DNA of 64,000 nt, from assembly GCF_023715655.1 (NCBI RefSeq), contig NZ_JAMBON010000016.1, positions 1-64,000 on the forward strand, given 5' to 3'. This DNA is from Oceanobacillus luteolus (GTDB taxonomy: Bacteria; Bacillota; Bacilli; Bacillales; Amphibacillaceae). Shown here one piece after another: positions 1 to 64,000 of this stretch. Positions within the stretch are counted from its first letter, which is position 1; every line of letters begins with the position of its first letter. The translations under genes and the position numbers were made by a program. The notes under the pieces were generated by a model. That model was not told where the DNA came from. It saw only the letters and a list, made by a program, of their open reading frames with translations, and did not search any database.

Positions 1-611
1 GATGGCTATGCAGGTTACAATGGTATAGCTGGAGTTACCTTGGTTGGTTGTTTGGCGCATGCCAGACACAAATTCACGGAAGCCCTTCAGGCTCTTCCTG
101 AATCGGCGAAAACAACCCACGTAAAGGTGAAGGAAGGTCTAGCATTCTGTAACCAACTTTTTGGGGTCACTTCAAACGCAGCCAGCCCATTTTGGATGCT
201 TTTTCAGCATGGCTCCGTGAACAAACCCCCCGGGTATTGCCGAAAAGTGCACTTGGGCAAGCAATCAAATATTGTCGTAATCAATGGGACCGTTTAGTGG
301 TATTTTTAGAGGATGGTCGTCTGGAAATCGATAACAACCGGGCGGAACGGTCTATAAAGCCGTTTGTGATCGGAAGAAAAAACTGGATGTTTAGCAATAC
401 CGCAAAGGGAGCTAATTCCAGCGCAATTATTTATAGCATTGTGGAGACGGCGAAGGAAAACGGATTAAACCCATTTAATTACCTGAAATATTTATTTGAA
501 CAGCTGCCAAATATGGACATGACTGACAAACCGAAATTGGATCAACTACTACCTTGGTCACCGTCCATTCAGCGGAATGTCGTGTACCAAATAAAACTAA
601 ATAAATCATAA
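1..611 (+). pseudogene. IS66-family transposase (TnpC) remnant, frameshifted
   Basis: C-terminal part of an IS66-type DDE transposase; the gene begins before the window. The first frame, open from base 1, reads DGYAGYNG... and GCLAHARHKFTEAL up to about CNQLF (near 161). The homology then continues in another frame as KRSQPILDAFSAWL from about 170 to the stop at 609-611, with the IS66 hallmark EDGRLEIDNNRAERSIKPFVIGRKNW. The usual segment between CNQLF and SQPxLDAF, roughly 20 residues, is missing, so an internal deletion plus a frame change is present. It cannot make an intact transposase. Family call is firm; the exact IS name is not determinable here. Confidence 0.88.
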
Positions 612-640
612 CAATAGTCCACATCTAAAATGATATGCTT

Positions 641-689
641 CCAATACAGTGGACAGAGAAATAATAAAAATTCTCTACTACTGTATTGG
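641..689 (+). repeat. Inverted repeat in front of IS3-type orfA
   Basis: CCAATACAGT (641-650) and ACTGTATTGG (680-689) form a perfect 10-bp inverted repeat. The right arm runs into the GGGGG that serves as ribosome binding site for orfA. It may be part of the IS left end, or a hairpin that limits translation; both are inference. Confidence 0.5.
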
Positions 690-700
690 GGGCATTTTCT

Positions 701-1081
701 ATGTCTAAAAGGAGAAGTAACCATACTTTAAATGAAAGGATAGAGGCAGTATTACGTGTGATGGAGGGGAGCGTGTCTGTAAGCAGGATTGCTAAAGAAT
801 ACGCTGTCGACCGAACGACGATTAACGTATGGGTTCGCAAGTACAAAGAAAATGGGGGCGATGGTTTAAAGGATTCGAGGACATGGAAGGGATATTCCAG
901 CGAGCTGAAAAGGGAAGCTGTTGAATTTTATTTAAATGGAGAAGGCAGTTTGAGAACGACTTGTGAAAAGTTCAATATTTCATCTCATTCGGTTTTATGT
1001 CAATGGATAAATCAGTATACTAGTGGGAAAGAGATAAAATCTACTAGTAAAGGAAGAGGAACCGTGAAAAATAGATGTTAG
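701..1081 (+). pseudogene. IS3-family (IS150-like) transposase OrfA, 3'-truncated
   Basis: 126 residues with two helix-turn-helix segments, as in IS150-group OrfA proteins: HTLNERIEAVLRVMEG..SVSRIAKEYAVDRTTINVWV at about residues 8-45, and SELKREAVEFYLNG..LRTTCEKFNISSHSVLCQWI at about 65-100. OrfA proteins of this group are usually longer and are followed by an orfB integrase gene, which is absent. After about SGKEIKSTSKGR the sequence changes into the decayed 5' end of a RhuM-like gene, so the last residues before the stop are not IS-derived. Start ATG 701 is preceded by GGGGG. Dead remnant. Confidence 0.8.
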
Positions 1082-1993
1082 ATAAATGAAACAGTTTGGA
1101 TGACACAGAAGGCAATTGCGGAATTATATCAATCGACTAAGCAGAATATCAGCCTACATATAAGAAATATCTTTGAAGAGAAGGAATTAGATGAGGATTC
1201 AGTTGTCAAGTTTTACTTTACAACTGCAAGGGATGGTAAAAATTATAAGACGAAACACTACAATCTTGAAATGATCCTCGCAATCGGCTACCGTGTTCGT
1301 TCCCATCGAGGCACACAGTTCCGTCAATGGGCAACAGAACGCTTAAATGAATACCTTGTCAAAGGTTTTACAATGGATGACGATCGGTTGAAAGAAATGC
1401 GTAATTTTGGACAGGATTATTTTGATGAGTTACTGGAACGAATCCGTGATATTCGTGCCTTAGAGAAAAGATTCTATCAAAAAATTACAGACATTTACGC
1501 TACATCAGTAGATTATGACCCTAAAGCGGAAGTAACACAGGAATTCTTTGCAACGGTTCAAAATAAATTACATTTTGCAATCCATGGGAAACGGCTGCTG
1601 AGCTCATTTAAGATAGAGCAGATGCAGAGATGGAAAATATGGGTCTTACTTCTTGGAAAGGTGATAAAGTACGCAAGCGAGATGTTACTGTTGCTAAAAA
1701 CTACTTGTCTGAAAAAGAGTTAAAGTCGCTTAATCGAATTGTTACAATGTATTTAGACTATACTGAGGACCAAGCGGAGCGACAACGTCCAATGTATATG
1801 AAGGATTGGATGGATAAATTAAATGCATTTCTACAATTTAATTATCGTGATATTCTTGAAAATACTGGAAAGGTATCGAAAGCCGTTGCAGATGAGATTG
1901 CGACTCAAGAATATGAGAAATTTAACCCGTATTGAGCAGAGTTCATTTGATGATTTTGATAAATTTATTGAGAATAATAATTTGAAGAGGTAG
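1064..1993 (+). pseudogene. RhuM-family protein, decayed
   Basis: Resembles the RhuM family (Fic/DOC-associated or virulence RhuM), which is common on mobile DNA and of poorly known function. Recognisable blocks are KIDVR and NETVWMTQKAIAELYQ at the start (1070-1130), HYNLEMILAIGYRVRSHRGTQF, FFATVQNKLHFAIHG, and NMGLTSWKGDKVRKRDV. It is broken at least four times. A frame change lies near 1083, and another near 1587. An in-frame TAA follows at 1609-1611 in the frame that reads ETAAELI, and a last shift near 1927 displaces the tail ending in FIENNNLKR (stop 1991-1993). The upstream end abuts the IS3 orfA remnant directly. Confidence 0.8.
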
Positions 1994-2082
1994 TTTTGTG
2001 GTTATAGGTAGTTACAAACTTCTCACCTACGTGGAATTTTCTACGAGAGTGATGATTATTAAGTGGTGGTAATATTAATCTT

Positions 2083-2117
2083 ACCACTAAAAATAGTGAA
2101 CCGTATCACAAATAGTG
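2083..2117. repeat. Degenerate intergenic repeat, copy 1
   Basis: This stretch (TACCACT..AAAAATAGTGAACCGTATCAC AAATA) resembles the one at 2977-3011. They share TACCAC, AAAAT, TGA(A/G)CCGTA and CA(C/T)AA(A/G)TA in the same order with similar spacing. It may be a remnant of a small mobile or intergenic element; I cannot name it. The rest of 1994-2241 shows nothing recognisable except the hairpin at 2186. Confidence 0.35.
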
Positions 2118-2185
2118 GTATACAGAGAGTGGAATTAGTTTTGGATAGTTTAACAATTAATGAAATGTTAAAATAGTTGTAGAAG

Positions 2186-2218
2186 AGATACTGTTTATTA
2201 ACGGTATCTTTATTTTTT
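2186..2218 (+). terminator. Rho-independent terminator candidate
   Basis: AGATACTG pairs with CGGTATCT (one G-U pair) around an 8-nt AT loop, followed by TTATTTTTT. It closes the mobile-DNA region ahead of the TSUP permease gene. Confidence 0.5.
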
Positions 2219-2241
2219 GGTTATAGGAAAGTGGGTGTTTT

Positions 2242-2958
2242 ATGGAGATAATAGCATTTATTATAATCATTTTATTCGCTTCCGTACTTCAAACGAGTAC
2301 AGGATTCGGATTTTCAATTTTGGCTACTCCATTCCTTCTATTAATATTTGAACCTATTGAGGCAATTCAAATAAACTTAATATTGTCTTTAATTATTTCT
2401 AGTGCATTAATAATGAAAATTAGAAAGGATATTGATTTTGGCATCCTTCGAAGATTTATGGTAGGAAGTGTTACTGGTCTGCCCATTGGAATTATGATCT
2501 TCTTGTTAGTTGAAATAAATAGATTAAAGTTGGGAGTGAGCCTTATTATCATAGTATTAACAATAATGCTCATTCTTAAGTTCCGAATTAACCAAAATAA
2601 GAAGAAAGATTTAATTGTTGGTGGACTATCAGGTTCATTCACAACAAGTATAGGTATGCCCGGACCGCCATTATTATTATATTTTTCAGGAACAGAGACT
2701 CAAAAAGAAAAATTAAGAGGTACTACACTAGCCTTTTATTTATTTATATATTTTGTTAGTTTAATCATCCAAGTTACTTTTGCTGGAACAAATAAGACAA
2801 TCTGGGTATCGAGTTTATGGGCCTTACCTTTGGTATTTGTAGGATTGTACTTGGGACAACTATTATTTAAAAGGATTAATCAAAATATTTTTCGAATATT
2901 TACATATATAATCTTATTGTTTACGGGGATTTACTTGCTGATTGAGAGTTTGAGATGA
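2242..2958 (+). CDS. TSUP-family permease (TauE/SafE type)
   Basis: 238-residue, very hydrophobic membrane protein with about seven or eight predicted helices. It starts LFASVLQTSTGFGFSILATP, and the second half carries SIGMPGPPLLLYFSG; the two regions are the duplicated signature of the TSUP/TauE-SafE family (PF01925). Members move small organic or sulfur-containing anions (sulfite, sulfoacetate and similar) across the membrane. The substrate here cannot be read from sequence and no sulfur gene is adjacent. It is monocistronic: hairpins lie before (2186) and after (3053). Length is normal for the short members of the family. Confidence 0.85.
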   Translation: MEIIAFIIIILFASVLQTSTGFGFSILATPFLLLIFEPIEAIQINLILSLIISSALIMKIRKDIDFGILRRFMVGSVTGLPIGIMIFLLVEINRLKLGVSLIIIVLTIMLILKFRINQNKKKDLIVGGLSGSFTTSIGMPGPPLLLYFSGTETQKEKLRGTTLAFYLFIYFVSLIIQVTFAGTNKTIWVSSLWALPLVFVGLYLGQLLFKRINQNIFRIFTYIILLFTGIYLLIESLR

Positions 2959-2976
2959 TTATAATCAATAAGGTAA

Positions 2977-3011
2977 CAATATCTGTTCTACCACACCAAA
3001 ATGCTGAGCCG
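2977..3011. repeat. Degenerate intergenic repeat, copy 2
   Basis: Second copy of the element at 2083-2117 (TACCACACC AAAATGCTGAGCCGTACC..). About three quarters of the aligned bases match by eye. It lies just after the TSUP gene, so the two copies bracket that gene. Confidence 0.35.
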
Positions 3012-3052
3012 TACCATAAGTAAATGAGGTTTTTACTGTATTTTAATGATAA

Positions 3053-3099
3053 GACGGAGAAAAGCATTTGTAAAATAATGACTTATCTCCGTCCTTTTC
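3053..3099 (+). terminator. Terminator after TSUP permease
   Basis: GACGGAGA (3053-3060) and TCTCCGTC (3086-3093) form a perfect 8-bp stem with a long AT-rich loop, then CTTTTCT. The loop is long for a classical terminator. Confidence 0.45.
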
Positions 3100-3160
3100 T
3101 GCTAATATGGTTATAATCATTAGTTATGTTTTTTTGTATTAATATAGTGGGGGGAAGAAA

Positions 3161-3811
3161 ATGGGGGTTACTGTCAACAAACTTTTATTAATTGGAACGT
3201 TAGGCTTAGTATTAGGCGGTTGTTCTGAGATGACTGACGAGGAAGATAGTTTCGAGAAGATAACGGACGAGACATGGGTAGAAACTGTAGAATTAGATGA
3301 AGAAATTGAAGAAAGAAGTATTGTAGCGGATGAAATCACAACAACCTTCTATCCGGAAGTAAATAGACTAAGAAATCTTACCGAAGAAGATCTAGAGTGG
3401 TACGACATTATTATGACAAGATTAAATGCTATAGATGATTTCTCAGGTGATCGGGAAACTGTATACGAGATAGCCAAAGAATACGGAGAAGATCCTGAAG
3501 AGCTGTGGTCTGATTGGTTAGAGATCGTTAGTGCAAAATGGTATGGTGACATGGGTAACTATGCTATTTTATCAGAGAATTCTCATAAATTAACTACTGA
3601 AATCCTCGAAAAAAACATCGTGGGAGAAAATATAGAATCACTTGGCGGTGGATCTACCTTTGACGATGAAAAATTAACCACATATGCACATCAAGAGATA
3701 TCCGTTGATGGAGAAACTTACAGAATTTCCTACATAATTGAACACAGAGATGATTTTAAGATCGCTGAAATAACTGAGTTTAAAGTTAACGGGCAAAAAA
3801 TAGATTTATAG
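3161..3811 (+). CDS. Putative lipoprotein, unknown function
   Basis: 216 residues. A short signal peptide ends in the lipobox LVLGGC (Cys21), so the protein should be lipid-anchored outside the membrane. The mature part is acidic and soluble, begins with an EDSFEKITDE...ELDEEIEERS stretch, and has no family motif I recognise. A GGGGGGAAG ribosome binding site sits just before ATG 3161. The GC and codon style match the neighbours. It stands alone between a hairpin at 3053 and the inverted repeat at 3835. Confidence 0.7.
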   Translation: MGVTVNKLLLIGTLGLVLGGCSEMTDEEDSFEKITDETWVETVELDEEIEERSIVADEITTTFYPEVNRLRNLTEEDLEWYDIIMTRLNAIDDFSGDRETVYEIAKEYGEDPEELWSDWLEIVSAKWYGDMGNYAILSENSHKLTTEILEKNIVGENIESLGGGSTFDDEKLTTYAHQEISVDGETYRISYIIEHRDDFKIAEITEFKVNGQKIDL

Positions 3812-3834
3812 ATATACTTTATATAGTGTAACTG

Positions 3835-3864
3835 GAGGAGTCAGTAATCATGCGCTGACTCCTC
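3835..3864. terminator. Hairpin between convergent genes
   Basis: GAGGAGTCAG (3835-3844) and CTGACTCCTC (3855-3864) form a perfect 10-bp stem with a 10-nt loop between two convergent genes. No clear T run follows on either strand, so termination is likely but not textbook. Confidence 0.5.
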
Positions 3865-3890
3865 ACCATAAACAAACTAATTACTATAGT

Positions 3891-4313
3891 TTATTGATAC
3901 GATAGTCTATTTTGAAAAGACCTCAAACCAGCTTCTGCAACTTGTACATCATGAGGCACAGTACTTCCACTGACTCCAATTGCCCCTACTACCTTATCGT
4001 CGATGACAAGAGGGATTCCTCCTCCAAAGACGACAAGCCGCCCATTATTTGTTGTATTCAACCCGTAAAGTTCAGCTGCAGGAACAGTTGCATCAGCTAG
4101 ATTTGCTGTTGGCATTTTTAATGCTACAGAGGTCCATGCTTTATTTTGAGCAATGTCGATACTTGCTAGCCATGCATCATCCATCCGGTGTATTGCAATC
4201 AGATTTCCTCCATTATCCACTACGGAAATTACCATAGAAACCCCAAGCTTATTTGCTTCTTGTTCAGCACCTGCAATAATTTCCTTTGCCAGTTCTAATG
4301 TAATGTTAGTCAT
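3891..4313 (-). CDS. GlcG/HbpS-like protein (PF03928)
   Basis: 140 residues spanning a whole GlcG/HbpS (DUF336) domain: ITLELAKEIIAGAEQEANKLG at the start, VSVVDNGGNLIAIHRMDDAW-like strand region, NTTNNGRLVVFGGGIPLV, and VVGAIGVSGSTVPHDVQVAEAG near the end. Family members are small cytosolic or secreted proteins linked to glycolate, haem or corrinoid metabolism; the exact role is unsettled. GAGGAGGC precedes ATG 4313. The gene is transcribed away from the HxlR regulator at 4603, so regulator and target are plausibly linked. The 289-bp gap between them should carry both promoters. Confidence 0.85.
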   Translation of the reverse strand: MTNITLELAKEIIAGAEQEANKLGVSMVISVVDNGGNLIAIHRMDDAWLASIDIAQNKAWTSVALKMPTANLADATVPAAELYGLNTTNNGRLVVFGGGIPLVIDDKVVGAIGVSGSTVPHDVQVAEAGLRSFQNRLSYQ

Positions 4314-4602
4314 ATGTTTGCCTCCTCATTTAATAACTTATTTATTAATCCAATTCGGCATGTCTAAGATCTGGTTGAGATACAATCACCTTGTTCCTTG
4401 CTAGCTACCATCTCCTATTCTTTTTCCCTTACGAGATTTCTTACTGGTGCAAATCTATATCTTAATCTGCAACAGTAGTTAAACTAACATTCTCTATCTT
4501 TATACAATTCTAAAGTGTATTTCCTTTTAGTGGAAGAACGCACTTTTTTGTGAGAAGGTTACTTAAAGGATACTTTTAGAATATAGGGAAGGGGAGGAGC
4601 GA

Positions 4603-4962
4603 ATGGAACAGTTAAGGTCTGAAGTTAAAAGGAAAATTGCAAATGGTGAGTTTAATTGTGAAAAGGAATTAACCTTATCCCTTTTTAGTGGTAAATGGAA
4701 AATAATCATTATTTACTATCTAGGTACAGAAGGGAAATTGCGATTTAGTGAGATTAAACGATTGCTTCCTAAAATTACACATAAGGTATTGACCACTCAA
4801 ATTAGGGAGTTGGAAGAGGATGGGATTATACACCGTCAAGTATTTCCTGAAGTTCCTCCGCGGGTGGAGTATTCATTGACAGAATTAGGTAAAAGTCTCA
4901 TGCCGATCATTCTACTAATGGAAGAGTGGGGGAAGAAAAATATTAAGTACTATTTGAGCTAA
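4603..4962 (+). CDS. HxlR-family transcriptional regulator
   Basis: 119 residues, a complete HxlR winged helix-turn-helix (PF01638): [49 protein letters not shown], then the wing [22 protein letters not shown]. Cys19, in the N-terminal arm, is at the position used for thiol or quinone sensing in HypR/YodB-type members, so a redox or electrophile signal is possible. A GGGGAGGAG ribosome binding site supports ATG 4603. It is divergent from the GlcG-like gene, which is its most likely target, and it probably also represses itself. Confidence 0.85.
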
Positions 4963-5001
4963 ATGGCTATTCTTGTAAAAAATACACTTGTCAACAAAAT
5001 C

Positions 5002-5160
5002 GTATACATGTATACAAATGCGTAAACTTTATGTGTACAAATATGTTTACGTGTGTACATATTTGTACACTCAGTGTTATATCAACATGTATACAAAAAT
5101 GTAGTTATTGTTTACGAAAATGTATACAATCAGAGTGAGTTTGTATACAAGTTTACAAAT
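5002..5160. repeat. Iteron-like motif array, putative parC centromere
   Basis: Dense array upstream of a ParM-like gene. TGTATACAA occurs at 5009, 5088, 5121 and 5142, with GTATACATGTATAC at 5002-5015 (perfect 14-bp palindrome) and TTGTATACAA at 5141-5150 (palindrome). GTGTACAAATATGT (5033-5046) and ACATATTTGTACAC (5057-5070) are a perfect 14-bp inverted repeat. A second motif, GTTTACG or GTTTACA, occurs at about 5021 (reverse), 5045, 5110 and 5151. In type II partition systems the ParR adaptor binds repeats like these just upstream of parM. The position and repeat density support that role; binding is inferred. Confidence 0.7.
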
Positions 5161-5249
5161 TTATTTCAAATCAGTATTTATCATTGAAGAATCTATTAAA
5201 CTCATATATGCTTTTTATACACAGAAAGAGTTTACATAGAGAATAGTTT

Positions 5250-5266
5250 AAAGTGAAACTCACTTT
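5250..5266. promoter_or_regulatory. Inverted repeat upstream of parM-like gene
   Basis: AAAGTGA (5250-5256) and TCACTTT (5260-5266) form a perfect 7-bp inverted repeat between the motif array and the ParM-like gene. It may be a regulator site or part of the partition site. The rest of 5161-5398 is AT-rich, with no gene. Confidence 0.35.
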
Positions 5267-5398
5267 GTGTGTTTATTACATTGAATGTTTGTAACAGAAT
5301 CTGTGATTAAGGGTTTTAGATTCTTCTTAGAAATAAGTATTGTCTCTCATAATCGGATAATGCGAGGAAAAATATTAATTGAAAAGGAATGATGATGG

Positions 5399-6571
5399 AT
5401 GACTAAATCGAGAATTGCAGCAGTTGATGTTGGTAATGATTCAATCAAAGCAATCTTTGGAGAATTAGATTATGAAGTGAATATCCCGAACATCATAGCG
5501 AGGGATACAGAAGATCGTCCAGTTATTGGAATCGAGGAATTAGATAATAAAGATCCTCTAGAGGGCATCCATTTAAAAGTACATTCTCCAGCTCTAAAGG
5601 AAAATAATGCAATTTACCGAGTGGGTCATCTAGCGACTAAAAGTGGTAGTGCAGAAGAGTTGGATCCAGGAAGCAGCAAATCAGAAGAAGACCAACCACT
5701 AGTGATGCTGTTGGCTACGTTGGCGTTGGATGCAGCAAGGGAAGAAAATCAGTCGGTTTTCCCACGCGAAAAAAATGTTATCGATGCTAATTATACATTA
5801 GGAACTGGCCTCCCCCTTCGTGAAGTGAAAGAAGGTAAGGATGTTGGATATCGTTCGAAATTGGCAGGATCTGTACACCAGGTAGAGTTTCTTGTTACAC
5901 CAAAGTTCCAAGGGTTAAAAGTGAACATTAAATTTAATGAAGTAAAAGTGTACCCGGAAGGCTTTGCTGCTTATATTAATCTTGTGATGGACAATGACCT
6001 TAAAGTTATTAATAAAGATTTAATTGATAAGAGAATTCTAATCCAAGACATTGGTGGCTTATCAACGGATATAGCGGTAATTCGTAACCGGAATGTTGAT
6101 GATGATAAAGCGCAAGGATTTAATCTCGGCGTTTCTGAAGCACTAGAGTCGATAAGAGAAGAAATAAGGTCTAAACACGGAATAGAATTAGATAGCCGTC
6201 GTGATGTCGTTGATATCATCACAAGAAAAAATAACCGTAATCATATTATGGTTAAAGGAAATCGTACTAGCGTTCATGATATTACAGACCACATCCTGCT
6301 GGAATTAGCTAAGAAGCAATATCGTTTACTACGCAATATGTGGCTTAAAAATTCACAAACAGAGATTTGTTATTTCGTTGGTGGTGGATCGAACGTATTG
6401 AAGGATTATTTAAAAACATTAAATAATAATCTGGACGGATATAATATCGAATTCTTTGAAGATGAAAAAGAGAGCATTTGGATGATGGCAAACGCATATT
6501 ATAAGCTTATTACCGATCATGTAAGAAAGACAGAGAAGAAAAAGGCACCAAAAGAGCCAGTAAAAAAATAA
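5399..6571 (+). CDS. parM: ParM/StbA-family actin-like ATPase
   Basis: 390 residues with the actin/Hsp70 fold motifs in order: phosphate-1 loop VDVGNDSIK (9-17), phosphate-2 loop QDIGGLSTDIAVI (Asp217, Gly219-220), and adenosine motif YFVGGGSNVL (325-334). The tail is lysine-rich. Proteins of this family polymerise into filaments that push DNA copies apart in type II plasmid partition. Just upstream is a repeat array at 5002-5160, and 14 bases downstream is a small DNA-binding-like partner, so the parC-parM-parR order is complete. The setting appears chromosomal, so the cargo may be an integrated element or the chromosome itself; this is inference. AAAGGA lies upstream of ATG 5399. Confidence 0.85.
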   Translation: MTKSRIAAVDVGNDSIKAIFGELDYEVNIPNIIARDTEDRPVIGIEELDNKDPLEGIHLKVHSPALKENNAIYRVGHLATKSGSAEELDPGSSKSEEDQPLVMLLATLALDAAREENQSVFPREKNVIDANYTLGTGLPLREVKEGKDVGYRSKLAGSVHQVEFLVTPKFQGLKVNIKFNEVKVYPEGFAAYINLVMDNDLKVINKDLIDKRILIQDIGGLSTDIAVIRNRNVDDDKAQGFNLGVSEALESIREEIRSKHGIELDSRRDVVDIITRKNNRNHIMVKGNRTSVHDITDHILLELAKKQYRLLRNMWLKNSQTEICYFVGGGSNVLKDYLKTLNNNLDGYNIEFFEDEKESIWMMANAYYKLITDHVRKTEKKKAPKEPVKK

Positions 6572-6585
6572 AGTAAGGTGATCTT

Positions 6586-7191
6586 GTGAAAAAGTCTGTC
6601 TCAAATGAGGTGAAAAGGGGCCAAGCGATTTCTTTTCGCGTCCCCTCTGATACGCCTGATCATTTATTAAAGCATCTCCAGAAATTAAAAGAAACGGAAA
6701 GAAGGAATTTTTCCAGTAAGATTGCTGAGTTTGTATTGCAGGGGGTTGGTCAATCCCTCTCAAGGGAAAAAGAAGTGATTACTATTCCCCTCCCCCACAA
6801 ATTAACGAAGCATCAGAGGAATTGGCTAAAACATGAACATTCGGAGGCATTGCTGGGGAGCATTGTTTATCAGCTATTATCAGATCCTGCCCGAGCAGCT
6901 TCCTTGCTTGCATCATTGAATAGTAGTTCCCTGGATATTGATGAAGCTTTATATCTCCAAGAAGAAATTGACATGGGAGTACCTCCAATAGAAGAAGTAA
7001 ACATGGAAACCCCCTCCCCTTCTTCAGAGAAAACGCCTTCAGCAGATGACTTGAATCCGTCAGACGACGATATCGATTCATTTGTATTGGAGAAAGTGAA
7101 TGAGGATGATTCCGCTAACACGGAAGAAGACGACTCCGAAGAGGATTTGGATAGTCTTTTAGGGGATTTTCTAGCAGAAATGAATAAATAA
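6586..7191 (+). CDS. ParR-like ribbon-helix-helix adaptor
   Basis: 201 residues. Residues about 10-55 read as a ribbon-helix-helix unit: a strand, GQAISFRVPSDTP, then helices HLLKHLQKLKETERR and FSSKIAEFVLQGV. A middle helical part follows, then a strongly acidic, low-complexity C-terminus (EEDDSEEDLDSLLGDFL). ParR adaptors of type II partition pair an N-terminal RHH that binds parC with a C-terminal segment that caps the ParM filament, and this layout fits. The start is GTG 6586 after AAGGTGATC, 14 bases from parM, so the two are one operon. ParR proteins diverge fast, so the name rests on position and fold pattern rather than on sequence identity. Confidence 0.65.
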   Translation: MKKSVSNEVKRGQAISFRVPSDTPDHLLKHLQKLKETERRNFSSKIAEFVLQGVGQSLSREKEVITIPLPHKLTKHQRNWLKHEHSEALLGSIVYQLLSDPARAASLLASLNSSSLDIDEALYLQEEIDMGVPPIEEVNMETPSPSSEKTPSADDLNPSDDDIDSFVLEKVNEDDSANTEEDDSEEDLDSLLGDFLAEMNK

Positions 7192-7204
7192 ATGGTATGA
7201 ATAG

Positions 7205-7252
7205 ATAGGATTATTGGTATTGCACAATACGCAAAACCAATAATCCTATTTT
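7205..7252 (+). terminator. Terminator of the parMR-like operon
   Basis: ATAGGATTATTGGT (7205-7218) and ACCAATAATCCTAT (7236-7249) form a perfect 14-bp stem with a 17-nt loop, followed by TTTGTG. Confidence 0.7.
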
Positions 7253-7434
7253 GTGTGGAAGCTATCGTTGAATAATCATTAATCTCATTTAATAAAGTAT
7301 ATCATGACAAGACTTTTAAGAGTGGAATTGCTTCAATTTCCAGTATAGGACTACATTGGAAATTGTTGGTCTATTTGAGGAAATGTATGATAAACTCAAT
7401 GACGGTGCAGTTTTAAGCTATGGAGGGGATTTAA

Positions 7435-8565
7435 ATGAAAACGGTTAGTCCGATGCAACCGATGACGCCAACAAGTGACCCATGGGAAGCTTATATGGAT
7501 ATAGAACAATTTGGAAAAATGACGTTATCAAATATTGAATTTACCACGACAGTGATGTGTAATATGCGTTGTGCGCATTGTGCAGTTGGTTACCAACTGC
7601 AGCCGAGTGATCCGGATGCACTGCCAATTGAATTAATGCTGAAGCGATTGGATGAAGTACCTCATTTACGTACGCTCAGTATTACAGGTGGCGAGCCGAT
7701 GATGAATAAAAAGTCTGTTAAAAACTATGTCGTCCCCTTGCTGCGATATGCAAAAGAGCGAGGTGTGAAGACACAGCTGAATTCTAACTTAACTTTACCG
7801 TTTAATCGATATGAAGAGATTATACCTTATCTTGATGTGATGCATATATCACATAACTGGGGAACAGCAGAGGAGTTTGCTGAAATCGGATTTGCAAACA
7901 TGGATCGGAAAGCTCCCATCGAGCGCAGGAAAAATTTGTTTGCCGTCATGATTGAAAACTCTAAGCGACTTGCTGATCGAGGTGTAATGGTATCAGCAGA
8001 AACAATGTTGAACAAAAGGACATTCCCTTATCTCGAACAAATCCATGATCAAATTGTAAATGAAATGGGATGTGTCCGTCATGAAATTCATCCGATGTAT
8101 CCCGTTGATTTTGCCAGTAATTTAGAAACGTTGACGCTGGATCAAATGAGAGAAGGAATCATTCGCTTGCTGGACCATCGCCAGAAAGATATTTGGATGT
8201 TATTTGGTACGTTACCTTTTTATGCATGCAACAGTGATCCAGAGGATTTAGAGTTACTCAAGCGTTTGTACCGGGAAGAAAATGTATCATTAAGAAATGA
8301 TCCAGACGGACGTTCCCGCTTAAATGTAAATATTTTCAGTGGAGACATTATTGTAACCGACTTTGGCGATGAGCCAACGCTTGGCAATATCCAGACGACG
8401 ACCTTACTTGAGGCTTATGATAAATGGATGGGCACCAAAACGGCGAAAAGTTTGAATTGCCACTGTCCTGCAGTAAAATGTCTTGGTCCGAATATCTTAG
8501 TGAAAAACACGTATTACGAAGATGTTGATTTCAGTAAAAGAAAAGCGAGTATTACAGCCCCTTAA
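7435..8565 (+). CDS. yfkAB: Radical SAM protein of the YfkAB family
   Basis: 376 residues. The radical SAM cluster motif CNMRCAHC is at Cys42, Cys46 and Cys49, followed by SITGGEPMM, the SAM-contact GGE region. The C-terminal part (residues about 310-365) has CHCPAVKCLGPNILVK, consistent with the extra cysteines of the YfkAB group. The family is conserved in Bacillaceae as one fused protein, and its reaction is unknown. ATG 7435 follows GGAGGGG at good spacing. It is monocistronic between terminators at 7205 and 8610. Family assignment is strong; substrate is not known. Confidence 0.88.
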   Translation: MKTVSPMQPMTPTSDPWEAYMDIEQFGKMTLSNIEFTTTVMCNMRCAHCAVGYQLQPSDPDALPIELMLKRLDEVPHLRTLSITGGEPMMNKKSVKNYVVPLLRYAKERGVKTQLNSNLTLPFNRYEEIIPYLDVMHISHNWGTAEEFAEIGFANMDRKAPIERRKNLFAVMIENSKRLADRGVMVSAETMLNKRTFPYLEQIHDQIVNEMGCVRHEIHPMYPVDFASNLETLTLDQMREGIIRLLDHRQKDIWMLFGTLPFYACNSDPEDLELLKRLYREENVSLRNDPDGRSRLNVNIFSGDIIVTDFGDEPTLGNIQTTTLLEAYDKWMGTKTAKSLNCHCPAVKCLGPNILVKNTYYEDVDFSKRKASITAP

Positions 8566-8609
8566 ATTGGTATGAAACCAACTTAAAATTAATGTTGATA
8601 AGCTTTTAG

Positions 8610-8649
8610 TAGAGTGATCCACTAAAATTGGTGAATCACTCTATTTTTA
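8610..8649 (+). terminator. Terminator after yfkAB
   Basis: TAGAGTGAT (8610-8618) and ATCACTCTA (8635-8643) form a perfect 9-bp stem, followed by TTTTTA. Confidence 0.75.
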
Positions 8650-8819
8650 TTGAAATCTTTCTCCCGGTATATACCAAATATAACCTCAAATCCCTCACCA
8701 ATCTAGTGCTTATTCAAATAACGGTGCTAGAATGATATACTCATTTAAAAAGATTACTAACTTGAGACTGAAGTGCTCAAAAACAATGAAATGGCAATGA
8801 CGAAGGGTGATGGGTTTTA

Positions 8820-9797
8820 TTGCGTAAATTAGCTATCGTAATCTTCATTTGTGTTTGTCTTACCCTATCTTATTTTACGATTGTGTCAGCAAGTAAAGTG
8901 TTTAAGACGGATTGGGAGTTGCCTCAATCAACAGAACAGGTGGATACGAAGCAACGACTCGTATTAATCACTCAGGAACTTGAGACTCCTTTTTGGGACA
9001 AGGTTGCAACTGGTGCAATGGATGAAGCGGAGAAGGAAGGGGTTAGTCTAGAAGTTTGGGGAAGCTACGGCAACAATCAAGAAGAGTTTTTGAAGCAAAT
9101 TGAAATCGCTATCTATTCACAAATGGATGGAATTATTCTACAAGGGCTGGACACAGATGAGTTTAAAAACTTGACCAAAATAAAAGCTGCTTCATACGGA
9201 ATTCCTATTATAACTGTTGCCAATGATGTTCCGATGGGAGATAGTCTTAGGAAATCATATGTAGGATCGAACCATTATGAGGCTGGAAAAATGATTGGGG
9301 AGCAATTAATAGCAGATATGGGCACGGTTGGAGAAGTAGCTGTTATGATTGATAAACAGCATCAATACTTCCAAGAACAGCGATTAGAAGGCATTAGAGA
9401 GGTGCTGCAAAGGTATCCAACTATCGATATTCATTATATTGAAACAGAGGATACGAGGAAAGAAGTCATTGCAACTACGAAAGATGTCTTGAACCGAAAT
9501 CCTAATATAAATGCTTTTATCGTAGTCAACGTGGAAATACTTGCTGCCATGATTAATGAGATAGAAAGAAGATCACAAATTGAGCCTTATTTTATTTATT
9601 CTTTTGATGATGATTATGAATCAATCACATTACTAAAACAGGGGAAGGTTGATGGAATCATTGAGCAGGCCCCTGAAGAGATGGGAAAGATGAGTGTGAA
9701 GCTGATTTTGGACTGGCTTAATAATAAGAAAGTGCCCCTTGATTTGGAAGGATATCAAACGGACATTAAGATTATAAAGGCGAATGATGAAAAATGA
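8820..9797 (+). CDS. Extracytoplasmic sugar-sensing protein (periplasmic-binding fold)
   Basis: 325 residues. An N-terminal hydrophobic segment (residues 4-24) has no lipobox and is followed by a type I periplasmic-binding domain (Peripla_BP_4): LVLITQELETPFWDKVATGAM, GIILQGLDTDEF, IPIITVANDVPMGDS, YVGSNHYEAGKMIGEQL. The stop overlaps the start of a YesM-type sensor kinase by four bases, so it is translationally coupled to the kinase rather than to a transporter. This matches three-component systems such as XylFII-LytS/YesN of clostridia, where the binding protein presents sugar to the kinase. Start TTG 8820 follows GAAGGGTGATGGG; no ATG lies in a better place. Ligand unknown, probably a pentose or another monosaccharide. 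Confidence 0.82.
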   Translation: MRKLAIVIFICVCLTLSYFTIVSASKVFKTDWELPQSTEQVDTKQRLVLITQELETPFWDKVATGAMDEAEKEGVSLEVWGSYGNNQEEFLKQIEIAIYSQMDGIILQGLDTDEFKNLTKIKAASYGIPIITVANDVPMGDSLRKSYVGSNHYEAGKMIGEQLIADMGTVGEVAVMIDKQHQYFQEQRLEGIREVLQRYPTIDIHYIETEDTRKEVIATTKDVLNRNPNINAFIVVNVEILAAMINEIERRSQIEPYFIYSFDDDYESITLLKQGKVDGIIEQAPEEMGKMSVKLILDWLNNKKVPLDLEGYQTDIKIIKANDEK

Positions 9798-11257
9798 ACA
9801 GTATCCAGAAAAAGATACTGGTACTCGTAATAGCTGTTTTGTTCATTATGGTGATTATTTGGACTTCGTTAACCTATTACAATCAAAAAATGCAGTACCA
9901 GTACAACAATATACTAGAACGCTATTTAATAATGAATGAGGTAACTAATGAAAGTCAGCAAATTGTGGCAACCCTCAATAATTATATCATTGATCCAACA
10001 GCAGCTAATTTGGATGAGATAAATAAAAGTAAAACTAAGATCCTCAGCACGAAGGACGAGGTCATGAAATTCAGGAATACGGATAATAATTATGTACTGA
10101 CAAGCTATGAAAATTTAATAGATAGTTTAGTTGAAATCATGGAACAATCTGTTTTGGCACGTTCAGAGCAACAAACAGAAGATTATTTGAATGCGCTGTC
10201 AGAGGCAAGTCGTATTTCAAAATATATTTCTGAAATGACTCTTACGATCATCGACAAGGAACTCAATACGTATAAACGTGTTTACCGCAGCATGATTAAC
10301 AATTCAGAGGAGTTACTCAAACTGGGAATTTGGTTATTACCTCTAATTACGATGTTATTATTGTTATTTGCGCATCTGTTTTCCAAAAGAATAACAAAAC
10401 CAATCAATGAATTGACTCAAGCAGCACATGAGCTGTCTTTAGGACGTTTTGATTTAGAGGTGGAGGTTAATTCAAATGATGAAATCTCATTTTTAGCTAA
10501 AATGTTCGATAAGATGCGGATTAATATTAATAATTATTTATCTGAAATCAAACAGAAGGCACAGTTGGAAAATGAGCTTCAGCAAAGCAAACTGTTACTG
10601 CAAGAAAGTCAACTTCGTAGTTTGCAAAGTCAAATCAACCCTCACTTTCTTTATAATACACTGGACATGCTATCTAAAAAGGCATATATAGAAGATGCAG
10701 AAGAAACTAGTGATCTGTTAGTCAATGTTGCAGAGCTTCTGCGCTATAATCTGAACAAGCTGGAGAATTCCGCCTCGCTTTTTGAAGAGGTGCAGGTATT
10801 GAATCAATACATGAATATACAAAATACAAGATTCATTGATCGGCTGCAATTTCATTTGGATATTGATGAATCGTGTTTAGACGTACAAATTCCTCGGTTA
10901 ACTTTACAGCCGATTGTTGAAAACGCTATCATACATGCGATCGAGCCGGTTGAAGATGGAGGAAGTATTTGGTTCCGCATTATCGAGGAGCTTGAACATG
11001 TGAGAATAGAAATTGAAGATGATGGGCCGGGGATGACGGAAGAAAAAGTACAGCAGATGCTTCAATTGAAAAAGACAAAGTCGGAAGGGCATTTTACGGG
11101 AATCGGGATTAGTAATGTCGTGAAACGATTAAGTTTGTTCTATAACAATCATGATGTTTTTGATATCGAAAGCAAAGTGGGAATCGGAACAAAGATTATT
11201 TTGAAAATACCAAAAACGGGGAGAGTGGAAGACAGTGAAACGACTCCTGATAGTTGA
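9794..11257 (+). CDS. YesM/LytS-like sensor histidine kinase
   Basis: 487 residues. The protein has TM1 at residues 8-28, an extracellular domain of about 150 residues, TM2 at about 177-195, a HAMP linker (RITKPINELTQAAHELSLG), the His_kinase domain (PF06580) with LQSQINPHFLYNTLD and the phospho-acceptor His284, then a HATPase with PIVENAIIHAI, DDGPGM and GIGISNVVKRL. It overlaps the sensor-protein gene by four bases and the regulator gene by 23 bases, so the three are one unit. The predicted job is to read the ligand state of the 8820 protein and phosphorylate the 11235 regulator. All the usual kinase motifs are present. Confidence 0.9.
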   Translation: MNSIQKKILVLVIAVLFIMVIIWTSLTYYNQKMQYQYNNILERYLIMNEVTNESQQIVATLNNYIIDPTAANLDEINKSKTKILSTKDEVMKFRNTDNNYVLTSYENLIDSLVEIMEQSVLARSEQQTEDYLNALSEASRISKYISEMTLTIIDKELNTYKRVYRSMINNSEELLKLGIWLLPLITMLLLLFAHLFSKRITKPINELTQAAHELSLGRFDLEVEVNSNDEISFLAKMFDKMRININNYLSEIKQKAQLENELQQSKLLLQESQLRSLQSQINPHFLYNTLDMLSKKAYIEDAEETSDLLVNVAELLRYNLNKLENSASLFEEVQVLNQYMNIQNTRFIDRLQFHLDIDESCLDVQIPRLTLQPIVENAIIHAIEPVEDGGSIWFRIIEELEHVRIEIEDDGPGMTEEKVQQMLQLKKTKSEGHFTGIGISNVVKRLSLFYNNHDVFDIESKVGIGTKIILKIPKTGRVEDSETTPDS

Positions 11258-12785
11258 CGATGAACAGATTGTGAGGGAAGGATTACAAGCAATAGTATCC
11301 AAGAACTTCCCCGAGATTCAAATTGAAGATGCAAGAAATGGGAAGATTGCATTAGAAAAGGCTATTACATTTCAGCCAGAATTGGTGTTGATGGATATTA
11401 AGATGCCGGGAATGAACGGACTTGAAACGATACAGAAAATGATGGAAATAGATCCCCACATCAAGTTTATCATGATTACGGCCTATGCTGAATTTGATTA
11501 CGCCAAATCGGCAATGAAGTTAGGTGTGAAAGATTACTTGCTCAAGCCAAGTAAAGCAAGTGAAGTCGTAAAAGCGGTCAGCAGAGTGATGAGCAAAATA
11601 AAAGAGGAAAAGAAATCAAAGGAAAAGAGCCTCCAGCAACAAACTGTTTTACAGAAGGCATTAACAATCGTAGAAACGGATGTTGTAACACAGTTATTAT
11701 TCGACCATGTACATGAAGTCCATTTGGAGGAGTTAGTGGAATTATTAGATACACCGATGACAAGTGAAAAGTTTGTGATGAGTATCTTATTACCGCATGA
11801 TTCCAAAAGTCTGTATGCAGAAATTAAACAACGTGTCAGAAAAATAGGAAGTGCATGGGTTGGTACATTGTATGGACGACAAATCCCTATTATTGTGTTT
11901 AGGAAACCTGATGAGTCTTTTCGCTCTCAAGCGATTACACTTGCAAGAGAGGTTTTATCTGTAGCAAACACAACTGATAAAGAAGGTTGGTTCATCGGAA
12001 TAGGGAATGTCTGTCATTCATTGGACACGATACGTCAATCGTACCAAGAATCACTTATAGCTACGAAAGACAGCTCCTTACCTGTAAAATATCGTTTTTA
12101 TTCTGATATTCCAGTAGCTGATACGATTAATAAAGGATATCATTCGAAAAAGCATGAAAGTCAATTGTTTGATCAAATTCGAAATGGTCAATGGCAGGAT
12201 ATTTCCGAGGAAATAATAGGTATTATTGAGTTTCATGAAAAAAACGGTGTCCATCTTTTAGAAGCCCAGCAACGAGTCTTGGAAATACTATGGGTTGCCT
12301 CAAGGGTGTTGAATGAGATCGGAGTTGAACTAGATTCCCCTTTATATTTTGTACAAATAAATGATTTTAAACAATTGCGAACGGAGTCGCTTCATTTGCT
12401 CAACCAAATGAAGCAGTCTTTCATCAAATACCAGAACCAAGTGGAAGATGACACGATTAAACAGGTTAGGCAGTATATCGTGGAAAACTCGCATAAACAG
12501 ATTTCCTTAGATGGGATTGCGCAAAAGTTCAAACTGAGCCCTATTTACATTAGTAAGCTTTTTAAAGAACAGTTAGGTGTGAACTATATTACCTTTTTGA
12601 CAGAATGTCGCTTAGAGCATGCAAGGAAGTTGATGTTGGATCCTGAAAAAAGTTTAAAGGAAGTTACGTTTGAGATTGGCTATCAAGACCCGAATTACTT
12701 TAGCAAGGTTTTTAGAAAAGTATATGGAGTATCTCCGACCGAATATAGAAAGTCGTTGCTGGTTGCTAAGACGGAAAGGACATAG
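11235..12785 (+). CDS. YesN-type response regulator with AraC DNA-binding domain
   Basis: 516 residues. Receiver domain 1-120 has acidic pocket Asp8-Asp9, phospho-acceptor Asp54 in VLMDIKMPGMNG, and Lys104 in DYLLKPSK. A middle region of unknown fold follows (about 130-400), then two AraC-type HTHs at about 405-510 (ISLDGIAQKFKLSPIYISKLFKEQ and SLKEVTFEIGYQDPNYFSKVFRKV). Start GTG 11235 lies inside the kinase gene behind GGGGAGAG. Likely target: the binding-protein and ABC transporter genes downstream. No own terminator is seen before the next gene 16 bases on. Confidence 0.9.
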   Translation: MKRLLIVDDEQIVREGLQAIVSKNFPEIQIEDARNGKIALEKAITFQPELVLMDIKMPGMNGLETIQKMMEIDPHIKFIMITAYAEFDYAKSAMKLGVKDYLLKPSKASEVVKAVSRVMSKIKEEKKSKEKSLQQQTVLQKALTIVETDVVTQLLFDHVHEVHLEELVELLDTPMTSEKFVMSILLPHDSKSLYAEIKQRVRKIGSAWVGTLYGRQIPIIVFRKPDESFRSQAITLAREVLSVANTTDKEGWFIGIGNVCHSLDTIRQSYQESLIATKDSSLPVKYRFYSDIPVADTINKGYHSKKHESQLFDQIRNGQWQDISEEIIGIIEFHEKNGVHLLEAQQRVLEILWVASRVLNEIGVELDSPLYFVQINDFKQLRTESLHLLNQMKQSFIKYQNQVEDDTIKQVRQYIVENSHKQISLDGIAQKFKLSPIYISKLFKEQLGVNYITFLTECRLEHARKLMLDPEKSLKEVTFEIGYQDPNYFSKVFRKVYGVSPTEYRKSLLVAKTERT

Positions 12786-12801
12786 AAAAGGGGTGAATGG
12801 A

Positions 12802-13905
12802 ATGAAATCGAGCTATTTGATGGTCAATATCCTGTTTTTGGTCCTCCTAGTACTTCTTTTACTTACATCTTGTGAATCGAATAAAAGCAACACTGTGCAT
12901 GGTGATGAAAATGTGAAATCCTCATCACAAGTAGAGACTACCAGGAATACGACAGAAGCAGATGATCAAATTACGATTGGCTTTTCTATGGACACTTTAG
13001 CAGAGGATAGGTGGGTAAGGGATCGGGAACTGTTTCGTAAAGCGGTTGAGGCATTGGGGGCGGAAGTGAAGATATTTGCTTCTGAAGGAGACGATGCTTT
13101 ACAAATACTACAAGCAGAAACACTAATAAACGAAGGCATCGATTTATTGGTCATCGTCCCGCATAATGCAGAGTCCACTGCGATGATTGTGAAAAAGGCC
13201 CACTCGGCAGGTATTAAGGTGGTATCTTATGACAGGCTAGTTCGTAATTCTGAAATTGATTTTTATATATCGTATAACAATGAAATGATTGGAGAATTGC
13301 AAGCTGATGCAATCACTGAACTCGTTCCTGAAGGGAATTATGTCTACATAGGTGGTGCAGACACTGATTACAATGCCCATTTAATTAAAAAGGGAGTATT
13401 CAACGTACTTCACCCTTTCATCGAAAAAGGGGATATCAACGTTGTTTATGATCAATGGTCAAAGGATTGGCTACCTGAAAAAGCATATGAAAGTATGGAA
13501 GAGGCTTTAAAGGCAAATGACAATGACATTGATGCCGTAATTGCTGCAAATGATGCGACAGCGGGAAAAGCAATTGAAGCATTGGCAGAACAAGGTCTTG
13601 CAGGGGCAGTCCCTGTTGCGGGACAGGATGCAGATCTTGCGGGTGCACAACGGATTGTGATGGGGACTCAAACGTTAACCGTATATAAGCCGTTAAAGCC
13701 ATTGGCAGATCTCGCAGCTGAAGTAGCTGTCAAGCTTGCTAAAGGGGAGGAAGTGACAGGAGAAAGCATGATAAACAATGGAAAATCAGAGGTACCATCG
13801 ATTCTCCTTGCCCCTATTGTCGTTGATAGCCACAATATAGACGACACCATCATCGCGGATGGCTTCCATTCTAAACAAGATGTATATCAGAAAAACAATG
13901 AATGA
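12802..13905 (+). CDS. XylF-like D-xylose-type ABC substrate-binding lipoprotein
   Basis: 367 residues. The signal peptide ends in the lipobox LLTSC (Cys24). The body tracks XylF closely: DRWVRDRELFRKAVEALGAEV, GIDLLVIVPHNAES, IKVVSYDRLVRNSEIDFYIS, DAVIAANDATAGKAIEAL, and VAGQDADLAGAQRIVMGTQTLTVYKP (the last in two pieces of the sugar pocket and hinge). ATG 12802 follows AAAGGGGTG and gives a proper signal peptide, so longer in-frame upstream starts are unlikely. It is followed by its own strong terminator and is probably made with the three-component genes. No XylG/XylH of its own is present, so it may share the downstream transporter or serve sensing and chemotaxis. Confidence 0.85.
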   Translation: MKSSYLMVNILFLVLLVLLLLTSCESNKSNTVHGDENVKSSSQVETTRNTTEADDQITIGFSMDTLAEDRWVRDRELFRKAVEALGAEVKIFASEGDDALQILQAETLINEGIDLLVIVPHNAESTAMIVKKAHSAGIKVVSYDRLVRNSEIDFYISYNNEMIGELQADAITELVPEGNYVYIGGADTDYNAHLIKKGVFNVLHPFIEKGDINVVYDQWSKDWLPEKAYESMEEALKANDNDIDAVIAANDATAGKAIEALAEQGLAGAVPVAGQDADLAGAQRIVMGTQTLTVYKPLKPLADLAAEVAVKLAKGEEVTGESMINNGKSEVPSILLAPIVVDSHNIDDTIIADGFHSKQDVYQKNNE

Positions 13906-13915
13906 ATTTTAACTG

Positions 13916-13945
13916 AACCACCAGGTTAAGAACCTGGTGGTTTTT
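13916..13945 (+). terminator. Strong terminator after xylF-like gene
   Basis: ACCACCAGGTT (13917-13927), a 3-nt AAG loop, AACCTGGTGGT (13931-13941), then a T run. The stem is perfect. Confidence 0.9.
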
Positions 13946-14009
13946 AATGTTTTTCTAGGTATCCAAGTCGAATTTAAAAAAATACAGATAATGATAATTT
14001 ATTACCACA

Positions 14010-14023
14010 AGTAAGCGCATACA
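14010..14023. promoter_or_regulatory. cre-like site (CcpA)
   Basis: AGTAAGCGCATACA matches 12 of 14 positions of the catabolite response element consensus TGWAANCGNTNWCA. It lies 67 bases before the ChvE-like gene, where CcpA repression of sugar uptake would make sense. Seen by eye only, with two mismatches. Confidence 0.35.
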
Positions 14024-14089
14024 TAGGTTGAAAGGACTGCTATTCTAAAAAAGAAGGTAATGAATATAGTATTCAACAGGGGGGTTAAT

Positions 14090-15229
14090 ATGAAAAAGTT
14101 TAAATTGGTTTCTGTTTTACTAGTTGCGATACTAATGGCAGTTGTAGCAGTAGGTTGTAGTGATGATGGAGAGACGAGTGCTGAAGGTGGAAATGAAGGA
14201 TCTAAAGGTGGAAAGGTAAACATTGGAATTGTTTTACCTACCAAAGATGAACCTAGATGGGTTCAAGATGAGGCACGCTTTAATGATGCATTAAAAGACA
14301 CGGAGTACTCAACAGAGATTTTATTCAGTCAGGGTTCCTCCGCTAAAGAAAAGGAAAATGTAGAAACACTTATTAGTAAAGGTATTGATGTATTGATTAT
14401 TGCCCCACATGATGGTGCAGCAGCTGGAGCTGCGGTGGAGGCTGCTAAGAAAGATGATATTACTGTAATTGCTTATGATCGACTCATCACAGATACAGAT
14501 GCAGTTGATTATTACGTAACATTTGACAGTGTTGCGGTTGGTGAAGCTCAAGGGCAATACTTAATTGATAATGCTGGTGACGGAAAAGGAATACCGCTAT
14601 ACCTTTATGCAGGAGCGGCTTCGGATAATAACGCATTCTTATTCTTCGAGGGTGCATGGAATAAGTTACAGCCGAAAATCGCTGATGGAACATTTGTGAT
14701 TGCAAACTCTAGTGAAGCAGAAAGTCTAAAGGATAAGGCAGAGCTTTCGAGGGATGAATTAGGAAGAATTCTTGGCCAGGTTACGACAAACTGGGATCCG
14801 AACGAGTCTAAAAACAAAGCTCAAACGCACTTGACTGCTGCTAGTACAGACTTAAAAGGTGATGTTGCCATTCTTGCTCCGAACGATGGTACTTCCCGTG
14901 CAATAGCGGATGTTTTTGGAACTGATCCTGATATTTCAAGCTTTGTAGTGACTGGACAAGACGCTGAGAAGGCTTCTATTCAATATATTATTGATGGTAA
15001 ACAATCGATGACTGTATTTAAAGATGTACGCACACTTGTTGTCGATGCGATGGGTATGGCTGTTGACATCCTTAAAGGTGAAACACCTGAAACAACAGGT
15101 ACTTATGATAACGGAAGTAAAGAGGTTTCAGCAAAACAAACAGATGTCATTGTAGTGGAACAAAAGAATGTAAAGAGTGAACTCATTGACTCCGGTTACT
15201 ATGAAGCAAGTGAATTCTCTGGGCTATAA
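14090..15229 (+). CDS. ChvE/MmsE-like multiple-sugar-binding lipoprotein
   Basis: 379 residues with lipobox VAVGC (Cys23). The binding-protein domain carries IGIVLPTKDEPRWVQDEARFNDAL, GIDVLIIAPHDGAAAG, ITVIAYDRLITDTDAVDYYVTFD and SFVVTGQDAEKASIQYIIDGKQSMTVF (in sections), which fits the ChvE type that pairs with GguA/GguB transporters. The long insert around ELGRILGQVTTNWDPNESK is typical of that group. ATG 14090 follows CAGGGGGG. An intercistronic hairpin (15255) separates it from the ATPase gene, which usually gives an excess of binding protein over transporter. Likely ligands are glucose, galactose, xylose or arabinose. Confidence 0.85.
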   Translation: MKKFKLVSVLLVAILMAVVAVGCSDDGETSAEGGNEGSKGGKVNIGIVLPTKDEPRWVQDEARFNDALKDTEYSTEILFSQGSSAKEKENVETLISKGIDVLIIAPHDGAAAGAAVEAAKKDDITVIAYDRLITDTDAVDYYVTFDSVAVGEAQGQYLIDNAGDGKGIPLYLYAGAASDNNAFLFFEGAWNKLQPKIADGTFVIANSSEAESLKDKAELSRDELGRILGQVTTNWDPNESKNKAQTHLTAASTDLKGDVAILAPNDGTSRAIADVFGTDPDISSFVVTGQDAEKASIQYIIDGKQSMTVFKDVRTLVVDAMGMAVDILKGETPETTGTYDNGSKEVSAKQTDVIVVEQKNVKSELIDSGYYEASEFSGL

Positions 15230-15254
15230 AACGAAAATAACTAGTAATCTTAAA

Positions 15255-15290
15255 GAATAGTGATAGATTAACCATCTGTCACTATTCACT
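15255..15290 (+). terminator. Intercistronic hairpin (partial terminator)
   Basis: GAATAGTGATAGA (15255-15267) pairs with TCTGTCACTATTC (15275-15287) with one G-U pair, followed by ACTTTTA. It lies between the binding-protein gene and the transporter genes and probably attenuates transcription. Confidence 0.65.
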
Positions 15291-15323
15291 TTTACCATAG
15301 TTATTTGGTCGAGGAGGAATAAA

Positions 15324-16844
15324 ATGAGCGAATATATTCTCGAAATGAAACAGATCACGAAGGAATTTACAGGAGTCAAAGCGCTCAGTGGTGTGAATTT
15401 CAAGGTGGAAAAAGGTGAGATTCATTGCTTGGTTGGTGAAAATGGGGCTGGAAAGTCTACCTTAATGAAAATACTAAGCGGTGTTTATCCATATGGAACC
15501 TATGAGGGTGATATTGTATTTAATGGTGAGGTTCAACGATTTAACAAAATCAACGATAGTGTTGAGGCTGGAATCGTCATTATCTATCAAGAGCTTGCAC
15601 TATTTCCCGATCTTCCGGTATATGAAAATATCTTTATTGGAAACGAAGTGAATCATGGTGGAGTGTTAGATTTTAATCAAACTATCGTTGAATCTAAAAG
15701 ATTGCTTGAAAAAGTTAATCTTAAAGTGAACCCTGAAACCTTGATTAAGGATTTAGGTGTAGGTAAACAGCAATTGATTGAGATTGCGAAAGCATTGAGT
15801 AAAGATGTAAAATTACTGATTTTAGACGAACCGACAGCAGCGCTTAATGAGGATGATAGTGAAAATCTATTAAGCTTGTTGCGCGAATTGAAGAAGCAAG
15901 GAATCACCTGTATTATGATTTCACACAAATTGAAGGAAGTGATCTCCATTGCGGATAAGGCAACTGTCATTCGGGATGGAGAGACGATTTGTACCTTAGA
16001 TGCAGCTAAGGGTGAGATTAATGAGAATACAATCATTAAAAATATGGTTGGTCGTGAAATTGAGGATATTTATCCGAAAAGAGCAAAAAAAGACTTTGGT
16101 GATAACGTTCTTGAATTATCCAACTGGACTGCTTATGATCCGCAACTAGGCCGTAACGTTTCCAAGAATGTTAATTTACATGTGAGGAAAGGTGAAATTG
16201 TTGGAATAGCGGGCTTAATGGGCTCTGGGCGAACAGAGCTGGCTCTCAGTATTTTCGGGAATTCCAAGTCTTACAAAATACAAGGGGATTTATATGTGGA
16301 AGGACGTCCTGTCCTATTGAGGCATACAGAACAGGCTATTAAAGCAGGAATTGCTTATGTTACGGAAGATCGTAAGGGAGATGGGTTATTTTTACTGCAA
16401 GATATTAAGAATAATATCTCTGCAGCCAACCTGAAAGGTATATCTGCGAATGGGGTTATTAATGAAAATGAGGAAATCAAAGTTGCCGATCATTATAAAA
16501 CTTCCATAGGCATTAAAGCTTCCTCCATACAGCAGGTCGTCGGTAATTTGAGTGGTGGTAACCAACAAAAGGTTTCATTAAGTAAATGGCTGTTCGTAGG
16601 GCCTAAGTTACTTATCTTAGATGAACCAACGAGAGGAATTGACGTTGGTGCTAAATTTGAAATTTATTCCGTAATGAATGAACTGATAGCTCAAGGCATG
16701 AGTATTATTATGATTTCTTCAGAACTTGGTGAAGTTTTAGGGATGAGTGACCGGATTTATGTGATGGCTGAGGGAGAAATCAAAGGGGAGTTGTCGGCTG
16801 CGGAAGCCGATCAAGAAAAAATCATGCAACTTGCTACGCAATAG
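15324..16844 (+). CDS. GguA/MmsA-like sugar ABC transporter ATPase (two ATPase domains)
   Basis: 506 residues with duplicated ABC domains. The first has Walker A GENGAGKST, signature near LGVGKQQLIEIAKALS and Walker B LLILDEPTAAL. The second has LMGSGRTELALS in the Walker A place (degenerate, as usual in this family), signature LSGGNQQKVSLSKWL and LLILDEPTRGIDVGAK. The passages YGTYEGDIVFNGE and GIVIIYQELALFPDL are typical of the GguA/MmsA branch rather than of RbsA or XylG. A GAGGAGG site precedes ATG 15324. The permease gene follows after 12 bases. It powers uptake of the monosaccharide bound by the 14090 (and perhaps 12802) lipoprotein. Confidence 0.9.
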   Translation: MSEYILEMKQITKEFTGVKALSGVNFKVEKGEIHCLVGENGAGKSTLMKILSGVYPYGTYEGDIVFNGEVQRFNKINDSVEAGIVIIYQELALFPDLPVYENIFIGNEVNHGGVLDFNQTIVESKRLLEKVNLKVNPETLIKDLGVGKQQLIEIAKALSKDVKLLILDEPTAALNEDDSENLLSLLRELKKQGITCIMISHKLKEVISIADKATVIRDGETICTLDAAKGEINENTIIKNMVGREIEDIYPKRAKKDFGDNVLELSNWTAYDPQLGRNVSKNVNLHVRKGEIVGIAGLMGSGRTELALSIFGNSKSYKIQGDLYVEGRPVLLRHTEQAIKAGIAYVTEDRKGDGLFLLQDIKNNISAANLKGISANGVINENEEIKVADHYKTSIGIKASSIQQVVGNLSGGNQQKVSLSKWLFVGPKLLILDEPTRGIDVGAKFEIYSVMNELIAQGMSIIMISSELGEVLGMSDRIYVMAEGEIKGELSAAEADQEKIMQLATQ

Positions 16845-16856
16845 GAGGTTAGTGCA

Positions 16857-18032
16857 ATGAAACTATTGAATGAAGCGAAGCATTTAATTAAAGATAATAT
16901 CCGGGATTACGGTATGTACATCGCTTTACTCGTGATTATGGTTACTTTTACGATTCTGACAGATGGCCTATTCATGTCATCAAGGAATATTAGTAATTTA
17001 TTAGATTCTGCTGGGTATATTGCTGTTTTAGCTGTTGGTGTCATGTTAGTCATCGTCATTAGACATATTGACTTATCTATCGGTTTCCTAGCTGGATTCC
17101 TTGGTGCGATTGCAGCGATATTACTGATGCAAGTAGGAATGCCAGTTTATATCGTCATTCCAATTATTTTAGTTTTAGGAATTGCTGCTGGATCCATAAC
17201 GGGTATTCTAGTTGCTAAAGTAGGAATACCTGCCTTCGTTGCTACATTGGCTGGTTGGCTTATTTATCGAGGTGCTATTCTATTAGCAACGGAAAAGACA
17301 GGAACCATCATTATTGATGATGATATGTTTAATGCGATTGGAAATGGATATATTCCATCGCTCATGGTAGTTGGTGGAGTTCATCTACTATCTTTATTAG
17401 TTGGTGCATTAGCGATTGTGTTCTACATATACAGTATGATTAAAAACCGAAGAAATAAAATAAAATATAACTTTGAAGTGGTATCGAAGGAAATATTTAT
17501 CCTCCAACTTGTTTTTGTATCAGCTATTATCGGTTATATTACATGGGTATTGGCAAGTTACAACGGATTATCTTGGACAGTCATCATCATGCTTCTTGTG
17601 GTATTCATCTATCATTTTATTACAACGAAAACAGTTTTAGGAAGACATATTTATGCGGTAGGTAGTAATCCGGAAGCGGCGCATCTGAGCGGAATCAATG
17701 TGAGTAAGATTACATTGCTCGTTTTCGGTTCGATGGGGATGCTATCCGCCTTATCCGGTATTTTATACACTTCCCGTTTACAGTCTGCTACAACAACAGC
17801 GGGTACACTATTTGAGCTTGATGCCATTGCAGCAGCCTTTGTTGGGGGTGTTTCCGCTGCGGGTGGTGTTGGTAAAGTAACAGGAGCTATTATCGGTGCA
17901 CTCGTTATGGCGACATTAACCAACGGGATGAACTTGATGGGAGTAGGGATAGCCCCTCAATATATCATCCGTGGTGGGGTGTTGGCCCTCGCCGTTATAT
18001 TTGATGTATACACTCGGAAACAGCGAGCATAA
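16857..18032 (+). CDS. GguB/MmsB-like sugar ABC transporter permease
   Basis: 391 residues, about ten membrane helices, BPD_transp_2 family (PF02653). Markers include VMLVIVIRHIDLSIGFLAGF, IPAFVATLAGWLIYRGAILL, GRHIYAVGSNPEAAHLSGIN (the EAA-like cytoplasmic loop) and AAAFVGGVSAAGGVGKVTGA. The cytoplasmic insert around residues 190-215, rich in Lys and Arg, fits the GguB group, whose permeases are longer than RbsC. AGGAGG precedes ATG 16857. It forms the channel with the 15324 ATPase and is the last gene before the terminator at 18057. Confidence 0.9.
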   Translation: MKLLNEAKHLIKDNIRDYGMYIALLVIMVTFTILTDGLFMSSRNISNLLDSAGYIAVLAVGVMLVIVIRHIDLSIGFLAGFLGAIAAILLMQVGMPVYIVIPIILVLGIAAGSITGILVAKVGIPAFVATLAGWLIYRGAILLATEKTGTIIIDDDMFNAIGNGYIPSLMVVGGVHLLSLLVGALAIVFYIYSMIKNRRNKIKYNFEVVSKEIFILQLVFVSAIIGYITWVLASYNGLSWTVIIMLLVVFIYHFITTKTVLGRHIYAVGSNPEAAHLSGINVSKITLLVFGSMGMLSALSGILYTSRLQSATTTAGTLFELDAIAAAFVGGVSAAGGVGKVTGAIIGALVMATLTNGMNLMGVGIAPQYIIRGGVLALAVIFDVYTRKQRA

Positions 18033-18056
18033 AATCAAATTTGAATTCAAGAATGA

Positions 18057-18094
18057 AACGAGTCAGCTATGATAAATAGTTGGCTCGTTTTTAT
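18057..18094 (+). terminator. Terminator after gguB-like gene
   Basis: AACGAGTCAGCTA (18057-18069) pairs with TAGTTGGCTCGTT (18077-18089) with two G-U pairs, followed by TTTTATT. Confidence 0.8.
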
Positions 18095-18184
18095 TAGGAG
18101 AAATTCACTCTTTGTAAGAATTAAAGCTTGTGGTTCTTTATCATGCTTTCATAAAATATCCTTTGTTGAAATGAGGAATAATAC

Positions 18185-19960
18185 ATGAGAAATTTATTTA
18201 CTTTTAAGAGCTTGAAAATGAAAATCTTAGGTGGTTTTTCTTTTGTCATTTTATTATTTCTTATCTTTGGTATGTATATCTATTATTCTGTCAGTGATGT
18301 TAATATGGATACAGAAAGTATGATTAATAAAGATCTTCAATTGCTGATAGCAAGTGAGCAGATGGCTATTAGAATGGCTAACGGGATTGGATTGGCCAGT
18401 GGTTATGTCTTATTTGGTTATAATGATTATAAAGATATATTTGAAGACGAGACAAAGAAGGCCCAACATTACGAAAAGATTGTGCAAGAGATTGGTGCAT
18501 CAGCTGAATTTGAGGAACTTATCGGACGAGCTGCTGAATGGAGATCGGCTGTGGAACAGGATGTATTTACTGAATTTGAAAATGGCAATATAGAACAAGC
18601 TACTTTAAATCTTACGATATCGTCAAAAGAAGCTCGACAAATTATGGAAGGTTTTGAAGAGTTAGCGGTAGAAAGTGAAGTTATCATTCAACATCAAGGT
18701 AAAAATATCATCAAAAATGGGAATTTGACCCTCTATATCGCATTAATCGCACTTTTAATCGTCATCATGATCAGTATAGTTGCGGCATTTGTAACTTCCG
18801 CTAGCATCACGACTCCAGTTAAAAAGGTAATGGAGCGATTAAAATTAATTGCAAGTGGAAATCTCAGTCACGAACCTTTAAAAGTGAAATCAAAAGATGA
18901 GATGGCCCAGCTTGTTATGTCTACAAATGAAATGAGCAAGAATATACGCGACTTGATCAGTGAAATTAACAACGCTTCCCTATCCATTTCAAGACAGAGT
19001 GAAATATTATCCCGTTCAGCAAAAGAGGTGGATATCGGTTCCTTACAAATCTCTACTACGATGCAAGAATTGGCTGGTGGAACGGAAACCCAGGCTATAA
19101 GAACGAGTGAATTGGCATCCATCATGGTAGCTTTCTCTACAAAAGTTGAAGAGGCTAAAAATAATGGTTATCGAATCCAAAAAGCTTCCAGCGATTTGTT
19201 GCATATGACAAATGAAGGCAGTGAATTGATGCGGGCTTCCAGTCAGCAAATGTTCAGAATTGATGGGATTGTTAAGGATGCAGTGGGTAAGGTGAGGGGG
19301 TTGGATGAAAAGTCAGATAAGATATCCAGATTGGTTTCTGTTATACAGGAGATCGCTGACCAAACGAATTTACTTGCATTGAACGCTGCAATTGAAGCTG
19401 CTAGAGCAGGAGAACAAGGCAGAGGTTTTGCGATAGTGGCTGATGAAGTCAGGAGGCTGGCAGAACAGGTATCGACTTCCGTTTCAGATATTACCTCTAT
19501 CGTGCATGATATCCAATATGAATCTAGTTTAGTTACAGAGTCGCTCGAGGATGGGTATGTAGAAGTTGCTAAAGGAACGAAGCAAATTGAAACAACACAA
19601 GAAACTTTTAATGTAATTGGTCATGCCTTAACAGAAATGACGAGCCATGTTCAAGTAGTATCCAATAACATTTTGGACATAGCAGAGAATACTAAAAAGA
19701 TGAATGTGTCTGTAACGGAGATTGCTTCTATTTCTGAAGAATCAGCTGCTGGGGTAGAGCAAACTTCAGCTTCATCTGAGCAGATTAGCAATACAATAAA
19801 GGAAGTTGCGAATAACGCTAATGATCTAGCCATGTTAGCAGAGGACTTAAATCGCCAGGTGAATCGATTTGTTCACACACCGGGATCCTTCGGGGATAAA
19901 AATGGAAGAAGTGGTATTGCTGGAAACAATAATAATGAAGCAGGTAGACAGAAGGATTAA
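18185..19960 (+). CDS. Methyl-accepting chemotaxis protein
   Basis: 591 residues. TM1 is at about 12-32, followed by an extracellular four-helix-type sensor domain (about 33-178), TM2 at about 179-203, HAMP ([20 protein letters not shown]), then a long methylation and signalling coiled coil. The CheA/CheW-contact hairpin is canonical: [20 protein letters not shown] and [17 protein letters not shown]. The sensor domain is small, so the ligand may be presented by a binding protein. That fits its place right after two sugar-binding lipoproteins, and chemotaxis toward the transported sugar is a reasonable inference. GAGGAA precedes ATG 18185. It has its own promoter region, since a terminator lies at 18057. 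Confidence 0.9.
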
Positions 19961-20104
19961 AGTAAAAGATATTAGCACAAAAAAGAGCATTATCGAATCG
20001 TCTTCTGAGTAAAATGAAGTACTGATGAACATAAATCAGCAGTTTTATAAGATTACAGAAAAGGTAAGCCGTAAACATGTCCGAAATAGCTGTTATATAT
20101 GCGA

Positions 20105-20130
20105 AAAGCTAGGAGGGCCCTCCTAGCTTT
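20105..20130. terminator. Bidirectional terminator
   Basis: AAAGCTAGGAGGG and CCCTCCTAGCTTT form an uninterrupted 26-base palindrome between the convergent chemoreceptor and acetyltransferase genes, with A and T flanks suited to both strands. Confidence 0.8.
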
Positions 20131-20135
20131 ATACA

Positions 20136-20579
20136 TTAAAAAGTAAAGCGTGCTACTTGTTCACCTTCAATAACTAACCCTTCTAATTCTCGAAATCCCA
20201 TCCGCTCGTATACTCGCTTTGCACGTTCATTTGTCGGTTCATAAGAAAGTGAGATGGTCTGATGATGCCCCTCTTTTATTCTCTTGATATCATCAATGAT
20301 AAGTTTTACGCTCTTTAACCCATACCCCTTCCCTTGGTGCTTTTGGTCAATCATCATGCGATAAATCCAGTATTCCTGATCGTCTTCGTCTAAACCGTAA
20401 AGCGTGAAACCAATCATTTCTTCCTCAAAGTAAATTCCTTTAGCATGGAAGTCCTCTAAGAAATTCAACTGAGCAAGCGATACGGCGTTGGGTGCAACAA
20501 AGTGCGATTGATCTTCACGGACTCGTAATGCTATAGCTTCTAACCAGTTGTCCTCTGTAATCGGTTTTAAATGCAACAT
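20136..20579 (-). CDS. GNAT acetyltransferase (SpeG/BltD-like)
   Basis: 147 residues, one GNAT domain: MIDQKHQGKGYGLKSVKLII is the acetyl-CoA motif A (QxxGxGxG/A), and NERAKRVYERMGF is motif B. The N-terminus LKPITEDNWLEAIALRV and the phrase FVAPNAVSLAQ resemble polyamine-type acetyltransferases of the BltD/PaiA/SpeG kind, so a spermidine-like substrate is possible but not shown. GAGAGGAA precedes ATG 20579. Monocistronic. The 197-bp gap to the divergent GGDEF gene should hold both promoters. Confidence 0.85.
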   Translation of the reverse strand: MLHLKPITEDNWLEAIALRVREDQSHFVAPNAVSLAQLNFLEDFHAKGIYFEEEMIGFTLYGLDEDDQEYWIYRMMIDQKHQGKGYGLKSVKLIIDDIKRIKEGHHQTISLSYEPTNERAKRVYERMGFRELEGLVIEGEQVARFTF

Positions 20580-20776
20580 AGTTATATTCCTCTCATCTTT
20601 GAATTGAAAATCCCTGACTATAGTAAATATTCGGTGGTCAAGAGAAAAATTCCTTCAAATGAGGAATGCTTCGTCCGAAATTTCTCCTCGCTTCTGATAA
20701 TAGGTTGCTTTTAAAACAACGTATATATAAAATAAAGTATATATAGTGAGGAAGAACTAGGAAATACAGCATAAAC

Positions 20777-21817
20777 TTGGTTGAAAATTACTCTCATTAC
20801 ATCAATAAAAGTATTTGTTCGATCATTTCGTTCACATCAATGAAAGAGAAAGTGAGTTTTTCTATATTGATCGTTTTTGCTAGCATTCTAATCATAGGAC
20901 TTTTCATATCATGTGTGTATCAAAGTAAGCAGAAAGCCAAGCTACAACAGGAAGTAAGTCTATTAAAGCCAATGGTAAAAACGGTAAATAATATCCGTGA
21001 TATTTTATATTATTGTGAAACCGTTCCTAAATTGAACTATTTGTATTTAAGCCCTACCGTGGATGACTTGCTTGGTCCAGGCACATTAGAGGAACACTTG
21101 CAAAATCCTGATAAGATTTTTGACATTGTCCATCCTGATGATATGGGAATCTTAAAGAAAAAGGAATTGGGACAGCTTGATTTCAACGAACCTATTAAAG
21201 TGCGGTTCAGAAATCATGAGGGAAAGTATATTTGGTTTGAGGAATATGCCAGGCCCGTGTATAAAGACGGAAAATTTGTAGCGGTAACAGGGATTTATAG
21301 AAACATTGATGACATGGTTGCGTTACAGGAGCAGCTAGAATATAAATCTACTCATGATGCACTGACAAATGTACGAAACCGGGAATATTTCGAGTCGAAA
21401 ATGAGCTTTTTCAACCAATGTAAGATTCCGATGGGAATTGTCATAGCAGACTTGGATGAACTGAAACAGATCAACGATAATTATGGACATCAAATGGGGG
21501 ACCGTCTGATCCGTGAAGCAGCAAATGGTTTAAACACACACGCAGAAGCTGGAATGATTGTGGCAAGAATCGGTGGAGATGAATTTGCTGTACTTATACC
21601 GAACGCAACTGTTTTACAGGTAAAGCAGTATGTTGAAAAGGTTCAAGATGAAATGCAGCAAAGAGTTGGATTAACACATTCACCGATACAGATCTCAATT
21701 GGATATGAGTACGCTAATAACTCCTTTGGTGTTATGGAACAACTAATGAGTGTAGCAGATGAAAATATGTATCAAAATAAAAATAGCAAAAAGCAATTGC
21801 TGACAGTAGAAGGTTAA
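20777..21817 (+). CDS. Membrane PAS-GGDEF diguanylate cyclase
   Basis: 346 residues from TTG 20777. One membrane helix (about 29-47) is followed by a PAS fold (FDIVHPDDMGILKKKE...VRFRNHEGKYIWFEEYARPV), then GGDEF. The active-site signature is canonical: GGDEF at 266-270, with DLDELKQINDNYGHQMGD upstream. It should therefore make cyclic di-GMP. I see no EAL domain and no RxxD inhibitory site directly ahead of GGDEF. The start is uncertain: TTG 20777 has only a distant AGGAA, and ATG 20840 (MKEKVSF) lacks a clear site. Convergent with the dehydrogenase gene, sharing a terminator at 21839. Confidence 0.85.
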   Translation: MVENYSHYINKSICSIISFTSMKEKVSFSILIVFASILIIGLFISCVYQSKQKAKLQQEVSLLKPMVKTVNNIRDILYYCETVPKLNYLYLSPTVDDLLGPGTLEEHLQNPDKIFDIVHPDDMGILKKKELGQLDFNEPIKVRFRNHEGKYIWFEEYARPVYKDGKFVAVTGIYRNIDDMVALQEQLEYKSTHDALTNVRNREYFESKMSFFNQCKIPMGIVIADLDELKQINDNYGHQMGDRLIREAANGLNTHAEAGMIVARIGGDEFAVLIPNATVLQVKQYVEKVQDEMQQRVGLTHSPIQISIGYEYANNSFGVMEQLMSVADENMYQNKNSKKQLLTVEG

Positions 21818-21838
21818 ATATTATAAGGTTTTAAAATA

Positions 21839-21897
21839 GGGAGAGATTCCACGTTGAGCTGTACATCGGTACATCACGAGGAATCTCTCCCTGTTTA
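21839..21897. terminator. Bidirectional terminator
   Basis: GGGAGAGATTCC (21839-21850) and GGAATCTCTCCC (21880-21891) form a perfect 12-bp stem with a 29-nt loop between convergent genes; TGTTTATTT follows on the plus strand. Confidence 0.65.
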
Positions 21898-21911
21898 TTT
21901 AATATTTACGA

Positions 21912-22895
21912 TCAGTTCACTTTTTTGTGTTTACCGGTTCCTGCTATTTTCATTGTTTCTTGTATATACTTTGCGGATTTATGTAACAGTGTCATTTCTT
22001 TTTCATCCAGTTCAATCTCAAGTTGCTGTTCCACACCATTTTTACCGATAATGCATGGCATGCTCAGTGCGACGTCTCTATTATAGCCATATTGGCCATT
22101 TAACGTCGTACAGACTGGATAAATACTGCGTTCATCCAATATGACCGACTTTGCCAGGGTGACCGCTGCTTGAGCAATAGCTGCGTTTGTCCATCCTTTG
22201 CTCGTGATGACACGATACGCAGCATCAACAACTTTCTGGCCAAATACTTCCCGATTGAGGGGTTCTTTCCCTTGGAAGTGTTTGTCCAATTCCTTTTCGC
22301 CGAGACCTTGAACGTTTAGTCGGCTGAAGACAGGGAAAGCAGTCATTCCGTGTTCGCCCATCATATAACCAGTGACACTTTTTGGATCGATATTGTAATT
22401 GGAAGCAACCGCATGGCGTAGACGGGCGGAATCAAGCATGGTTCCTGTTCCGAATATCCGTCCCTTTGGATAATCGAATTCATTTTCAGCTACATACACC
22501 ATCGTATCTAATGGATTTGTAATTAAAATGATGATGGCATCTTTTGTGTACGCTGTAATGCCTTCCATTACTTCCCGTATGACTTCCGCATTTACTTCTG
22601 CGAGCAGTGCTCTGTCCGGTTTTTCATTTTTATCGGTAGGGATGATGCTTGGCCCTGCAGCAATAATGATGATATCTGCGTCTTTTACATCCTCATAACT
22701 ACCATCATACACATGGATATTCGTCATATAAGTAAGGGCCGTAGCATGAGCTTGGTCCAAAGCTTCACCCAAAGCTACATCTTTATTTTTATCAATTACA
22801 ACTATTTCAGAAAAAAGGTCCGTTTTCATTGCATCGGCAAGTACATAAGATCCGACATGTCCGACGCCTACAACCGCAAGTTTATTACGTTTCAT
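21912..22895 (-). CDS. L-2-hydroxyacid dehydrogenase, lactate/L-HicDH type
   Basis: 327 residues, NAD-dependent LDH/MDH family. The NAD loop is GVGHVG (10-15), with Asp35 for NAD preference. The catalytic triad has the spacing of lactate dehydrogenase: Asp155, Arg158 and His182 in GEHG. The substrate-specificity loop GPSIIPTDKNEKPDRALL is longer than the usual lactate loop, as in L-2-hydroxyisocaproate dehydrogenases, so larger 2-keto acids may be favoured. Start ATG 22895 sits behind a perfect GAGGAGG; in-frame codons further up lack a site. Divergent from a 2-hydroxycarboxylate transporter (23104), which suggests a shared 2-hydroxyacid pathway. Confidence 0.85.
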   Translation of the reverse strand: MKRNKLAVVGVGHVGSYVLADAMKTDLFSEIVVIDKNKDVALGEALDQAHATALTYMTNIHVYDGSYEDVKDADIIIIAAGPSIIPTDKNEKPDRALLAEVNAEVIREVMEGITAYTKDAIIILITNPLDTMVYVAENEFDYPKGRIFGTGTMLDSARLRHAVASNYNIDPKSVTGYMMGEHGMTAFPVFSRLNVQGLGEKELDKHFQGKEPLNREVFGQKVVDAAYRVITSKGWTNAAIAQAAVTLAKSVILDERSIYPVCTTLNGQYGYNRDVALSMPCIIGKNGVEQQLEIELDEKEMTLLHKSAKYIQETMKIAGTGKHKKVN

Positions 22896-23027
22896 GATTT
22901 TCCTCCTCGTCATCCTGTACAATCTTCTCTAAGCTCGTCAAAAAAGTCTTTCCTTTATTTTAGCTGTTTTCAGATAAATGTCTATATTAAATTATACAAA
23001 ATGAAATGAATTGAATAATTATTTATA

Positions 23028-23057
23028 TTGACCCTTATATGTGACTTGTATTAAAAT
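23028..23057 (+). promoter_or_regulatory. SigA-type promoter candidate for the 2HCT gene
   Basis: TTGACC (23028-23033) and TAAAAT (23052-23057) with an 18-bp spacer, about 45 bases before the start codon. Confidence 0.45.
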
Positions 23058-23103
23058 AGGGAAAATTAGCATAGATTAGTATAGTGTAGAAAAGAGGAGA
23101 AAG

Positions 23104-24393
23104 ATGTCACATCTAGAAGCGACAGATCGATTGAGTAGAGAAAAACTAACCATTTTCAACATTCCTGTTGGCTGGTTTTTGTTCATTGTGTTCATTACTT
23201 TATTTGCGATGTATACAGGGAATCTACCGGCAGGTATGGTAGGTGCTCTCCTGATTATGATGATCCTTGGGGAGTTTTTTGGTTGGATTGGAGATCGTAC
23301 ACCGATTTTACGTAGTTACCTTGGTGGTGGAGCAATTGTAGCTATATTTGGCTCTGCGTTTTTAGTACATATGAATTGGATGCCCGAGGAAACATCAGGT
23401 ATGATTGTTGATTTCATGCAAACGAGCGGCTTTTTAAATTTTTATATAGCTGGGTTGATAACCGGCAGTATTCTTAGCATTGATTCTAAAGTCTTGATAA
23501 AAGCCGGAACGCGATTTGCCATACCTTTAATTATAGGTGTAGCAACGGCAATTGTAATTGGAGGAGCAGTCGGTTCCATTATAGGAGAAGGCTTTATCAA
23601 ATCGGTTCTTATCATTGTTTTTCCGCTGATGGGTGGAGGCATGGGGCTGGGTGGTGTGCCAATGTCTCAAATCTACTCCGATGTGTTGGGCAATGAACCA
23701 AGCTATTATATGTCGCTTCTTGTACCAGCGATTGCATTAGGTAACTTATTTGCAATTGTGCTTGCTAGCGTGCTAAACGGACTTGGTAATAAATATCCAA
23801 AGTTGACTGGAAATGGGGTCATGATTCCAGGCTTTGAATATGAGAAACAAAAAGAAAAAGATTACAGTATCAGTCAGTTAGGAATCGGTTTGCTTGTAGG
23901 ATTATTATTTTTAACCCTTGCAACTGGATTAGGGAATTTTATTCCACTCCATCCTTTTGCATTGATGATATTGATGATTGCGATATTTAAAGTAACAAAT
24001 CTCCTCCCGAAATTTTTAGCAGATGCTGCAGTTGCATGGTTCCGCTTCGTCTTGAAAAACTGGACCTATGCATTATTGGTTGGGATTGGAATCACATTTA
24101 CAGATCTCAATGTAATCATGGAGGCATTCACCCTTGAATTCGTCCTTATTGTCGGCATTACTGTTATCGGCGTCATGTTGATGACAGGTTTTGTCGGAAA
24201 GTTAGTCGGCATTTATCCTATAGAAGCGTCGATTACCTCAGGATTAGGCATGATTAGCATGGGAGGGACTGGTGATGTATCCGTTCTGGCTGCAGCTAGA
24301 AGAATGGAATTAATGGCATTTTGTCAAATTGCCTCCACGTTAGGAGCATCATTGATTTTATTCTTGGCAGATATATTTGCAAAGATGTTGTAG
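23104..24393 (+). CDS. 2-hydroxycarboxylate transporter (2HCT/CitS family)
   Basis: 429 residues, about eleven helices. The two GGxG re-entrant loop motifs of the 2HCT family are visible, the first in PLMGGGMGLGGVPMSQIYSD at about residue 176 and a matching GMISMGGTGDVSVLAAARRM near the C-terminus. Known members (CitS, CitP, MleP, CimH) carry citrate, malate or lactate, as symport or exchange. The strong GAGGAGAAAG site supports ATG 23104. The divergent 2-hydroxyacid dehydrogenase at 21912 suggests malate, lactate or a related acid as substrate. Own terminator at 24415. Confidence 0.9.
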   Translation: MSHLEATDRLSREKLTIFNIPVGWFLFIVFITLFAMYTGNLPAGMVGALLIMMILGEFFGWIGDRTPILRSYLGGGAIVAIFGSAFLVHMNWMPEETSGMIVDFMQTSGFLNFYIAGLITGSILSIDSKVLIKAGTRFAIPLIIGVATAIVIGGAVGSIIGEGFIKSVLIIVFPLMGGGMGLGGVPMSQIYSDVLGNEPSYYMSLLVPAIALGNLFAIVLASVLNGLGNKYPKLTGNGVMIPGFEYEKQKEKDYSISQLGIGLLVGLLFLTLATGLGNFIPLHPFALMILMIAIFKVTNLLPKFLADAAVAWFRFVLKNWTYALLVGIGITFTDLNVIMEAFTLEFVLIVGITVIGVMLMTGFVGKLVGIYPIEASITSGLGMISMGGTGDVSVLAAARRMELMAFCQIASTLGASLILFLADIFAKML

Positions 24394-24414
24394 GTTCAAT
24401 GTTTCAGGTAGGTT

Positions 24415-24442
24415 CGCCACTATAGAAAGTGGCGGCCTTTTT
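24415..24442 (+). terminator. Terminator after 2HCT gene
   Basis: CGCCACT (24415-24421) and AGTGGCG (24428-24434), then GCCTTTTTT. Confidence 0.75.
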
Positions 24443-24569
24443 TAATTGATTACTATGACAGTTCGTTTTATCGATAAACATCTAAAAAACTATGAAATGG
24501 ATTATACTATATAGGGATGATGGATTTTTCTAATAAGAATGTAAAATATGAAAAAGTGGTGAATTGTTA

Positions 24570-25454
24570 TTGAGGAAATTTAAGAAGGTCTATTTAGAAA
24601 TTACAAGTGTCTGCAATTTGGCTTGTGTATTTTGTCCACCAACATTACGGCCTAAGCAATTCATTTCATTGGAGGATTATTCCAAGCGATTGGACGAAAT
24701 TAAACCGCACACTGACTATGTATACTTGCATGTGAAGGGGGAGCCACTGCTCCACCCTAAGATTGGTGAACTGTTGGACATCAGTCATGAGAAAGGTTTT
24801 AAAGTTCACATCACAACAAATGGAACATTGATCAAAAAGAAGAGAGAACAACTATTAAACAAGCCTGCACTCCGACAGCTGAATTTCTCGCTACATAGTT
24901 TTGATGGCAATCCAGCTCTGAGGGATAAAGATAAGGAAGGCTATGTGAGAACTATCCTCTCTTTCATTCGAGAAGCAACGAGCCAATCGGAAATGTATAT
25001 TTCTTTGAGATTATGGAACTTGACACAAAACAATGAGGAAAATCTTAAAAGACAACGTAATCGGGAATTATTAGAGATTATTGAGGAGGAATTTAATCTG
25101 GATTATAAAGTTGAAGAGCGAATTAAGCCAGGCGGCGGCATTAAAATTGCTGACCGTGTGTACATCAATCAAGATTACGAGTTTAAGTGGCCTTCATTAG
25201 ATGAAGAAGAGGATGATGGGAAAGGCTTTTGCTATGGGTTGAGGAATCAGGCTGGTATTTTGGCAGATGGAACGGTAATTCCTTGTTGTCTCGATGGTGA
25301 AGGTGTGATTGATCTTGGTAATATTGAGGAGCACTCCTTTTCGGACATCATCGAAATGGATCGGGCGAAAAATCTCGTTGATGGTTTTTCCAGAAGGGTC
25401 GCAGTGGAGGAATTATGTAGGAAATGTGGTTTCCGTAAAAGATTTGGAGCATAG
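24570..25454 (+). CDS. Radical SAM/SPASM domain protein
   Basis: 294 residues from TTG 24570. The SAM cluster motif CNLACVFC gives Cys15, Cys19 and Cys22, followed by KGEPLLHP in the GGE position. A SPASM-like C-terminal part has CYGLRNQAGILADGTVIPCC and ELCRKCGF cysteines that could hold an auxiliary cluster. SPASM enzymes modify peptides or proteins or act as anaerobic maturases. No precursor peptide is visible next to it, so the role is open. TTG 24570 is eight bases from AAGTGGTG; TTG 24564 is the alternative. Monocistronic, terminator at 25481. Confidence 0.82.
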   Translation: MRKFKKVYLEITSVCNLACVFCPPTLRPKQFISLEDYSKRLDEIKPHTDYVYLHVKGEPLLHPKIGELLDISHEKGFKVHITTNGTLIKKKREQLLNKPALRQLNFSLHSFDGNPALRDKDKEGYVRTILSFIREATSQSEMYISLRLWNLTQNNEENLKRQRNRELLEIIEEEFNLDYKVEERIKPGGGIKIADRVYINQDYEFKWPSLDEEEDDGKGFCYGLRNQAGILADGTVIPCCLDGEGVIDLGNIEEHSFSDIIEMDRAKNLVDGFSRRVAVEELCRKCGFRKRFGA

Positions 25455-25480
25455 TTTTTATAGAAAATCTGAAATGGTTG

Positions 25481-25508
25481 AAAGCCGAACTCGATGTTCG
25501 GCTTTTTT
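25481..25508 (+). terminator. Terminator after radical SAM gene
   Basis: AAAGCCGAAC, a 5-nt loop, GTTCGGCTTT and a T run. Confidence 0.9.
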
Positions 25509-25591
25509 ATCTTCTCTCACTTAGGCATTTGCACACCAATCCCCGAAATAATGAATACAATAAGCTAACAAATCGGAGAGGAATGAACAAA

Positions 25592-26212
25592 ATGCCCCAA
25601 ATATTTCCTGTCGGTATTCAAACGTATGTATTAAATAACGGGCCCAATCAGAGAGTGTATTATCCTCAAGCAGTAGGTATGCAGAATCAACAGTTAGAAA
25701 GATATATTAATCAAGCCATCGTACATCAAACCCAGCAGCTCATCCAAGAGCAAGTTGGGAATATGCCGAGTTCTGTGCAAGAGATGCTAGGTACGTATGA
25801 ATTGAAAAATAATCAACGTCAAGTACTTAGTCTTTCACTATCGAATTATACGTACCATCACCAGGCTGCCCATGGTTTGACGATCATCAAGTCCTTAACA
25901 TTTGATTTGGAGAAAGGAAAGTTGGTGAGTCTGAAAGATTTGTTCAAGCCAGGAAGTGGTTATGTTGGAAGGCTATCTAGCTTAATCGATGAACAAATTA
26001 AACAGCGGGACATCCCCCTGTTGGGAGAGTTTACAGGTATTCGTCCTGATCAAGATTTTTATATTGCGGACAAGGCACTTATTATCTACTTTCAACTTTA
26101 TGAAATCACTCCATATGTTTATGGTTTTCCTATGTTTCCTATATCCGTTTATGATATTCAAGATATGATAGACGAGAACGGTCCATTAGGCCGAATGGCT
26201 ACGAATAATTAA
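25592..26212 (+). CDS. DUF3298/DUF4163 (RsiV-like C-terminal) protein
   Basis: 206 residues. The N-terminal half (QVLSLSLSNYTYHHQAAHGL) looks like DUF4163/PdaC-N and the C-terminal half (LVSLKDLFKPGSGYVGRL and FYIADKALIIYFQLYEITPY) like DUF3298, the pair also found in the extracellular part of RsiV. Here there is no membrane segment or signal peptide. ATG 25592 is ten bases from GGAGAGG and is preferred to ATG 25583, which is too close. Function unknown; lysozyme-type ligand binding is known only for RsiV and is not claimed here. Confidence 0.75.
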   Translation: MPQIFPVGIQTYVLNNGPNQRVYYPQAVGMQNQQLERYINQAIVHQTQQLIQEQVGNMPSSVQEMLGTYELKNNQRQVLSLSLSNYTYHHQAAHGLTIIKSLTFDLEKGKLVSLKDLFKPGSGYVGRLSSLIDEQIKQRDIPLLGEFTGIRPDQDFYIADKALIIYFQLYEITPYVYGFPMFPISVYDIQDMIDENGPLGRMATNN

Positions 26213-26353
26213 CTGAGGTTCAATAATTGTTCATAAGTTGGCAGGATTTTTATCATTTCCTTTTTATGTAATAGCACATGTCCGGGATTATACGTTAAAA
26301 TAAAGTATTGGAACTTATCAAGCTATTAAATAGAGAGGAAGTTTAGAAGACTA

Positions 26354-27817
26354 TTGAAAGTACATCATAGATTATTTCTCGGTTTACTACTTGTTTTTGG
26401 ATTAGCCGGATGTGGTAGTAATGAGATTGTGACCAATGTTGGAGAGTTGGATTTTGAGCAGCCATTAAAAATACCGGAACTGCTGGAACCGGAAATTTTA
26501 GAAGATGGTACGAAACATTTTACCTTGACGATGGGGCCGGGAACGACTGAATTTTTTCCAGGAACAAACACAGACACCTGGGGAATAAATGGCTCGTATC
26601 TTGGTCCGACTGTTCGGGTTTCCCGTGGCGATCAAGTGTCCTTTGATGTCGTCAATAATTTGGGGGAAGTCTCGACACTGCATTGGCACGGTATGTTATT
26701 GCCTCCAGAGATGGACGGTGGCCCACATCAAATGATTGAAGCGGGTGAGACGTGGAAGCCTCATTGGACGATAGACCAGCCGGCTGCGACCACTTGGTTC
26801 CATCCTCATCTACATGGTAATACGGCACAGCACGTGTATCGCGGACTTGCAGGGATGTTTATTATTGATGATGAGGATTCCGAAAAACTCCCTTCTGAAT
26901 ACGGTGTGGATGATATCCCACTTATTGTCCAAGATAAATTGTTTACGAGTGATGGTCAGTTAGAATGGGATGATGATGGATCCTATGGGTTGCTTGGAGA
27001 TGAGATACTGGTGAATGGAACCCATGATCCATATCTTGAAGTGACTGCGAATCAAGTCCGTTTCCGTCTGCTGAATGGCTCCAATGCCAGGGCTTATAAT
27101 TTCGGATTCACTGACGGACGTTCTTTCCAAGTCGTTGGAAATGATGCTGGACTTCTAAACGAACCAGTAACATTAGATCGAATCATGTTAAGTCCAGGAG
27201 AACGTGCGGAAATCGTCGTTCAATTCGAGCCGGGAGATGAGACGATTCTTCGGAGTTACAGCGGGACTGCCGGGATTGAAAGTGGAGAATTTGATTTGTT
27301 GAAAATCATTGCTGCTGATGAACTCACAGAATCTGAACCGATAAGTGGTGAACTTTCTTCGGTCCCACCTATAGAGGTTCCAGAGGATGCAAAGATCCGT
27401 CAATTCAACTTAACGATGGAAAATGATATAAATGGGAAGAAAATGGACATGAAACGGATTGATGAAGTTGTTGCTGCAGGTACGACGGAAATTTGGGAAA
27501 TCCATAATTTTGGGCCGGAACATAATTTTCATATCCATAATGCAGCGTTCAGGGTACTGGAAGTGGCTGGCGGTGAGCCTAAAGAATATGAACGTGGCAG
27601 GAAAGATACCGTATTTATCCCACATGGTGCAAGTGTGAAAATTGTCGTTGAATTTGCTGACTACACGGATATGGAGTTTCCGCTCATGTATCACTGTCAT
27701 TTATTAAAACATGAAGATGGTGGTATGATGGGGCAATTCTTGCTGGTGGAACCCGGTACAGAAGAAGAGGCACCGTTGGAACTAGACATAGAAGTAGATG
27801 AAAGCCATCAACATTAA
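26354..27817 (+). CDS. Multicopper oxidase lipoprotein
   Basis: 487 residues. Lipobox GLAGC (Cys20), then three cupredoxin domains. All copper ligand motifs are present: HWHG (110-113), HPHLH (150-154), HNFHIHNAAF near residue 400, and HCHLLKHEDGGM (His447, Cys448, His449, His453, Met458), which supplies the type 1 and type 3 sites. The protein should be an active laccase/CueO-type oxidase anchored outside the cell membrane, oxidising phenols, Cu(I), Mn(II) or bilirubin-like compounds. The C-terminus ends His-rich. TTG 26354 is the only start giving the signal peptide, with AGAGGAAG about 13 bases upstream. Confidence 0.9.
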   Translation: MKVHHRLFLGLLLVFGLAGCGSNEIVTNVGELDFEQPLKIPELLEPEILEDGTKHFTLTMGPGTTEFFPGTNTDTWGINGSYLGPTVRVSRGDQVSFDVVNNLGEVSTLHWHGMLLPPEMDGGPHQMIEAGETWKPHWTIDQPAATTWFHPHLHGNTAQHVYRGLAGMFIIDDEDSEKLPSEYGVDDIPLIVQDKLFTSDGQLEWDDDGSYGLLGDEILVNGTHDPYLEVTANQVRFRLLNGSNARAYNFGFTDGRSFQVVGNDAGLLNEPVTLDRIMLSPGERAEIVVQFEPGDETILRSYSGTAGIESGEFDLLKIIAADELTESEPISGELSSVPPIEVPEDAKIRQFNLTMENDINGKKMDMKRIDEVVAAGTTEIWEIHNFGPEHNFHIHNAAFRVLEVAGGEPKEYERGRKDTVFIPHGASVKIVVEFADYTDMEFPLMYHCHLLKHEDGGMMGQFLLVEPGTEEEAPLELDIEVDESHQH

Positions 27818-27832
27818 ATAAATTTGAATCCA

Positions 27833-27866
27833 AACCGGACAGGCTTCATGCTTGTCCGGTTTTTTG
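27833..27866 (+). terminator. Terminator after multicopper oxidase
   Basis: AACCGGACAGGC (27833-27844) pairs with GCTTGTCCGGTT (27850-27861) with one G-U pair, then a T run. Confidence 0.88.
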
Positions 27867-28023
27867 ATGTATATTTTCTCGGTCTTAAGTCATATATATA
27901 GATGGTACAGAAAAAATAACTTGGGTAGTTGGAATAGTTTTCTATTAAATCTATTTAAAATTATCAAACTATCTGTATAATAATAAATATTCAAATAAAT
28001 ATGAGGGGAAGTGGGAAGTTTTT

Positions 28024-29544
28024 ATGAAAATTAGAAGCTTTAAAGTTGGCATTATTTCTATCCTCATCGTATTACTAGCAAGTATACCTTTTATCACTCA
28101 TGAAGGTGAATTATTTGTCGTCGCATCAGATGAAGTGGCTGAGGTAACAGAAGGCTTGTCCCTCGAAGAAAAACTGGACCAGCTCCTAGATAATCCCGTA
28201 CTAGATCGCTCAATAGTAGGAGTCAGTGTCCGGAATGCGGAAACAGGAGAGGAAATTTATGCAAACGATGGTGACATCATGTTGCACCCTGCTTCGAATA
28301 TGAAAATCCTTACGGCAGCTGCAGCGTTGGAAATTCTAGGTCCAGATTATCAGTTTAAGACGGAAATATGGACGGATGGTAACCCGAGGTCGAGGGTGTT
28401 ACAGGGAAATTTATACTTAAAGGGCAAAGGAGACCCTACGCTCTTGAAAGAGGATTTTGATGAAATCGCTCAGCAATTAAAAGACAAAGGAATTATGAAG
28501 ATAAATGGTAATTTAATCGCAGATGATAGTTGGTATGATGATGTAAGACTTTCTCAAGATCTGAATTGGTCAGATGAACCATTTTACACTGGTGCCCAGG
28601 TGTCGGCGTTAAATCTGTCACCGAACGCAGATTATGATACAGGAACGGTGATTGTGGAAGTGACTGCGGCGGATAAAGCTGGAGAAAAGGCAAAGGTGAA
28701 TCTGGAACCATACACGAATACGGTAAATATCGTGAACAAAACGGAAACGGTTGCTGCTGGCCAGTCGAAGAGCATTTCCATTGAAAGAGAACATGGGTCC
28801 AATAATATTATCATTAAAGGGAAGATGCCACTGGACGGTTCGATGTCAAGGTCATGGGTTTCTGTATGGGAACCGAGCTATTATGCCGCAGATGTGTTTA
28901 AGCAATCCTTGGAGGAGCATGGAATCGACTTCCTTGGACGATCCAAAGTAGAGCGTGGCGTAACCCCAGATGATGCAGATTTACTAGTGACGCATACTTC
29001 CATGCCATTATCAGAAGTTTTAGTTCCATTTATGAAATTGAGTAATAATGGTCATGGGGAAATGTTGACGAAAGAAATGGGCCAAGTGGTCCATGGAGAA
29101 GGAAGTTGGGATAAAGGATTGGAAGTGCTGGAAGATGTGGCTGTGAATTTCGGAGTAGATGGTAAATCCATCCTGCTACGTGATGGTTCAGGGATGTCAC
29201 ATAAAACTTATATTCCAGCTAGTGAATTATCACGCTTCCTCTATGAAATCCAGGATGAGGCATGGTATGAGCATTTTGAATACTCCTTGCCTGTTGCCGG
29301 AGAGTCTGAACGATTTGTTGGTGGTACGTTGCGTAATCGAATGACTTCCGAGCCGACAAAGGGGAATGTCTTTGCAAAAACAGGTTCTTTAACGAGTGTG
29401 AACACACTATCTGGATATGTATTGACTGTGGAAGGAGAGAAACTGATTTTCTCCATTTTAAATAACAATTATATTAGTGGTTCAGTGACTCCAATTCAAG
29501 ACGCGATTGTCACTGAGTTAGCAAAACACACATTTGAAGAGTAA
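28024..29544 (+). CDS. dacC: D-alanyl-D-alanine carboxypeptidase/endopeptidase, PBP4 (S13)
   Basis: 506 residues. Signal peptide at about 1-34 (ends near VVASD). The peptidase S13 active-site triad is complete: SNMK (Ser91-Lys94), SNN (340-342) and KTG (452-454), with the large inserted domain between the first and second motifs typical of DacC/DacB PBP4. It trims or cleaves peptidoglycan cross-links outside the membrane. The gene symbol is by similarity to Bacillus subtilis dacC. GAGGGGAAGTGGG lies upstream of ATG 28024, in an AT-rich promoter region. Terminator at 29551. Confidence 0.88.
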   Translation: MKIRSFKVGIISILIVLLASIPFITHEGELFVVASDEVAEVTEGLSLEEKLDQLLDNPVLDRSIVGVSVRNAETGEEIYANDGDIMLHPASNMKILTAAAALEILGPDYQFKTEIWTDGNPRSRVLQGNLYLKGKGDPTLLKEDFDEIAQQLKDKGIMKINGNLIADDSWYDDVRLSQDLNWSDEPFYTGAQVSALNLSPNADYDTGTVIVEVTAADKAGEKAKVNLEPYTNTVNIVNKTETVAAGQSKSISIEREHGSNNIIIKGKMPLDGSMSRSWVSVWEPSYYAADVFKQSLEEHGIDFLGRSKVERGVTPDDADLLVTHTSMPLSEVLVPFMKLSNNGHGEMLTKEMGQVVHGEGSWDKGLEVLEDVAVNFGVDGKSILLRDGSGMSHKTYIPASELSRFLYEIQDEAWYEHFEYSLPVAGESERFVGGTLRNRMTSEPTKGNVFAKTGSLTSVNTLSGYVLTVEGEKLIFSILNNNYISGSVTPIQDAIVTELAKHTFEE

Positions 29545-29550
29545 AGTTGG

Positions 29551-29582
29551 AAGGGATCACCGTAGTGGTCCCTTTTATTTTT
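29551..29582 (+). terminator. Terminator after dacC
   Basis: AAGGGATCAC (29551-29560), CGTA loop, GTGGTCCCTT (29565-29574), then TTATTTTTTT. It lies between convergent genes. Confidence 0.82.
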
Positions 29583-29588
29583 TTATTA

Positions 29589-30317
29589 TCAGTGTAAAAT
29601 TGGTGGAATGGATGTGTTGTCTTTATCATTCCTTAGAGAAATATGCAATTCAAGCTTTCGATTGATAGAGGCGAAGAAGATTTCCTCCACATTATCAATA
29701 CCTTGATCGGCCAAGTGCTGGATTAACCAAGGTTCATTTAAATGAACCTCTTTCAATACTTCGGGATAGATTTTCCCCTCTACGATGACAGGAAAGGAAA
29801 TCGATGATGTTGGTGTTGCGATATACATATCTTCCACTTTAATATTTTGTTTTTCTGGTTTTTTTAGTACACTTAACCCCCCAGATGGTTCGACTACTGC
29901 TGTTTCTACTTCACTAATATCAAATACATCTTTCTCCCGGAGCAGTTGCAGAATGTTATCAATGGAATAACGAATTTGTTTCAAGTTCTTATGTATAAAT
30001 TTTCCATCTTGAATAACGACGGTCGGTTCAAATGTCAGCAACCTGCCGATTTTTCGATTGGAGATTTTCCAGTTGGCGACAATTCGTTGAAACAATGCGA
30101 TTGCGATGATCGCATAAGCTGTTGGTATATGGTTAATCTCAGGATCGGCAATATCCGCTCCAACTAGTGCCCCTAAAATGATGACGATTAAAAAGTCAAA
30201 AACAGGCAGTTCGGCAATTGCCCGTTTTCCCATGAATAACGTCATAAAGAAAAGCAACGGAATAATAGTTATAATTCTTCCGGAAACAATAAGTAAGTCT
30301 TTCATTAAGTCTAGCAT
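29589..30317 (-). CDS. DUF421 membrane protein (YetF family)
   Basis: 242 residues. Three N-terminal membrane helices (about 1-80) are followed by a soluble DUF421 domain with LLTFEPTVVIQDGKF, LLREKDVFDISEVETAVVEPSGGLSVLKK and a C-terminal YDFR-like region (VIVEGKIYPEVLKEVHLNEPWL). Family members in Bacillus include YetF, YrbG and YkjA; some are linked to spores, and the biochemical role is unclear. ATG 30317 has AAAGGA eight bases upstream and begins directly before the first helix, so longer forms are unlikely. A paralog is at 45884-46558. Confidence 0.85.
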   Translation of the reverse strand: MLDLMKDLLIVSGRIITIIPLLFFMTLFMGKRAIAELPVFDFLIVIILGALVGADIADPEINHIPTAYAIIAIALFQRIVANWKISNRKIGRLLTFEPTVVIQDGKFIHKNLKQIRYSIDNILQLLREKDVFDISEVETAVVEPSGGLSVLKKPEKQNIKVEDMYIATPTSSISFPVIVEGKIYPEVLKEVHLNEPWLIQHLADQGIDNVEEIFFASINRKLELHISLRNDKDNTSIPPILH

Positions 30318-30503
30318 CCATACAGTCCTTTCTGTAGAACAGTGAGTAATGAAGAAAAAAGGGGATACTACCACTTTTTCCAATTTAAACTAAAAATAGT
30401 ACAGAAATAATGCTTTGACTGTATAAATGTCGTTCGTATTCATCAACAACCAAGCCTAGATGACATATAATATTCTACTAATTATAGGTTGGGACTGAGA
30501 ACA

Positions 30504-32276
30504 ATGATGAACATGAAAGACGATGAGAAAAGCCGTAAATTAACGAAACCTAATATTCTTATCTTCATGGTGGATGAGCAGCGCTTTCCACCGGCTTATG
30601 AAAATGAAGAGCTAAAGAAATGGCGAAAGGAAAATCTGAAAACGCAGGAATTATTGCGTAAAAATGGGATGGAGTTTTTAAATCATTATGTTGGCAGCAC
30701 AGCTTGTATCCCGAGCCGAACTACATTGTATACAGGTCAATATCCATCCTTGCATGGAGTGACGCAAACCATAGGAGGCGCTTCCCCTTCTTTTGCCCCT
30801 AACGTGTTTTGGTTAGATCCTCAAACGGTTCCCACATTCGGTAATTATTTCCGCGCAGCAGGCTACCGGACGTTTTGGAAAGGGAAATGGCATGCGAGTG
30901 AACCAGACATATTAATTCCTGGGACCCATGATGCCTTACCGAGTTATGACCCAAATACAGGTGTTCCGGATGCAAAACTGGAAAAGCTTTACTTAGATGC
31001 AGACCGTTTGGATGAGTACGGTTTCTCCGGCTGGCTAGGACCTGAGCCACACGGTTCCAATCCACGGAATTCAGCTTCATCTGCTGGAGTTGGGACGAGT
31101 GGACGTGATGAAGTGTATGCAAGGGAAATCGTTGATTTAATACAATCACTGGAGGCCGAAGATAAGAATGATCCTTGGTTAATCGTCTCTTCCTTTGTAA
31201 ATCCTCATGATATTACCCTGTACGGAGAAATTACGAAGCTTAGCCCGTTATTCAACTTTGAGATTGATCCAACTGTCCCACATATCCCTCCTGCTCCCAC
31301 ATCCGATGAATCATTACTTACAAAACCGACGGCCCAACAAAATTACAAAGAAGCGTACCAAAAGACATTCCAACCGACAAGAGATAGCTTGTTTTACCGA
31401 AAACTGTACTATTCGCTCCATAAACAAGTCGATCAAGAAATGAGCAAAGTACTCCATGCTCTAAAAGACTCCGACTTCTATGAAAATACGATTGTTATCT
31501 TCACATCAGACCATGGAGATTTACTAGGTTCCCATGGCGGACTCTTCCAAAAATGGTACAATGCCTACGAAGAATCGATTCATGTGCCTTTCATCATCCA
31601 TCATCCGAGATTGTTTCCAAGAAAAGCAACTACAAAGATGCTTACAAGTCATGTAGATATTTTACCGACTCTATTAGGTCTTGCCCAAATAGATGAACTC
31701 TCGATTCGCAAGCAGCTAGCCAAAAATCATTCAGAAGTACATCCTCCTGTGGGGAGGGACTTGTCACCCCTGCTATATGGCAACGCTGACTTTCTTCGGG
31801 CGAATGAAGCTCTATACTTCATGACGGATGATGATGTTACGAAAGGTGTCAATCAAGTTAGCATATCTGGTGAACCATATAATTCTGTTGGACAGCCGAA
31901 TCATGTGGAAACAGTGATTGCCTATCTGCAGACTGGAAAAAATATGGAAGAGGAATTATGGAAGTTCTCACGTTATTTTGACAACCCTCAATTTTGGGGT
32001 GAACCAGGTGTGGAGGACCAGCTGACAGAGTTTGAGAATCAAACCCCGATTCATGAGGATGTTACTGTCTCTTTATATAAAACAACGACTCGTAAAACCC
32101 CTGTTCCCGAGCAATATGAGCTGTATAATCTAACAAAAGATCCTTATGAAACAAAAAATCTGGCACACTCTTCCAATGAAAATGCTCTTACTGGTTTAGT
32201 TCAAATGTTGATGAATGGGTTATTGGAGGAACAACGCCGGCAAAAAAGGTTGAAACCCTCAAATGGAATAGGATAA
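30504..32276 (+). CDS. Type I sulfatase-like hydrolase
   Basis: 590 residues from ATG 30504. The alkaline-phosphatase/sulfatase fold shows NILIFMVDEQR (first metal Asp), the formylglycine signature CIPSRTTLYTGQYP (Cys at residue 68) and FTSDHGDLLGSHGG (second metal site), with KGKWH in between. The Cys-type motif needs conversion to formylglycine by an FGE or anSME maturase; neither is recognisable in this window. A substrate such as a sulfated sugar or choline ester is unknown. The start is uncertain: TTG 30489 and ATG 30507 or 30513 are also in frame, and none has a strong ribosome binding site. Confidence 0.85.
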   Translation: MMNMKDDEKSRKLTKPNILIFMVDEQRFPPAYENEELKKWRKENLKTQELLRKNGMEFLNHYVGSTACIPSRTTLYTGQYPSLHGVTQTIGGASPSFAPNVFWLDPQTVPTFGNYFRAAGYRTFWKGKWHASEPDILIPGTHDALPSYDPNTGVPDAKLEKLYLDADRLDEYGFSGWLGPEPHGSNPRNSASSAGVGTSGRDEVYAREIVDLIQSLEAEDKNDPWLIVSSFVNPHDITLYGEITKLSPLFNFEIDPTVPHIPPAPTSDESLLTKPTAQQNYKEAYQKTFQPTRDSLFYRKLYYSLHKQVDQEMSKVLHALKDSDFYENTIVIFTSDHGDLLGSHGGLFQKWYNAYEESIHVPFIIHHPRLFPRKATTKMLTSHVDILPTLLGLAQIDELSIRKQLAKNHSEVHPPVGRDLSPLLYGNADFLRANEALYFMTDDDVTKGVNQVSISGEPYNSVGQPNHVETVIAYLQTGKNMEEELWKFSRYFDNPQFWGEPGVEDQLTEFENQTPIHEDVTVSLYKTTTRKTPVPEQYELYNLTKDPYETKNLAHSSNENALTGLVQMLMNGLLEEQRRQKRLKPSNGIG

Positions 32277-32284
32277 AACAATGG

Positions 32285-32785
32285 TTAGAAGTAAAAAGGG
32301 ATGCCCAGATTACAGGACATCCCTTTTGTTTTAGAAATTGATTTAACTTTGAATGAGCCCCATATTTCCTGTCTTGCAAACTCTGGATAAGCGGACATAA
32401 AGTGTACTAGGATTGGTGACTGCAATAAAGAAGGATAAGTGTCGAATAAATTCCTGTCTCCATATTTTATCGCATGTAAAGCGAGCGGCAATTCATGTTT
32501 GAATATATCCACTCGCCTAGCTGCTACGGAGGGGTCCACCTCTCCGCGATCGATATATAGATAAACTAGAAACTTCAAAGTACCATCAGAAAAAATCCAC
32601 TCACCCAGAACTTCATCTCTAAGCGGATTAATGTTATCCCAAGCAAAACCATGACCGATAGTTAAAAAGAGATCTCCTGTATGATCAGAGTGGGTCAGTG
32701 TATATCGTCTCGGAATGATTGGGTGTGTATCGGTCGTTCCTTCTATGAATTCGATGGACAGCTTTTCCGGTTGAAACTCACTCAA
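32285..32785 (-). CDS. Staygreen-family protein
   Basis: 166 residues with the Staygreen domain (PF12638): SEFQPEKLSIEFIEGTTDT, RRYTLTHSDHTGDLFLTIG, INPLRDEVLGEWIF, ELPLALHAIKYGDRNLF and a final ARQEIWGSF. Plant SGR proteins remove magnesium from chlorophyll; bacterial members outside phototrophs have been tied to a similar dechelatase fold but their native role is unknown. I place the start at TTG 32785, giving MSEFQPEKL as in relatives, five bases from AGGGGTGG; ATG 32815 lacks a site. The last 15 or so residues read through the terminator hairpin and are probably not conserved. It lies just downstream of azlCD but 61 bases apart. Confidence 0.82.
   Translation of the reverse strand: MSEFQPEKLSIEFIEGTTDTHPIIPRRYTLTHSDHTGDLFLTIGHGFAWDNINPLRDEVLGEWIFSDGTLKFLVYLYIDRGEVDPSVAARRVDIFKHELPLALHAIKYGDRNLFDTYPSLLQSPILVHFMSAYPEFARQEIWGSFKVKSISKTKGMSCNLGIPFYF
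32294..32331. terminator. Bidirectional terminator
   Basis: AAAAGGGATG (32294-32303) and CATCCCTTTT (32318-32327) with a 14-nt loop, T-rich on both sides. The minus-strand Staygreen-like gene ends inside it. Confidence 0.75.
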
Positions 32786-32846
32786 AAGATCCACCCCTAC
32801 CGTTTTTCTATACATATTAATCTAGTAGGGGTAAAGTGTCTGTACT

Positions 32847-33152
32847 TTAATACAAAAATAATTCCACGCAAAAAACAGATAGGCAAGCAAGCAACGCAAC
32901 ACTTACCAAGCTTGCACCACGGTAAGCAAAAATAATAGCAACAATAAACCCGACAAGTGCTGACCATGAAGAAGCTGTCGCATCTAAAATCGCTGGAAAT
33001 ATCATGACTGCAAGGGTTACATAGGGTACGTAATATAAAAATGATCGGATATAAACGTTTTTAATCTCTTTTCTGATGAGGGTGAGCGGCAAGACTCGGA
33101 TAAGATAAGTTACTGCGGCCATAACCACACTGACAAAAATCGCATTACTCAT
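32847..33152 (-). CDS. azlD: AzlD-family branched-chain amino acid exporter subunit
   Basis: 101 residues, about four helices, matches the small AzlD subunit: VVMAAVTYLIRVLPLTLIRK at the start and YYVPYVTLAVMIFPAIL in the middle. With AzlC it forms an exporter of branched-chain amino acids or their analogues. It overlaps azlC by eight bases, which indicates translational coupling. GGAG precedes ATG 33152. The C-terminus is short and hydrophobic, as usual. Confidence 0.88.
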   Translation of the reverse strand: MSNAIFVSVVMAAVTYLIRVLPLTLIRKEIKNVYIRSFLYYVPYVTLAVMIFPAILDATASSWSALVGFIVAIIFAYRGASLVSVALLACLSVFCVELFLY

Positions 33153-33855
33153 ATGTATTCTCCTTTACCGGAAAGACAAATGCTGCAACACCGGCAATGA
33201 CAAATGTTAAAATAATAATTTTCAGACCAGATGAAATGGATGCCAACATAGGTATACTAGCGAGTATGAAGCTGGTTACCATAGATAAAATAATTAGTCC
33301 TAAAATAATTTTACTCTCTTTTGCAGCGGGGATAATGACCGCAAGCAACATTCCAAATAAAGCGATACTCAGCGCACTTATCATTCGTGGTGGAAGTATA
33401 TTTCCTGAGATCACTCCGAATAGTGTGCCTAATGACCATCCTGGGATTGCTGCACTCATCACACCGTATACATAGTAAGGACTCAATCTCCCCTGCCTTG
33501 CAACGGATACTCCAAATACTTCATCCGTAATCCCGAATGACATGACTAACCGGTGAAAAAAAGATGTTTCAGGATCAATCCTTTGAGACAGAGCAAATGA
33601 CATGAGGAAATATCTAGAGTTTATGATTAGTTGTGTCGCTGCAATTTCAGCTATGGTAGCAGCAGTGGCAATAAGTGTAAGTCCCGCAAATTGTCCTGCT
33701 GATGTCAAATTGGTTGCAGACATGAATACTGCCTCGAAAGGATTTAATCCCGCCTGTTTAGCAAGAATGCCAAAAGTAAATGATACAGCGAAATATCCTA
33801 AAGCAATCGGAATTCCATTTTTGAAACCGATTCTCCATTCTCTTACGTTCTTCAT
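33145..33855 (-). CDS. azlC: AzlC-family branched-chain amino acid exporter subunit
   Basis: 236 residues, seven to eight helices. FKNGIPIALGYFAVSFTFGILAKQAGL and FMSATNLTSAGQFAGL are the AzlC (PF03591) signature; INSRYFLMSFALSQR is also typical. GGAGGAG precedes ATG 33855. It is divergent from a LysR-type regulator whose gene starts 145 bases away, so that regulator probably controls azlCD in response to an amino acid signal. Confidence 0.9.
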   Translation of the reverse strand: MKNVREWRIGFKNGIPIALGYFAVSFTFGILAKQAGLNPFEAVFMSATNLTSAGQFAGLTLIATAATIAEIAATQLIINSRYFLMSFALSQRIDPETSFFHRLVMSFGITDEVFGVSVARQGRLSPYYVYGVMSAAIPGWSLGTLFGVISGNILPPRMISALSIALFGMLLAVIIPAAKESKIILGLIILSMVTSFILASIPMLASISSGLKIIILTFVIAGVAAFVFPVKENTYE

Positions 33856-33936
33856 GGTTCTCCTCCAAAGCTGTTTAATTATATGAGAATATTTAATTTA
33901 TTATCGCGTTATTGTGATAAAGTGATTTTAGCATAT

Positions 33937-33956
33937 AATTTTACATTAGTAAAATT
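33937..33956. promoter_or_regulatory. Inverted repeat in azlC-lysR intergenic region
   Basis: AATTTTAC and GTAAAATT (perfect 8-bp arms, 4-nt centre ATTA) lie in the middle of the divergent region. This is a good candidate operator for the LysR-type regulator at 34001; the T-N-A dyad fits the family pattern. Confidence 0.5.
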
Positions 33957-34000
33957 AATAAATATAATCATTATATTAGTTTATCTAATGAAAGTGGGAG

Positions 34001-34873
34001 ATGAAATTGAATCGCTACGATGTATTTATAAAGGTAATTGAAGCGGGAAGTTTTACAAAAGCAGCAAATGAATTGGGCTACACTCAGTCAGCTGTCAGTC
34101 AAATGATTCAAGCATTAGAGGAAGAATTAGGCACCACACTGGTTTCACGCAGTCGAAAAGGAATATCATTGACGCAAGACGGGGAAGAGTTTCTTCCCTA
34201 TCTAAAAAAGATTTCCAACTCATATGGAGATCTCCTGAAAAAGAAACAGGAAATGCAAGGCTTGGAAAACGCAAATATACGGATTGGCACGTTCACGAGT
34301 GTTTCCAGCAATTGGCTTCCTGGGTTAATGAAAGACTTTAAACAAAGGTATCCATCTGTTCACTTTCAGTTGCAACAAGGTGAATATACGAGTATTGTAC
34401 AATCTATTCAAGATGGTACAGTGGATTTTGGTTTTGTTAACCCGGATGCTGCAACTGAGTTGGAGACAGTTACATTAAAACAAGATAGGATGCTCGCCAT
34501 CATTCCGGAACATCATCCGCTGACAAATCATTCCAGTGCATCTTTGGAAGCACTATCTACAGAGCCTTTCATTTTACTCGACCAAGGTGATTGGAGTGAG
34601 CCGTTGGAAAGTTTCAAGGCTAATGGTTTACAACCTAATATAGAGTATCGAGTTATTGATGATTATACGATTATGTCTATGGTGGAAAGTGGACTGGGAA
34701 TATCCATCTTATCCGAGTTGGTCCTAAATAAGGTCAGCTATCGTTTTGTAAAAAAAGAAACGACTCCACCGATATACCGCACCATAGGTATCGCTTATAA
34801 AAACAAGAAAACGATGCCAACCGCAAGTAGGCATTTTGTTGATTTTATTATTAAGAGGTTTAATGAAATCTGA
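34001..34873 (+). CDS. LysR-family transcriptional regulator
   Basis: 290 residues. N-terminal winged HTH (GSFTKAANELGYTQSAVSQMIQALE, about residues 15-40), then a LysR substrate domain with IRIGTFTSVSSNWLP and the usual two lobes. It is divergent from azlCD, which it likely activates or represses, with an 8-bp dyad between them. ATG 34001 follows GTGGGAG very closely; TTG 34007 is six bases from GGGAG and is an equal alternative. It differs from B. subtilis, where the azl operon is controlled by the Lrp-type AzlB. Confidence 0.88.
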   Translation: MKLNRYDVFIKVIEAGSFTKAANELGYTQSAVSQMIQALEEELGTTLVSRSRKGISLTQDGEEFLPYLKKISNSYGDLLKKKQEMQGLENANIRIGTFTSVSSNWLPGLMKDFKQRYPSVHFQLQQGEYTSIVQSIQDGTVDFGFVNPDAATELETVTLKQDRMLAIIPEHHPLTNHSSASLEALSTEPFILLDQGDWSEPLESFKANGLQPNIEYRVIDDYTIMSMVESGLGISILSELVLNKVSYRFVKKETTPPIYRTIGIAYKNKKTMPTASRHFVDFIIKRFNEI

Positions 34874-34985
34874 TCGGTGGTAAAAAAATTTTAAGCTTAA
34901 TTGTGACAAAACTGTGAACAAAAGTATTGTGGTGCAAATAAAATGGTGTTATAATATTCCCAATCTTAGAAAGGGGCGAACAAAA

Positions 34986-35138
34986 ATGAAAGCGATTGCA
35001 ATTGGAGTCATGAGGCTTTTTGGATCTTACCTAGCTATAATTTGTATTATTGGCATGTTGCCAGTCTTTTTGTTCACAAGTGAAATCCCTTTATATAATA
35101 GTTTGATTGATTACTTATTTAATAATCATAAGGGTTAG
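34986..35138 (+). CDS. Small single-span membrane protein
   Basis: 50 residues. AAAGGGGCG sits nine bases before ATG 34986, and a strong terminator follows, so this short gene is well supported as a transcription and translation unit. One helix (about 13-33, LFGSYLAIICIIGMLPVFLF) follows a short N-terminus, and the tail ends with DYLFNNHKG. I recognise no family. Confidence 0.6.
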   Translation: MKAIAIGVMRLFGSYLAIICIIGMLPVFLFTSEIPLYNSLIDYLFNNHKG

Positions 35139-35158
35139 ACGGTACCCAAGATATTGTG

Positions 35159-35192
35159 AAAACATCCATTTAGATGGATGTTTTTATTTTTT
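35159..35192 (+). terminator. Strong terminator
   Basis: AAAACATCCAT (35159-35169), TTAG loop, ATGGATGTTTT (35174-35184), then a long T run. Confidence 0.9.
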
Positions 35193-35297
35193 TGCCATAT
35201 CATGTCGAACTGTTTTTAGGAGCCGGAGGAAGGAAATCAACAAAAAAAGTTGTATTCATATAGTAATAGGTTATGAACTCATGAGGGGGTAAAAGCA

Positions 35298-35882
35298 ATG
35301 AACGGAATGAACGAATGGATGCCAATTTCGCAAGTATCCCAAAAAGTGAACATACCTCCAGAAACAGTCAGACGCTATGCTAGACAATATGGATCTTATC
35401 TGGCTATGAAGCGAGGCGAAAAGAAAGCCTATCTTATCCATGAAAGTTCACTGGATACGATAAAAAGAATCCGGACTCTATTGGAACAGGGACACCAGCA
35501 TGGACAGGTGAAACTCTTGTTGAGGAACGAGAACGAAGCAAATGTTCACATAGAGAAAGAAGAAGCTGAACATGATCAAAAATTATCACAACAAATGATG
35601 AAAGAGATTCATATGCTTGTAGACCAGAATAAAAAGCTCATGAAATTGATGACCGAGATGCATGAACGGATGAATGTATACGAAGAAATATTGGAACAAC
35701 AGCAGCAGCTGGCTGTTACCTCTGAACAGGTGGATGAAACGATGAAAGAACAAAGGGATTATGAGAGAAAACGGGATGAATACTTGTTGAAAACGATGAA
35801 CGAAATGCAGGAAAAACGAAAAGAAAGTGCAAATCCGCGGGAAAAGAATAGGCTATTTACGAAACTCTTCAAATTGACTTGA
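35298..35882 (+). CDS. MerR-type HTH coiled-coil protein with DUF3967-like tail
   Basis: 194 residues. The N-terminal helix-turn-helix (WMPISQVSQKVNIPPETVRRYARQYG, residues about 7-32) is of MerR/RacA type. A long, charged coiled coil follows (about 85-160), then RDYERKRDEYLLKTMNEMQEKRK, which looks like DUF3967 (PF13152). Proteins of this build are frequent on Bacillus plasmids and also resemble the chromosome-anchoring protein RacA, so DNA binding plus scaffold or tether roles are possible. GAGGGGG precedes ATG 35298. It is convergent with the kinase gene of the peptide cassette and probably not part of it. Confidence 0.75.
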   Translation: MNGMNEWMPISQVSQKVNIPPETVRRYARQYGSYLAMKRGEKKAYLIHESSLDTIKRIRTLLEQGHQHGQVKLLLRNENEANVHIEKEEAEHDQKLSQQMMKEIHMLVDQNKKLMKLMTEMHERMNVYEEILEQQQQLAVTSEQVDETMKEQRDYERKRDEYLLKTMNEMQEKRKESANPREKNRLFTKLFKLT

Positions 35883-35889
35883 AAAAAAC

Positions 35890-35928
35890 TACAGTCCACA
35901 ACATTGAGCGGGTGGACTGTATTTTTCT
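35890..35928. terminator. Bidirectional terminator
   Basis: TACAGTCCAC (35890-35899) and GTGGACTGTA (35912-35921), a perfect 10-bp stem, T run on the plus side and TTTTTTTC on the minus side. It closes the peptide/ABC/kinase cassette. Confidence 0.85.
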
Positions 35929-36783
35929 TTAATGACTCTCCAGATAATTGAGGAAGAACTCATGAATCCGGAATGTTGTGGGCCGCTTGCCAGGTTGTAA
36001 ATCCAGGCAGCGGTTTATTAAATGAGCGAAATCTTCATCTAATTCCCGATGTTTTTGTACGGGTTGAGCAGCCCTTTTAAGCTGTTCGAAACTTCCATCC
36101 TCCATAGATTGAAATGGACGTTTAGCTGTTGCAGCAAAATAGAGGACTGCACCGATTCCCCATACGTCAGCAGCTGGGGTCAATTTGTCTCCTCGTGCCT
36201 GTTCCGGCGACATGTATTGTTTTGTCCCAATCCCTTTCCTCACCTCTCCAGGACGTGCTGCCAAATTAAGGTCGATGACTTTGGCAAGTGGAGGTTGGGA
36301 AATAATATTTGAGGGCTTTAAATCAAGATGTAAAATATTATTCAAATGAAGATAGTGGACGGCCGAGGTGAGCTGCATGCCGAGATGTGCCAACTGTTTC
36401 GCCGGCAGATAGGTATCTTCGGCTGCGAGATTCCTGACCAGACGGGAAAGTGTTTCTCCTGTTAAGGTTTCTTGTATCAGGACCGGTACTGGTATTTTCA
36501 CAATTTCATAGCCGCGGACAAGGTTTGGATGGGAGAGTTTCTTCAGGTACTCCCCTTCCTGAATCAGACGTTGCTTTGCTATTTCGCTCGTTGCGCAAGC
36601 GGGCTGCAAGGTCTTGGCGATACAACCTGTAAGCTTCTCTTCACTCCAAACATAATAGACGTCACAATCCTGGCCTCGCCGCATGTGGTGGATGACGGTG
36701 TAGCCAGGGATGAGTGTTTCCCCTTTTTGAAGAGGTTCAATCATTTCTTTGTTGTCTGTCCATTTCAAGTTATTCAAAAGCAT
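35929..36783 (-). CDS. Stand-alone Hanks-type Ser/Thr protein kinase
   Basis: 284 residues, a kinase domain and little else. Catalytic residues are present: Lys57 (IAK, the VAIK lysine), Glu76 (helix C), the loop HLDLKPSN (Asp154, Lys156, Asn159), Asp171 in DLN (in place of DFG) and GTKQYMSPEQ as activation/P+1 segment. The glycine-rich loop (MRRGQDCDVYYV) is degenerate. There is no transmembrane or PASTA part, unlike PrkC, so it is cytosolic. It is the last gene of a unit with an ABC exporter and three Ser-rich peptides. It is the only candidate peptide-modifying enzyme in that unit, and no lyase or cyclase domain is attached. AAGGAG precedes ATG 36783. Confidence 0.85.
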   Translation of the reverse strand: MLLNNLKWTDNKEMIEPLQKGETLIPGYTVIHHMRRGQDCDVYYVWSEEKLTGCIAKTLQPACATSEIAKQRLIQEGEYLKKLSHPNLVRGYEIVKIPVPVLIQETLTGETLSRLVRNLAAEDTYLPAKQLAHLGMQLTSAVHYLHLNNILHLDLKPSNIISQPPLAKVIDLNLAARPGEVRKGIGTKQYMSPEQARGDKLTPAADVWGIGAVLYFAATAKRPFQSMEDGSFEQLKRAAQPVQKHRELDEDFAHLINRCLDLQPGKRPTTFRIHEFFLNYLESH

Positions 36784-36818
36784 GATGTTTCAGCTCCTTA
36801 AATATTATTGATTTCCTT

Positions 36819-38678
36819 TTAGTTTGGAACTGCCTGCAAATGTTTTTTAGCTTCTGGCTGTGCATCAAACAGTTCCGCATACTTTCCACCATTTGCGAGC
36901 AATTCTTCATGTGTTCCGTTCTCCATTACTTTGCCGTCTTCGAGATAGAGAATTCTGTCCGCTCTAGCAGCACTTCTTAAATTATGTGTAATGATGAGAG
37001 TTGCTTTATCTTGCATTAATTGTTTCAAAGGATCCATAACCCGCTGTTCAGATTTTGCATCAAGCCCTTCTGTTGGTTCGTCGAGGATTAAGATGGATGC
37101 ATTGCGGATAATGGCTCTTGCTATAGCAATTCGCTGGCGTTGACCACCGGATAAATTTCTGCCTTTTTGGCCGACGTGGGTATCATATCCTTCCGATAAT
37201 TCAATAATGAAGTCATGCGCCCCGGCTCTTTTGGCGGCTTCTACGATTTGCTCATCAGTCGCTTCAGATTTTCCATAGGCGATATTTTCTCTTACAGTCC
37301 CATCAAAGATCAAGGATTCCTGGAAAAGGACAGCAACATTATCCCGGAGTGATTCAAGACTCACTCCTTTAATCACATTTCCGTCGACAAGGATTCTTCC
37401 TTCTGTCGGATCGTAAAAACGCATCAACAATTTCACAATCGTGGATTTGCCGGTTCCGCTTGCCCCGACAAGAGCGACAGATTCACCGGGTTCAATGGAA
37501 AATGTGACGTCAGACAATACTTTTTTCTTTTTGCCTGGATAAGAAAAGGAAACGTGATCAAACTCTACACGGCCCGTTGGCTCTTCCATAATATAGGGAG
37601 CTTCTTTGATTATTGGTTTTTCGTCCATAAATTCAATGACCCGCTCGGCGCTTGCAGATGCGGAATAAATCGTATTCAGTAATCTGCTGAGACCGCGGAC
37701 CGGTCGGTAAAGTTTATTTAATAATGTCATGAAAGCTACCAGGCCTCCGATGGTGAGCTCACCTTGAATGAGAAGCATCGCTCCAACAGCCATTACAGCG
37801 AGTGTTCCGAACGTTTCAATCAGACTGACGACTGGAGAAAATGCGGCTTTCAGACGGACTTTCAACATTTTGGCATCAAAGCTGCGTCGGTTTTGCAGAT
37901 CAAAACGTTCAGCTTCTGCCTCTTGTTGGTTATACGCTTGCATCAAGGCAATATTTGAAAAACTCTCTTCTGAAATGGAGTTGATTGCCCCTTCTCGACG
38001 GGTCCTTTCCCGCGAGGCCATTTTAATTCTTTTCGAGAAAAACCGTGTCACTACATAAAATAAAGGTACGACGATTAGTGAAACGAAAGCCAATTTCCAT
38101 TGCATGAAAAACAGCATGGTTATAAAAACAATGAGCTGACTAAAATATGATACAGCCGATGTCGCTCCTGTAATAATCAGCCGTTCAATGGAAGCAATAT
38201 CACTCGACATCCGTGAAATGATATCACCAAGTTTCCGTTTTTCAAAAAAGTGGAGCGATAGACCTTGTAAATGTTCATACAGCCCTTTTCGCAATGAAAG
38301 AATAAAATTCTCCCCGACCCAATTGGACATATACGTACCACCGAAATATAAAGTCCCGCGAAGAACTGTCAGGCAGAAGTACGCTAGAATAATTCCGTAG
38401 ATGGCATTAAATTGTTGAGGGACCAGAACGTGATCGATAAAGTCCTGCAAGAGCCAAACAGTACCTGATTGGACGACTGGCTGTAAAATAATCAACAGTA
38501 AACTAAATAGAATCCAGAAACGGTATGGCTTGGCATATGGCCAGAACCTGCGGAATATTTCTTTTACAGGGACAGGTGGGGACTCGGAAATAAGGTTATC
38601 CTCTATGTTTCTAACTTTCCATAAATCCCTGAACTTTTGCCGGGAGTGTTTTTTTCTTTTATTATTCCGTTGCCTCAT
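36819..38678 (-). CDS. ABC exporter, fused membrane-ATPase (ABCB/LmrA-like)
   Basis: 619 residues. A basic N-terminal arm (RQRNNKRKKHSRQKFRD) precedes a six-helix exporter domain (about 60-340) and one ABC domain with Walker A GASGTGKST, Q-loop FQES, signature LSGGQRQRIAIARA, Walker B ILILDEPTEGLD and the H-loop ITHN. It should act as a dimer. No C39 peptidase domain is present, so leader removal, if any, needs another protease. Its position between three tandem peptide genes and a kinase makes peptide export the likely job; drug export is the alternative from sequence alone. ATG 38678 has AAAGGGGTGA eight bases upstream; GTG 38690 is less likely. Confidence 0.85.
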   Translation of the reverse strand: MRQRNNKRKKHSRQKFRDLWKVRNIEDNLISESPPVPVKEIFRRFWPYAKPYRFWILFSLLLIILQPVVQSGTVWLLQDFIDHVLVPQQFNAIYGIILAYFCLTVLRGTLYFGGTYMSNWVGENFILSLRKGLYEHLQGLSLHFFEKRKLGDIISRMSSDIASIERLIITGATSAVSYFSQLIVFITMLFFMQWKLAFVSLIVVPLFYVVTRFFSKRIKMASRERTRREGAINSISEESFSNIALMQAYNQQEAEAERFDLQNRRSFDAKMLKVRLKAAFSPVVSLIETFGTLAVMAVGAMLLIQGELTIGGLVAFMTLLNKLYRPVRGLSRLLNTIYSASASAERVIEFMDEKPIIKEAPYIMEEPTGRVEFDHVSFSYPGKKKKVLSDVTFSIEPGESVALVGASGTGKSTIVKLLMRFYDPTEGRILVDGNVIKGVSLESLRDNVAVLFQESLIFDGTVRENIAYGKSEATDEQIVEAAKRAGAHDFIIELSEGYDTHVGQKGRNLSGGQRQRIAIARAIIRNASILILDEPTEGLDAKSEQRVMDPLKQLMQDKATLIITHNLRSAARADRILYLEDGKVMENGTHEELLANGGKYAELFDAQPEAKKHLQAVPN

Positions 38679-38705
38679 CAAACTGCTCACCCCTTTGTGA
38701 AGAAA

Positions 38706-38731
38706 GCGGCCCCTTCTGAGTCAGGAGCCGC
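38706..38731 (-). terminator. Intercistronic hairpin between peptide genes and exporter
   Basis: GCGGCCCC (38706-38713) and GGAGCCGC (38724-38731) pair over 8 bp with one G-U pair. On the minus strand TTTCTT follows. It is placed to let most transcripts stop after the peptide genes and some continue into the exporter and kinase. Confidence 0.6.
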
Positions 38732-38765
38732 ATCTTGTTTATTCCTGTATAGAAGCCTTTGGCAT

Positions 38766-38885
38766 TTAAGAATCGCTGTTACTGTAACTGTTGCTATAGC
38801 TGAAGCTTTCACTATCACTGTTGCTGTAACTTACAGAAGTGACTTCTTCAGCCGCAGCTGGTGTTAATCCATCAAAGTAAGTCAT
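38766..38885 (-). CDS. Ser-alternating small peptide, copy C (39 aa)
   Basis: Third of three tandem minus-strand genes. It starts with the constant MTYFDGLTPAAAEEVTS, then from residue 17 to 39 every odd residue is Ser (first part VSYSNSDSES, end NSYSNSDS), with V, Y, N, D, E and F in between. It differs from copy A at residue 18 (Val for Tyr). GAGAGGAGGGAACCG precedes ATG 38885. No Cys, no Thr in the tail, no membrane segment. The predicted gene is far below usual annotation length, but SD, repetition and selection of the reading frame in three copies (mostly silent differences) argue that it is real. Likely a modified and exported peptide precursor. Confidence 0.8.
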   Translation of the reverse strand: MTYFDGLTPAAAEEVTSVSYSNSDSESFSYSNSYSNSDS

Positions 38886-38922
38886 CTTGCGGTTCCCTCC
38901 TCTCTTAATTCAACGCTTTAGT

Positions 38923-39036
38923 TTAGGAATCACTGTTACTGTAGCTATTGCTAAAGCTTTCACTATCGCTGTTGCTATAGCTATAAGAAGTAACCTCTTC
39001 AGCCGCGGCTGGTGTCAGTCCATCGAAATAAGTCAT
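38923..39036 (-). CDS. Ser-alternating small peptide, copy B (37 aa)
   Basis: Second tandem copy, with the same 17-residue N-terminus. The tail is two residues shorter: one Tyr-Ser unit after SESFS is missing, so the Ser-X alternation stays in register. Loss of exactly one dipeptide keeps both frame and periodicity, which suggests the periodicity matters. GAGAGGAGGGAACTG precedes ATG 39036. Unit length to copy C is 151 bases and to copy A 156 bases. The intergenic spacers are also similar, so the array arose by recent tandem duplication. Confidence 0.8.
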   Translation of the reverse strand: MTYFDGLTPAAAEEVTSYSYSNSDSESFSNSYSNSDS

Positions 39037-39072
39037 TTGCAGTTCCCTCCTCTCTTCGTTCAATGTTGTAGT

Positions 39073-39192
39073 TTAGGAATCACTGTTGCTGTAGCTATTG
39101 CTATAGCTGAAGCTTTCACTATCGCTGTTGCTGTAACTATAAGAAGTAACCTCTTCAGCTGCAGCTGGCGTCAATCCATCAAAGTAAGTCAT
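39073..39192 (-). CDS. Ser-alternating small peptide, copy A (39 aa)
   Basis: First gene of the minus-strand unit, behind a very strong AAGGAGGTG seven bases before ATG 39192. N-terminal part MTYFDGLTPAAAEEVTS is mildly hydrophobic then acidic and could be a leader or recognition sequence. From Ser17 to Ser39 serine occupies every odd position (YSYSNSDSES, FSYS, NSYSNSDS). In an extended strand all serines would face one side and Tyr, Asn, Asp, Glu and Phe the other. The peptide ends in Ser. No known RiPP core signature is present: no Cys for lanthionine, no lasso-type Gly1/Asp ring. Serine phosphorylation or dehydration by the 35929 kinase is a hypothesis. Confidence 0.82.
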   Translation of the reverse strand: MTYFDGLTPAAAEEVTSYSYSNSDSESFSYSNSYSNSDS

Positions 39193-39248
39193 GCTGCAAC
39201 ACCTCCTTCCCTGTTACCACCATTATTCCACGGGAAGATTAGGGAACC

Positions 39249-39254
39249 ATTATA
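39249..39254 (-). promoter_or_regulatory. -10 element of the peptide operon promoter
   Basis: A perfect minus-strand TATAAT lies 57 bases before the first peptide start. The -35 region 17 bases upstream (TTCTAA) is poor, which suggests that an activator may be needed. The response regulator at 42249 is a candidate; this is inference. Confidence 0.5.
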
Positions 39255-39318
39255 AGAAAACAATAGAAAAGTTAGAATTAAATGAGAAATGTCTGAGAAG
39301 TATTTCAAGGAGGTGACA

Positions 39319-39414
39319 ATGATTGTCATATTAGAGATATTTTTCAAGGAGACTGGGGGTGTGTTGCAGGATTTAAAGTTATCGTTGGGAATGGGAATTG
39401 TAGATTGCTATTAG
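39319..39414 (+). CDS. Possible 31-aa small protein, divergent from the peptide genes
   Basis: ATG 39319 stands five bases behind AAGGAGGTGACA, a near-perfect ribosome binding site. The reading frame gives a hydrophobic start (MIVILEIFF), then KETGGVLQDLKLSLGMG and a C-terminal DCY, stop 39412-39414, and a hairpin follows at 39424. I know no homolog. It lies back to back with the peptide operon and might be a signal peptide, a small regulator or a decayed remnant. Confidence 0.4.
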   Translation: MIVILEIFFKETGGVLQDLKLSLGMGIVDCY

Positions 39415-39423
39415 AATAAAGAT

Positions 39424-39460
39424 CACCCTAGCAGCTAGGTTTAATACGTCTGCTAGGGTG
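39424..39460. terminator. Hairpin / terminator
   Basis: CACCCTAGCAG (39424-39434) and CTGCTAGGGTG (39450-39460) form a perfect 11-bp stem. It can serve the small ORF on the plus strand (GTTTCC follows) or the lipoprotein operon coming from 39719 on the minus strand (TGATCTTTATT follows). Confidence 0.6.
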
Positions 39461-39488
39461 GTTTCCGATGCAATATAGATTTTGTATT

Positions 39489-39669
39489 CCCTCTTGAAGT
39501 GGGAAATCTCCCGCAGGGTCATGTGAGGGTTTCTCACGTTCCCTCATGAAGTGAAAAAGCGCCAATGGGGGCATGTGAGTCCATCTCACATGCCCTCTCG
39601 AAGTCTAAAACCTCCCGCGAGGGCACGTGAGACATCCTTACGCGCCCTCTGACATCAAAAGTCAGCCCC
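39489..39669. repeat. 52-bp tandem repeat array with internal hairpins
   Basis: Three full units at 39489-39540, 39541-39592 and 39593-39644, each beginning CCCTC(N)(N)GAAGT and each exactly 52 bases, plus a partial fourth (39645-39669). Each unit boundary can fold; the best is GGGCATGTGAG, 5-nt loop, CTCACATGCCC (perfect 11-bp stem across units 2 and 3). Units are about 60-70% alike by eye. It is more GC-rich than its surroundings and lies just downstream of the lipoprotein gene. Confidence 0.8.
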
Positions 39670-39718
39670 TTAAGGGTATGCAAGCTATTGTTGTGTCAAT
39701 ATCAAGCCTATTGAAAGC

Positions 39719-40789
39719 CTACTCTTCAGAACTAAGGACCATGTTTTCCGTAATTTCAAGGATCTCTTCTTGTTTTATGTCTGGATTGACAACCATCAGG
39801 TTGTAACGCAGTCCGTCTTCATCCCAGAGGTAAGCGTCCATCATTTCCTCATATTCAGCATCATTTCCTCGTACCTCTACATCAGATTCAGAGATTGGCA
39901 TATCTTCTGGAGTTGGGAAAACAGATAACATAAATAATGGTGCCCCTTCCTCGGAACTGAAGGTCATGTCTACTTCATAACGATTTAATTCGCCTTGAGG
40001 TTCACGCATGGTGATACTGTCTAGTTTTGCATCATCTTCGGAGAATGTAAGGATTGGTTGCTCTAATGCTTTAGCCGCCTCTTCCAATGTTACGTTGTTT
40101 GGTGCAACTTCCTCTTCCAAGTCGGTGATTTCAACGTCTTCTGGAATATCGATGGTAAATGTATCTTCCGAAAATTTCGGTGAAAAATCTAATTCGGTAT
40201 AGGTCACTTCCACCTTCATATCGCCTGTTTCGGTGACAAGTTTTACGATGAACCATGTTTTTTGATCCACCCAAAATTCCATATCGCCTATTAATCCATT
40301 TTTTTCATTTGCTTTCATGCGAATGTGGTAAGTGTCATCACCGAGTATTTCTTCTTCGCCAACCAGTTCATGTGTATGGGATTCTTTTAGCATATCCATC
40401 ATCGATATGAATTGATCTTTTGGGCCCGCTCCAGTAAAGCCTTCGAGCTCAGACGTGATCATTTTATGCGCTTCTCCCGTTGCTTCATCGTACATGGTCA
40501 TATTTTCTCCATCGTTTAATACGATTATTTCTTGCTCAAGCAATTGATCAATGTTAATAATTTTTCTTTTTATACCATCAACATACTCTTCCATGACCGT
40601 ATGTTCCATCAACTCTTCACCTTCATACACTTTCATTTCTGACTTTCCGAAATAACTGGCCAAATCTTTTTCTGACTCAATCGCATTGTGAATGATTTCT
40701 TCCGCAGAAACATTGTTTTGCGAGCATCCTCCTAATACTAGTGCAAACATACTCATGATCAGCATAACTTTTTTCCATGTAAGTTTCAT
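39719..40789 (-). CDS. LolA-like lipoprotein with DUF4367-like C-terminus
   Basis: 356 residues. Lipobox LVLGGC (Cys22). Residues about 30-215 look like a LolA/RseB-type beta domain (SYFGKSEMKVYEGEE, TYHIRMKANEKNGLIGDMEFWVDQKTWFIVKL), and the last part (DIPEDVEITDLEEEVAP... onward) resembles DUF4367-type proteins. Such lipoproteins often sit beside regulators and sense lipids or envelope state. ATG 40789 overlaps the kinase gene by four bases and follows GGAGAGAGGA, so regulator, kinase and lipoprotein are one operon. It is the gene closest to the peptide cassette on the same strand. Confidence 0.78.
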   Translation of the reverse strand: MKLTWKKVMLIMSMFALVLGGCSQNNVSAEEIIHNAIESEKDLASYFGKSEMKVYEGEELMEHTVMEEYVDGIKRKIINIDQLLEQEIIVLNDGENMTMYDEATGEAHKMITSELEGFTGAGPKDQFISMMDMLKESHTHELVGEEEILGDDTYHIRMKANEKNGLIGDMEFWVDQKTWFIVKLVTETGDMKVEVTYTELDFSPKFSEDTFTIDIPEDVEITDLEEEVAPNNVTLEEAAKALEQPILTFSEDDAKLDSITMREPQGELNRYEVDMTFSSEEGAPLFMLSVFPTPEDMPISESDVEVRGNDAEYEEMMDAYLWDEDGLRYNLMVVNPDIKQEEILEITENMVLSSEE

Positions 40790-42252
40790 GATAATCCTCT
40801 CTCCTTGAGCCAACAGGCTATTAATGTGCCCTTACTTTCTATGGACCAAATTTTTATTTTTCCTTCGTGTTTTTCCATAATCATTTTTGCGATGCTAAGT
40901 CCTAAACCTGATGTTGCTCCTTTACCACGGGACGCTTCATTTTGGTAAAAAGGCTGAAAAACTTTGTTTATTTGGCTCGGATGCATGCCTTGTCCTTCAT
41001 TCTGAATGATGATAACGGTTCCGTCATTTCTCCAATCATCGAGTCCTTGGATAAACTCAGGGAAGACCCAATTTGGCAGTGGCTTTTTTGCTGAGATTCC
41101 GGCTAGCCAAACGTACTTACCCTCTGGTGTATAGCGGATGCTGTTATCCATGAGATTATCGACGACGCGAATCATCTGTTTTGGATCTAATACATACCCA
41201 TTCCGCACCGATGTCTCAACATTAAGATGGATATTCTTTTTCGCACATGCTTCTTCATAGCCGGAGAACAACATATCAAAGAATTCATTTCCATTTACAG
41301 GTACGCGACGTAGCGTATTTTCTGCAGATTGTAATGCAGTAAAAACCGACAAATCATTGATCATCTCTTTCATATGTTCCAGCTTCTCATAGAGGATTTG
41401 CTGGTATTCCTCCCGCTCCTCTTGAGTTAGATGATGGCTCTCCAAAGCTTCGGTATACGTACGGATCACGGTCAACGGAGTCTTTAAATCATGAGATAGG
41501 GATGCCACCATATATTCTTTTTCCCTCTGTTGTTTGGCTAATTTTTCTCTTGTTTCGAGGATTTGTGCTTTCATTTGTTCAAAGTGTTCGATGAGTACCC
41601 CAATTTCATCTCTTGATGGTTGGAGCCGTTGATCCAATTCTTTTCCTGCAGCGAACGCAGTCATATGGTGCTGCAGCTGATTCAATGGCCGGTTCAGTTT
41701 CTTGTTGATTGCAATAATGACTATTACATATAAAGCGAGAAAGAAGGTGCTTAAAAGCACAACCATCATGGTGGTACTTTTGTTTGAAGCATCAATCCAA
41801 GCTTGTCTGCTCATCGTAATTTCATACAAACCTGCAAGCTGCTCCTGCTCATCAAAAACTAATCTTTTTAATGAATAGGTACGCGGATTTTTTTGGTATT
41901 CATTTAAATTTTGGAACAAGACATCTTTATTCGGCTTATACAATTGTGTTGCACTTGAAGGAGTCATGGATGAATATAAATGAATGCCATCATACCGATA
42001 TAAATCGATTTTTAGGTTCTCATTAGTGTAACGTTTTAACGGCTCATAGTTTTCTTCTGACTGAATTGTATACAAGGACACATCGTTGAGCACATCTTCC
42101 AGGTTGTTAGCGACATCTTGAAACTGAAGGAAATCTGTAATATCCTGCTTATCATCATAATCACTGAGACTGACATAGAGCAGGTAAGCAGCAGCCACGG
42201 GTAACAACATGACGAGGAGGTAACTAATCATCAGCCAATATTTGATCTTCAT
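40786..42252 (-). CDS. Sensor histidine kinase (HAMP, HisKA)
   Basis: 488 residues. TM1 is at about 5-27, with an extracellular domain of about 130 residues, TM2 at about 160-182, HAMP (LNRPLNQLQHHMTAFAAGKEL), HisKA with the phospho-acceptor in SLSHDLKTPLTVIRTYTEAL, and HATPase motifs VVDNLMDNSIRYTP, NEGQGM and GLGLSIAKMIMEKH. ATG 42252 follows GGGGAGC and overlaps the regulator stop by four bases. An intact orthodox kinase. Its signal is unknown; the coupled LolA-like lipoprotein suggests cell-envelope monitoring. Confidence 0.9.
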   Translation of the reverse strand: MKIKYWLMISYLLVMLLPVAAAYLLYVSLSDYDDKQDITDFLQFQDVANNLEDVLNDVSLYTIQSEENYEPLKRYTNENLKIDLYRYDGIHLYSSMTPSSATQLYKPNKDVLFQNLNEYQKNPRTYSLKRLVFDEQEQLAGLYEITMSRQAWIDASNKSTTMMVVLLSTFFLALYVIVIIAINKKLNRPLNQLQHHMTAFAAGKELDQRLQPSRDEIGVLIEHFEQMKAQILETREKLAKQQREKEYMVASLSHDLKTPLTVIRTYTEALESHHLTQEEREEYQQILYEKLEHMKEMINDLSVFTALQSAENTLRRVPVNGNEFFDMLFSGYEEACAKKNIHLNVETSVRNGYVLDPKQMIRVVDNLMDNSIRYTPEGKYVWLAGISAKKPLPNWVFPEFIQGLDDWRNDGTVIIIQNEGQGMHPSQINKVFQPFYQNEASRGKGATSGLGLSIAKMIMEKHEGKIKIWSIESKGTLIACWLKERGLS

Positions 42253-42959
42253 CTTGTTTGCTCCCCGATGAAACGATACCCGACACCCCAAACGGTCTGG
42301 ATAAATTTCGCCTGTTTGCCCGTATCAATTAGTTTGGTGCGCAGGCTTTTAATATGAACCGTAACCGTGTTATTGCCGTCGACATTCATCAGTTGCCATA
42401 CATGCTCGTAGATCTTAGCCTTTTCAAAAGTGATGAATGCATTTCTGGCCAGTAAAAATAAAATTTCCTGCTCTTTTGCTGTGAGTGGAATAAGTTCCTC
42501 ATCTAGAAAGACGGCTTCATTTAGAAAATCAATGGCCAATCCGTGTTTATAGCGGATGATTTCTTCATTTTCATGCTTCCTTGTATAGCGATGGTATCTT
42601 CTGAGATGGGATTGGACCCTGGCAGTCAATTCCTTCAAGCTGAAAGGCTTCGTCAAGTAATCATCGGCACCAAGTCCGAGACCTCTTACTTTGCTTTCAT
42701 CTTCACTTTTTGCACTCACTATGAGCAGCGGCACCTCACTTTCCAGCCGGATTCTTTCGCACAGCTCGAATCCATCCATTTCTGGCATCATCAGATCGAC
42801 AAGTACAAGTGAAAATGGACTTGTTTTGAATTCTTCCCACCCTTCTACACCTGTGGACGCCCATGTCACTTGGAACCCTTCTCTTACTAAATGGTCCCGC
42901 ATGATCCGAGCAATTTCATAATCATCTTCAACGATAAGTATTTTTGTTTCTTCCGCCAT
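42249..42959 (-). CDS. OmpR-family response regulator
   Basis: 236 residues. Receiver with Glu11-Asp12-Asp13, phospho-acceptor Asp55 (VLVDLMMPEMDGFEL) and Lys in DDYLTKPFS. Winged helix at about 140-235 with LTAKEQEILFLLARN and TVTVHIKSLRTKL..FIQTVWGVGYRF. ATG 42959 behind AGAGGGAG is preferred; an upstream in-frame ATG at 43052 would add an unusual extension. First gene of the minus-strand regulator/kinase/lipoprotein operon. Possible targets are its own operon and the peptide cassette downstream. Confidence 0.92.
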   Translation of the reverse strand: MAEETKILIVEDDYEIARIMRDHLVREGFQVTWASTGVEGWEEFKTSPFSLVLVDLMMPEMDGFELCERIRLESEVPLLIVSAKSEDESKVRGLGLGADDYLTKPFSLKELTARVQSHLRRYHRYTRKHENEEIIRYKHGLAIDFLNEAVFLDEELIPLTAKEQEILFLLARNAFITFEKAKIYEHVWQLMNVDGNNTVTVHIKSLRTKLIDTGKQAKFIQTVWGVGYRFIGEQTR

Positions 42960-43180
42960 AGCTCTCCCTCTTCTCTGACTCAAGTATAATTCAACTTCGG
43001 TAAGTAAATTGAAAAGTTTATTTTTGGTTAATAATTGCTTTAATTTTACCACGGTGAATGGGTGCGTGCTGGCAACGGTCGAATTTTGTCGAAGGAAAGA
43101 ACTTATTTGTATGAATTACAAATTGTAGCAAAAGCTACTCCGGAATAGTTATTAAAGTTAAATGGCAGGGGGAAGTAGAA

Positions 43181-44391
43181 TTGATTTCAGCACGTAAAAG
43201 AAATGGAATACTGGCGCTATTATTTCTAGGTTGGGCTTTAGGAAATTTAGATAGATATATTATGAACTATGCGGTCGTTGCAATTACGGAGGATTTAAAT
43301 TTAAGTGCTTCATCCACGGGACTTCTGCTTAGCAGCTTTTTTCTAGGGTATGCGCTGATGCAGCTTCCTGGAGGCTGGTTGGCAGACCGCTTTGGTGCCC
43401 GGAGAGTTCTCATCGCCGCTGTCATATTATGGTCAATATTTACCGGTTTGACAGGGGTGGCGTGGTCACTTGCTTCCATGGTCGTTATCCGTTTCCTTTT
43501 CGGAATTGGTGAAGGTGGATTCCAGCCTGCGAGTTCAAAAATTATTTCTCAAGGATTTCCACATGATCAACGGGCGCGGGCAATGTCCATTATGTTATCG
43601 TCTGCCGGGATAACCGCGCTTATCGTGCCGCTGCTTTCGGTTGGATTGCTCACTGCAATCGGTTGGCGGATGACATTTATTATTTTTGGGTTAATTGGAG
43701 CTGTTATTGCAATATTGTACTGGTACTTTATCAAGCTGCCGAACAGTGTAGACGAATCAAATGCAAAAAATACTAGTACGACTACTGCAGCGCCTTTCAA
43801 ACTACTGTTCAAGACTCCCCTCATGCTGAATTTATTTATTGCTTATTTCACTTTGTATGCGGTGAACTGGCGACATGGATTCCTACGTACTTGGTAACTG
43901 TACGGGAACTTGATTTGTTTTCAATGGGATGGATGCAGACGATCCCTGGTGTGGCGCAACTTATAGGGATGTATACTGCAGGATATATTATCGATAAGTT
44001 GTCAGGAGGCCGGGAAAAAGTTGCAGGGGCTTTCGCCTGTGTTGCTATTTCCGTTTTATTGTATTTCATGTTTACGGCTTCAAGTGTAGCGGCTTTTATC
44101 GTGTATCAAACGATTATTATGTTAGTTCTTTCTTTTGTTGTTATTCTGCTTCCGGCCATTGTGCTTAAAAAACTACCGACTTCGGTAGCTGGCTCTGGGA
44201 TGGGGCTGGTGAACACAGGTGGACAGCTTGCTGGATTCATCACACCGCTTGCGATTGGGTTCATCGTTGATTTATTCAATGGTTCCTTTAATGCAGCGTT
44301 TTGGATGTTGATTATTTTTGCCTTTATCTGCGCAATATCCCTAGCTACGATCAACTATGAGAAAGGTGAATTACTGAAGAATCCATCTTGA
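43181..44391 (+). pseudogene. MFS transporter (ACS-like), single frameshift
   Basis: Twelve-helix MFS protein split by a small deletion near 43868. The first part begins TTG 43181 (behind AGGGGGAAG) and carries LGNLDRYIMNYAVVAITEDL and the loop LADRFGARRV typical of anion:cation symporters. After YAVNW the frame is lost, and the rest continues one frame over as ATWIPTYLVTVRELDLFSMG to the stop at 44391. A handful of bases (about seven) seem missing; both halves are otherwise well preserved, so the lesion is recent or a sequencing error. It is followed after 26 bases by an AbgB-like amidohydrolase, so it probably imported that enzyme's substrate. Confidence 0.85.
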
Positions 44392-44417
44392 TTTGAAAAG
44401 TAAGGCGGGATGTTACT

Positions 44418-45839
44418 TTGAACGTACAAAATTTTATCTCAGACTATATAGGGCAGCGGAAGGATACGTTTATCCAGCTTAGTGACCAACTATGGCGAGT
44501 TCCGGAGATTGCTTTTGAAGAGGAACAATCAGCAGATTATTTATGCCAGGCACTGGAGGCAGAAGGATTCCATGTTGAAAAGGACGTTGCTGGGCTTGAA
44601 ACGGCATTTATCGCAAGCTTTGGCAGCGGAACCCCTGTCGTCGCTTTTTTAGGTGAATATGATGCGTTACCTGGCTTAAGTCAGAAACAGGGGCTCACAA
44701 GGCATGAACCAGTCCTAGAAGGTGCACCGGGTCATGGATGTGGACATAATTTACTAGGGACTGGCTCACTTGCAGCAGCTGCTGCGGTGAAAGAATATAT
44801 GGAACAAACCGGATTAAAAGGAACGGTTCGATACTATGGCTGCCCAGCCGAAGAAAAAGGCTCGGGTAAGGCGTATATGACAAGAGCTGGTCTGTTTGAC
44901 GATGTGGATTTCGCACTTTCTTGGCATCCGGAAACCAAACCGGTCATTATGAATTTCAGCTCACTTGCGAACTATGCTGTAAAATTCGTTTTTCATGGGA
45001 AAAGTGCCCATGCTGCCGCCACACCTCATTTAGGCCGTAGTGCGTTAGATGCTGTCGAGTTGATGAATGTCGGGGTCAACTATTTAAGGGAGCATATGAT
45101 TCCTGAGGCAAGAATTCATTATGCAATTACGGATCCAGGTGGGACTTCTCCTAATGTCGTGCAAGCCTATGCTGAAGTGTCTTACTTGATTCGAGCACCG
45201 AAAAAGAAACAGGTCGTTGAGCTATATGAACGGGTGGCAAACATTGCTGAAGGAGCGGCCTTAATGACGGAGACAAAGGTGGAGCGGCTATTTGAAGGAG
45301 CTGCTTCTGATTTAGTTCCTAACCGAAACCTAGCTGCTGTCATGTATAAAAACCTTGAAGCCATTGGTGTTCCAACTTACGATGAAGCGGATCACCAGTA
45401 TGCAAAAGCGATAAACGAATCATTGGCAAAAGAAGAGCGAGAAACTGCGTATGCTGGACTGGATAAAGCAACAGCTGCAAAGCTCAAAGGAAAATATATA
45501 ACAGATTTCATCCCGCCATTTGATCCGGAAAAAGAAGTCATGTTATCGGGTTCGACGGATGTGGGTGATGTGAGCTGGATTGTGCCGACGATGCAATGTA
45601 TGACAGCTTGTTGGGCGCTCGGTACCCCATTCCATACGTGGCAGGTCGTTTCCCAAGGAACGATGCCGATTGCTCATAAAGGGATGTTGCAAGCAGGAAA
45701 GGTACTTGCTGCAACAGCAATTGAAGTGATGGAAAATCCGGATCTCCTGGCCAAAGCGAAACAAGAGCATCAGGAAAGATTGGACGGAGAAGGTTATTTT
45801 TCATTGATTCCTGAAGGAGAAGAGCCGCTTAGGAAATAG
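44418..45839 (+). CDS. M20D amidohydrolase, AbgB-like
   Basis: 473 residues. M20 metallopeptidase with the AbgB branch features: FLGEYDALPGLSQ, GHGCGHNLLGTGSLAAA (His/Cys metal site), YYGCPAEEKGSGKAYM (Glu-Glu), ALSWHPET and late SGSTDVGDVSWIVP. AbgB is a subunit of p-aminobenzoyl-glutamate hydrolase; relatives cleave other N-acyl or aminoacyl amides, so the substrate is open. No abgA partner is adjacent. TTG 44418 is placed eight to nine bases after GGCGGGA. Cotranscribed with the (broken) transporter. Confidence 0.85.
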   Translation: MNVQNFISDYIGQRKDTFIQLSDQLWRVPEIAFEEEQSADYLCQALEAEGFHVEKDVAGLETAFIASFGSGTPVVAFLGEYDALPGLSQKQGLTRHEPVLEGAPGHGCGHNLLGTGSLAAAAAVKEYMEQTGLKGTVRYYGCPAEEKGSGKAYMTRAGLFDDVDFALSWHPETKPVIMNFSSLANYAVKFVFHGKSAHAAATPHLGRSALDAVELMNVGVNYLREHMIPEARIHYAITDPGGTSPNVVQAYAEVSYLIRAPKKKQVVELYERVANIAEGAALMTETKVERLFEGAASDLVPNRNLAAVMYKNLEAIGVPTYDEADHQYAKAINESLAKEERETAYAGLDKATAAKLKGKYITDFIPPFDPEKEVMLSGSTDVGDVSWIVPTMQCMTACWALGTPFHTWQVVSQGTMPIAHKGMLQAGKVLAATAIEVMENPDLLAKAKQEHQERLDGEGYFSLIPEGEEPLRK

Positions 45840-45850
45840 TGATATGGAAC

Positions 45851-45885
45851 GACTCTTGTGCTATATTCATGCAAGAGTCTTTCTT
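45851..45885. terminator. Bidirectional terminator
   Basis: GACTCTTG (45851-45858) and CAAGAGTC (45872-45879) followed by TTTCTT, between convergent genes. Confidence 0.7.
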
Positions 45886-46558
45886 ATTTCTCAACAACAA
45901 ACAATCCATCCCCTTCCAACCATTCCGCAAATAACACCTTTTCCATTCTTTCAATCCCCTTGATGTCAAGTTGACGGTACAACCATACTTCATCTTTATC
46001 AAGCTCACGCAAACTCTCTTTTATTAACTTTCCATCTCTGATAATCGTGACAGGAAGGTATACTGTTTGGTTTGGTAAATTTAAATCTTCCAACGTAGTT
46101 TTTTGATAGGCTGATTTTTTTAAGGTGCTTACCGAGCCATTTGGTTCGAGAATGGCAAAGGCTACTTCTCGAATGGAAAAAGTTTCACTTTGGCGGAGTA
46201 GGCTTTGTAACTGATTTAAGTTCAGCTTGCTTTTTTTCAGCTGCTCAAAGTCTATTTGCCCATTGCGAATCAGGATTGCCGGATTGCCTTCTAATTTTTG
46301 CCGTATAGTTAGGGACTTTTGGAAGATATATTCAATGATAAACAATAAGCAGCCCCAAACAACAATAGCAAAAATGATTTCGGTTATGGTGACTTCACGC
46401 TGATAGATAGAATTACCGAGTAATTCACTTAAGACAATAGCCGTAATAAAGTGATAAGGGCTATATTGCCCAATAATCTTTTGGCCTATGATTCTAATCA
46501 GGACAAAAAACAATATAAAACCAATGGTCAATTTTATAAACATGTGTATAAATTCCAT
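45884..46558 (-). CDS. DUF421 membrane protein, second paralog
   Basis: 224 residues. Three N-terminal helices, then the DUF421 domain with LEGNPAILIRNGQIDFEQL, LRQSETFSIREVAFAILEPNGSVSTLKK and YLPVTIIRDGKLIKESLRELDKDEVWL. Same build as the protein at 29589-30317, with low to moderate identity by eye. ATG 46558 has GAGGAG eight bases upstream. Monocistronic, with the promoter in the 198-bp gap shared with the divergent acyl-CoA ligase gene. Confidence 0.85.
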   Translation of the reverse strand: MEFIHMFIKLTIGFILFFVLIRIIGQKIIGQYSPYHFITAIVLSELLGNSIYQREVTITEIIFAIVVWGCLLFIIEYIFQKSLTIRQKLEGNPAILIRNGQIDFEQLKKSKLNLNQLQSLLRQSETFSIREVAFAILEPNGSVSTLKKSAYQKTTLEDLNLPNQTVYLPVTIIRDGKLIKESLRELDKDEVWLYRQLDIKGIERMEKVLFAEWLEGDGLFVVEK

Positions 46559-46756
46559 AACCCTGCTCCTCAGCAAATGATAGATTAATAGTTGTCTATT
46601 ATCATTGCCATAGTACGTACTTTACATACACTGCTCCCTAATTAACTATCACATGCAATAGATAATTCTAAAAATACAAAATGATAGCGCTTTATTTTGG
46701 GTTATGTTAATATACAACTATTAAAAATTTACTAAAAACAGGGGAGGATGGACAAC

Positions 46757-48349
46757 GTGGAAGTACCTTTAATCTTAACGCAATTCTTAGACCGTGCAGT
46801 AAAGCTTTATGGAGACAAAAAGGCAATTATCAATGACGAACGGATATTTACGTATAGTGAGCTGAACGATCGTGTAAACCAGTTATCAGATGGTCTACGT
46901 CAACTGGGGGTGAAAAAGGGAGACAAAGTAGCTTACCTTGCACCAAATACAGTGGAAATGTTAGAAGGCTTCTATGGTGTCTTTCAACTTGGGGCAATCA
47001 TGGTGCCTCTCAACATCCGTTTAAAACCTGAAGATTATCTATTTATCTTAAATCATAGTGAATCGAAAATTTTATTTGTCGACCAAGACTTGTACGATTT
47101 GATTATACCGATAAAAGACAAGCTGGAAACAGTTGAGAAAATCATCGTCCACTATCATGATGGTCTTTGTGAGGAAGAAGACTATGACCAGTTTTTAAGT
47201 GCATACTCCAAAGAACCATTTGAACGGGAAGATGTAGAGGAAAACGATGTTTGTAGTTTGTTATATACAAGCGGGACAACCGGGAATCCAAAAGGTGTCA
47301 TGCTAACCCACCGTAATAACTATCTCCATGCCTTGTCGAGCATGCATCATTTACGGGTAACAGATGAAGATGTGCTTGCCCATGTTTTGCCGATGTTTCA
47401 TGTCAACGGCTGGGGCTCACCATTCTACTACACAGCAAATGGGGCAACTCAAGTTTGTTTAAGAAAAGCTTCTGCAGAAAGTATTTACGATGCGATTGAA
47501 AATCATGGAGTTACGGTGATGCATATGGCACCGACTGTTCTGAACTCGCTCATTCAATATTACGATGAGCATCAGCCAACAGTTAAACAAGATATTCGGT
47601 TAGTGATTGCAGGCTCTGCACCGCCACCGGCTTTTATCACAAAAATAGAAGAGGATCTCGGGTGGGAATTTATCCAAGTTTATGGCATGACCGAGTCCAC
47701 TCCGCTTACGTTGGTTTCAAGAATCCGATCTCACCACAAAGATTTACCGTTAGAAGAACAATATCGCTTGAAAGCAAAGCAAGGTGTGCAAATGATCGGT
47801 ACTGATGTGAAGGTCGTGAATGCAGTGGGGGATGAAGTTGCTTGGGACGGAAGAGAAGTTGGGGAAATTGTCGTTCGTGGCAACGGAGTCATGAAAGGTT
47901 ATTGGAAAAATGAAGATGCATCAATGGAAGCACTTCGCGATGGATGGCTTCATACAGGGGACATGGCGAATGTTGATGAATATGGAAATATTGAAATCGT
48001 CGATAGGAAAAAGGACGTCATCATCTCAGGAGGTGAAAACATTTCTTCTATTGAGGTAGAGGGTGTTTTATATGATCATCCATCTGTTCTAGAAGCTGCA
48101 GTGATAGCCGTTCCTCATGAAAAATGGGGGGAGACTCCACATGCATATGTCGTTTTACGACCAGGGGAAGAAGTCACCGAGGAAGATCTGATTCAATTCT
48201 CGAGAAGCAAGCTTGCTCATTTTAAAGCGATTACCGGTGTCACCTTTTTAGAAGAATTGCCAAAGACAGCTTCTGGAAAAATATTAAAAGTCCATCTTCG
48301 CAATGAACATTGGAAGAAAGCCGGGAAAGCGGATAAACTCGTAAACTAG
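46757..48349 (+). CDS. Long-chain acyl-CoA synthetase-like AMP-binding enzyme
   Basis: 530 residues. ANL superfamily: AMP-binding P-loop LLYTSGTTGNPKGVMLTHRN (20 residues), then VYGMTESTPL, GWLHTGDMANVDEYGNIEIVDRKKD (in parts) and the C-terminal Lys in PKTASGKILK. It activates a carboxylic acid to acyl-AMP and then acyl-CoA; the chain length is not certain. The start is likely GTG 46757, nine bases after GGGGAGG, because ATG 46748 directly abuts that site. Monocistronic with a terminator at 48354. Confidence 0.88.
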   Translation: MEVPLILTQFLDRAVKLYGDKKAIINDERIFTYSELNDRVNQLSDGLRQLGVKKGDKVAYLAPNTVEMLEGFYGVFQLGAIMVPLNIRLKPEDYLFILNHSESKILFVDQDLYDLIIPIKDKLETVEKIIVHYHDGLCEEEDYDQFLSAYSKEPFEREDVEENDVCSLLYTSGTTGNPKGVMLTHRNNYLHALSSMHHLRVTDEDVLAHVLPMFHVNGWGSPFYYTANGATQVCLRKASAESIYDAIENHGVTVMHMAPTVLNSLIQYYDEHQPTVKQDIRLVIAGSAPPPAFITKIEEDLGWEFIQVYGMTESTPLTLVSRIRSHHKDLPLEEQYRLKAKQGVQMIGTDVKVVNAVGDEVAWDGREVGEIVVRGNGVMKGYWKNEDASMEALRDGWLHTGDMANVDEYGNIEIVDRKKDVIISGGENISSIEVEGVLYDHPSVLEAAVIAVPHEKWGETPHAYVVLRPGEEVTEEDLIQFSRSKLAHFKAITGVTFLEELPKTASGKILKVHLRNEHWKKAGKADKLVN

Positions 48350-48353
48350 AAAA

Positions 48354-48385
48354 AACGTGCCAGACACAAAAAGTGCTGGCACGTT
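48354..48385. terminator. Bidirectional terminator
   Basis: AACGTGCCAG (48354-48363) and CTGGCACGTT (48376-48385), perfect 10-bp stem between convergent genes, A-rich before and T-rich after. Confidence 0.85.
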
Positions 48386-48391
48386 TACCTT

Positions 48392-49543
48392 TTATACAGC
48401 TTTTTTCCCAATAATCTTATCAACCATCATGGCAATTGCACCATCTCCGGTAACATTCGTCGCTGTACCGAAACTATCCTGTGCCATGTAAAGGGCAATC
48501 ATTAAACCTAGTGCAGTTTCATCAAAGCCGAGCATTGTGCTGAGCAGCCCCAATGCTGCCATAACAGCTCCACCTGGCACACCTGGAGCGGCAATCATAA
48601 TAATCCCCAACATTAAGATAAACGGTAACATCATCCCAAATGTAGGAATGTCGAGATTATTTGAGAGGACCATGACTGCTACGGAACACATTACCAGAGT
48701 GACTGTACTTCCAGATAAATGAATCGTCGCACATAATGGAACGGCCGAGTCAGCCACGCCATCACTTACTTTATTGCTTTTCGATGCACGGACGGTAACT
48801 GGAATGGTCGCCGCACTAGACATTGTTCCTAAGCCTGTAAAATATGCTGGGAGCATGTTTTTTAGTGACTTAAAAGGATTCCTTCCTGCGACAGCCCCCG
48901 CAACAGAGTATAGGATGACAAGCCAAACCCAATGAATGACAATGGCAGTCACAAGCACAAGCCCAAAGGTCTGTAATGTTTGTACTACCGCACCATCTGC
49001 AGCTATTTCAGCAAAGATACTTGCTATATAAAATGGTAAGATTGGAATGATGACTTTCCAAATTAGCCTTTCGATTATTTCCTTACCTTCATCAAAAAAT
49101 GCTCTTAAGGTAGGGCTTTTTGTTCGAGTAATCCCAATCCCAAACACAAAAGCTAAGATTAAAGCAGTCATTACTCCTGTAATCGGATCGATGGCAAGCT
49201 CAAATATAGGTTCAAAGCCTGCTGTTTCTTCTGCTTGTCCTCCACCATTTCCAACAAGGGTAGGAATTACAATAAGAGCTACAATAAATGCTAATGTTCC
49301 CGCTAAAATGGTGGATGTATAAGCAAGTGCGCCTGTGATTCCAAGCATTTTACCTGATTCTTTCCCGAAACTCGCAATCCCGCTGACAATATAGAAAATA
49401 ATAATCAGTGGAATAGCAAAACCTAGGAATTGTCCGAAGAATTCCTTGAATGTTACGATAATTCTAATAACAACTTCCGGCACAAGTAAGCCGATAATAA
49501 TACCACTCACAATACCGATGAGCAGCTTGCCTATTAACTTCAT
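48392..49543 (-). CDS. DAACS-family dicarboxylate/amino acid:cation symporter
   Basis: 383 residues, eight helices plus two hairpin loops. Family motifs: TGLGTMSSAATIPVTVRAS (serine-rich HP1), PLCATIHLSGSTVT (TM7 region), and AQDSFGTATNVTGDGA (HP2/TM8), as in GltP, GltT or SstT. It couples uptake of Glu, Asp, Ser/Thr or C4-dicarboxylates to Na+ or H+. AAAGGAGC supports ATG 49543. No neighbour indicates the substrate. Confidence 0.9.
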   Translation of the reverse strand: MKLIGKLLIGIVSGIIIGLLVPEVVIRIIVTFKEFFGQFLGFAIPLIIIFYIVSGIASFGKESGKMLGITGALAYTSTILAGTLAFIVALIVIPTLVGNGGGQAEETAGFEPIFELAIDPITGVMTALILAFVFGIGITRTKSPTLRAFFDEGKEIIERLIWKVIIPILPFYIASIFAEIAADGAVVQTLQTFGLVLVTAIVIHWVWLVILYSVAGAVAGRNPFKSLKNMLPAYFTGLGTMSSAATIPVTVRASKSNKVSDGVADSAVPLCATIHLSGSTVTLVMCSVAVMVLSNNLDIPTFGMMLPFILMLGIIMIAAPGVPGGAVMAALGLLSTMLGFDETALGLMIALYMAQDSFGTATNVTGDGAIAMMVDKIIGKKAV

Positions 49544-49654
49544 ATTCTTGCTCCTTTACTAAAAAAATTGCTTTCACATACTATAGCATCTGTACTTTTG
49601 TTAATCAAGATAATTTTCTGATTCCTATTTGTTTGCCACCTATATTAAAGTCAA

Positions 49655-50376
49655 CTATACTTTCATTCCAGCATTATCTTTATCTACTATTTCCAACAAG
49701 TACCATACCATATGGAAAGTCATATGGCATAGAATTGCTGCTCCAAGTCCGTATTTCCAATAGAGCCAACCACATGATAAACCAACCATCAAATTGATGC
49801 TTGTCATATAGAAAATGATTCTTTTTGTGATTGTGATTTTTTTTGCTGAATCCCGGGTAAATGAGCAAGTGCAAATAATATACTTGCAAGAATATTAGCG
49901 ATCCAAAAGCTGAGGATTTCCTGGTCAGTAAACTGAGTTAAAAGCCATATGAAAAAACTCATTAGACCAAATCGGAAGATGATTTCTTCGACTATTCCAC
50001 CATATAAACAACGTGTCGATATCCACGTTTTCTTTCTTGTTCTCTCCATTTGATAAAAGGTGCTGGTAGAGATATTCTTTTTGAGAAAGATATAATAAGC
50101 GACAATGTTAATAAAGGCACATGCCAAGCTAAGGAGAATGACAAGCCAATCAATTGATAGAGTCAAGGCGTTTTCTAAATCGGCCCGCTTGTAAAAAAAT
50201 AAACCCAATACCGTAAACGGAAAAGCCACGATGATGTGATTCAGTAAACGAAGCATATAGGGAGGAGGTGTATCATTTGGTAATAGTTCTTTGTATAACT
50301 CTTTTTCATTTAAGGTCATCAACACTATACCAGGGATTATTAGAACTGTAATCCATATCCATTCCATCACATTCAT
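49655..50376 (-). pseudogene. CPBP-family intramembrane protease, frameshift in an A tract
   Basis: CPBP/Abi (PF02517) membrane protein of about 240 codons. Motif 1 is GGIVEEIIFRFGLMSFF and motif 2 is LFALAHLPG. Directly after, the coding strand has eight A's (plus-strand T tract about 49846-49853), and the frame is lost, ending at 49804. Reading one base on restores ITKRIIFYMTSINLMVGLSC and motif 3, AAILCHMTFHMVW, to a stop at 49655. One extra A would repair it. Phase variation, slippage, real decay or a sequencing error are all possible. ATG 50376 overlaps the MerR gene stop by four bases, so the two are coupled. Confidence 0.82.
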
Positions 50377-51125
50377 CCACCCTTTCCTCTATCAGTTTCT
50401 AAGAATATTTGAATCGCTTCCCTGATCCATTCCACTTCATTTGTTTCAAAAGGCAAAGAAAACAATGGATCTTCTTCCTCTAATTGTTCTTCATCCAAAT
50501 TTTCATAAAAGGAGTGGATATCTTCTCCGACAATATCTTCAAACATTTCCATTAAACTTTTAACGAGCTGTTGTATCTCTTCAGCTTTTGGGTCTGTTCC
50601 TGTTTTGTTTTTCAACTCAGTTAGCATAAGCATGAATTTCTTTTCCATTTCTTGTTGTTGCCTTTTGGGGATACTGAAGATGTCCTCCACCTTTTCTACC
50701 GGTAAGACATCATTTAACCATTCCCTATGTTTATCCTCATACTGAACCCCTTGGATAATCGATATGAAAATCCCCGCATCGATCCGTTCCTTTTCATCCG
50801 CTAGTTGGATGGCATGGTCCAAGGTTTTGAGCACATTTTGAATCTGAAGAAGTTTATCTTCCATCAAGATTTTCTGTATTTCCAAGGACTCCTTTAAGTT
50901 CCAGCTATCTTGGGCAAGCAATTCCTTAATTTGTACTAAGGTAAATCCAAGAAACTTTAATGTTACGATTTTTTGCATCGTGATAAAATGTGAATCATCA
51001 TAGTATCTTCTGTCGCCGTCTGAACGTGATGCTTTTAATAGACCGATATCATCATAATACTGCAAGGTACGAACACTTACTCCAGTCAGTTTAGCGAATT
51101 CCCCGGTAGAATAATGACCTTTCAT
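50373..51125 (-). CDS. MerR-family regulator with TipAS-like C-terminal domain
   Basis: 250 residues. N-terminal MerR HTH (YSTGEFAKLTGVSVRTLQYYDDIG) and a dimerisation helix up to about residue 120. The C-terminal half is helical (WLNDVLPVEKVEDIF..) and resembles the ligand-binding TipAS domain of multidrug-type MerR proteins. GGAGAG precedes ATG 51125. Its promoter has the diagnostic 19-bp spacer with a dyad (51157-51187), so it activates itself and the coupled CPBP gene when bound to an inducer. Confidence 0.88.
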   Translation of the reverse strand: MKGHYSTGEFAKLTGVSVRTLQYYDDIGLLKASRSDGDRRYYDDSHFITMQKIVTLKFLGFTLVQIKELLAQDSWNLKESLEIQKILMEDKLLQIQNVLKTLDHAIQLADEKERIDAGIFISIIQGVQYEDKHREWLNDVLPVEKVEDIFSIPKRQQQEMEKKFMLMLTELKNKTGTDPKAEEIQQLVKSLMEMFEDIVGEDIHSFYENLDEEQLEEEDPLFSLPFETNEVEWIREAIQIFLETDRGKGG

Positions 51126-51156
51126 TATGAATCTCTCCTTTTAAATTCTTATATTC

Positions 51157-51187
51157 ATCATAGAACATCACGTTACGTGACGTGCAA
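51157..51187 (-). promoter_or_regulatory. MerR-type promoter with 19-bp spacer and dyad operator
   Basis: On the minus strand TTGCAC (51187-51182) and TATGAT (51162-51157) are separated by 19 bases instead of 17. The spacer holds the perfect dyad TCACGT-T-ACGTGA (51168-51180 as written on the plus strand). This overlong spacer with a centred operator is the hallmark of MerR-activated promoters. Confidence 0.85.
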
Positions 51188-51287
51188 GGAAAAGATTAAA
51201 TTATGTTGTTTCCGAGGCAAATCAGGGAGTACTTGTAAATATCATCTGGAATGACAGAAAAATGTTTGGAAAAGTAGGTGTAATGTT

Positions 51288-52529
51288 TTGACTATCTTAT
51301 TCATCAGTATCATTATCCTTTTTATCGCATCCAGTTATTTTTCCGGCAGTGAGACAGCACTTACAGCAACGAATGAAATGAAGCTGCAATTGAAGGCTGC
51401 GAGTGGGGATAAAAAAGCAGAGCGATTACTCAGGCTTGTTAATAACCCGGACTTATTCATTCCTGGAATCTTAATAGCTAATAATGTTCCAAATATCGTA
51501 CTTCCTTCTTTAGTGACGATTGTGGCTCTGGAGTTTGGATGGAATATTGGAATAACAACCGCTGTGCTGACGGTTTTAATTATTATTTTTGCGGAAGTAA
51601 TGCCCAAGTCGGTCGCAGCAGCTTTTCCTGAAAAGATTGCTTACATCGTTTATTATCCGACCATGCTTATTCTAATGATTTTAAAGCCGTTTATTTGGTT
51701 ATTAAATTTACTGACGAAAACTACCATTAGATTGTTGGGGAGAAATCAGGTACAAGAAGTTACAATCTCTAAAGCGGAGATGCGGGCGATGGTTGATATT
51801 GCACATACAGAAGGAACTTTTAGGAATGATGAAATGTCTCGCTTGAAATCGGTATTGGATTTCCAGACGTTAAACGTGTCCGATGTATTAAAAACGCATC
51901 GGGTGGAAATTAAAGCTGTTCCGGCAAATATATCCTTTGAAGAAGCGGAAGAATTTTTACTATCAAACCACCATACACGATATCCAATTTATGACGATGA
52001 TATTGACAATATTGTGGGTGTCTTTCATTCTAAGTTTATTTTAAGGTGGGCAAAAAATCGGGATAAATTGATTAAGGATTTCTCTGATATGGATCCCTTG
52101 TTTGTTTATGAATTTAATCTGATAGAAGATGTATTTAAACAAATGACTGAGAAGAAAAAGCATATTGCAATTGTATTGGATGAATACGGAGGAACAGAAG
52201 GGCTCATCACCCACGAGGATCTGATTGAAACGATGATTGGTGAAGATATTGAAGATGAGATGGATGAAGACGACGCACTCATCCACAGCCAGACGGATAG
52301 AGAAATTATTTGTGATGCTAGACTTTCCCTGCACCGCCTAAACAACGTTTTTAAAATTAATCTTCCTGAAGAGGCCGACAACGTGGCAGGATTTGTTTTG
52401 AATCGTTATAGCCATTTGCCCGAAGAAGGAGAAGAGTTCACTTATGAAGACTTGGAATTTGAAATTTTAGAAGTAAGTGAGAGGAGAGTGCATTTGGTAA
52501 GAATTAGAAAGCTGTACTCTGCTCCCTGA
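51288..52529 (+). CDS. CNNM/CorC-family transporter (DUF21-CBS-CorC)
   Basis: 413 residues. DUF21 membrane domain (about 1-150) with FSGSETALTATNEMKL, then a CBS pair (about 190-310, ending in HIAIVLDEYGGTEGLITHEDLIE), then the CorC_HlyC domain (about 330-410). Bacterial members such as MpfA/YhdP export Mg2+ and confer magnesium tolerance; older names call them haemolysin C-like. TTG 51288 is the only start that keeps the first helix; GTAGGTG lies upstream. Confidence 0.85.
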   Translation: MTILFISIIILFIASSYFSGSETALTATNEMKLQLKAASGDKKAERLLRLVNNPDLFIPGILIANNVPNIVLPSLVTIVALEFGWNIGITTAVLTVLIIIFAEVMPKSVAAAFPEKIAYIVYYPTMLILMILKPFIWLLNLLTKTTIRLLGRNQVQEVTISKAEMRAMVDIAHTEGTFRNDEMSRLKSVLDFQTLNVSDVLKTHRVEIKAVPANISFEEAEEFLLSNHHTRYPIYDDDIDNIVGVFHSKFILRWAKNRDKLIKDFSDMDPLFVYEFNLIEDVFKQMTEKKKHIAIVLDEYGGTEGLITHEDLIETMIGEDIEDEMDEDDALIHSQTDREIICDARLSLHRLNNVFKINLPEEADNVAGFVLNRYSHLPEEGEEFTYEDLEFEILEVSERRVHLVRIRKLYSAP

Positions 52530-52594
52530 AATGAGAAATGCTAGGATATCCATTATAATGGAGTTAGAACCTTGAACGAAGGGAATAAAAAATA

Positions 52595-53323
52595 ATGGAT
52601 ATAGTAGAACCTTTAAGTATAGAAGCCGTCGATGATTTAAGAAAAAAAGTTACAAGATTCGGCATGGCATATAAATTTGCATTAGAAGAGATAAGTACGA
52701 AGGTGAACATTTTAAAAGAAGAGTTCCGATTGATCCATGATTATAATCCAATTGAACATGTGAGTACACGTGTGAAATCTGCGGAAAGCATAATGAACAA
52801 AGCTCATAGGAAAGGATTACCGTTATCTTTAGGGGTTATTAAGATTAGGGATATAGCTGGAATTCGTATCACCTGCTCATTTGAATCAGATATTTACCGT
52901 ATTAGTGAAATGATCCAATCACAGTCGGATGTTGAAGTAATTGAAGTAAAGGATTATATTAAGCATCCGAAGCCAAATGGGTATCGCAGCTTACATCTTG
53001 TCTTGAAAATTCCCGTCTTTATGTCGGACCGGGTTGAAAAAGTTTATGTCGAAATGCAAATTCGCACGATAGCTATGGACTTTTGGGCGAGCCTCGAACA
53101 CAAAATATATTATAAATATGATAAACAAATACCTGGGCATTTGACAGAACAATTAAAAGAAGCCGCTGACACTGTAGCAGAACTGGATCGAAAAATGGAG
53201 CATCTCAATCATGAAATCAATATCTTGAAAGAAAACGATTCTCAGGATGGAATAGAAAGTCATGCATTTAATCCGAGGGAATTGATGTTAGAGATGATAA
53301 GAAAGAATCATATCACAGAATAG
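52595..53323 (+). CDS. relP: Small alarmone synthetase (RelP/YwaC type)
   Basis: 242 residues. RelA/SpoT synthetase domain without hydrolase or TGS parts: NPIEHVSTRVKSAESIMNKA, IRDIAGIRITCSF, DYIKHPKPNGYRSLHLVL and EMQIRTIAMDFWASLEHKIYYK. The match is closer to YwaC/RelP than to YjbM/RelQ by these stretches. It makes (p)ppGpp, typically under cell-wall stress control (SigM/SigW in Bacillus); a short AT-rich gap precedes it and no ECF promoter could be fixed by eye. The C-terminal helix is somewhat longer than in B. subtilis YwaC. Confidence 0.88.
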   Translation: MDIVEPLSIEAVDDLRKKVTRFGMAYKFALEEISTKVNILKEEFRLIHDYNPIEHVSTRVKSAESIMNKAHRKGLPLSLGVIKIRDIAGIRITCSFESDIYRISEMIQSQSDVEVIEVKDYIKHPKPNGYRSLHLVLKIPVFMSDRVEKVYVEMQIRTIAMDFWASLEHKIYYKYDKQIPGHLTEQLKEAADTVAELDRKMEHLNHEINILKENDSQDGIESHAFNPRELMLEMIRKNHITE

Positions 53324-53394
53324 CTGGCGTGCCTTCATCAAGGTCTTCCCTTGATAACTGCTCTCGAATATGCAATAGTATAGTTAATAGAATA

Positions 53395-53495
53395 TTTCTC
53401 ACCACTAGGGGTGCAAAATTGCTGAGAGAGTCAGTTGGAATACTGTCTCAACCCTTTGAACTTGATCTAGTTTATGCTAGCGAAAGAAAGCGGTG
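53395..53495 (+). promoter_or_regulatory. TPP riboswitch (THI element)
   Basis: The conserved parts occur in order: ACTAGGGGTGC (53404-), GCTGAGAGAG (53421-), ACCCTTTGAACTTGATCTAG (53451-53470) and ATGCTAGCGAA (53474-). These make up the thi-box core. A terminator hairpin follows at 53532, so TPP binding should stop transcription before tenA. The rest of 53324-53658 holds no gene. Confidence 0.93.
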
Positions 53496-53531
53496 TACGT
53501 ATGACTTATGAGCGTAAATTCGTATACATAG

Positions 53532-53567
53532 GCCGTCTTTTTCTTATGCAGAAGAAGGCGGCTTTTT
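53532..53567 (+). terminator. Riboswitch-controlled terminator
   Basis: GCCGTCTT (53533-53540) and AAGGCGGC (53555-53562) pair with one G-U pair and extra A-U pairs inside, then TTTTT. Expression platform of the TPP riboswitch. Confidence 0.8.
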
Positions 53568-53658
53568 GCTTGAACGGGCGATGTAAAAATCGTATAGCAT
53601 TTGCCAATCTCTTTGTGGTGCGAAGGAATTCTATACCAAAAAAGGGAGGAAGAGAAGC

Positions 53659-54357
53659 ATGAGTGAACAGTTTACAGACAGACTATGGAGAAAGGTACAA
53701 CCGATTTGGGAGGCGTATTTGGATCATCCGTTTGTGAAGGGGATTGGGGATGGGACACTTAATAAAGAAAAATTTAAACATTATATGAAGCAGGATTACG
53801 TATACTTGATCGAGTATTCCCGAGTCTTTGCGATTGGAAGTGCTAAAGCGCCTGACCTAGAGACGATGACGATGTTTGCGAATTTACTGCATGGCACGTT
53901 AACTATGGAAATGGAGCTGCACAGGGAGTACGCAGCAAAGTTCGGAATTACAAATGAGGAACTGGAAGCGACAGAACCATCATCAACTATGACAGCATAC
54001 ACGAGTTACATGCTGAATGTTTCCCAACTTGGAGGCGTGGAGAATGCCATCGCGGCAGTGCTAGCCTGTGCATGGAGCTATAACTACATTGGTAAGGAAC
54101 TGGTGAAGTGGCCAGGAGCTGCAGACCATGAATTTTACGGAAATTGGGTAAGAATGTATTCATCCGAAGACTTTACTGAAATCGCTGAGAACTGTAAAAA
54201 CCTTATCAATGAATATGCAACTGGAAAGTTAGAAAGAGAGCTACAAGCACTTGAAGATATTGTGGTGAAAACGAGTAAATTTGAGTATATGTTTTGGGAA
54301 ATGGCTGAGAATATCGAGATGTGGCCGACAGATAAGATACAATCGACAGTTGGATAA
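53659..54357 (+). CDS. tenA: Thiaminase II (TenA)
   Basis: 232 residues, a full TenA/THI-4 domain. Active-site residues as in B. subtilis TenA: Asp46 (MKQDYVYL), Cys137 in LACAWSYNYIG as nucleophile and Glu214 in FWEMAEN. It hydrolyses aminopyrimidine degradation products of thiamin and salvages HMP. GGGAGGAAG precedes ATG 53659. It stands alone behind a TPP riboswitch; no other thiamin gene is next to it in this window, so it is a single-gene salvage unit. Terminator at 54371. Confidence 0.92.
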   Translation: MSEQFTDRLWRKVQPIWEAYLDHPFVKGIGDGTLNKEKFKHYMKQDYVYLIEYSRVFAIGSAKAPDLETMTMFANLLHGTLTMEMELHREYAAKFGITNEELEATEPSSTMTAYTSYMLNVSQLGGVENAIAAVLACAWSYNYIGKELVKWPGAADHEFYGNWVRMYSSEDFTEIAENCKNLINEYATGKLERELQALEDIVVKTSKFEYMFWEMAENIEMWPTDKIQSTVG

Positions 54358-54370
54358 AAGTACTGCTTAT

Positions 54371-54398
54371 GAGGAAGTGCCTAGAATGGCACTTCCTC
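54371..54398. terminator. Bidirectional terminator
   Basis: GAGGAAGTGCC (54371-54381) and GGCACTTCCTC (54388-54398), 11-bp perfect stem, 6-nt loop, between convergent genes. Confidence 0.8.
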
Positions 54399-54411
54399 CT
54401 ATTACTTTCAT

Positions 54412-54636
54412 TTATAAAGCAATTTTCAAAGAGACTGCAAAGTTGAAAAAAGCAGTCAAAATCAATATATATCCAATGGACCTTTGTTTTTTTTGCAGCT
54501 GTTCCGCTCCCATCGCAAGTAGCAAAGCCCCGAGTAAAAACAATAAAATCCATGATACGTTCATACTTTCATTGAACTGACTAACGAGAGCTAATGCAAT
54601 AACTGAAATTGCTAAAAGCACCTTGATTATCTTCAA
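54412..54636 (-). CDS. Small membrane protein, DUF3953-like
   Basis: 74 residues from TTG 54636, which sits about six bases behind GGGAGGG; an upstream in-frame ATG at 54666 has no site. Two or three helices: KIIKVLLAISVIALALVSQF, VSWILLFLLGALLLAMGAEQ and SIGYILILTAFFNFAVSLKI, with the basic turn QKKQRS between the last two. The pattern resembles the DUF3953/YczI group. Function unknown. Confidence 0.65.
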   Translation of the reverse strand: MKIIKVLLAISVIALALVSQFNESMNVSWILLFLLGALLLAMGAEQLQKKQRSIGYILILTAFFNFAVSLKIAL

Positions 54637-54779
54637 TATCCATCCCTCCCTGTGCAGAATCATCATAACATTTATATGCAGCTAGAATATACTAAAGCAT
54701 GTTCATCTATATCGTTTTACGGGTAAAGTCAAATCAATATACTTATTTGACTCGGATTGTTTTTTGTTTTATAGTCAAC

Positions 54780-54799
54780 ATATGAACATATGCTCATAT
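54780..54799. promoter_or_regulatory. Operator for CzrA-type repressor
   Basis: ATATGA-(8 nt)-TCATAT lies between the promoter area (TATAGT at about 54771) and the start codon of the ArsR-family gene. It matches the ATATGAACA-type half sites known for CzrA/SmtB repressors. Confidence 0.7.
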
Positions 54800-54824
54800 A
54801 ATAAATCTTAGAGGTGCAATAAAA

Positions 54825-55157
54825 ATGACGGAAGAGCAAAAACTAGAGGTTTTTCGTGAAGAAGAGCAGCACTTGGACGCAGAGACGTTGTTTGTCGTTT
54901 CCCAAACATTCAAAGCGTTGGGGGATCCGACTAGAATACGTATTTTGAATTTATTATGTACCGGAGAACATTCTGTCAATGATATCGCGGAGACTCTGGA
55001 CTTAAGTCAATCAAGTGTATCTCATCAATTACGGTTCTTAAAAAACTTAAGATTGGTGAAGTATAGAAGAGAAGGCAGAACGTTGTATTACTCGGAAGAT
55101 GATGAACACGTCATGAATTTACTGAAGCAGGCAATTGAGCATGCTTCTCATCACTAA
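54825..55157 (+). CDS. czrA: ArsR/SmtB-family zinc-type repressor (CzrA-like)
   Basis: 110 residues. Winged HTH ([21 protein letters not shown]... [20 protein letters not shown]). The C-terminal helix alpha5 carries the D-x-H-x10-H-x2-H metal site (in [19 protein letters not shown]), the Zn/Co-sensing arrangement of CzrA and SmtB. It represses its own gene and the CDF exporter seven to fifteen bases downstream via the dyad at 54780, and metal releases it. AGAGGTG precedes ATG 54825. Confidence 0.92.
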
Positions 55158-55172
55158 TTAGGGGTGCATAAC

Positions 55173-56120
55173 ATGGGACACGATCATGGACATGATCATT
55201 CGCATACTGCAAATAAAAAGGTGTTATTCATAAGCTTTCTCATCATTACCGTTTATATGATCGTTGAGGCGATCGGTGGTTTCCTTACGAACAGTCTAGC
55301 TTTGTTGGCGGATGCAGGACATATGTTAAGTGACGCCATCTCACTTGGAATCGCGTTACTTGCTTTTAAGTTTGGGGAAAAGGCTGCAGACTATAGTAAG
55401 ACATTCGGTTATCGACGTTTTGAAATTCTGGCTGCAGTTCTCAATGGTGTGACTCTCATCATTATCGCTGGTTTTATATTTTATGAAGCGATTGGACGTT
55501 TTCTAAATCCGCCGGCAGTAGCTTCAACAGGAATGTTGGTCATTGCGGCTATTGGACTGCTCGTGAATATCCTCGTTGCATGGATCATGATGCGAGGGGC
55601 TGATGTAGAAGATAATTTGAATATGCGTGGGGCTTACTTGCATGTAATCAGTGACATGCTTGGGTCAATTGGTGCTATTGTTGCCGCGCTTCTTATCATT
55701 TTTTTCGGTTGGGGATGGGCGGACCCTTTGGCCAGTGTTATTGTCGCAGCTCTTGTTCTGCGCAGTGGTTATCAGGTGACAAAGTCCGGACTTCATGTAC
55801 TGATGGAGGGAACCCCAAAAAATGTGAAGATGGAAGAAGTCATTCAAATCATTAAACATACGGAAGGGATACGAGGCGTACATGATTTACATGTTTGGTC
55901 GATTACGAGCGGATTAAATGCCTTATCCTGTCATGCGGTTGTCGACGACCAAATGACGATTGAAGAAAGTGAAAGAATGCTCCGACAGCTCGAACATGAA
56001 TTGGAACATCAAAATATCCATCATATGACGATTCAATTGGAATCATCTGCGCATCTCCATGACAATTCCATTTTATGTAGCGTGCAAGCTGAGCCAGCTG
56101 GACATCATCACCATCATTGA
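55173..56120 (+). CDS. czcD: CDF-family Zn/Co/Cd exporter (CzcD-like)
   Basis: 315 residues, six helices. Histidine-rich N-terminus (GHDHGHDHSH) and C-terminus (GHHHHH). Transport-site motifs are ADAGHMLSDAISLG in TM2 and YLHVISDMLGSIG in TM5 (H/D pairs), with a cytoplasmic domain carrying HDLHVWSITSG. Exchanges metal for protons or potassium. ATG 55173 is six bases from GGGGTG and is preferred to GTG 55164. In one operon with czrA, terminator at 56141. Confidence 0.92.
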   Translation: MGHDHGHDHSHTANKKVLFISFLIITVYMIVEAIGGFLTNSLALLADAGHMLSDAISLGIALLAFKFGEKAADYSKTFGYRRFEILAAVLNGVTLIIIAGFIFYEAIGRFLNPPAVASTGMLVIAAIGLLVNILVAWIMMRGADVEDNLNMRGAYLHVISDMLGSIGAIVAALLIIFFGWGWADPLASVIVAALVLRSGYQVTKSGLHVLMEGTPKNVKMEEVIQIIKHTEGIRGVHDLHVWSITSGLNALSCHAVVDDQMTIEESERMLRQLEHELEHQNIHHMTIQLESSAHLHDNSILCSVQAEPAGHHHHH

Positions 56121-56140
56121 TATGTTTTTTTAAAATAGAA

Positions 56141-56164
56141 AAAAGCCGGTTAGTACCGGCTTTT
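56141..56164. terminator. Bidirectional terminator
   Basis: AAAAGCCGGT, TAGT loop, ACCGGCTTTT. Serves czcD on the plus strand and the small gene at 56150-56275 on the minus strand. Confidence 0.85.
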
Positions 56165-56275
56165 ATTATAGTCCGCGGGAATATTTCTTTTTTGTTTCCT
56201 TTTATTCATCAGCTTTTTAATAATCGGATAAATAATTGGTCCGTATTTAATGAGTCTTCGAATTAAACGCGACAT
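56150..56275 (-). CDS. Small cationic protein (41 aa)
   Basis: ATG 56275 follows AGAGGTGAAATC. The 41-residue product is very basic, with SRLIRRLIKYGPIIYPIIKK in the first half and MNKRKQKR in the second. The pattern suggests a peripheral membrane or nucleic-acid-binding small protein, of a type often seen in Bacillaceae but not named. The stop codon lies inside the shared terminator hairpin, so the last residues (NKSRY) are hairpin-encoded. Confidence 0.6.
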   Translation of the reverse strand: MSRLIRRLIKYGPIIYPIIKKLMNKRKQKRNIPADYNKSRY

Positions 56276-56407
56276 GATTTCACCTCTATTATTGTAGAAT
56301 CTTGAAGCTTATCGTTATATTTCCTTTAAAAGCGGATTTCTAAACAATAGAGTTTGGTATAGAGGGGTGATGTCCATACTGAATCATTTCCACGCTCCAA
56401 TAACCTA

Positions 56408-56851
56408 CTATTGATCATCAATGACCAACATATTCGATTCATCAAATTCCCAATCTGCCCCGTATGCGACTTCCCAGTAATAACCATCCGGGTCCGTAAA
56501 GTATCCTCCGTAGCCGCCCCAGTCATTTTTTACAGGCTCTTTTTGAATAACGGCTCCAGCTAACTTAGCCCTGTCCATCATTTCATCCACTTCATTCATG
56601 GATTTCGCATTATAAGCTAATGTTATCCCGGGAAATCCAGACGATATCATTGGAGGATGCTCATCGTTTACATCTTTTGCAAGTTCTTCTACTGGATATA
56701 AAGCAATTCTCGAACCTTCATTTCTAAAGAAAATAATAATCGGATTTTCTTCCGTTCCTCTAATCGACGTGTCGAAACCGAGATTCTTATAAAACTCATG
56801 AGATTTGACAATATCTTTCGTGCCGAGTGTGATTAGATTTACTCTATTCAC
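56408..56851 (-). CDS. VOC/glyoxalase-fold protein
   Basis: 147 residues, two beta-alpha-beta-beta-beta modules: VNLITLGTKDIVKSHEFYKNLGFD at the start, and GGYGGYFTDPDGYYWEVAYG with the metal-site type Glu near the end. The pattern VIQKEPVKNDWGGYGGYF is common in the lactoylglutathione lyase-like or bleomycin-resistance-like subgroup. GTG 56851 stands behind AAAGGAGGG. Last of three neighbouring VOC genes on this strand. Substrate unknown. Confidence 0.82.
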   Translation of the reverse strand: MNRVNLITLGTKDIVKSHEFYKNLGFDTSIRGTEENPIIIFFRNEGSRIALYPVEELAKDVNDEHPPMISSGFPGITLAYNAKSMNEVDEMMDRAKLAGAVIQKEPVKNDWGGYGGYFTDPDGYYWEVAYGADWEFDESNMLVIDDQ

Positions 56852-56876
56852 CGAAACATCCCTCCTTTAATGCTGA

Positions 56877-57797
56877 TTAATCTTCCATGTTGTAGGCTTT
56901 TCTTAATGCTTCAACATCTATCTTTTTCATCTTAAGCATGGTTTGAGTGACCCGCGCTATTTGTTCTGGAGTACTGTTGCTGCCCATCATATCATCCATT
57001 TCTCCTGATACAATCTGCCAAGATACGCCATATTTATCTTTTAACCACCCACACTGTTCGGACTCAGGAACTGCGGATAATTTTTCCCAATAGTAATCGA
57101 TCTCATCCTGGGTTTCGCATTTTACTAAAAATGAAATCGCTTCGTTGAAATTGAATTCATGGGCATTTGCGCTATCCATTGCAGTGAACCATTGATTTTC
57201 CAACATAAAATCAGCAAACATAACTGTACCTTCTTTATCTGGATCCATTCCTACAGGATATCGGGCTAGCTGGCCTGCGGTGGAATTTTTAAAAATCGAT
57301 AAATAAAACTGCATGGCCGCTTCTGCATGACCATAGTTATGATCAATGAATAGGAGCGAAGGCAAGATAGAAGGACGCTCTTCTCCAGAATCGGTTAAAA
57401 TCAATTGCCATGATAGGCCATACTTGTCTTGAATCCAGCCATATTTTTCAGCGAATGGGTAATTATCAAACGGCATTAAAACGGTGCCACCGTCAGACAG
57501 TTTGTCCCACACTTCATTTATCATCTCAGGGGCATCTTTGTAATGGGAGACATCGAAGTTAACGGAAAAGGACAGTGCTGGATTAAATGTGAAGTGAGGC
57601 CCTCCGTCTATCGCCATGAATTCCTGTCCCCAGAAATGAAACGAGACAATTGCTGGGTCACCTGATGGTGTATCGTGAATGGTAGTCATATTGGTAATTT
57701 TCGAGTCAGGGAATAGTGAAGTATAAAATTCAGCAGCTTCGTAAGATTGCTTGTCGAACCAGAGATGGGAGACTATTTTTTGTGTACTATTTTTCAT
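56877..57797 (-). CDS. PhnB-like VOC protein, two 3-dmu-9_3-mt domains
   Basis: 306 residues made of two similar halves (about 5-140 and 155-290). Half one has KIVSHLWFDKQSYEAAEFYTSLF, and DKYGLSWQLILTD; half two has GHAEAAMQFYLSIFKNS and DKYGVSWQIVSGEM. These are PF06983 (PhnB/3-dmu-9) hallmarks. The fused two-domain form is less common than the single one. Family members are called PhnB or demethylubiquinone-like but have no proven enzyme activity here. GGAGGAGG precedes ATG 57797. Confidence 0.85.
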   Translation of the reverse strand: MKNSTQKIVSHLWFDKQSYEAAEFYTSLFPDSKITNMTTIHDTPSGDPAIVSFHFWGQEFMAIDGGPHFTFNPALSFSVNFDVSHYKDAPEMINEVWDKLSDGGTVLMPFDNYPFAEKYGWIQDKYGLSWQLILTDSGEERPSILPSLLFIDHNYGHAEAAMQFYLSIFKNSTAGQLARYPVGMDPDKEGTVMFADFMLENQWFTAMDSANAHEFNFNEAISFLVKCETQDEIDYYWEKLSAVPESEQCGWLKDKYGVSWQIVSGEMDDMMGSNSTPEQIARVTQTMLKMKKIDVEALRKAYNMED

Positions 57798-57910
57798 TTA
57801 ATCCTCCTCCTACACTCGATTGTGAGCATGGTAATCCAATATGTTCTCTAAAGCCGTACGGAGAATATATTCAGTCACATTCATTATATCTCATTGTCAA
57901 AATCACATAC

Positions 57911-58261
57911 TCATTTCTTTTGAATAAGTCCAAAACTTACACCTACCGGGTCCACCAGGTAGGCAAGATAAAAATCATCAAATTCCATTTTTTCTCGCAC
58001 TATCATTGCACCATGATTTTTAGCCTGAGTGATAACTTCATCAATCGAATCGACTTCAATCTGAATACGGGTTCCATGGGGATAGTCATGTGGTCCCTTA
58101 CTAATTCCTCCGTTTATTCCTGGCTCCTCCGTTTCTTTGGAGTGGACACCCCAATAATCCCATTTTGGTTCGGCAATTTTCCAATCAAATACTTGCTCAT
58201 AAAAATTTGCCTGCTTCTTAGGATCCTGACTGCTTAACTCAAATCCAATAACTCTTCCCAT
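57911..58261 (-). CDS. VOC-family protein
   Basis: 116 residues, VOC fold: VIGFELSSQDPKKQANFYEQVFDWKI and a C-terminal FYLAYLVDPVGVSFGLIQK. Resembles the hydroxylase-like VOC proteins with the DPVGVSFGL ending. GGAAGG precedes ATG 58261. First of the VOC trio, 113 bases ahead of the PhnB-like gene; whether they form one transcript is uncertain. Confidence 0.82.
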   Translation of the reverse strand: MGRVIGFELSSQDPKKQANFYEQVFDWKIAEPKWDYWGVHSKETEEPGINGGISKGPHDYPHGTRIQIEVDSIDEVITQAKNHGAMIVREKMEFDDFYLAYLVDPVGVSFGLIQKK

Positions 58262-58343
58262 CCACTTACCTTCCTTCTTTTATAATTTAGGAATCACCTA
58301 TTTCATTTATACTTTTCAACAAGAAATAGGATAATCCTTTAAA

Positions 58344-58850
58344 TTAACTCCATTTTTGTGAAAGCTTGTGTATCAATAGGAAAACAGGGATAAACAGCAG
58401 GATGACAACTAACGAACCTAATATGTTTTGTATTGTTAACATGCCTGCTTCTGAAAAAGTTTGAAAAAAGAAAATATAATAAGGGATAATTAAGAAGATG
58501 GAAGTTGCCACTCCAGGTAAGTAGCAACGTAAAAACAGTGCCTGCAGTGGATGACTAAAGATGTTAACTGCAAATAAAAGATTTAAAGCAAGAAATAAAA
58601 AATAATCTTCAGTGATGAACGTCAGTAAAATTATTACTGAAACGGGAATAGAAAGTACAAAAACAACAAAGGAAAATCGAGTCCCTGTCATGTTATCGAA
58701 CTGTTTGATTTGCTTTTGAGCAAATGGAGGAACTCGCATTTTTACACGAGGATAGATTCTGTTCATCCACCTTTCCACGGTCATGATTTCCTCTAAATTA
58801 TGAAGCATGAAAATGACAGTGAACGCTAAAATCAATAGATTGATTTCCAT
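58344..58850 (-). CDS. HXXEE-domain membrane protein
   Basis: 168 residues. HNLEE at residues 17-21 is the motif that names the HXXEE family (PF13787). Four to five helices follow, with FSFVVFVLSIPVSVIILLTF and a second ILGSLVVILLFIPVFLLI. Conserved His and Glu near the membrane suggest metal or proton chemistry, but the function is unknown. GGGAGGTG supports ATG 58850. Confidence 0.75.
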   Translation of the reverse strand: MEINLLILAFTVIFMLHNLEEIMTVERWMNRIYPRVKMRVPPFAQKQIKQFDNMTGTRFSFVVFVLSIPVSVIILLTFITEDYFLFLALNLLFAVNIFSHPLQALFLRCYLPGVATSIFLIIPYYIFFFQTFSEAGMLTIQNILGSLVVILLFIPVFLLIHKLSQKWS

Positions 58851-58882
58851 AAATTTTCACCTCCCATGTATGCAAGACGAGA

Positions 58883-59392
58883 TTAATCGTACCCTCCCGT
58901 ACTGTCCGGCAAGGCTTTAAATTCATCCTTATCTTTGATCATCGTAAATACAGCGTCCCGTATTTGGATCAGCTGCTTTGCATCTTTTGTTGGTTCACAA
59001 TACGTGCCATCAATAGAGATGATTATTGTTTCCCCATTCATAGTAATTTTCCATTCATCATCTTCATGGGGTTCTTGCACACAAACCTCATCAAAAATAG
59101 GATCAGGTATGAGTTCTTTTTCTTCTAAAATATTTACCTCTCTCATCAGTTCATATACTGTATTCATTTCTTCGCTGGTTAAGCTAATATCTGCTGTGAT
59201 CGTTCCGTCTGCAATCAAGTCCTTGGTTACCGTGCCATCATAGGAATTGATTTCATTCTTTTTATCCACACCAAATTGAATGGAAAAGGCAAAGTCATCC
59301 GGCATCTCATGGGGCATACTCGGAGCGGAAACGACTGGACCGCATGCACCCATGAGTAGAATCAGTAACAAACAAATTAAGTATTTTTTCAT
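58883..59392 (-). CDS. Putative lipoprotein
   Basis: 169 residues. Lipobox LLMGAC (Cys17) after a hydrophobic signal. The mature part has MPDDFAFSIQFGVDKKNEINSY-type strands and two Cys (in DEVCVQEPHEDDEW and DGTYCEPTKDAKQ) that could form a disulfide. No named family recognised. GAGGGGGG precedes ATG 59392. Confidence 0.7.
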   Translation of the reverse strand: MKKYLICLLLILLMGACGPVVSAPSMPHEMPDDFAFSIQFGVDKKNEINSYDGTVTKDLIADGTITADISLTSEEMNTVYELMREVNILEEKELIPDPIFDEVCVQEPHEDDEWKITMNGETIIISIDGTYCEPTKDAKQLIQIRDAVFTMIKDKDEFKALPDSTGGYD

Positions 59393-59479
59393 TATATATC
59401 CCCCCTCAGAAGTACAGACGGAATAAAGCCGTAGTTAGTTACACTTTGCTTATTTTTCGGCTCAATTAATATAAATAAA

Positions 59480-59515
59480 GCAGATTAGGGAGGTTCTGCC
59501 CTCTCTCTAATCTGC
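59480..59515 (-). terminator. Terminator of the SnoaL-like gene
   Basis: GCAGATTAG (59480-59488) and CTAATCTGC (59507-59515), with further G/C pairing inside, followed on the minus strand by TTTATTTATA. Confidence 0.7.
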
Positions 59516-59547
59516 CTTAGTTTTGTATTCAGTCTCAGTTACCCTCA

Positions 59548-59922
59548 TCAGAACGGACCATTTTCGTTAGGTGAGTTTTCTGGTATCTGTTGACCCACAT
59601 CCCAAAGTTCTATGATGAGTTCATTGGAAAAGCGGAACAGGTGAACAACAACGCCACCTGGGTCGTTTGGATGCTGTCTTACGTGGGAGTGAACGGCTAC
59701 CATATCATTCTCAGTCACTGTGTGTTTGATCTCAAACACTTTGTCAGGGTTTTTGGCTGCACTTTCTTCCATTGCAGAAATAAGAGATTCCGCATCCCCC
59801 TTGAAATAGAGGTTATGGTGACGAAAGTCCGGACTGGCATATTTTTCGTAAGCTTCACGTATCTTTCCAGACGCTACCAGCTCAAGGAATGACATCGCCT
59901 TATCTTTTATCGTCTGTTTCAT
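59548..59922 (-). CDS. SnoaL-like/NTF2-fold protein
   Basis: 124 residues. AMSFLELVASGKIREAYEKYASPDFRHHN and FRFSNELIIELWDVGQQIPE are typical of SnoaL-like (NTF2 cone) proteins; the latter is the usual C-terminal strand pair. Such proteins are hydrolases, isomerases or polyketide cyclases in some lineages, with no assigned role here. ATG 59922 lies about nine bases after AAAGGATGAG; TTG 59928 is an alternative. Confidence 0.8.
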   Translation of the reverse strand: MKQTIKDKAMSFLELVASGKIREAYEKYASPDFRHHNLYFKGDAESLISAMEESAAKNPDKVFEIKHTVTENDMVAVHSHVRQHPNDPGGVVVHLFRFSNELIIELWDVGQQIPENSPNENGPF

Positions 59923-59944
59923 TAACAACTCATCCTTTCTATCA

Positions 59945-60376
59945 TTAATGTACTTCTATCAATTCTTCATCTAGTTCAATCTTTTTATTCTTTTCCAGTA
60001 ATAACTTCACAAATTCTTCCTTGTTTTTTGGTGATATACTTATTTCTTCATACAAACCATAATGAATTCTCAGTCGATCAGCAGCTAATGCTGGGGCAGC
60101 CCAAACGTTTTTTTCTTTAGAGATCCGTTTGATACCCTCTATGTTAATCTTCTTTTTGAAGGGACCAAATTTTACAATAAGTGTTTCTTGTTGTATGACA
60201 TAGCCTGTACCAAACCACATCCAAAATAATAAGATTAATGTTGTCCCCCCAATTAATATACCTGCTGGATAAAGTCCATCTATAATTGTTCCAAAAAGCA
60301 CTACTGCAATCGTTCCCCATACTGCAAAGAAATAGATTGTATCTTTTATTGAACCGAAATAGATAAGAACCACCAC
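59945..60376 (-). CDS. bPH-domain membrane protein
   Basis: 143 residues. Two helices at the N-terminus (about 10-27 and 34-54), then a short beta domain with GYVIQQETLIVKFGPFKKKI and DRLRIHYGLYEEISISPKNKEEF, a PF06713-type bacterial PH domain (YyaB/YdbS-like). Membrane-anchored, function unknown. The GTG 60376 start sits very close to AAGGAAA and may be off by a codon (GTG 60373). Confidence 0.72.
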   Translation of the reverse strand: MVVLIYFGSIKDTIYFFAVWGTIAVVLFGTIIDGLYPAGILIGGTTLILLFWMWFGTGYVIQQETLIVKFGPFKKKINIEGIKRISKEKNVWAAPALAADRLRIHYGLYEEISISPKNKEEFVKLLLEKNKKIELDEELIEVH

Positions 60377-60381
60377 TTTCC

Positions 60382-60693
60382 TTAAAGATTATCTACTTGT
60401 TCAAGTCGCATATAATCATTCCTTTTAACAGTGATATACCATAATGGAAACAGTGCTTGAAAGCCACTTAATCCGCGACATGTAAAATATAGTACTTCAT
60501 TTTCTTGAATTTCAAACTGTATTTTCTTGCTTCTGCACCAATCGACTTTCAGATAAAGTGTATGTGAACCGGGAGGGATGCGATAATCGAACGTCTCATT
60601 CTCTCCAAAGGAACCAATTTCTTGATCATTCAATACGACAATGTATTTTCTTAATTTTTTTGTCCAAGCTGCTTCTCGCTTTATTACTATCAT
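60382..60693 (-). CDS. Small beta-rich protein, unknown function
   Basis: 103 residues. Pattern KYIVVLNDQEIGSFGENETFDYRI-PPGSHTLYLKVDW (in parts) is like PEGA/DUF2846-type beta sandwiches, where a P-G-x-H-x-L-x-L strand is typical. No signal peptide. AAGGAG precedes ATG 60693. Five bases upstream of the bPH gene, so they are cotranscribed. Confidence 0.65.
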   Translation of the reverse strand: MIVIKREAAWTKKLRKYIVVLNDQEIGSFGENETFDYRIPPGSHTLYLKVDWCRSKKIQFEIQENEVLYFTCRGLSGFQALFPLWYITVKRNDYMRLEQVDNL

Positions 60694-60710
60694 GCGTGTC
60701 TCTCCTTAAG

Positions 60711-61130
60711 TTATAACTCGTAAGTTTCCGGCTTTTCATATATAACATACGTGCCAGCGATAAAATCATGGATGGATCGTTTATCCGGCCTCATACCTAC
60801 CATAAATGCACTGATAATCGCTCCAATTCCAAAAGTTAAAGCATAGATGATGCCACCAACCAACTCTCGCAGAATCATCTGTCCGAGTCCCAGTTTATTG
60901 CCATGGATGCTGACAATCCGGATGCCGAACGCTTTCTTTCCAATCGTGTAGCCATACCATACAAACGGAAGGATGATGAAATACACGAGATTTAACGTAT
61001 CCAGGAAGAAATTATCATCCAAGAACACCCCAAACAAAATATAGCTTAAAAACCCGAGCGTTATGCTCAAAAAGATCCCATCTACTAATATTGCCCCTAA
61101 TCTAATCCAAAACCCAGCATTTCTCTCCAT
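60711..61130 (-). CDS. RDD-family membrane protein
   Basis: 139 residues. The RDD family (PF06271): RLGAILVDGIFLSITLGF (the R and D of the name), then YTIGKKAFGIRIVS and KRSIHDFIAGTYVIY near the end. Three to four helices. Some members act as Na+/H+-type antiporters in halophiles, others are unknown. GAGGAG precedes ATG 61130. First gene of a probable three-gene run with 60382 and 59945. Confidence 0.85.
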   Translation of the reverse strand: MERNAGFWIRLGAILVDGIFLSITLGFLSYILFGVFLDDNFFLDTLNLVYFIILPFVWYGYTIGKKAFGIRIVSIHGNKLGLGQMILRELVGGIIYALTFGIGAIISAFMVGMRPDKRSIHDFIAGTYVIYEKPETYEL

Positions 61131-61191
61131 ATGAAACTCCTCCTCTATTTATCTATTGAGGTTAATTATTAATCATAATCCTATTATTATC

Positions 61192-61389
61192 TTATTCGCA
61201 ATGTACCGTTGATAAAGATAAGAGGCTTTCCTCTATGATAACTGTACCACCATTCAACATACATTCTTCTGATTTGATTAAATTAGCTTGGTGATTGACA
61301 TGAATTTGACTTATTCGAATAAAAGCAAATGTAATGATTACTACTGTAGTAACAAGGAGTACGAGCCACTTTACCTTTTGTTTATTCAA
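61192..61389 (-). CDS. Small membrane-anchored protein
   Basis: 65 residues from TTG 61389 behind GGAGGT. One helix (VKWLVLLVTTVVIITFAFI) and a short outer domain with two Cys (EECMLNGGT... and VHCE at the C-terminus), possibly disulfide-linked. No family recognised. Confidence 0.55.
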   Translation of the reverse strand: MNKQKVKWLVLLVTTVVIITFAFIRISQIHVNHQANLIKSEECMLNGGTVIIEESLLSLSTVHCE

Positions 61390-61395
61390 AACTTT

Positions 61396-61773
61396 TTACC
61401 TCCGAAAAGATGACTTTTGTGAATCCGTTTTTATGGTCATTACCAAGCCGGCGCCAGTGGTAATGGCTCCTAATAACCCGATGATACCTACTGCAATAAG
61501 CTCAGGAATGAAAAAGCCGATGGGCACCATCGCTAAAAAGGTGATGACAATTAATGTTAAGTATATTCCATTAATCATTCTAACAGCACGATTACTGAAC
61601 AATGATAAAATCAAAGGAGGTAAAAAAACGATAACGAGCAGTCCGATTGATAACCATAATCCATTCGGGTCATCATATGAAACAGCGTTAGGGCCAGTTG
61701 GATGTTTTGCAGCCAATAAAACAGCTCCAATAGCAATTAATAAAGATATAAAGACGAGGCCAAACCTTTTCAT
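61396..61773 (-). CDS. Four-helix membrane protein, unknown function
   Basis: 125 residues. Four hydrophobic stretches starting with FGLVFISLLIAIGAVLLAA, and a short outer loop (KHPTGPNAVSYDDPNG). AAGGAG is eight bases from ATG 61773; GTG 61782 also in frame. Six bases from the next gene, so cotranscribed with the 61192 gene. No family recognised. Confidence 0.6.
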   Translation of the reverse strand: MKRFGLVFISLLIAIGAVLLAAKHPTGPNAVSYDDPNGLWLSIGLLVIVFLPPLILSLFSNRAVRMINGIYLTLIVITFLAMVPIGFFIPELIAVGIIGLLGAITTGAGLVMTIKTDSQKSSFRR

Positions 61774-61801
61774 TTTCTCCACTCCTTGTACATAAGGTTA
61801 A

Positions 61802-61990
61802 TTATGCTTTCTTTCGCTTAAATATTAATTCAAAGAAGGATGGTGTTCCGTAAGCGTTAGTCCCAGGAGCAAAAACCTGCACTAATTCCCATCCATCTTT
61901 CTCATGCTCATAAACTATGGCATGATAATCTTCCTTTGGAGCCAGTTTGAAAGATGATAATTCTATTTTCACGAATTTATGCTCATACAA
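61802..61990 (-). CDS. DUF4177 protein
   Basis: 62 residues. EHKFVKIELSSFK and EHEKDGWELVQVFAP match DUF4177 (PF13783), a very small family with a YKxVxxE...GWExVxV pattern. TTG 61990 stands five bases after GGGGGAG. Function unknown. Confidence 0.75.
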   Translation of the reverse strand: MYEHKFVKIELSSFKLAPKEDYHAIVYEHEKDGWELVQVFAPGTNAYGTPSFFELIFKRKKA

Positions 61991-62013
61991 CGTAACTCCC
62001 CCTATCCAAATGA

Positions 62014-62463
62014 TTACTTTGTTAGTTGCCAGTAAAGCATCTGATGATCAGCTCTTACTTTTTCCATTCTCAGTTTTTCCAACACTCTAATGGAAGAAGC
62101 ATTCTCTTCAAGACATTCAGCAGTTATGATATGGACCAAGTTAGAGTCGAATGCCCAATTTATAATTGCTTTCAGTGCTTCGGTCGCATAACCTTTATTT
62201 TGTTGTGCCGGGGTAATTCCGTAGCCGATTTCCACTGTCTTGTTTTTGTCGGGTTTTTCTTTAAATCCTAGATCCCCGATAATCTTATTCGTTTGTTTAT
62301 CGATAACAAGCCAAACGCCCCAACCTAAAACAGACTCATCATGCTTCAATTCTTCCAGATAATTTTCGATATGTGGACCCAGTTTATATTGCTTCGCAGA
62401 ATATTTCACTAGTGCTTCTTCGGTACAAGGGGCGAGAAGTAATCTTTCAGTTTCCAGTTTCAT
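62014..62463 (-). CDS. GNAT acetyltransferase, RimJ/RimL type
   Basis: 149 residues. LETERLLLAP at the start and TPAQQNKGYATEALKAIINWAF as acetyl-CoA motif, then SSIRVLEKLRMEKV. This is the RimJ/RimL-type GNAT pattern used on protein N-termini, ribosomal proteins or antibiotics. Target unknown. ATG 62463 is chosen over TTG 62466; GGAG is about 13 bases upstream, rather far. Confidence 0.85.
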   Translation of the reverse strand: MKLETERLLLAPCTEEALVKYSAKQYKLGPHIENYLEELKHDESVLGWGVWLVIDKQTNKIIGDLGFKEKPDKNKTVEIGYGITPAQQNKGYATEALKAIINWAFDSNLVHIITAECLEENASSIRVLEKLRMEKVRADHQMLYWQLTK

Positions 62464-62497
62464 CAAGGTTCGATTTCTCCTTTGCGGTTCTTACAGC

Positions 62498-62689
62498 TTA
62501 ATCCATCTCTTTCTTTTTTTCATCCTCACTCGAAGGCATTTTCATACCGGTAAAAGGATTGATCTCATATGTCATGTCCCGACCGTGCTCTTTTTCTGTC
62601 TTACTGATATTTTTGCTTAAAGCGATAAAATACCAAATAAAAGGGATTGCGGCTACCAATATAACTAATCTAGGAATCCAATCCGCCAT
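62498..62689 (-). CDS. Small membrane protein
   Basis: 63 residues. One helix (PRLVILVAAIPFIWYFIALS), then a charged tail (SKTEKEHGRDMTYEINPF ... DEKKKEMD). GAGGAG supports ATG 62689. Unknown function. Confidence 0.6.
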   Translation of the reverse strand: MADWIPRLVILVAAIPFIWYFIALSKNISKTEKEHGRDMTYEINPFTGMKMPSSEDEKKKEMD

Positions 62690-62869
62690 GCAATCACTCC
62701 TCTTGAGTTATTTTGTCATCCCGAATGGCATTAATTTTCCGACTACTCATAATACGTGGAAGCTTGTAAAAAGGTTTCGTATAAAATAAACAAGACAGAA
62801 AAACTTTAAGTGCGATAATGTTACTATAATGTTATAAACGCAGCTTATTATGGTTAGGAGAATGGTGTA

Positions 62870-63424
62870 TTGCTGAAAACATTATCTTTAGTCGCAGAAA
62901 AATTATATGATCACGCTATCCTATGGGGAGTCGGTGGCTCCCTTTTACTCAGCTTTTATAAAGTTATAGATAAACCGAACGATATAGATATTCTGGTGGC
63001 AGAAAAGAATGCCGATAGGTTAAATGAAATCATTTCATCCATAAGCGAACCGAAAGAAGCGTTACGAACTGACCCTTTTCGAACTGTCCATTTCTCTACT
63101 TATAGAATGAATGATATTGATATAGATGTTATGGGAGGTTTTGCAATACAGCATAAGGAAGGTGTCTACAAATTATCCCTAAAACAGGAATCCATTGTCA
63201 CCCATAAAAAAATAAATGGAGTAAATATTCCTTTATGTTCACTTGAAGATTGGTATATCTTATATTGGCTCATTCCAAACAAGCAGGATAAAGTATTGCT
63301 TATTGAACAATATTTAAAAGACAATGGTGTGTCCTATCCGCATTTGCTGATGGAAGCACTGAACAAGCCACTGCCCCTTGAAGTGAAAGAGAGGATAGAA
63401 AGGTTATTAAGCTATTCCATGTAA
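62870..63424 (+). CDS. Nucleotidyltransferase-fold protein
   Basis: 184 residues. GVGGSLLLSF and PNDIDILV (the hG[GS]..DxD signature of the pol-beta-like fold) followed by DIDIDVMGGF (third acidic position) identify a minimal nucleotidyltransferase domain, with an all-alpha C-terminal part. The family covers aminoglycoside adenylyltransferases, AbiEii-type antitoxin-paired toxins and others; no partner gene is adjacent. TTG 62870 behind AGGAGAATGG. Confidence 0.75.
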   Translation: MLKTLSLVAEKLYDHAILWGVGGSLLLSFYKVIDKPNDIDILVAEKNADRLNEIISSISEPKEALRTDPFRTVHFSTYRMNDIDIDVMGGFAIQHKEGVYKLSLKQESIVTHKKINGVNIPLCSLEDWYILYWLIPNKQDKVLLIEQYLKDNGVSYPHLLMEALNKPLPLEVKERIERLLSYSM

Positions 63425-63431
63425 AACTAAA

Positions 63432-63459
63432 ATCCCCCTAACCAGATCGGTAGGGGGAT
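63432..63459. terminator. Bidirectional terminator
   Basis: ATCCCCCTA (63432-63440) and TAGGGGGAT (63451-63459) between convergent genes. Confidence 0.75.
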
Positions 63460-63465
63460 ATTGTG

Positions 63466-64000
63466 TTAAAACACTTTATTTTTATAAATATATAGACTGA
63501 TTAACCAGGAAATCATAAAGAAACTGACTGAAATGATGGCACCGCTAAGATAAATGGTTGCTGTTGATAGGCTGCTGAGGAAATCTGTAAACTCTGTGAC
63601 GTTATGTACTATATATTGAATAATGGAGGGCATAATTGCAGCCATAATCGCTAATGAAATTAGAATTACTGCTCCAAGATAAGCGGGATTTAACAAATAA
63701 AATAGTGGAAAAACCATCGCAATGAGGATCAAAGACAATCCGACAGCGATTGCTATATCAGCAATGGAATAATTATAGTTAAATAAAACTAAAGTAATTC
63801 CTGCCGCCGTTATGGATAACAACATGTAGACAAGTGCTCCAATATATTTTGCGGCTACAATTTCTTTCCGGGTATATGGTAAAGAATTGAGTAAAATATT
63901 GGAGTTCACCAACGCATCAAAATGTATTCCATTGATCGGAATATACGCACCTGCCATCATAAAAACAAGAGCCGGACTAAACAAATCAGCAAAAATAGAA
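63466..64000 (-). CDS. ABC-2 type permease (ABC2_membrane_5), partial at window edge
   Basis: At least 178 residues; the frame stays open to the edge of the window, so the N-terminus is missing. NSNILLNSLPYTRKEIVAAKYIGAL is the cytoplasmic loop typical of the YhcI/ABC-2 permease family with PF13346. Five or so helices are visible. Such permeases work with an ATPase usually encoded upstream, here outside the window, and often belong to peptide or antibiotic response exporters. Confidence 0.8.
   Translation of the reverse strand, partial: SIFADLFSPALVFMMAGAYIPINGIHFDALVNSNILLNSLPYTRKEIVAAKYIGALVYMLLSITAAGITLVLFNYNYSIADIAIAVGLSLILIAMVFPLFYLLNPAYLGAVILISLAIMAAIMPSIIQYIVHNVTEFTDFLSSLSTATIYLSGAIISVSFFMISWLISLYIYKNKVF

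Follow-up and report, generated by a model that had tools for sequence, protein, structure and literature searches.

In this study, we believe that a minus-strand gene unit of Oceanobacillus luteolus encodes a RiPP-like cassette, in which a lone kinase guided by a leader would phosphorylate the core of small peptides, an ABC transporter would export them and an RNA hairpin would bias the transcript; we put the probability of this reading at roughly 60%. The window, that is, the whole stretch of DNA analysed here, comprised 64,000 nt (assembly GCF_023715655.1, contig NZ_JAMBON010000016.1, positions 1 to 64,000 of the forward strand). The cassette looks like a new sort of peptide modification, in which a kinase marks peptides and has no ring-forming partner.

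Three tandem genes for peptides of 39, 37 and 39 aa (39073..39192, 38923..39036 and 38766..38885, respectively), each preceded by a GGAGG ribosome-site-like sequence, are followed by a G+C-rich hairpin (38706..38731), a predicted MsbA-like single-chain ABC exporter (36819..38681; 620 aa from its ATG, or 623 aa from an alternative GTG start at 38690), a stand-alone Hanks-type kinase (35929..36783; 284 aa) and an intrinsic-terminator-like stem with a T-tract (ACAGTCCAC/GTGGACTGT; 35881..35920), which was read from the sequence. All lie on the minus strand, and the single unit described in the first-pass annotation, with intact catalytic residues in its kinase, was confirmed. The terminator-like stem has 9 bp and starts 8 bases past the kinase stop; it was not among the sites of the terminator-like listing, which used a loop limit of 8 and gave 4 sites in the region compared with 3.5 in shuffles, i.e., no excess. 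The hairpin was seen both as a stem and as an RNA fold, with a z of -1.88 and 9 of 200 dinucleotide shuffles equally good. The spacer between the peptides and the ABC position folded better than the shuffle mean in all 10 loci examined (of 11).

The peptides of all 11 loci, the window and 10 further ones, had the leader M-x-x-[FL]-x-x-h-x-P-A in common, followed by a variable core; in peptide 1 of the window, the leader MTYFDGLTPA precedes a Ser-alternating core. Across 11 peptides taken from 10 of the loci, positions 1, 9 and 10 never varied, position 4 was F and once L, and the similarity was 0.48 in the leader versus 0.29 in the core; the eleventh locus, G909, also fitted the leader pattern. 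Of the 885 start codons in each of the two Streptomyces loci, 2 and 1, respectively, matched the pattern, and one match per locus was the gene preceding the ABC. Apart from the G137 locus, the matches outside the cassettes were either short frames that arose by chance or long proteins with no relation to the peptides, and were rejected. Between copies 1 and 3 of the window peptides, 11 base differences were synonymous and 3 fell in codons that had changed (dN 0.028, dS 0.985), and copy 1 contained 11 Ser-x-Ser compared with a shuffle mean of 2.8, a count reached in 0 of 20,000 shuffles. This copy divergence and the Ser-x-Ser excess confirmed that the window peptide genes are not chance frames. 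Purifying selection on the cassette peptides is apparent at the sequence level, as is the leader/core anatomy claimed earlier, which the conserved leader and the variable core support. As in RiPPs in general, both are joined by a co-inherited enzyme encoded next to the peptides.

The cassette peptides were 32–58 aa long; the window peptides matched no Pfam family, and the Bacillota leaders held no GG motif. The Bacillota cores were Ser-rich and mostly acidic, whereas the Streptomyces cores were rich in His, Arg and Asp with 3–4 Ser/Thr (1–2 Ser and 1–3 Thr past residue 10). The alternating Ser face held for window peptide 1 and was not significant in Jeotgalicoccus and Lentibacillus. Strict alternation occurred in only some family members and was not supported as an essential feature; nor was multiple Ser phosphorylation supported as the general chemistry, in view of the Streptomyces cores. 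Because these cores are poor in Ser/Thr, the substrate sites, and even the chemistry, may differ in Streptomyces.

Peptides, ABC and kinase were found together in seven further loci, those of Oceanobacillus senegalensis, G119, Bhargavaea, three Jeotgalicoccus and, on a plasmid, Streptomyces nigrescens. The frames of the ABC and the kinase were broken in the record of Streptomyces cathayae, Lentibacillus populi had the peptide and the kinase without the ABC, and the G137 locus, with a peptide, a hairpin and a kinase-like start, is a probable remnant of the cassette. The first-pass annotation had named a lack of this association in other genomes as one possible refutation; since the association recurs across genera and two phyla, the proposal passed this test. 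According to the ORF lists, inspected by eye, the flanking genes differed between genera, which sets the unit boundaries; the three Jeotgalicoccus cassettes had the same flanks. The cassette is inherited sporadically.

The closest known systems are the class V lanthipeptide LanK kinases and the CotH polyphosphorylation of Ser repeats. In class V (LanK/LanY; CaoK/CaoY of cacaoidin, lexapeptide), the stand-alone kinase CaoK phosphorylates a leader–core precursor and the leader has been modelled on the kinase (PMC9486802). However, a HopA1-like lyase then removes the phosphate and Cys rings are formed, whereas the cassette has no lyase, no Cys and a dedicated ABC; LanY (HopA1, PF17914) was not found in the 15 window proteins scanned. 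In classes III and IV (LanKC/LanL, such as ThurKC), a Ser/Thr-kinase domain works with a leader bound to its N-lobe (PMC10604976, class III), comparable with the leader recognition that we propose for the cassette. These enzymes are three-domain lyase–kinase–cyclase proteins, whereas the cassette has a 284 aa kinase alone, and the Cys expected in their precursors was absent from all 21 cassette peptides. The kinases PadeK, ThcoK and PsmK of phosphorylated lasso peptides also tailor a RiPP precursor on Ser (PMC9266682). They act only on the C-terminal Ser, in a lasso cluster, and neither a lasso cyclase nor a B1/B2 protease was present among the 15 window proteins. Their kinase family differs from that of the cassette; PadeK is HprK-like. 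In Bacillus subtilis, the CotH kinase gene is clustered with the Ser-repeat target (CotB/CotG) that CotH polyphosphorylates, a similar arrangement (PMC7821199). However, CotH belongs to the atypical kinases related to Fam20C and has large spore coat proteins as its targets, whereas the cassette combines a PF00069 kinase with small peptides and an exporter, and the window kinase had no CotH-family match in Pfam at E up to 1. Jeotgalicoccus and Bhargavaea are not known to form endospores. In double-glycine/C39 LanT systems, a GG leader goes with a C39 domain on the ABC; no C39 domain was found on the window ABC, and the GG is absent from the Bacillota leaders. The His-crosslinked class III peptides, considered for the His-rich Streptomyces cores, were rejected because their cluster has a LanKC synthetase (PMC10206099). 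The earlier statement that no class matches had to be narrowed with regard to class V, which already has a stand-alone kinase, albeit with a partner lyase (PMC9486802). The cassette was not found in the literature among the titles and abstract beginnings listed, a search that covered neither bioRxiv nor most subscription papers.

We consider it improbable, at odds of somewhat better than one in ten, that the phosphorylation is transient and that a lyase elsewhere in the genome eliminates the phosphate to give dehydroalanine-rich linear peptides without rings. Lanthipeptide classes II–V do phosphorylate and then eliminate (PMC9486802), and the class IV synthetase LanL was, by a hair, the best NCBIfam model on the kinase (97.1 bits versus a cut-off of 650), ahead of a PknB-type PASTA kinase (95.2 bits); LanKC reached 38.7 bits versus a cut-off of 575. 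However, no lyase was seen among the 15 window proteins (5 of the cassette and 10 of its neighbourhood), the ORF lists showed no additional gene within the unit at other loci, and the peptides offer no Cys (21/21). The absence of lyase, cyclase and peptidase from the unit, noted earlier, was upheld. LanC was absent from the genomes of O. luteolus and four of six other members; the two positives among these seven were both Jeotgalicoccus. It occurred in five of nine Jeotgalicoccus genomes, including two without the cassette kinase (G904 and G910); for this reason, we discounted the LanC gene that J. aerolatus carries at a distance of about 5 kb from its cassette.

The ABC contained PF00664 and PF00005, and no C39 or other peptidase family was among the 21 Pfam matches. 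It was 71–75% identical to the ABCs of two other cassettes, while all other ABCs matched in the five genomes searched were at most 37% identical to it, and by these identities it is a cassette-specific lineage. The kinase and ABC identities correlated with an r of 0.98 (28 pairs from 8 loci) and, without Streptomyces, 0.97, the pairs not being independent in either case; the G909 kinase started one codon late in this comparison. Both proteins diverge in step on this measure, and their genes adjoin in 8/8 loci holding both intact. This adjacency and joint divergence would also suit a kinase that regulates the exporter or transcription, with the peptides leaving the cell unmodified and serving, for instance, as pheromones or bacteriocins. 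We give this explanation the same small chance as transient phosphorylation: L. populi keeps the peptide and the kinase although its genome has no cassette-type ABC (best ABC 35% identical), and no ABC lies between the peptide and the kinase-like start at G137. The pair kept in L. populi fits the peptide as the partner of the kinase; it also means that not every member of the family would export its peptide through a linked ABC.

A regulatory or toxin–antitoxin/defence pair, in which the peptide would act on the kinase as a pseudosubstrate or inhibitor and would not be a secreted product, appears less likely again. A small peptide is indeed encoded beside the kinase, and PADLOC, with no control kinase alongside, matched the kinase to mad6 (E 1.4e-44, 151 bits) and PD-T4-6 (E 2.7e-35, 120 bits), the mad6 score exceeding that of Pfam Pkinase (PF00069, 126 bits). 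However, Pfam revealed no MADS partner or defence genes among the window proteins scanned, the ABC matched the mad3 and mad8 profiles over its ATPase domain only, and several peptide copies with a dedicated exporter do not suit such a pair. No member turned up in two pattern-limited viral scans or in a phage search, the latter giving two phage records with a kinase of only 28–29% identity, and phage or viral carriage was set aside.

At E up to 1, the kinase matched only PF00069, PF07714 and PF14531 in Pfam. In the kinase tree, nine cassette kinases fell on one side of a branch and four generic kinases on the other (100/99), with a long Streptomyces branch of odd composition flagged. For alignments and trees, we truncated the S. 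nigrescens kinase at residue 285 of the 359 in its frame and omitted the S. cathayae kinase, whose frame is broken; the J. aerolatus kinase started one codon late in the alignments. A Nonomuraea hit (H3) with a canonical GEGGMG loop was rejected as a generic kinase. Compared by sequence with the PDB, the kinase was closest to Nek7 among the best 60 of 2723 matches. The AlphaFold model was moderate (mean pLDDT 70, 50–57 in blocks around the catalytic loop) and had the bilobal protein-kinase fold with the catalytic residues, resembling PknB; no lanthipeptide synthetase was among the 50 PDB fold matches listed, and neither these matches nor the sequence comparison are informative on such enzymes. 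Another transfer by a kinase-fold enzyme (AMPylation, glutamylation, or phosphorylation of His, Asp or Tyr) would explain cores ranging from Ser-rich to His-rich and would suit the change of core chemistry between phyla, the degenerate glycine loop (MRRGQDCDVY) and the DLN in place of DFG, but is as doubtful as a defence pair given the PknB-like model and phosphotransferase residues (K57, E76, H152, D154, K156, N159 and D171) invariant in eight aligned kinases. The window kinase also has HLD in place of HRD.

We return to the leader-guided kinase as our preferred reading. We infer leader recognition, phosphorylation, export and stoichiometry as follows. The ten N-terminal residues (M-x-x-F-x-x-h-x-P-A) would be the recognition leader for the stand-alone Ser/Thr kinase, which, as the sole modifying enzyme, would phosphorylate Ser/Thr of the Cys-free and probably disordered core, at many sites in the Ser-rich Bacillota peptides and at few, leader-adjacent sites in Streptomyces. 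The dedicated ABC would secrete the phosphopeptide, its leader retained or cut by an unlinked protease, the cassette unit having no leader protease. The hairpin past the peptide genes would hold the peptide transcript in excess of those of the ABC and the kinase. The degenerate glycine loop, the moderate kinase model, the Ser/Thr-poor Streptomyces cores, the lack of a leader protease and the missing ABC of L. populi weigh against this reading. Phospho-Ser/acidic and His-rich cores both bind cations, and an extracellular metal-binding or signalling peptide is thus a plausible purpose of the cassette. It is possible, though we would not favour it, that the loci form a cross-phylum class of ribosomal peptides in which a conserved leader and the stand-alone kinase that it directs make phosphopeptides as final products, with cores ranging from poly-Ser/acidic in Bacillota to His/Arg/Asp-rich in Streptomyces, secreted for cation binding or signalling.

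In the known kinase-based lanthipeptide classes, the phosphate is a transient leaving group. If a leader-guided kinase is the sole enzyme of a cassette of two to three genes, phosphorylation would become the end product, and the cassette would be a very simple system for leader recognition by a protein kinase. Such cassettes would escape searches keyed on lyases or cyclases. Because the core composition varies under a single leader, the question of how the kinase recognises its peptides is directly testable.

The cassette in the window occupies the minus strand, and its genes stand head to tail: three peptide genes (39073-39192, 38923-39036 and 38766-38885), a hairpin (38706-38731), an ABC exporter (36819-38681; PF00664 and PF00005), a Hanks kinase (35929-36783; PF00069) and a stem plus T-tract that closes the unit (35881-35920). 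The first-pass annotation had described this arrangement, and the observation is sound. The window peptides matched no family in Pfam or NCBIfam, and 7 of the 8 peptides from relatives had no NCBIfam match at all; the His-rich peptide of S. cathayae gave three weak ones (17.6 bits or less, far below the cut-off). Purifying selection on the three copies is strong; between the first and third, dN was 0.028 and dS 0.985. Imperfect repeats of GAGGG..GTGAGA type were seen by eye immediately upstream of the cassette (39462-39690). Elsewhere in the window, an MFS transporter reads as one frame at 43181-43897 and another, overlapping it, at 43891-44391; the break is either a frameshift or an error of assembly.

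The predicted association of peptide, ABC and kinase across Bacillales genomes was conserved, and the peptide and kinase searches brought further loci. Eleven are known, window included, and eight hold all three parts: the window, O. senegalensis (five peptide genes in tandem), Bhargavaea cecembensis (three), J. psychrophilus, J. aerolatus and genome G119 (two each), Jeotgalicoccus G909 (one found) and the S. nigrescens plasmid SNP1 (one). The S. cathayae plasmid has the peptide, and its ABC and kinase are not single frames in the deposited record. The G137 locus (L066:7808-8083) is probably a decayed cassette: besides a peptide (MIYFGNLSPASSSS...) and a hairpin, it contains a 37 aa frame in which 23 residues align at 39% identity with the N-terminus of the window kinase, a weak match (E 0.012 against a database of 9 sequences). 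L. populi has only peptide and kinase, and no ABC of cassette type was found in its genome.

Neighbouring genes were compared by eye from ORF lists, and those in the window also went through a family scan. The neighbours were unlike in each genus, and even O. senegalensis and the window had different ones; flanking genes were in common only among the three Jeotgalicoccus loci. Because the neighbours vary between genera, the kinase gene marks the end of the unit. The J. aerolatus cassette has a LanC-like gene some 5 kb away (G541:C2:76350-77495), and such genes also occur in Jeotgalicoccus genomes lacking the cassette. In O. senegalensis, the peptide genes are preceded by a long masked stretch (L006, about 9500-12500) with repetitive sequence at its borders.

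The leader, the first ten residues (M-x-x-[FL]-x-x-h-x-P-A), was the most constant part of the peptides. Among 11 peptides from 10 loci, residues 1, 9 and 10 were always M, P and A, residue 4 was F and once L, and mean identity was 0.48 over residues 2-10 versus 0.29 in the core at the best offset; for the 8 intact Bacillota peptides the values were 0.57 and 0.37. The G909 peptide also agreed with the pattern. Among 885 start codons in each Streptomyces locus, the pattern occurred twice in one and once in the other, and in each one such start was the gene directly upstream of the ABC.

The cores are 22-48 residues long with a low hydrophobic fraction (0.02-0.25), and no Cys was found in them. 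Bacillota cores have 6-15 Ser along with Asp/Glu or Asn/Gly, and the Ser-x-Ser run of the window peptides far exceeds the expectation from composition. For the alternating Ser face proposed earlier, strict alternation reached significance in Bhargavaea, O. senegalensis and the window. It was borderline (p 0.05-0.06) in peptide 1 of J. psychrophilus and in G119, and not significant in the other peptides tested. In the Streptomyces plasmid peptides (L043:6873-7049 and L042:6817-6978), which precede a cassette-type ABC-kinase pair, the core is not Ser-rich: it is His-alternating or rich in Arg, His and Asp (His-Gly-Asp in one type, Arg-Asp-Gly-His in the other), and its 3-4 Ser/Thr lie close to its start. 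A simple poly-phosphoserine account meets its main counter-evidence in these cores; there, either modification would be limited to the Ser/Thr patch after the leader, or the chemistry would be different.

We infer that the cassette most likely works by leader-guided phosphorylation and export: the kinase, guided by the leader, would phosphorylate the core, and the ABC exporter would then secrete the phosphorylated product. Peptide and kinase persist where the ABC is absent, which argues that the kinase's client is the peptide and not the ABC. Earlier work showed that the leader binds the kinase N-lobe in ThurKC (PMC10604976), that the stand-alone kinase CaoK phosphorylates a precursor (PMC9486802), and that the Bacillus kinase CotH polyphosphorylates serine repeats (PMC7821199). 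Kinase-based lanthipeptides have a lyase and cysteine, whereas the cassette has neither. The original idea of the cassette was strengthened by conservation, but should be recentred on leader and kinase instead of the serine face.

The spacer between the last peptide gene and the next gene folded better than the shuffle mean in all 10 loci examined (of the 11, S. cathayae was left out), with z from -1.9 to -4.8, weakest in the window (9 of 200 shuffles equally good). Since by eye most of these hairpins have no long T-tract after them, a processing or stabilising role may be as likely as attenuation.

The peptide search was positive in 2 of 98 genomes, the window's own and O. senegalensis, whose ABC and kinase are 75% and 70% identical to those of the window. 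In the kinase searches every count includes the own genome or the search centre. The family gave 4 positives out of 159 genomes, the order 1 of 397 and the class, at a score above 130 bits, 1 of 398; another four class-wide matches (115-126 bits) look generic. The values were 3 of 9 for Jeotgalicoccus, 1 of 17 for the genus of G119 and 1 of 250 for the family of Bhargavaea. Two scans of named genomes relied on short conserved patterns; the first found no cassette and the second five loci, two previously known. Two Streptomyces members were among 3 matched plasmid records. Among the papers listed in literature searches, none described the cassette, which is not proof that no description exists. 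The occurrence of the cassette is sparse and patchy, suggesting horizontal transfer.
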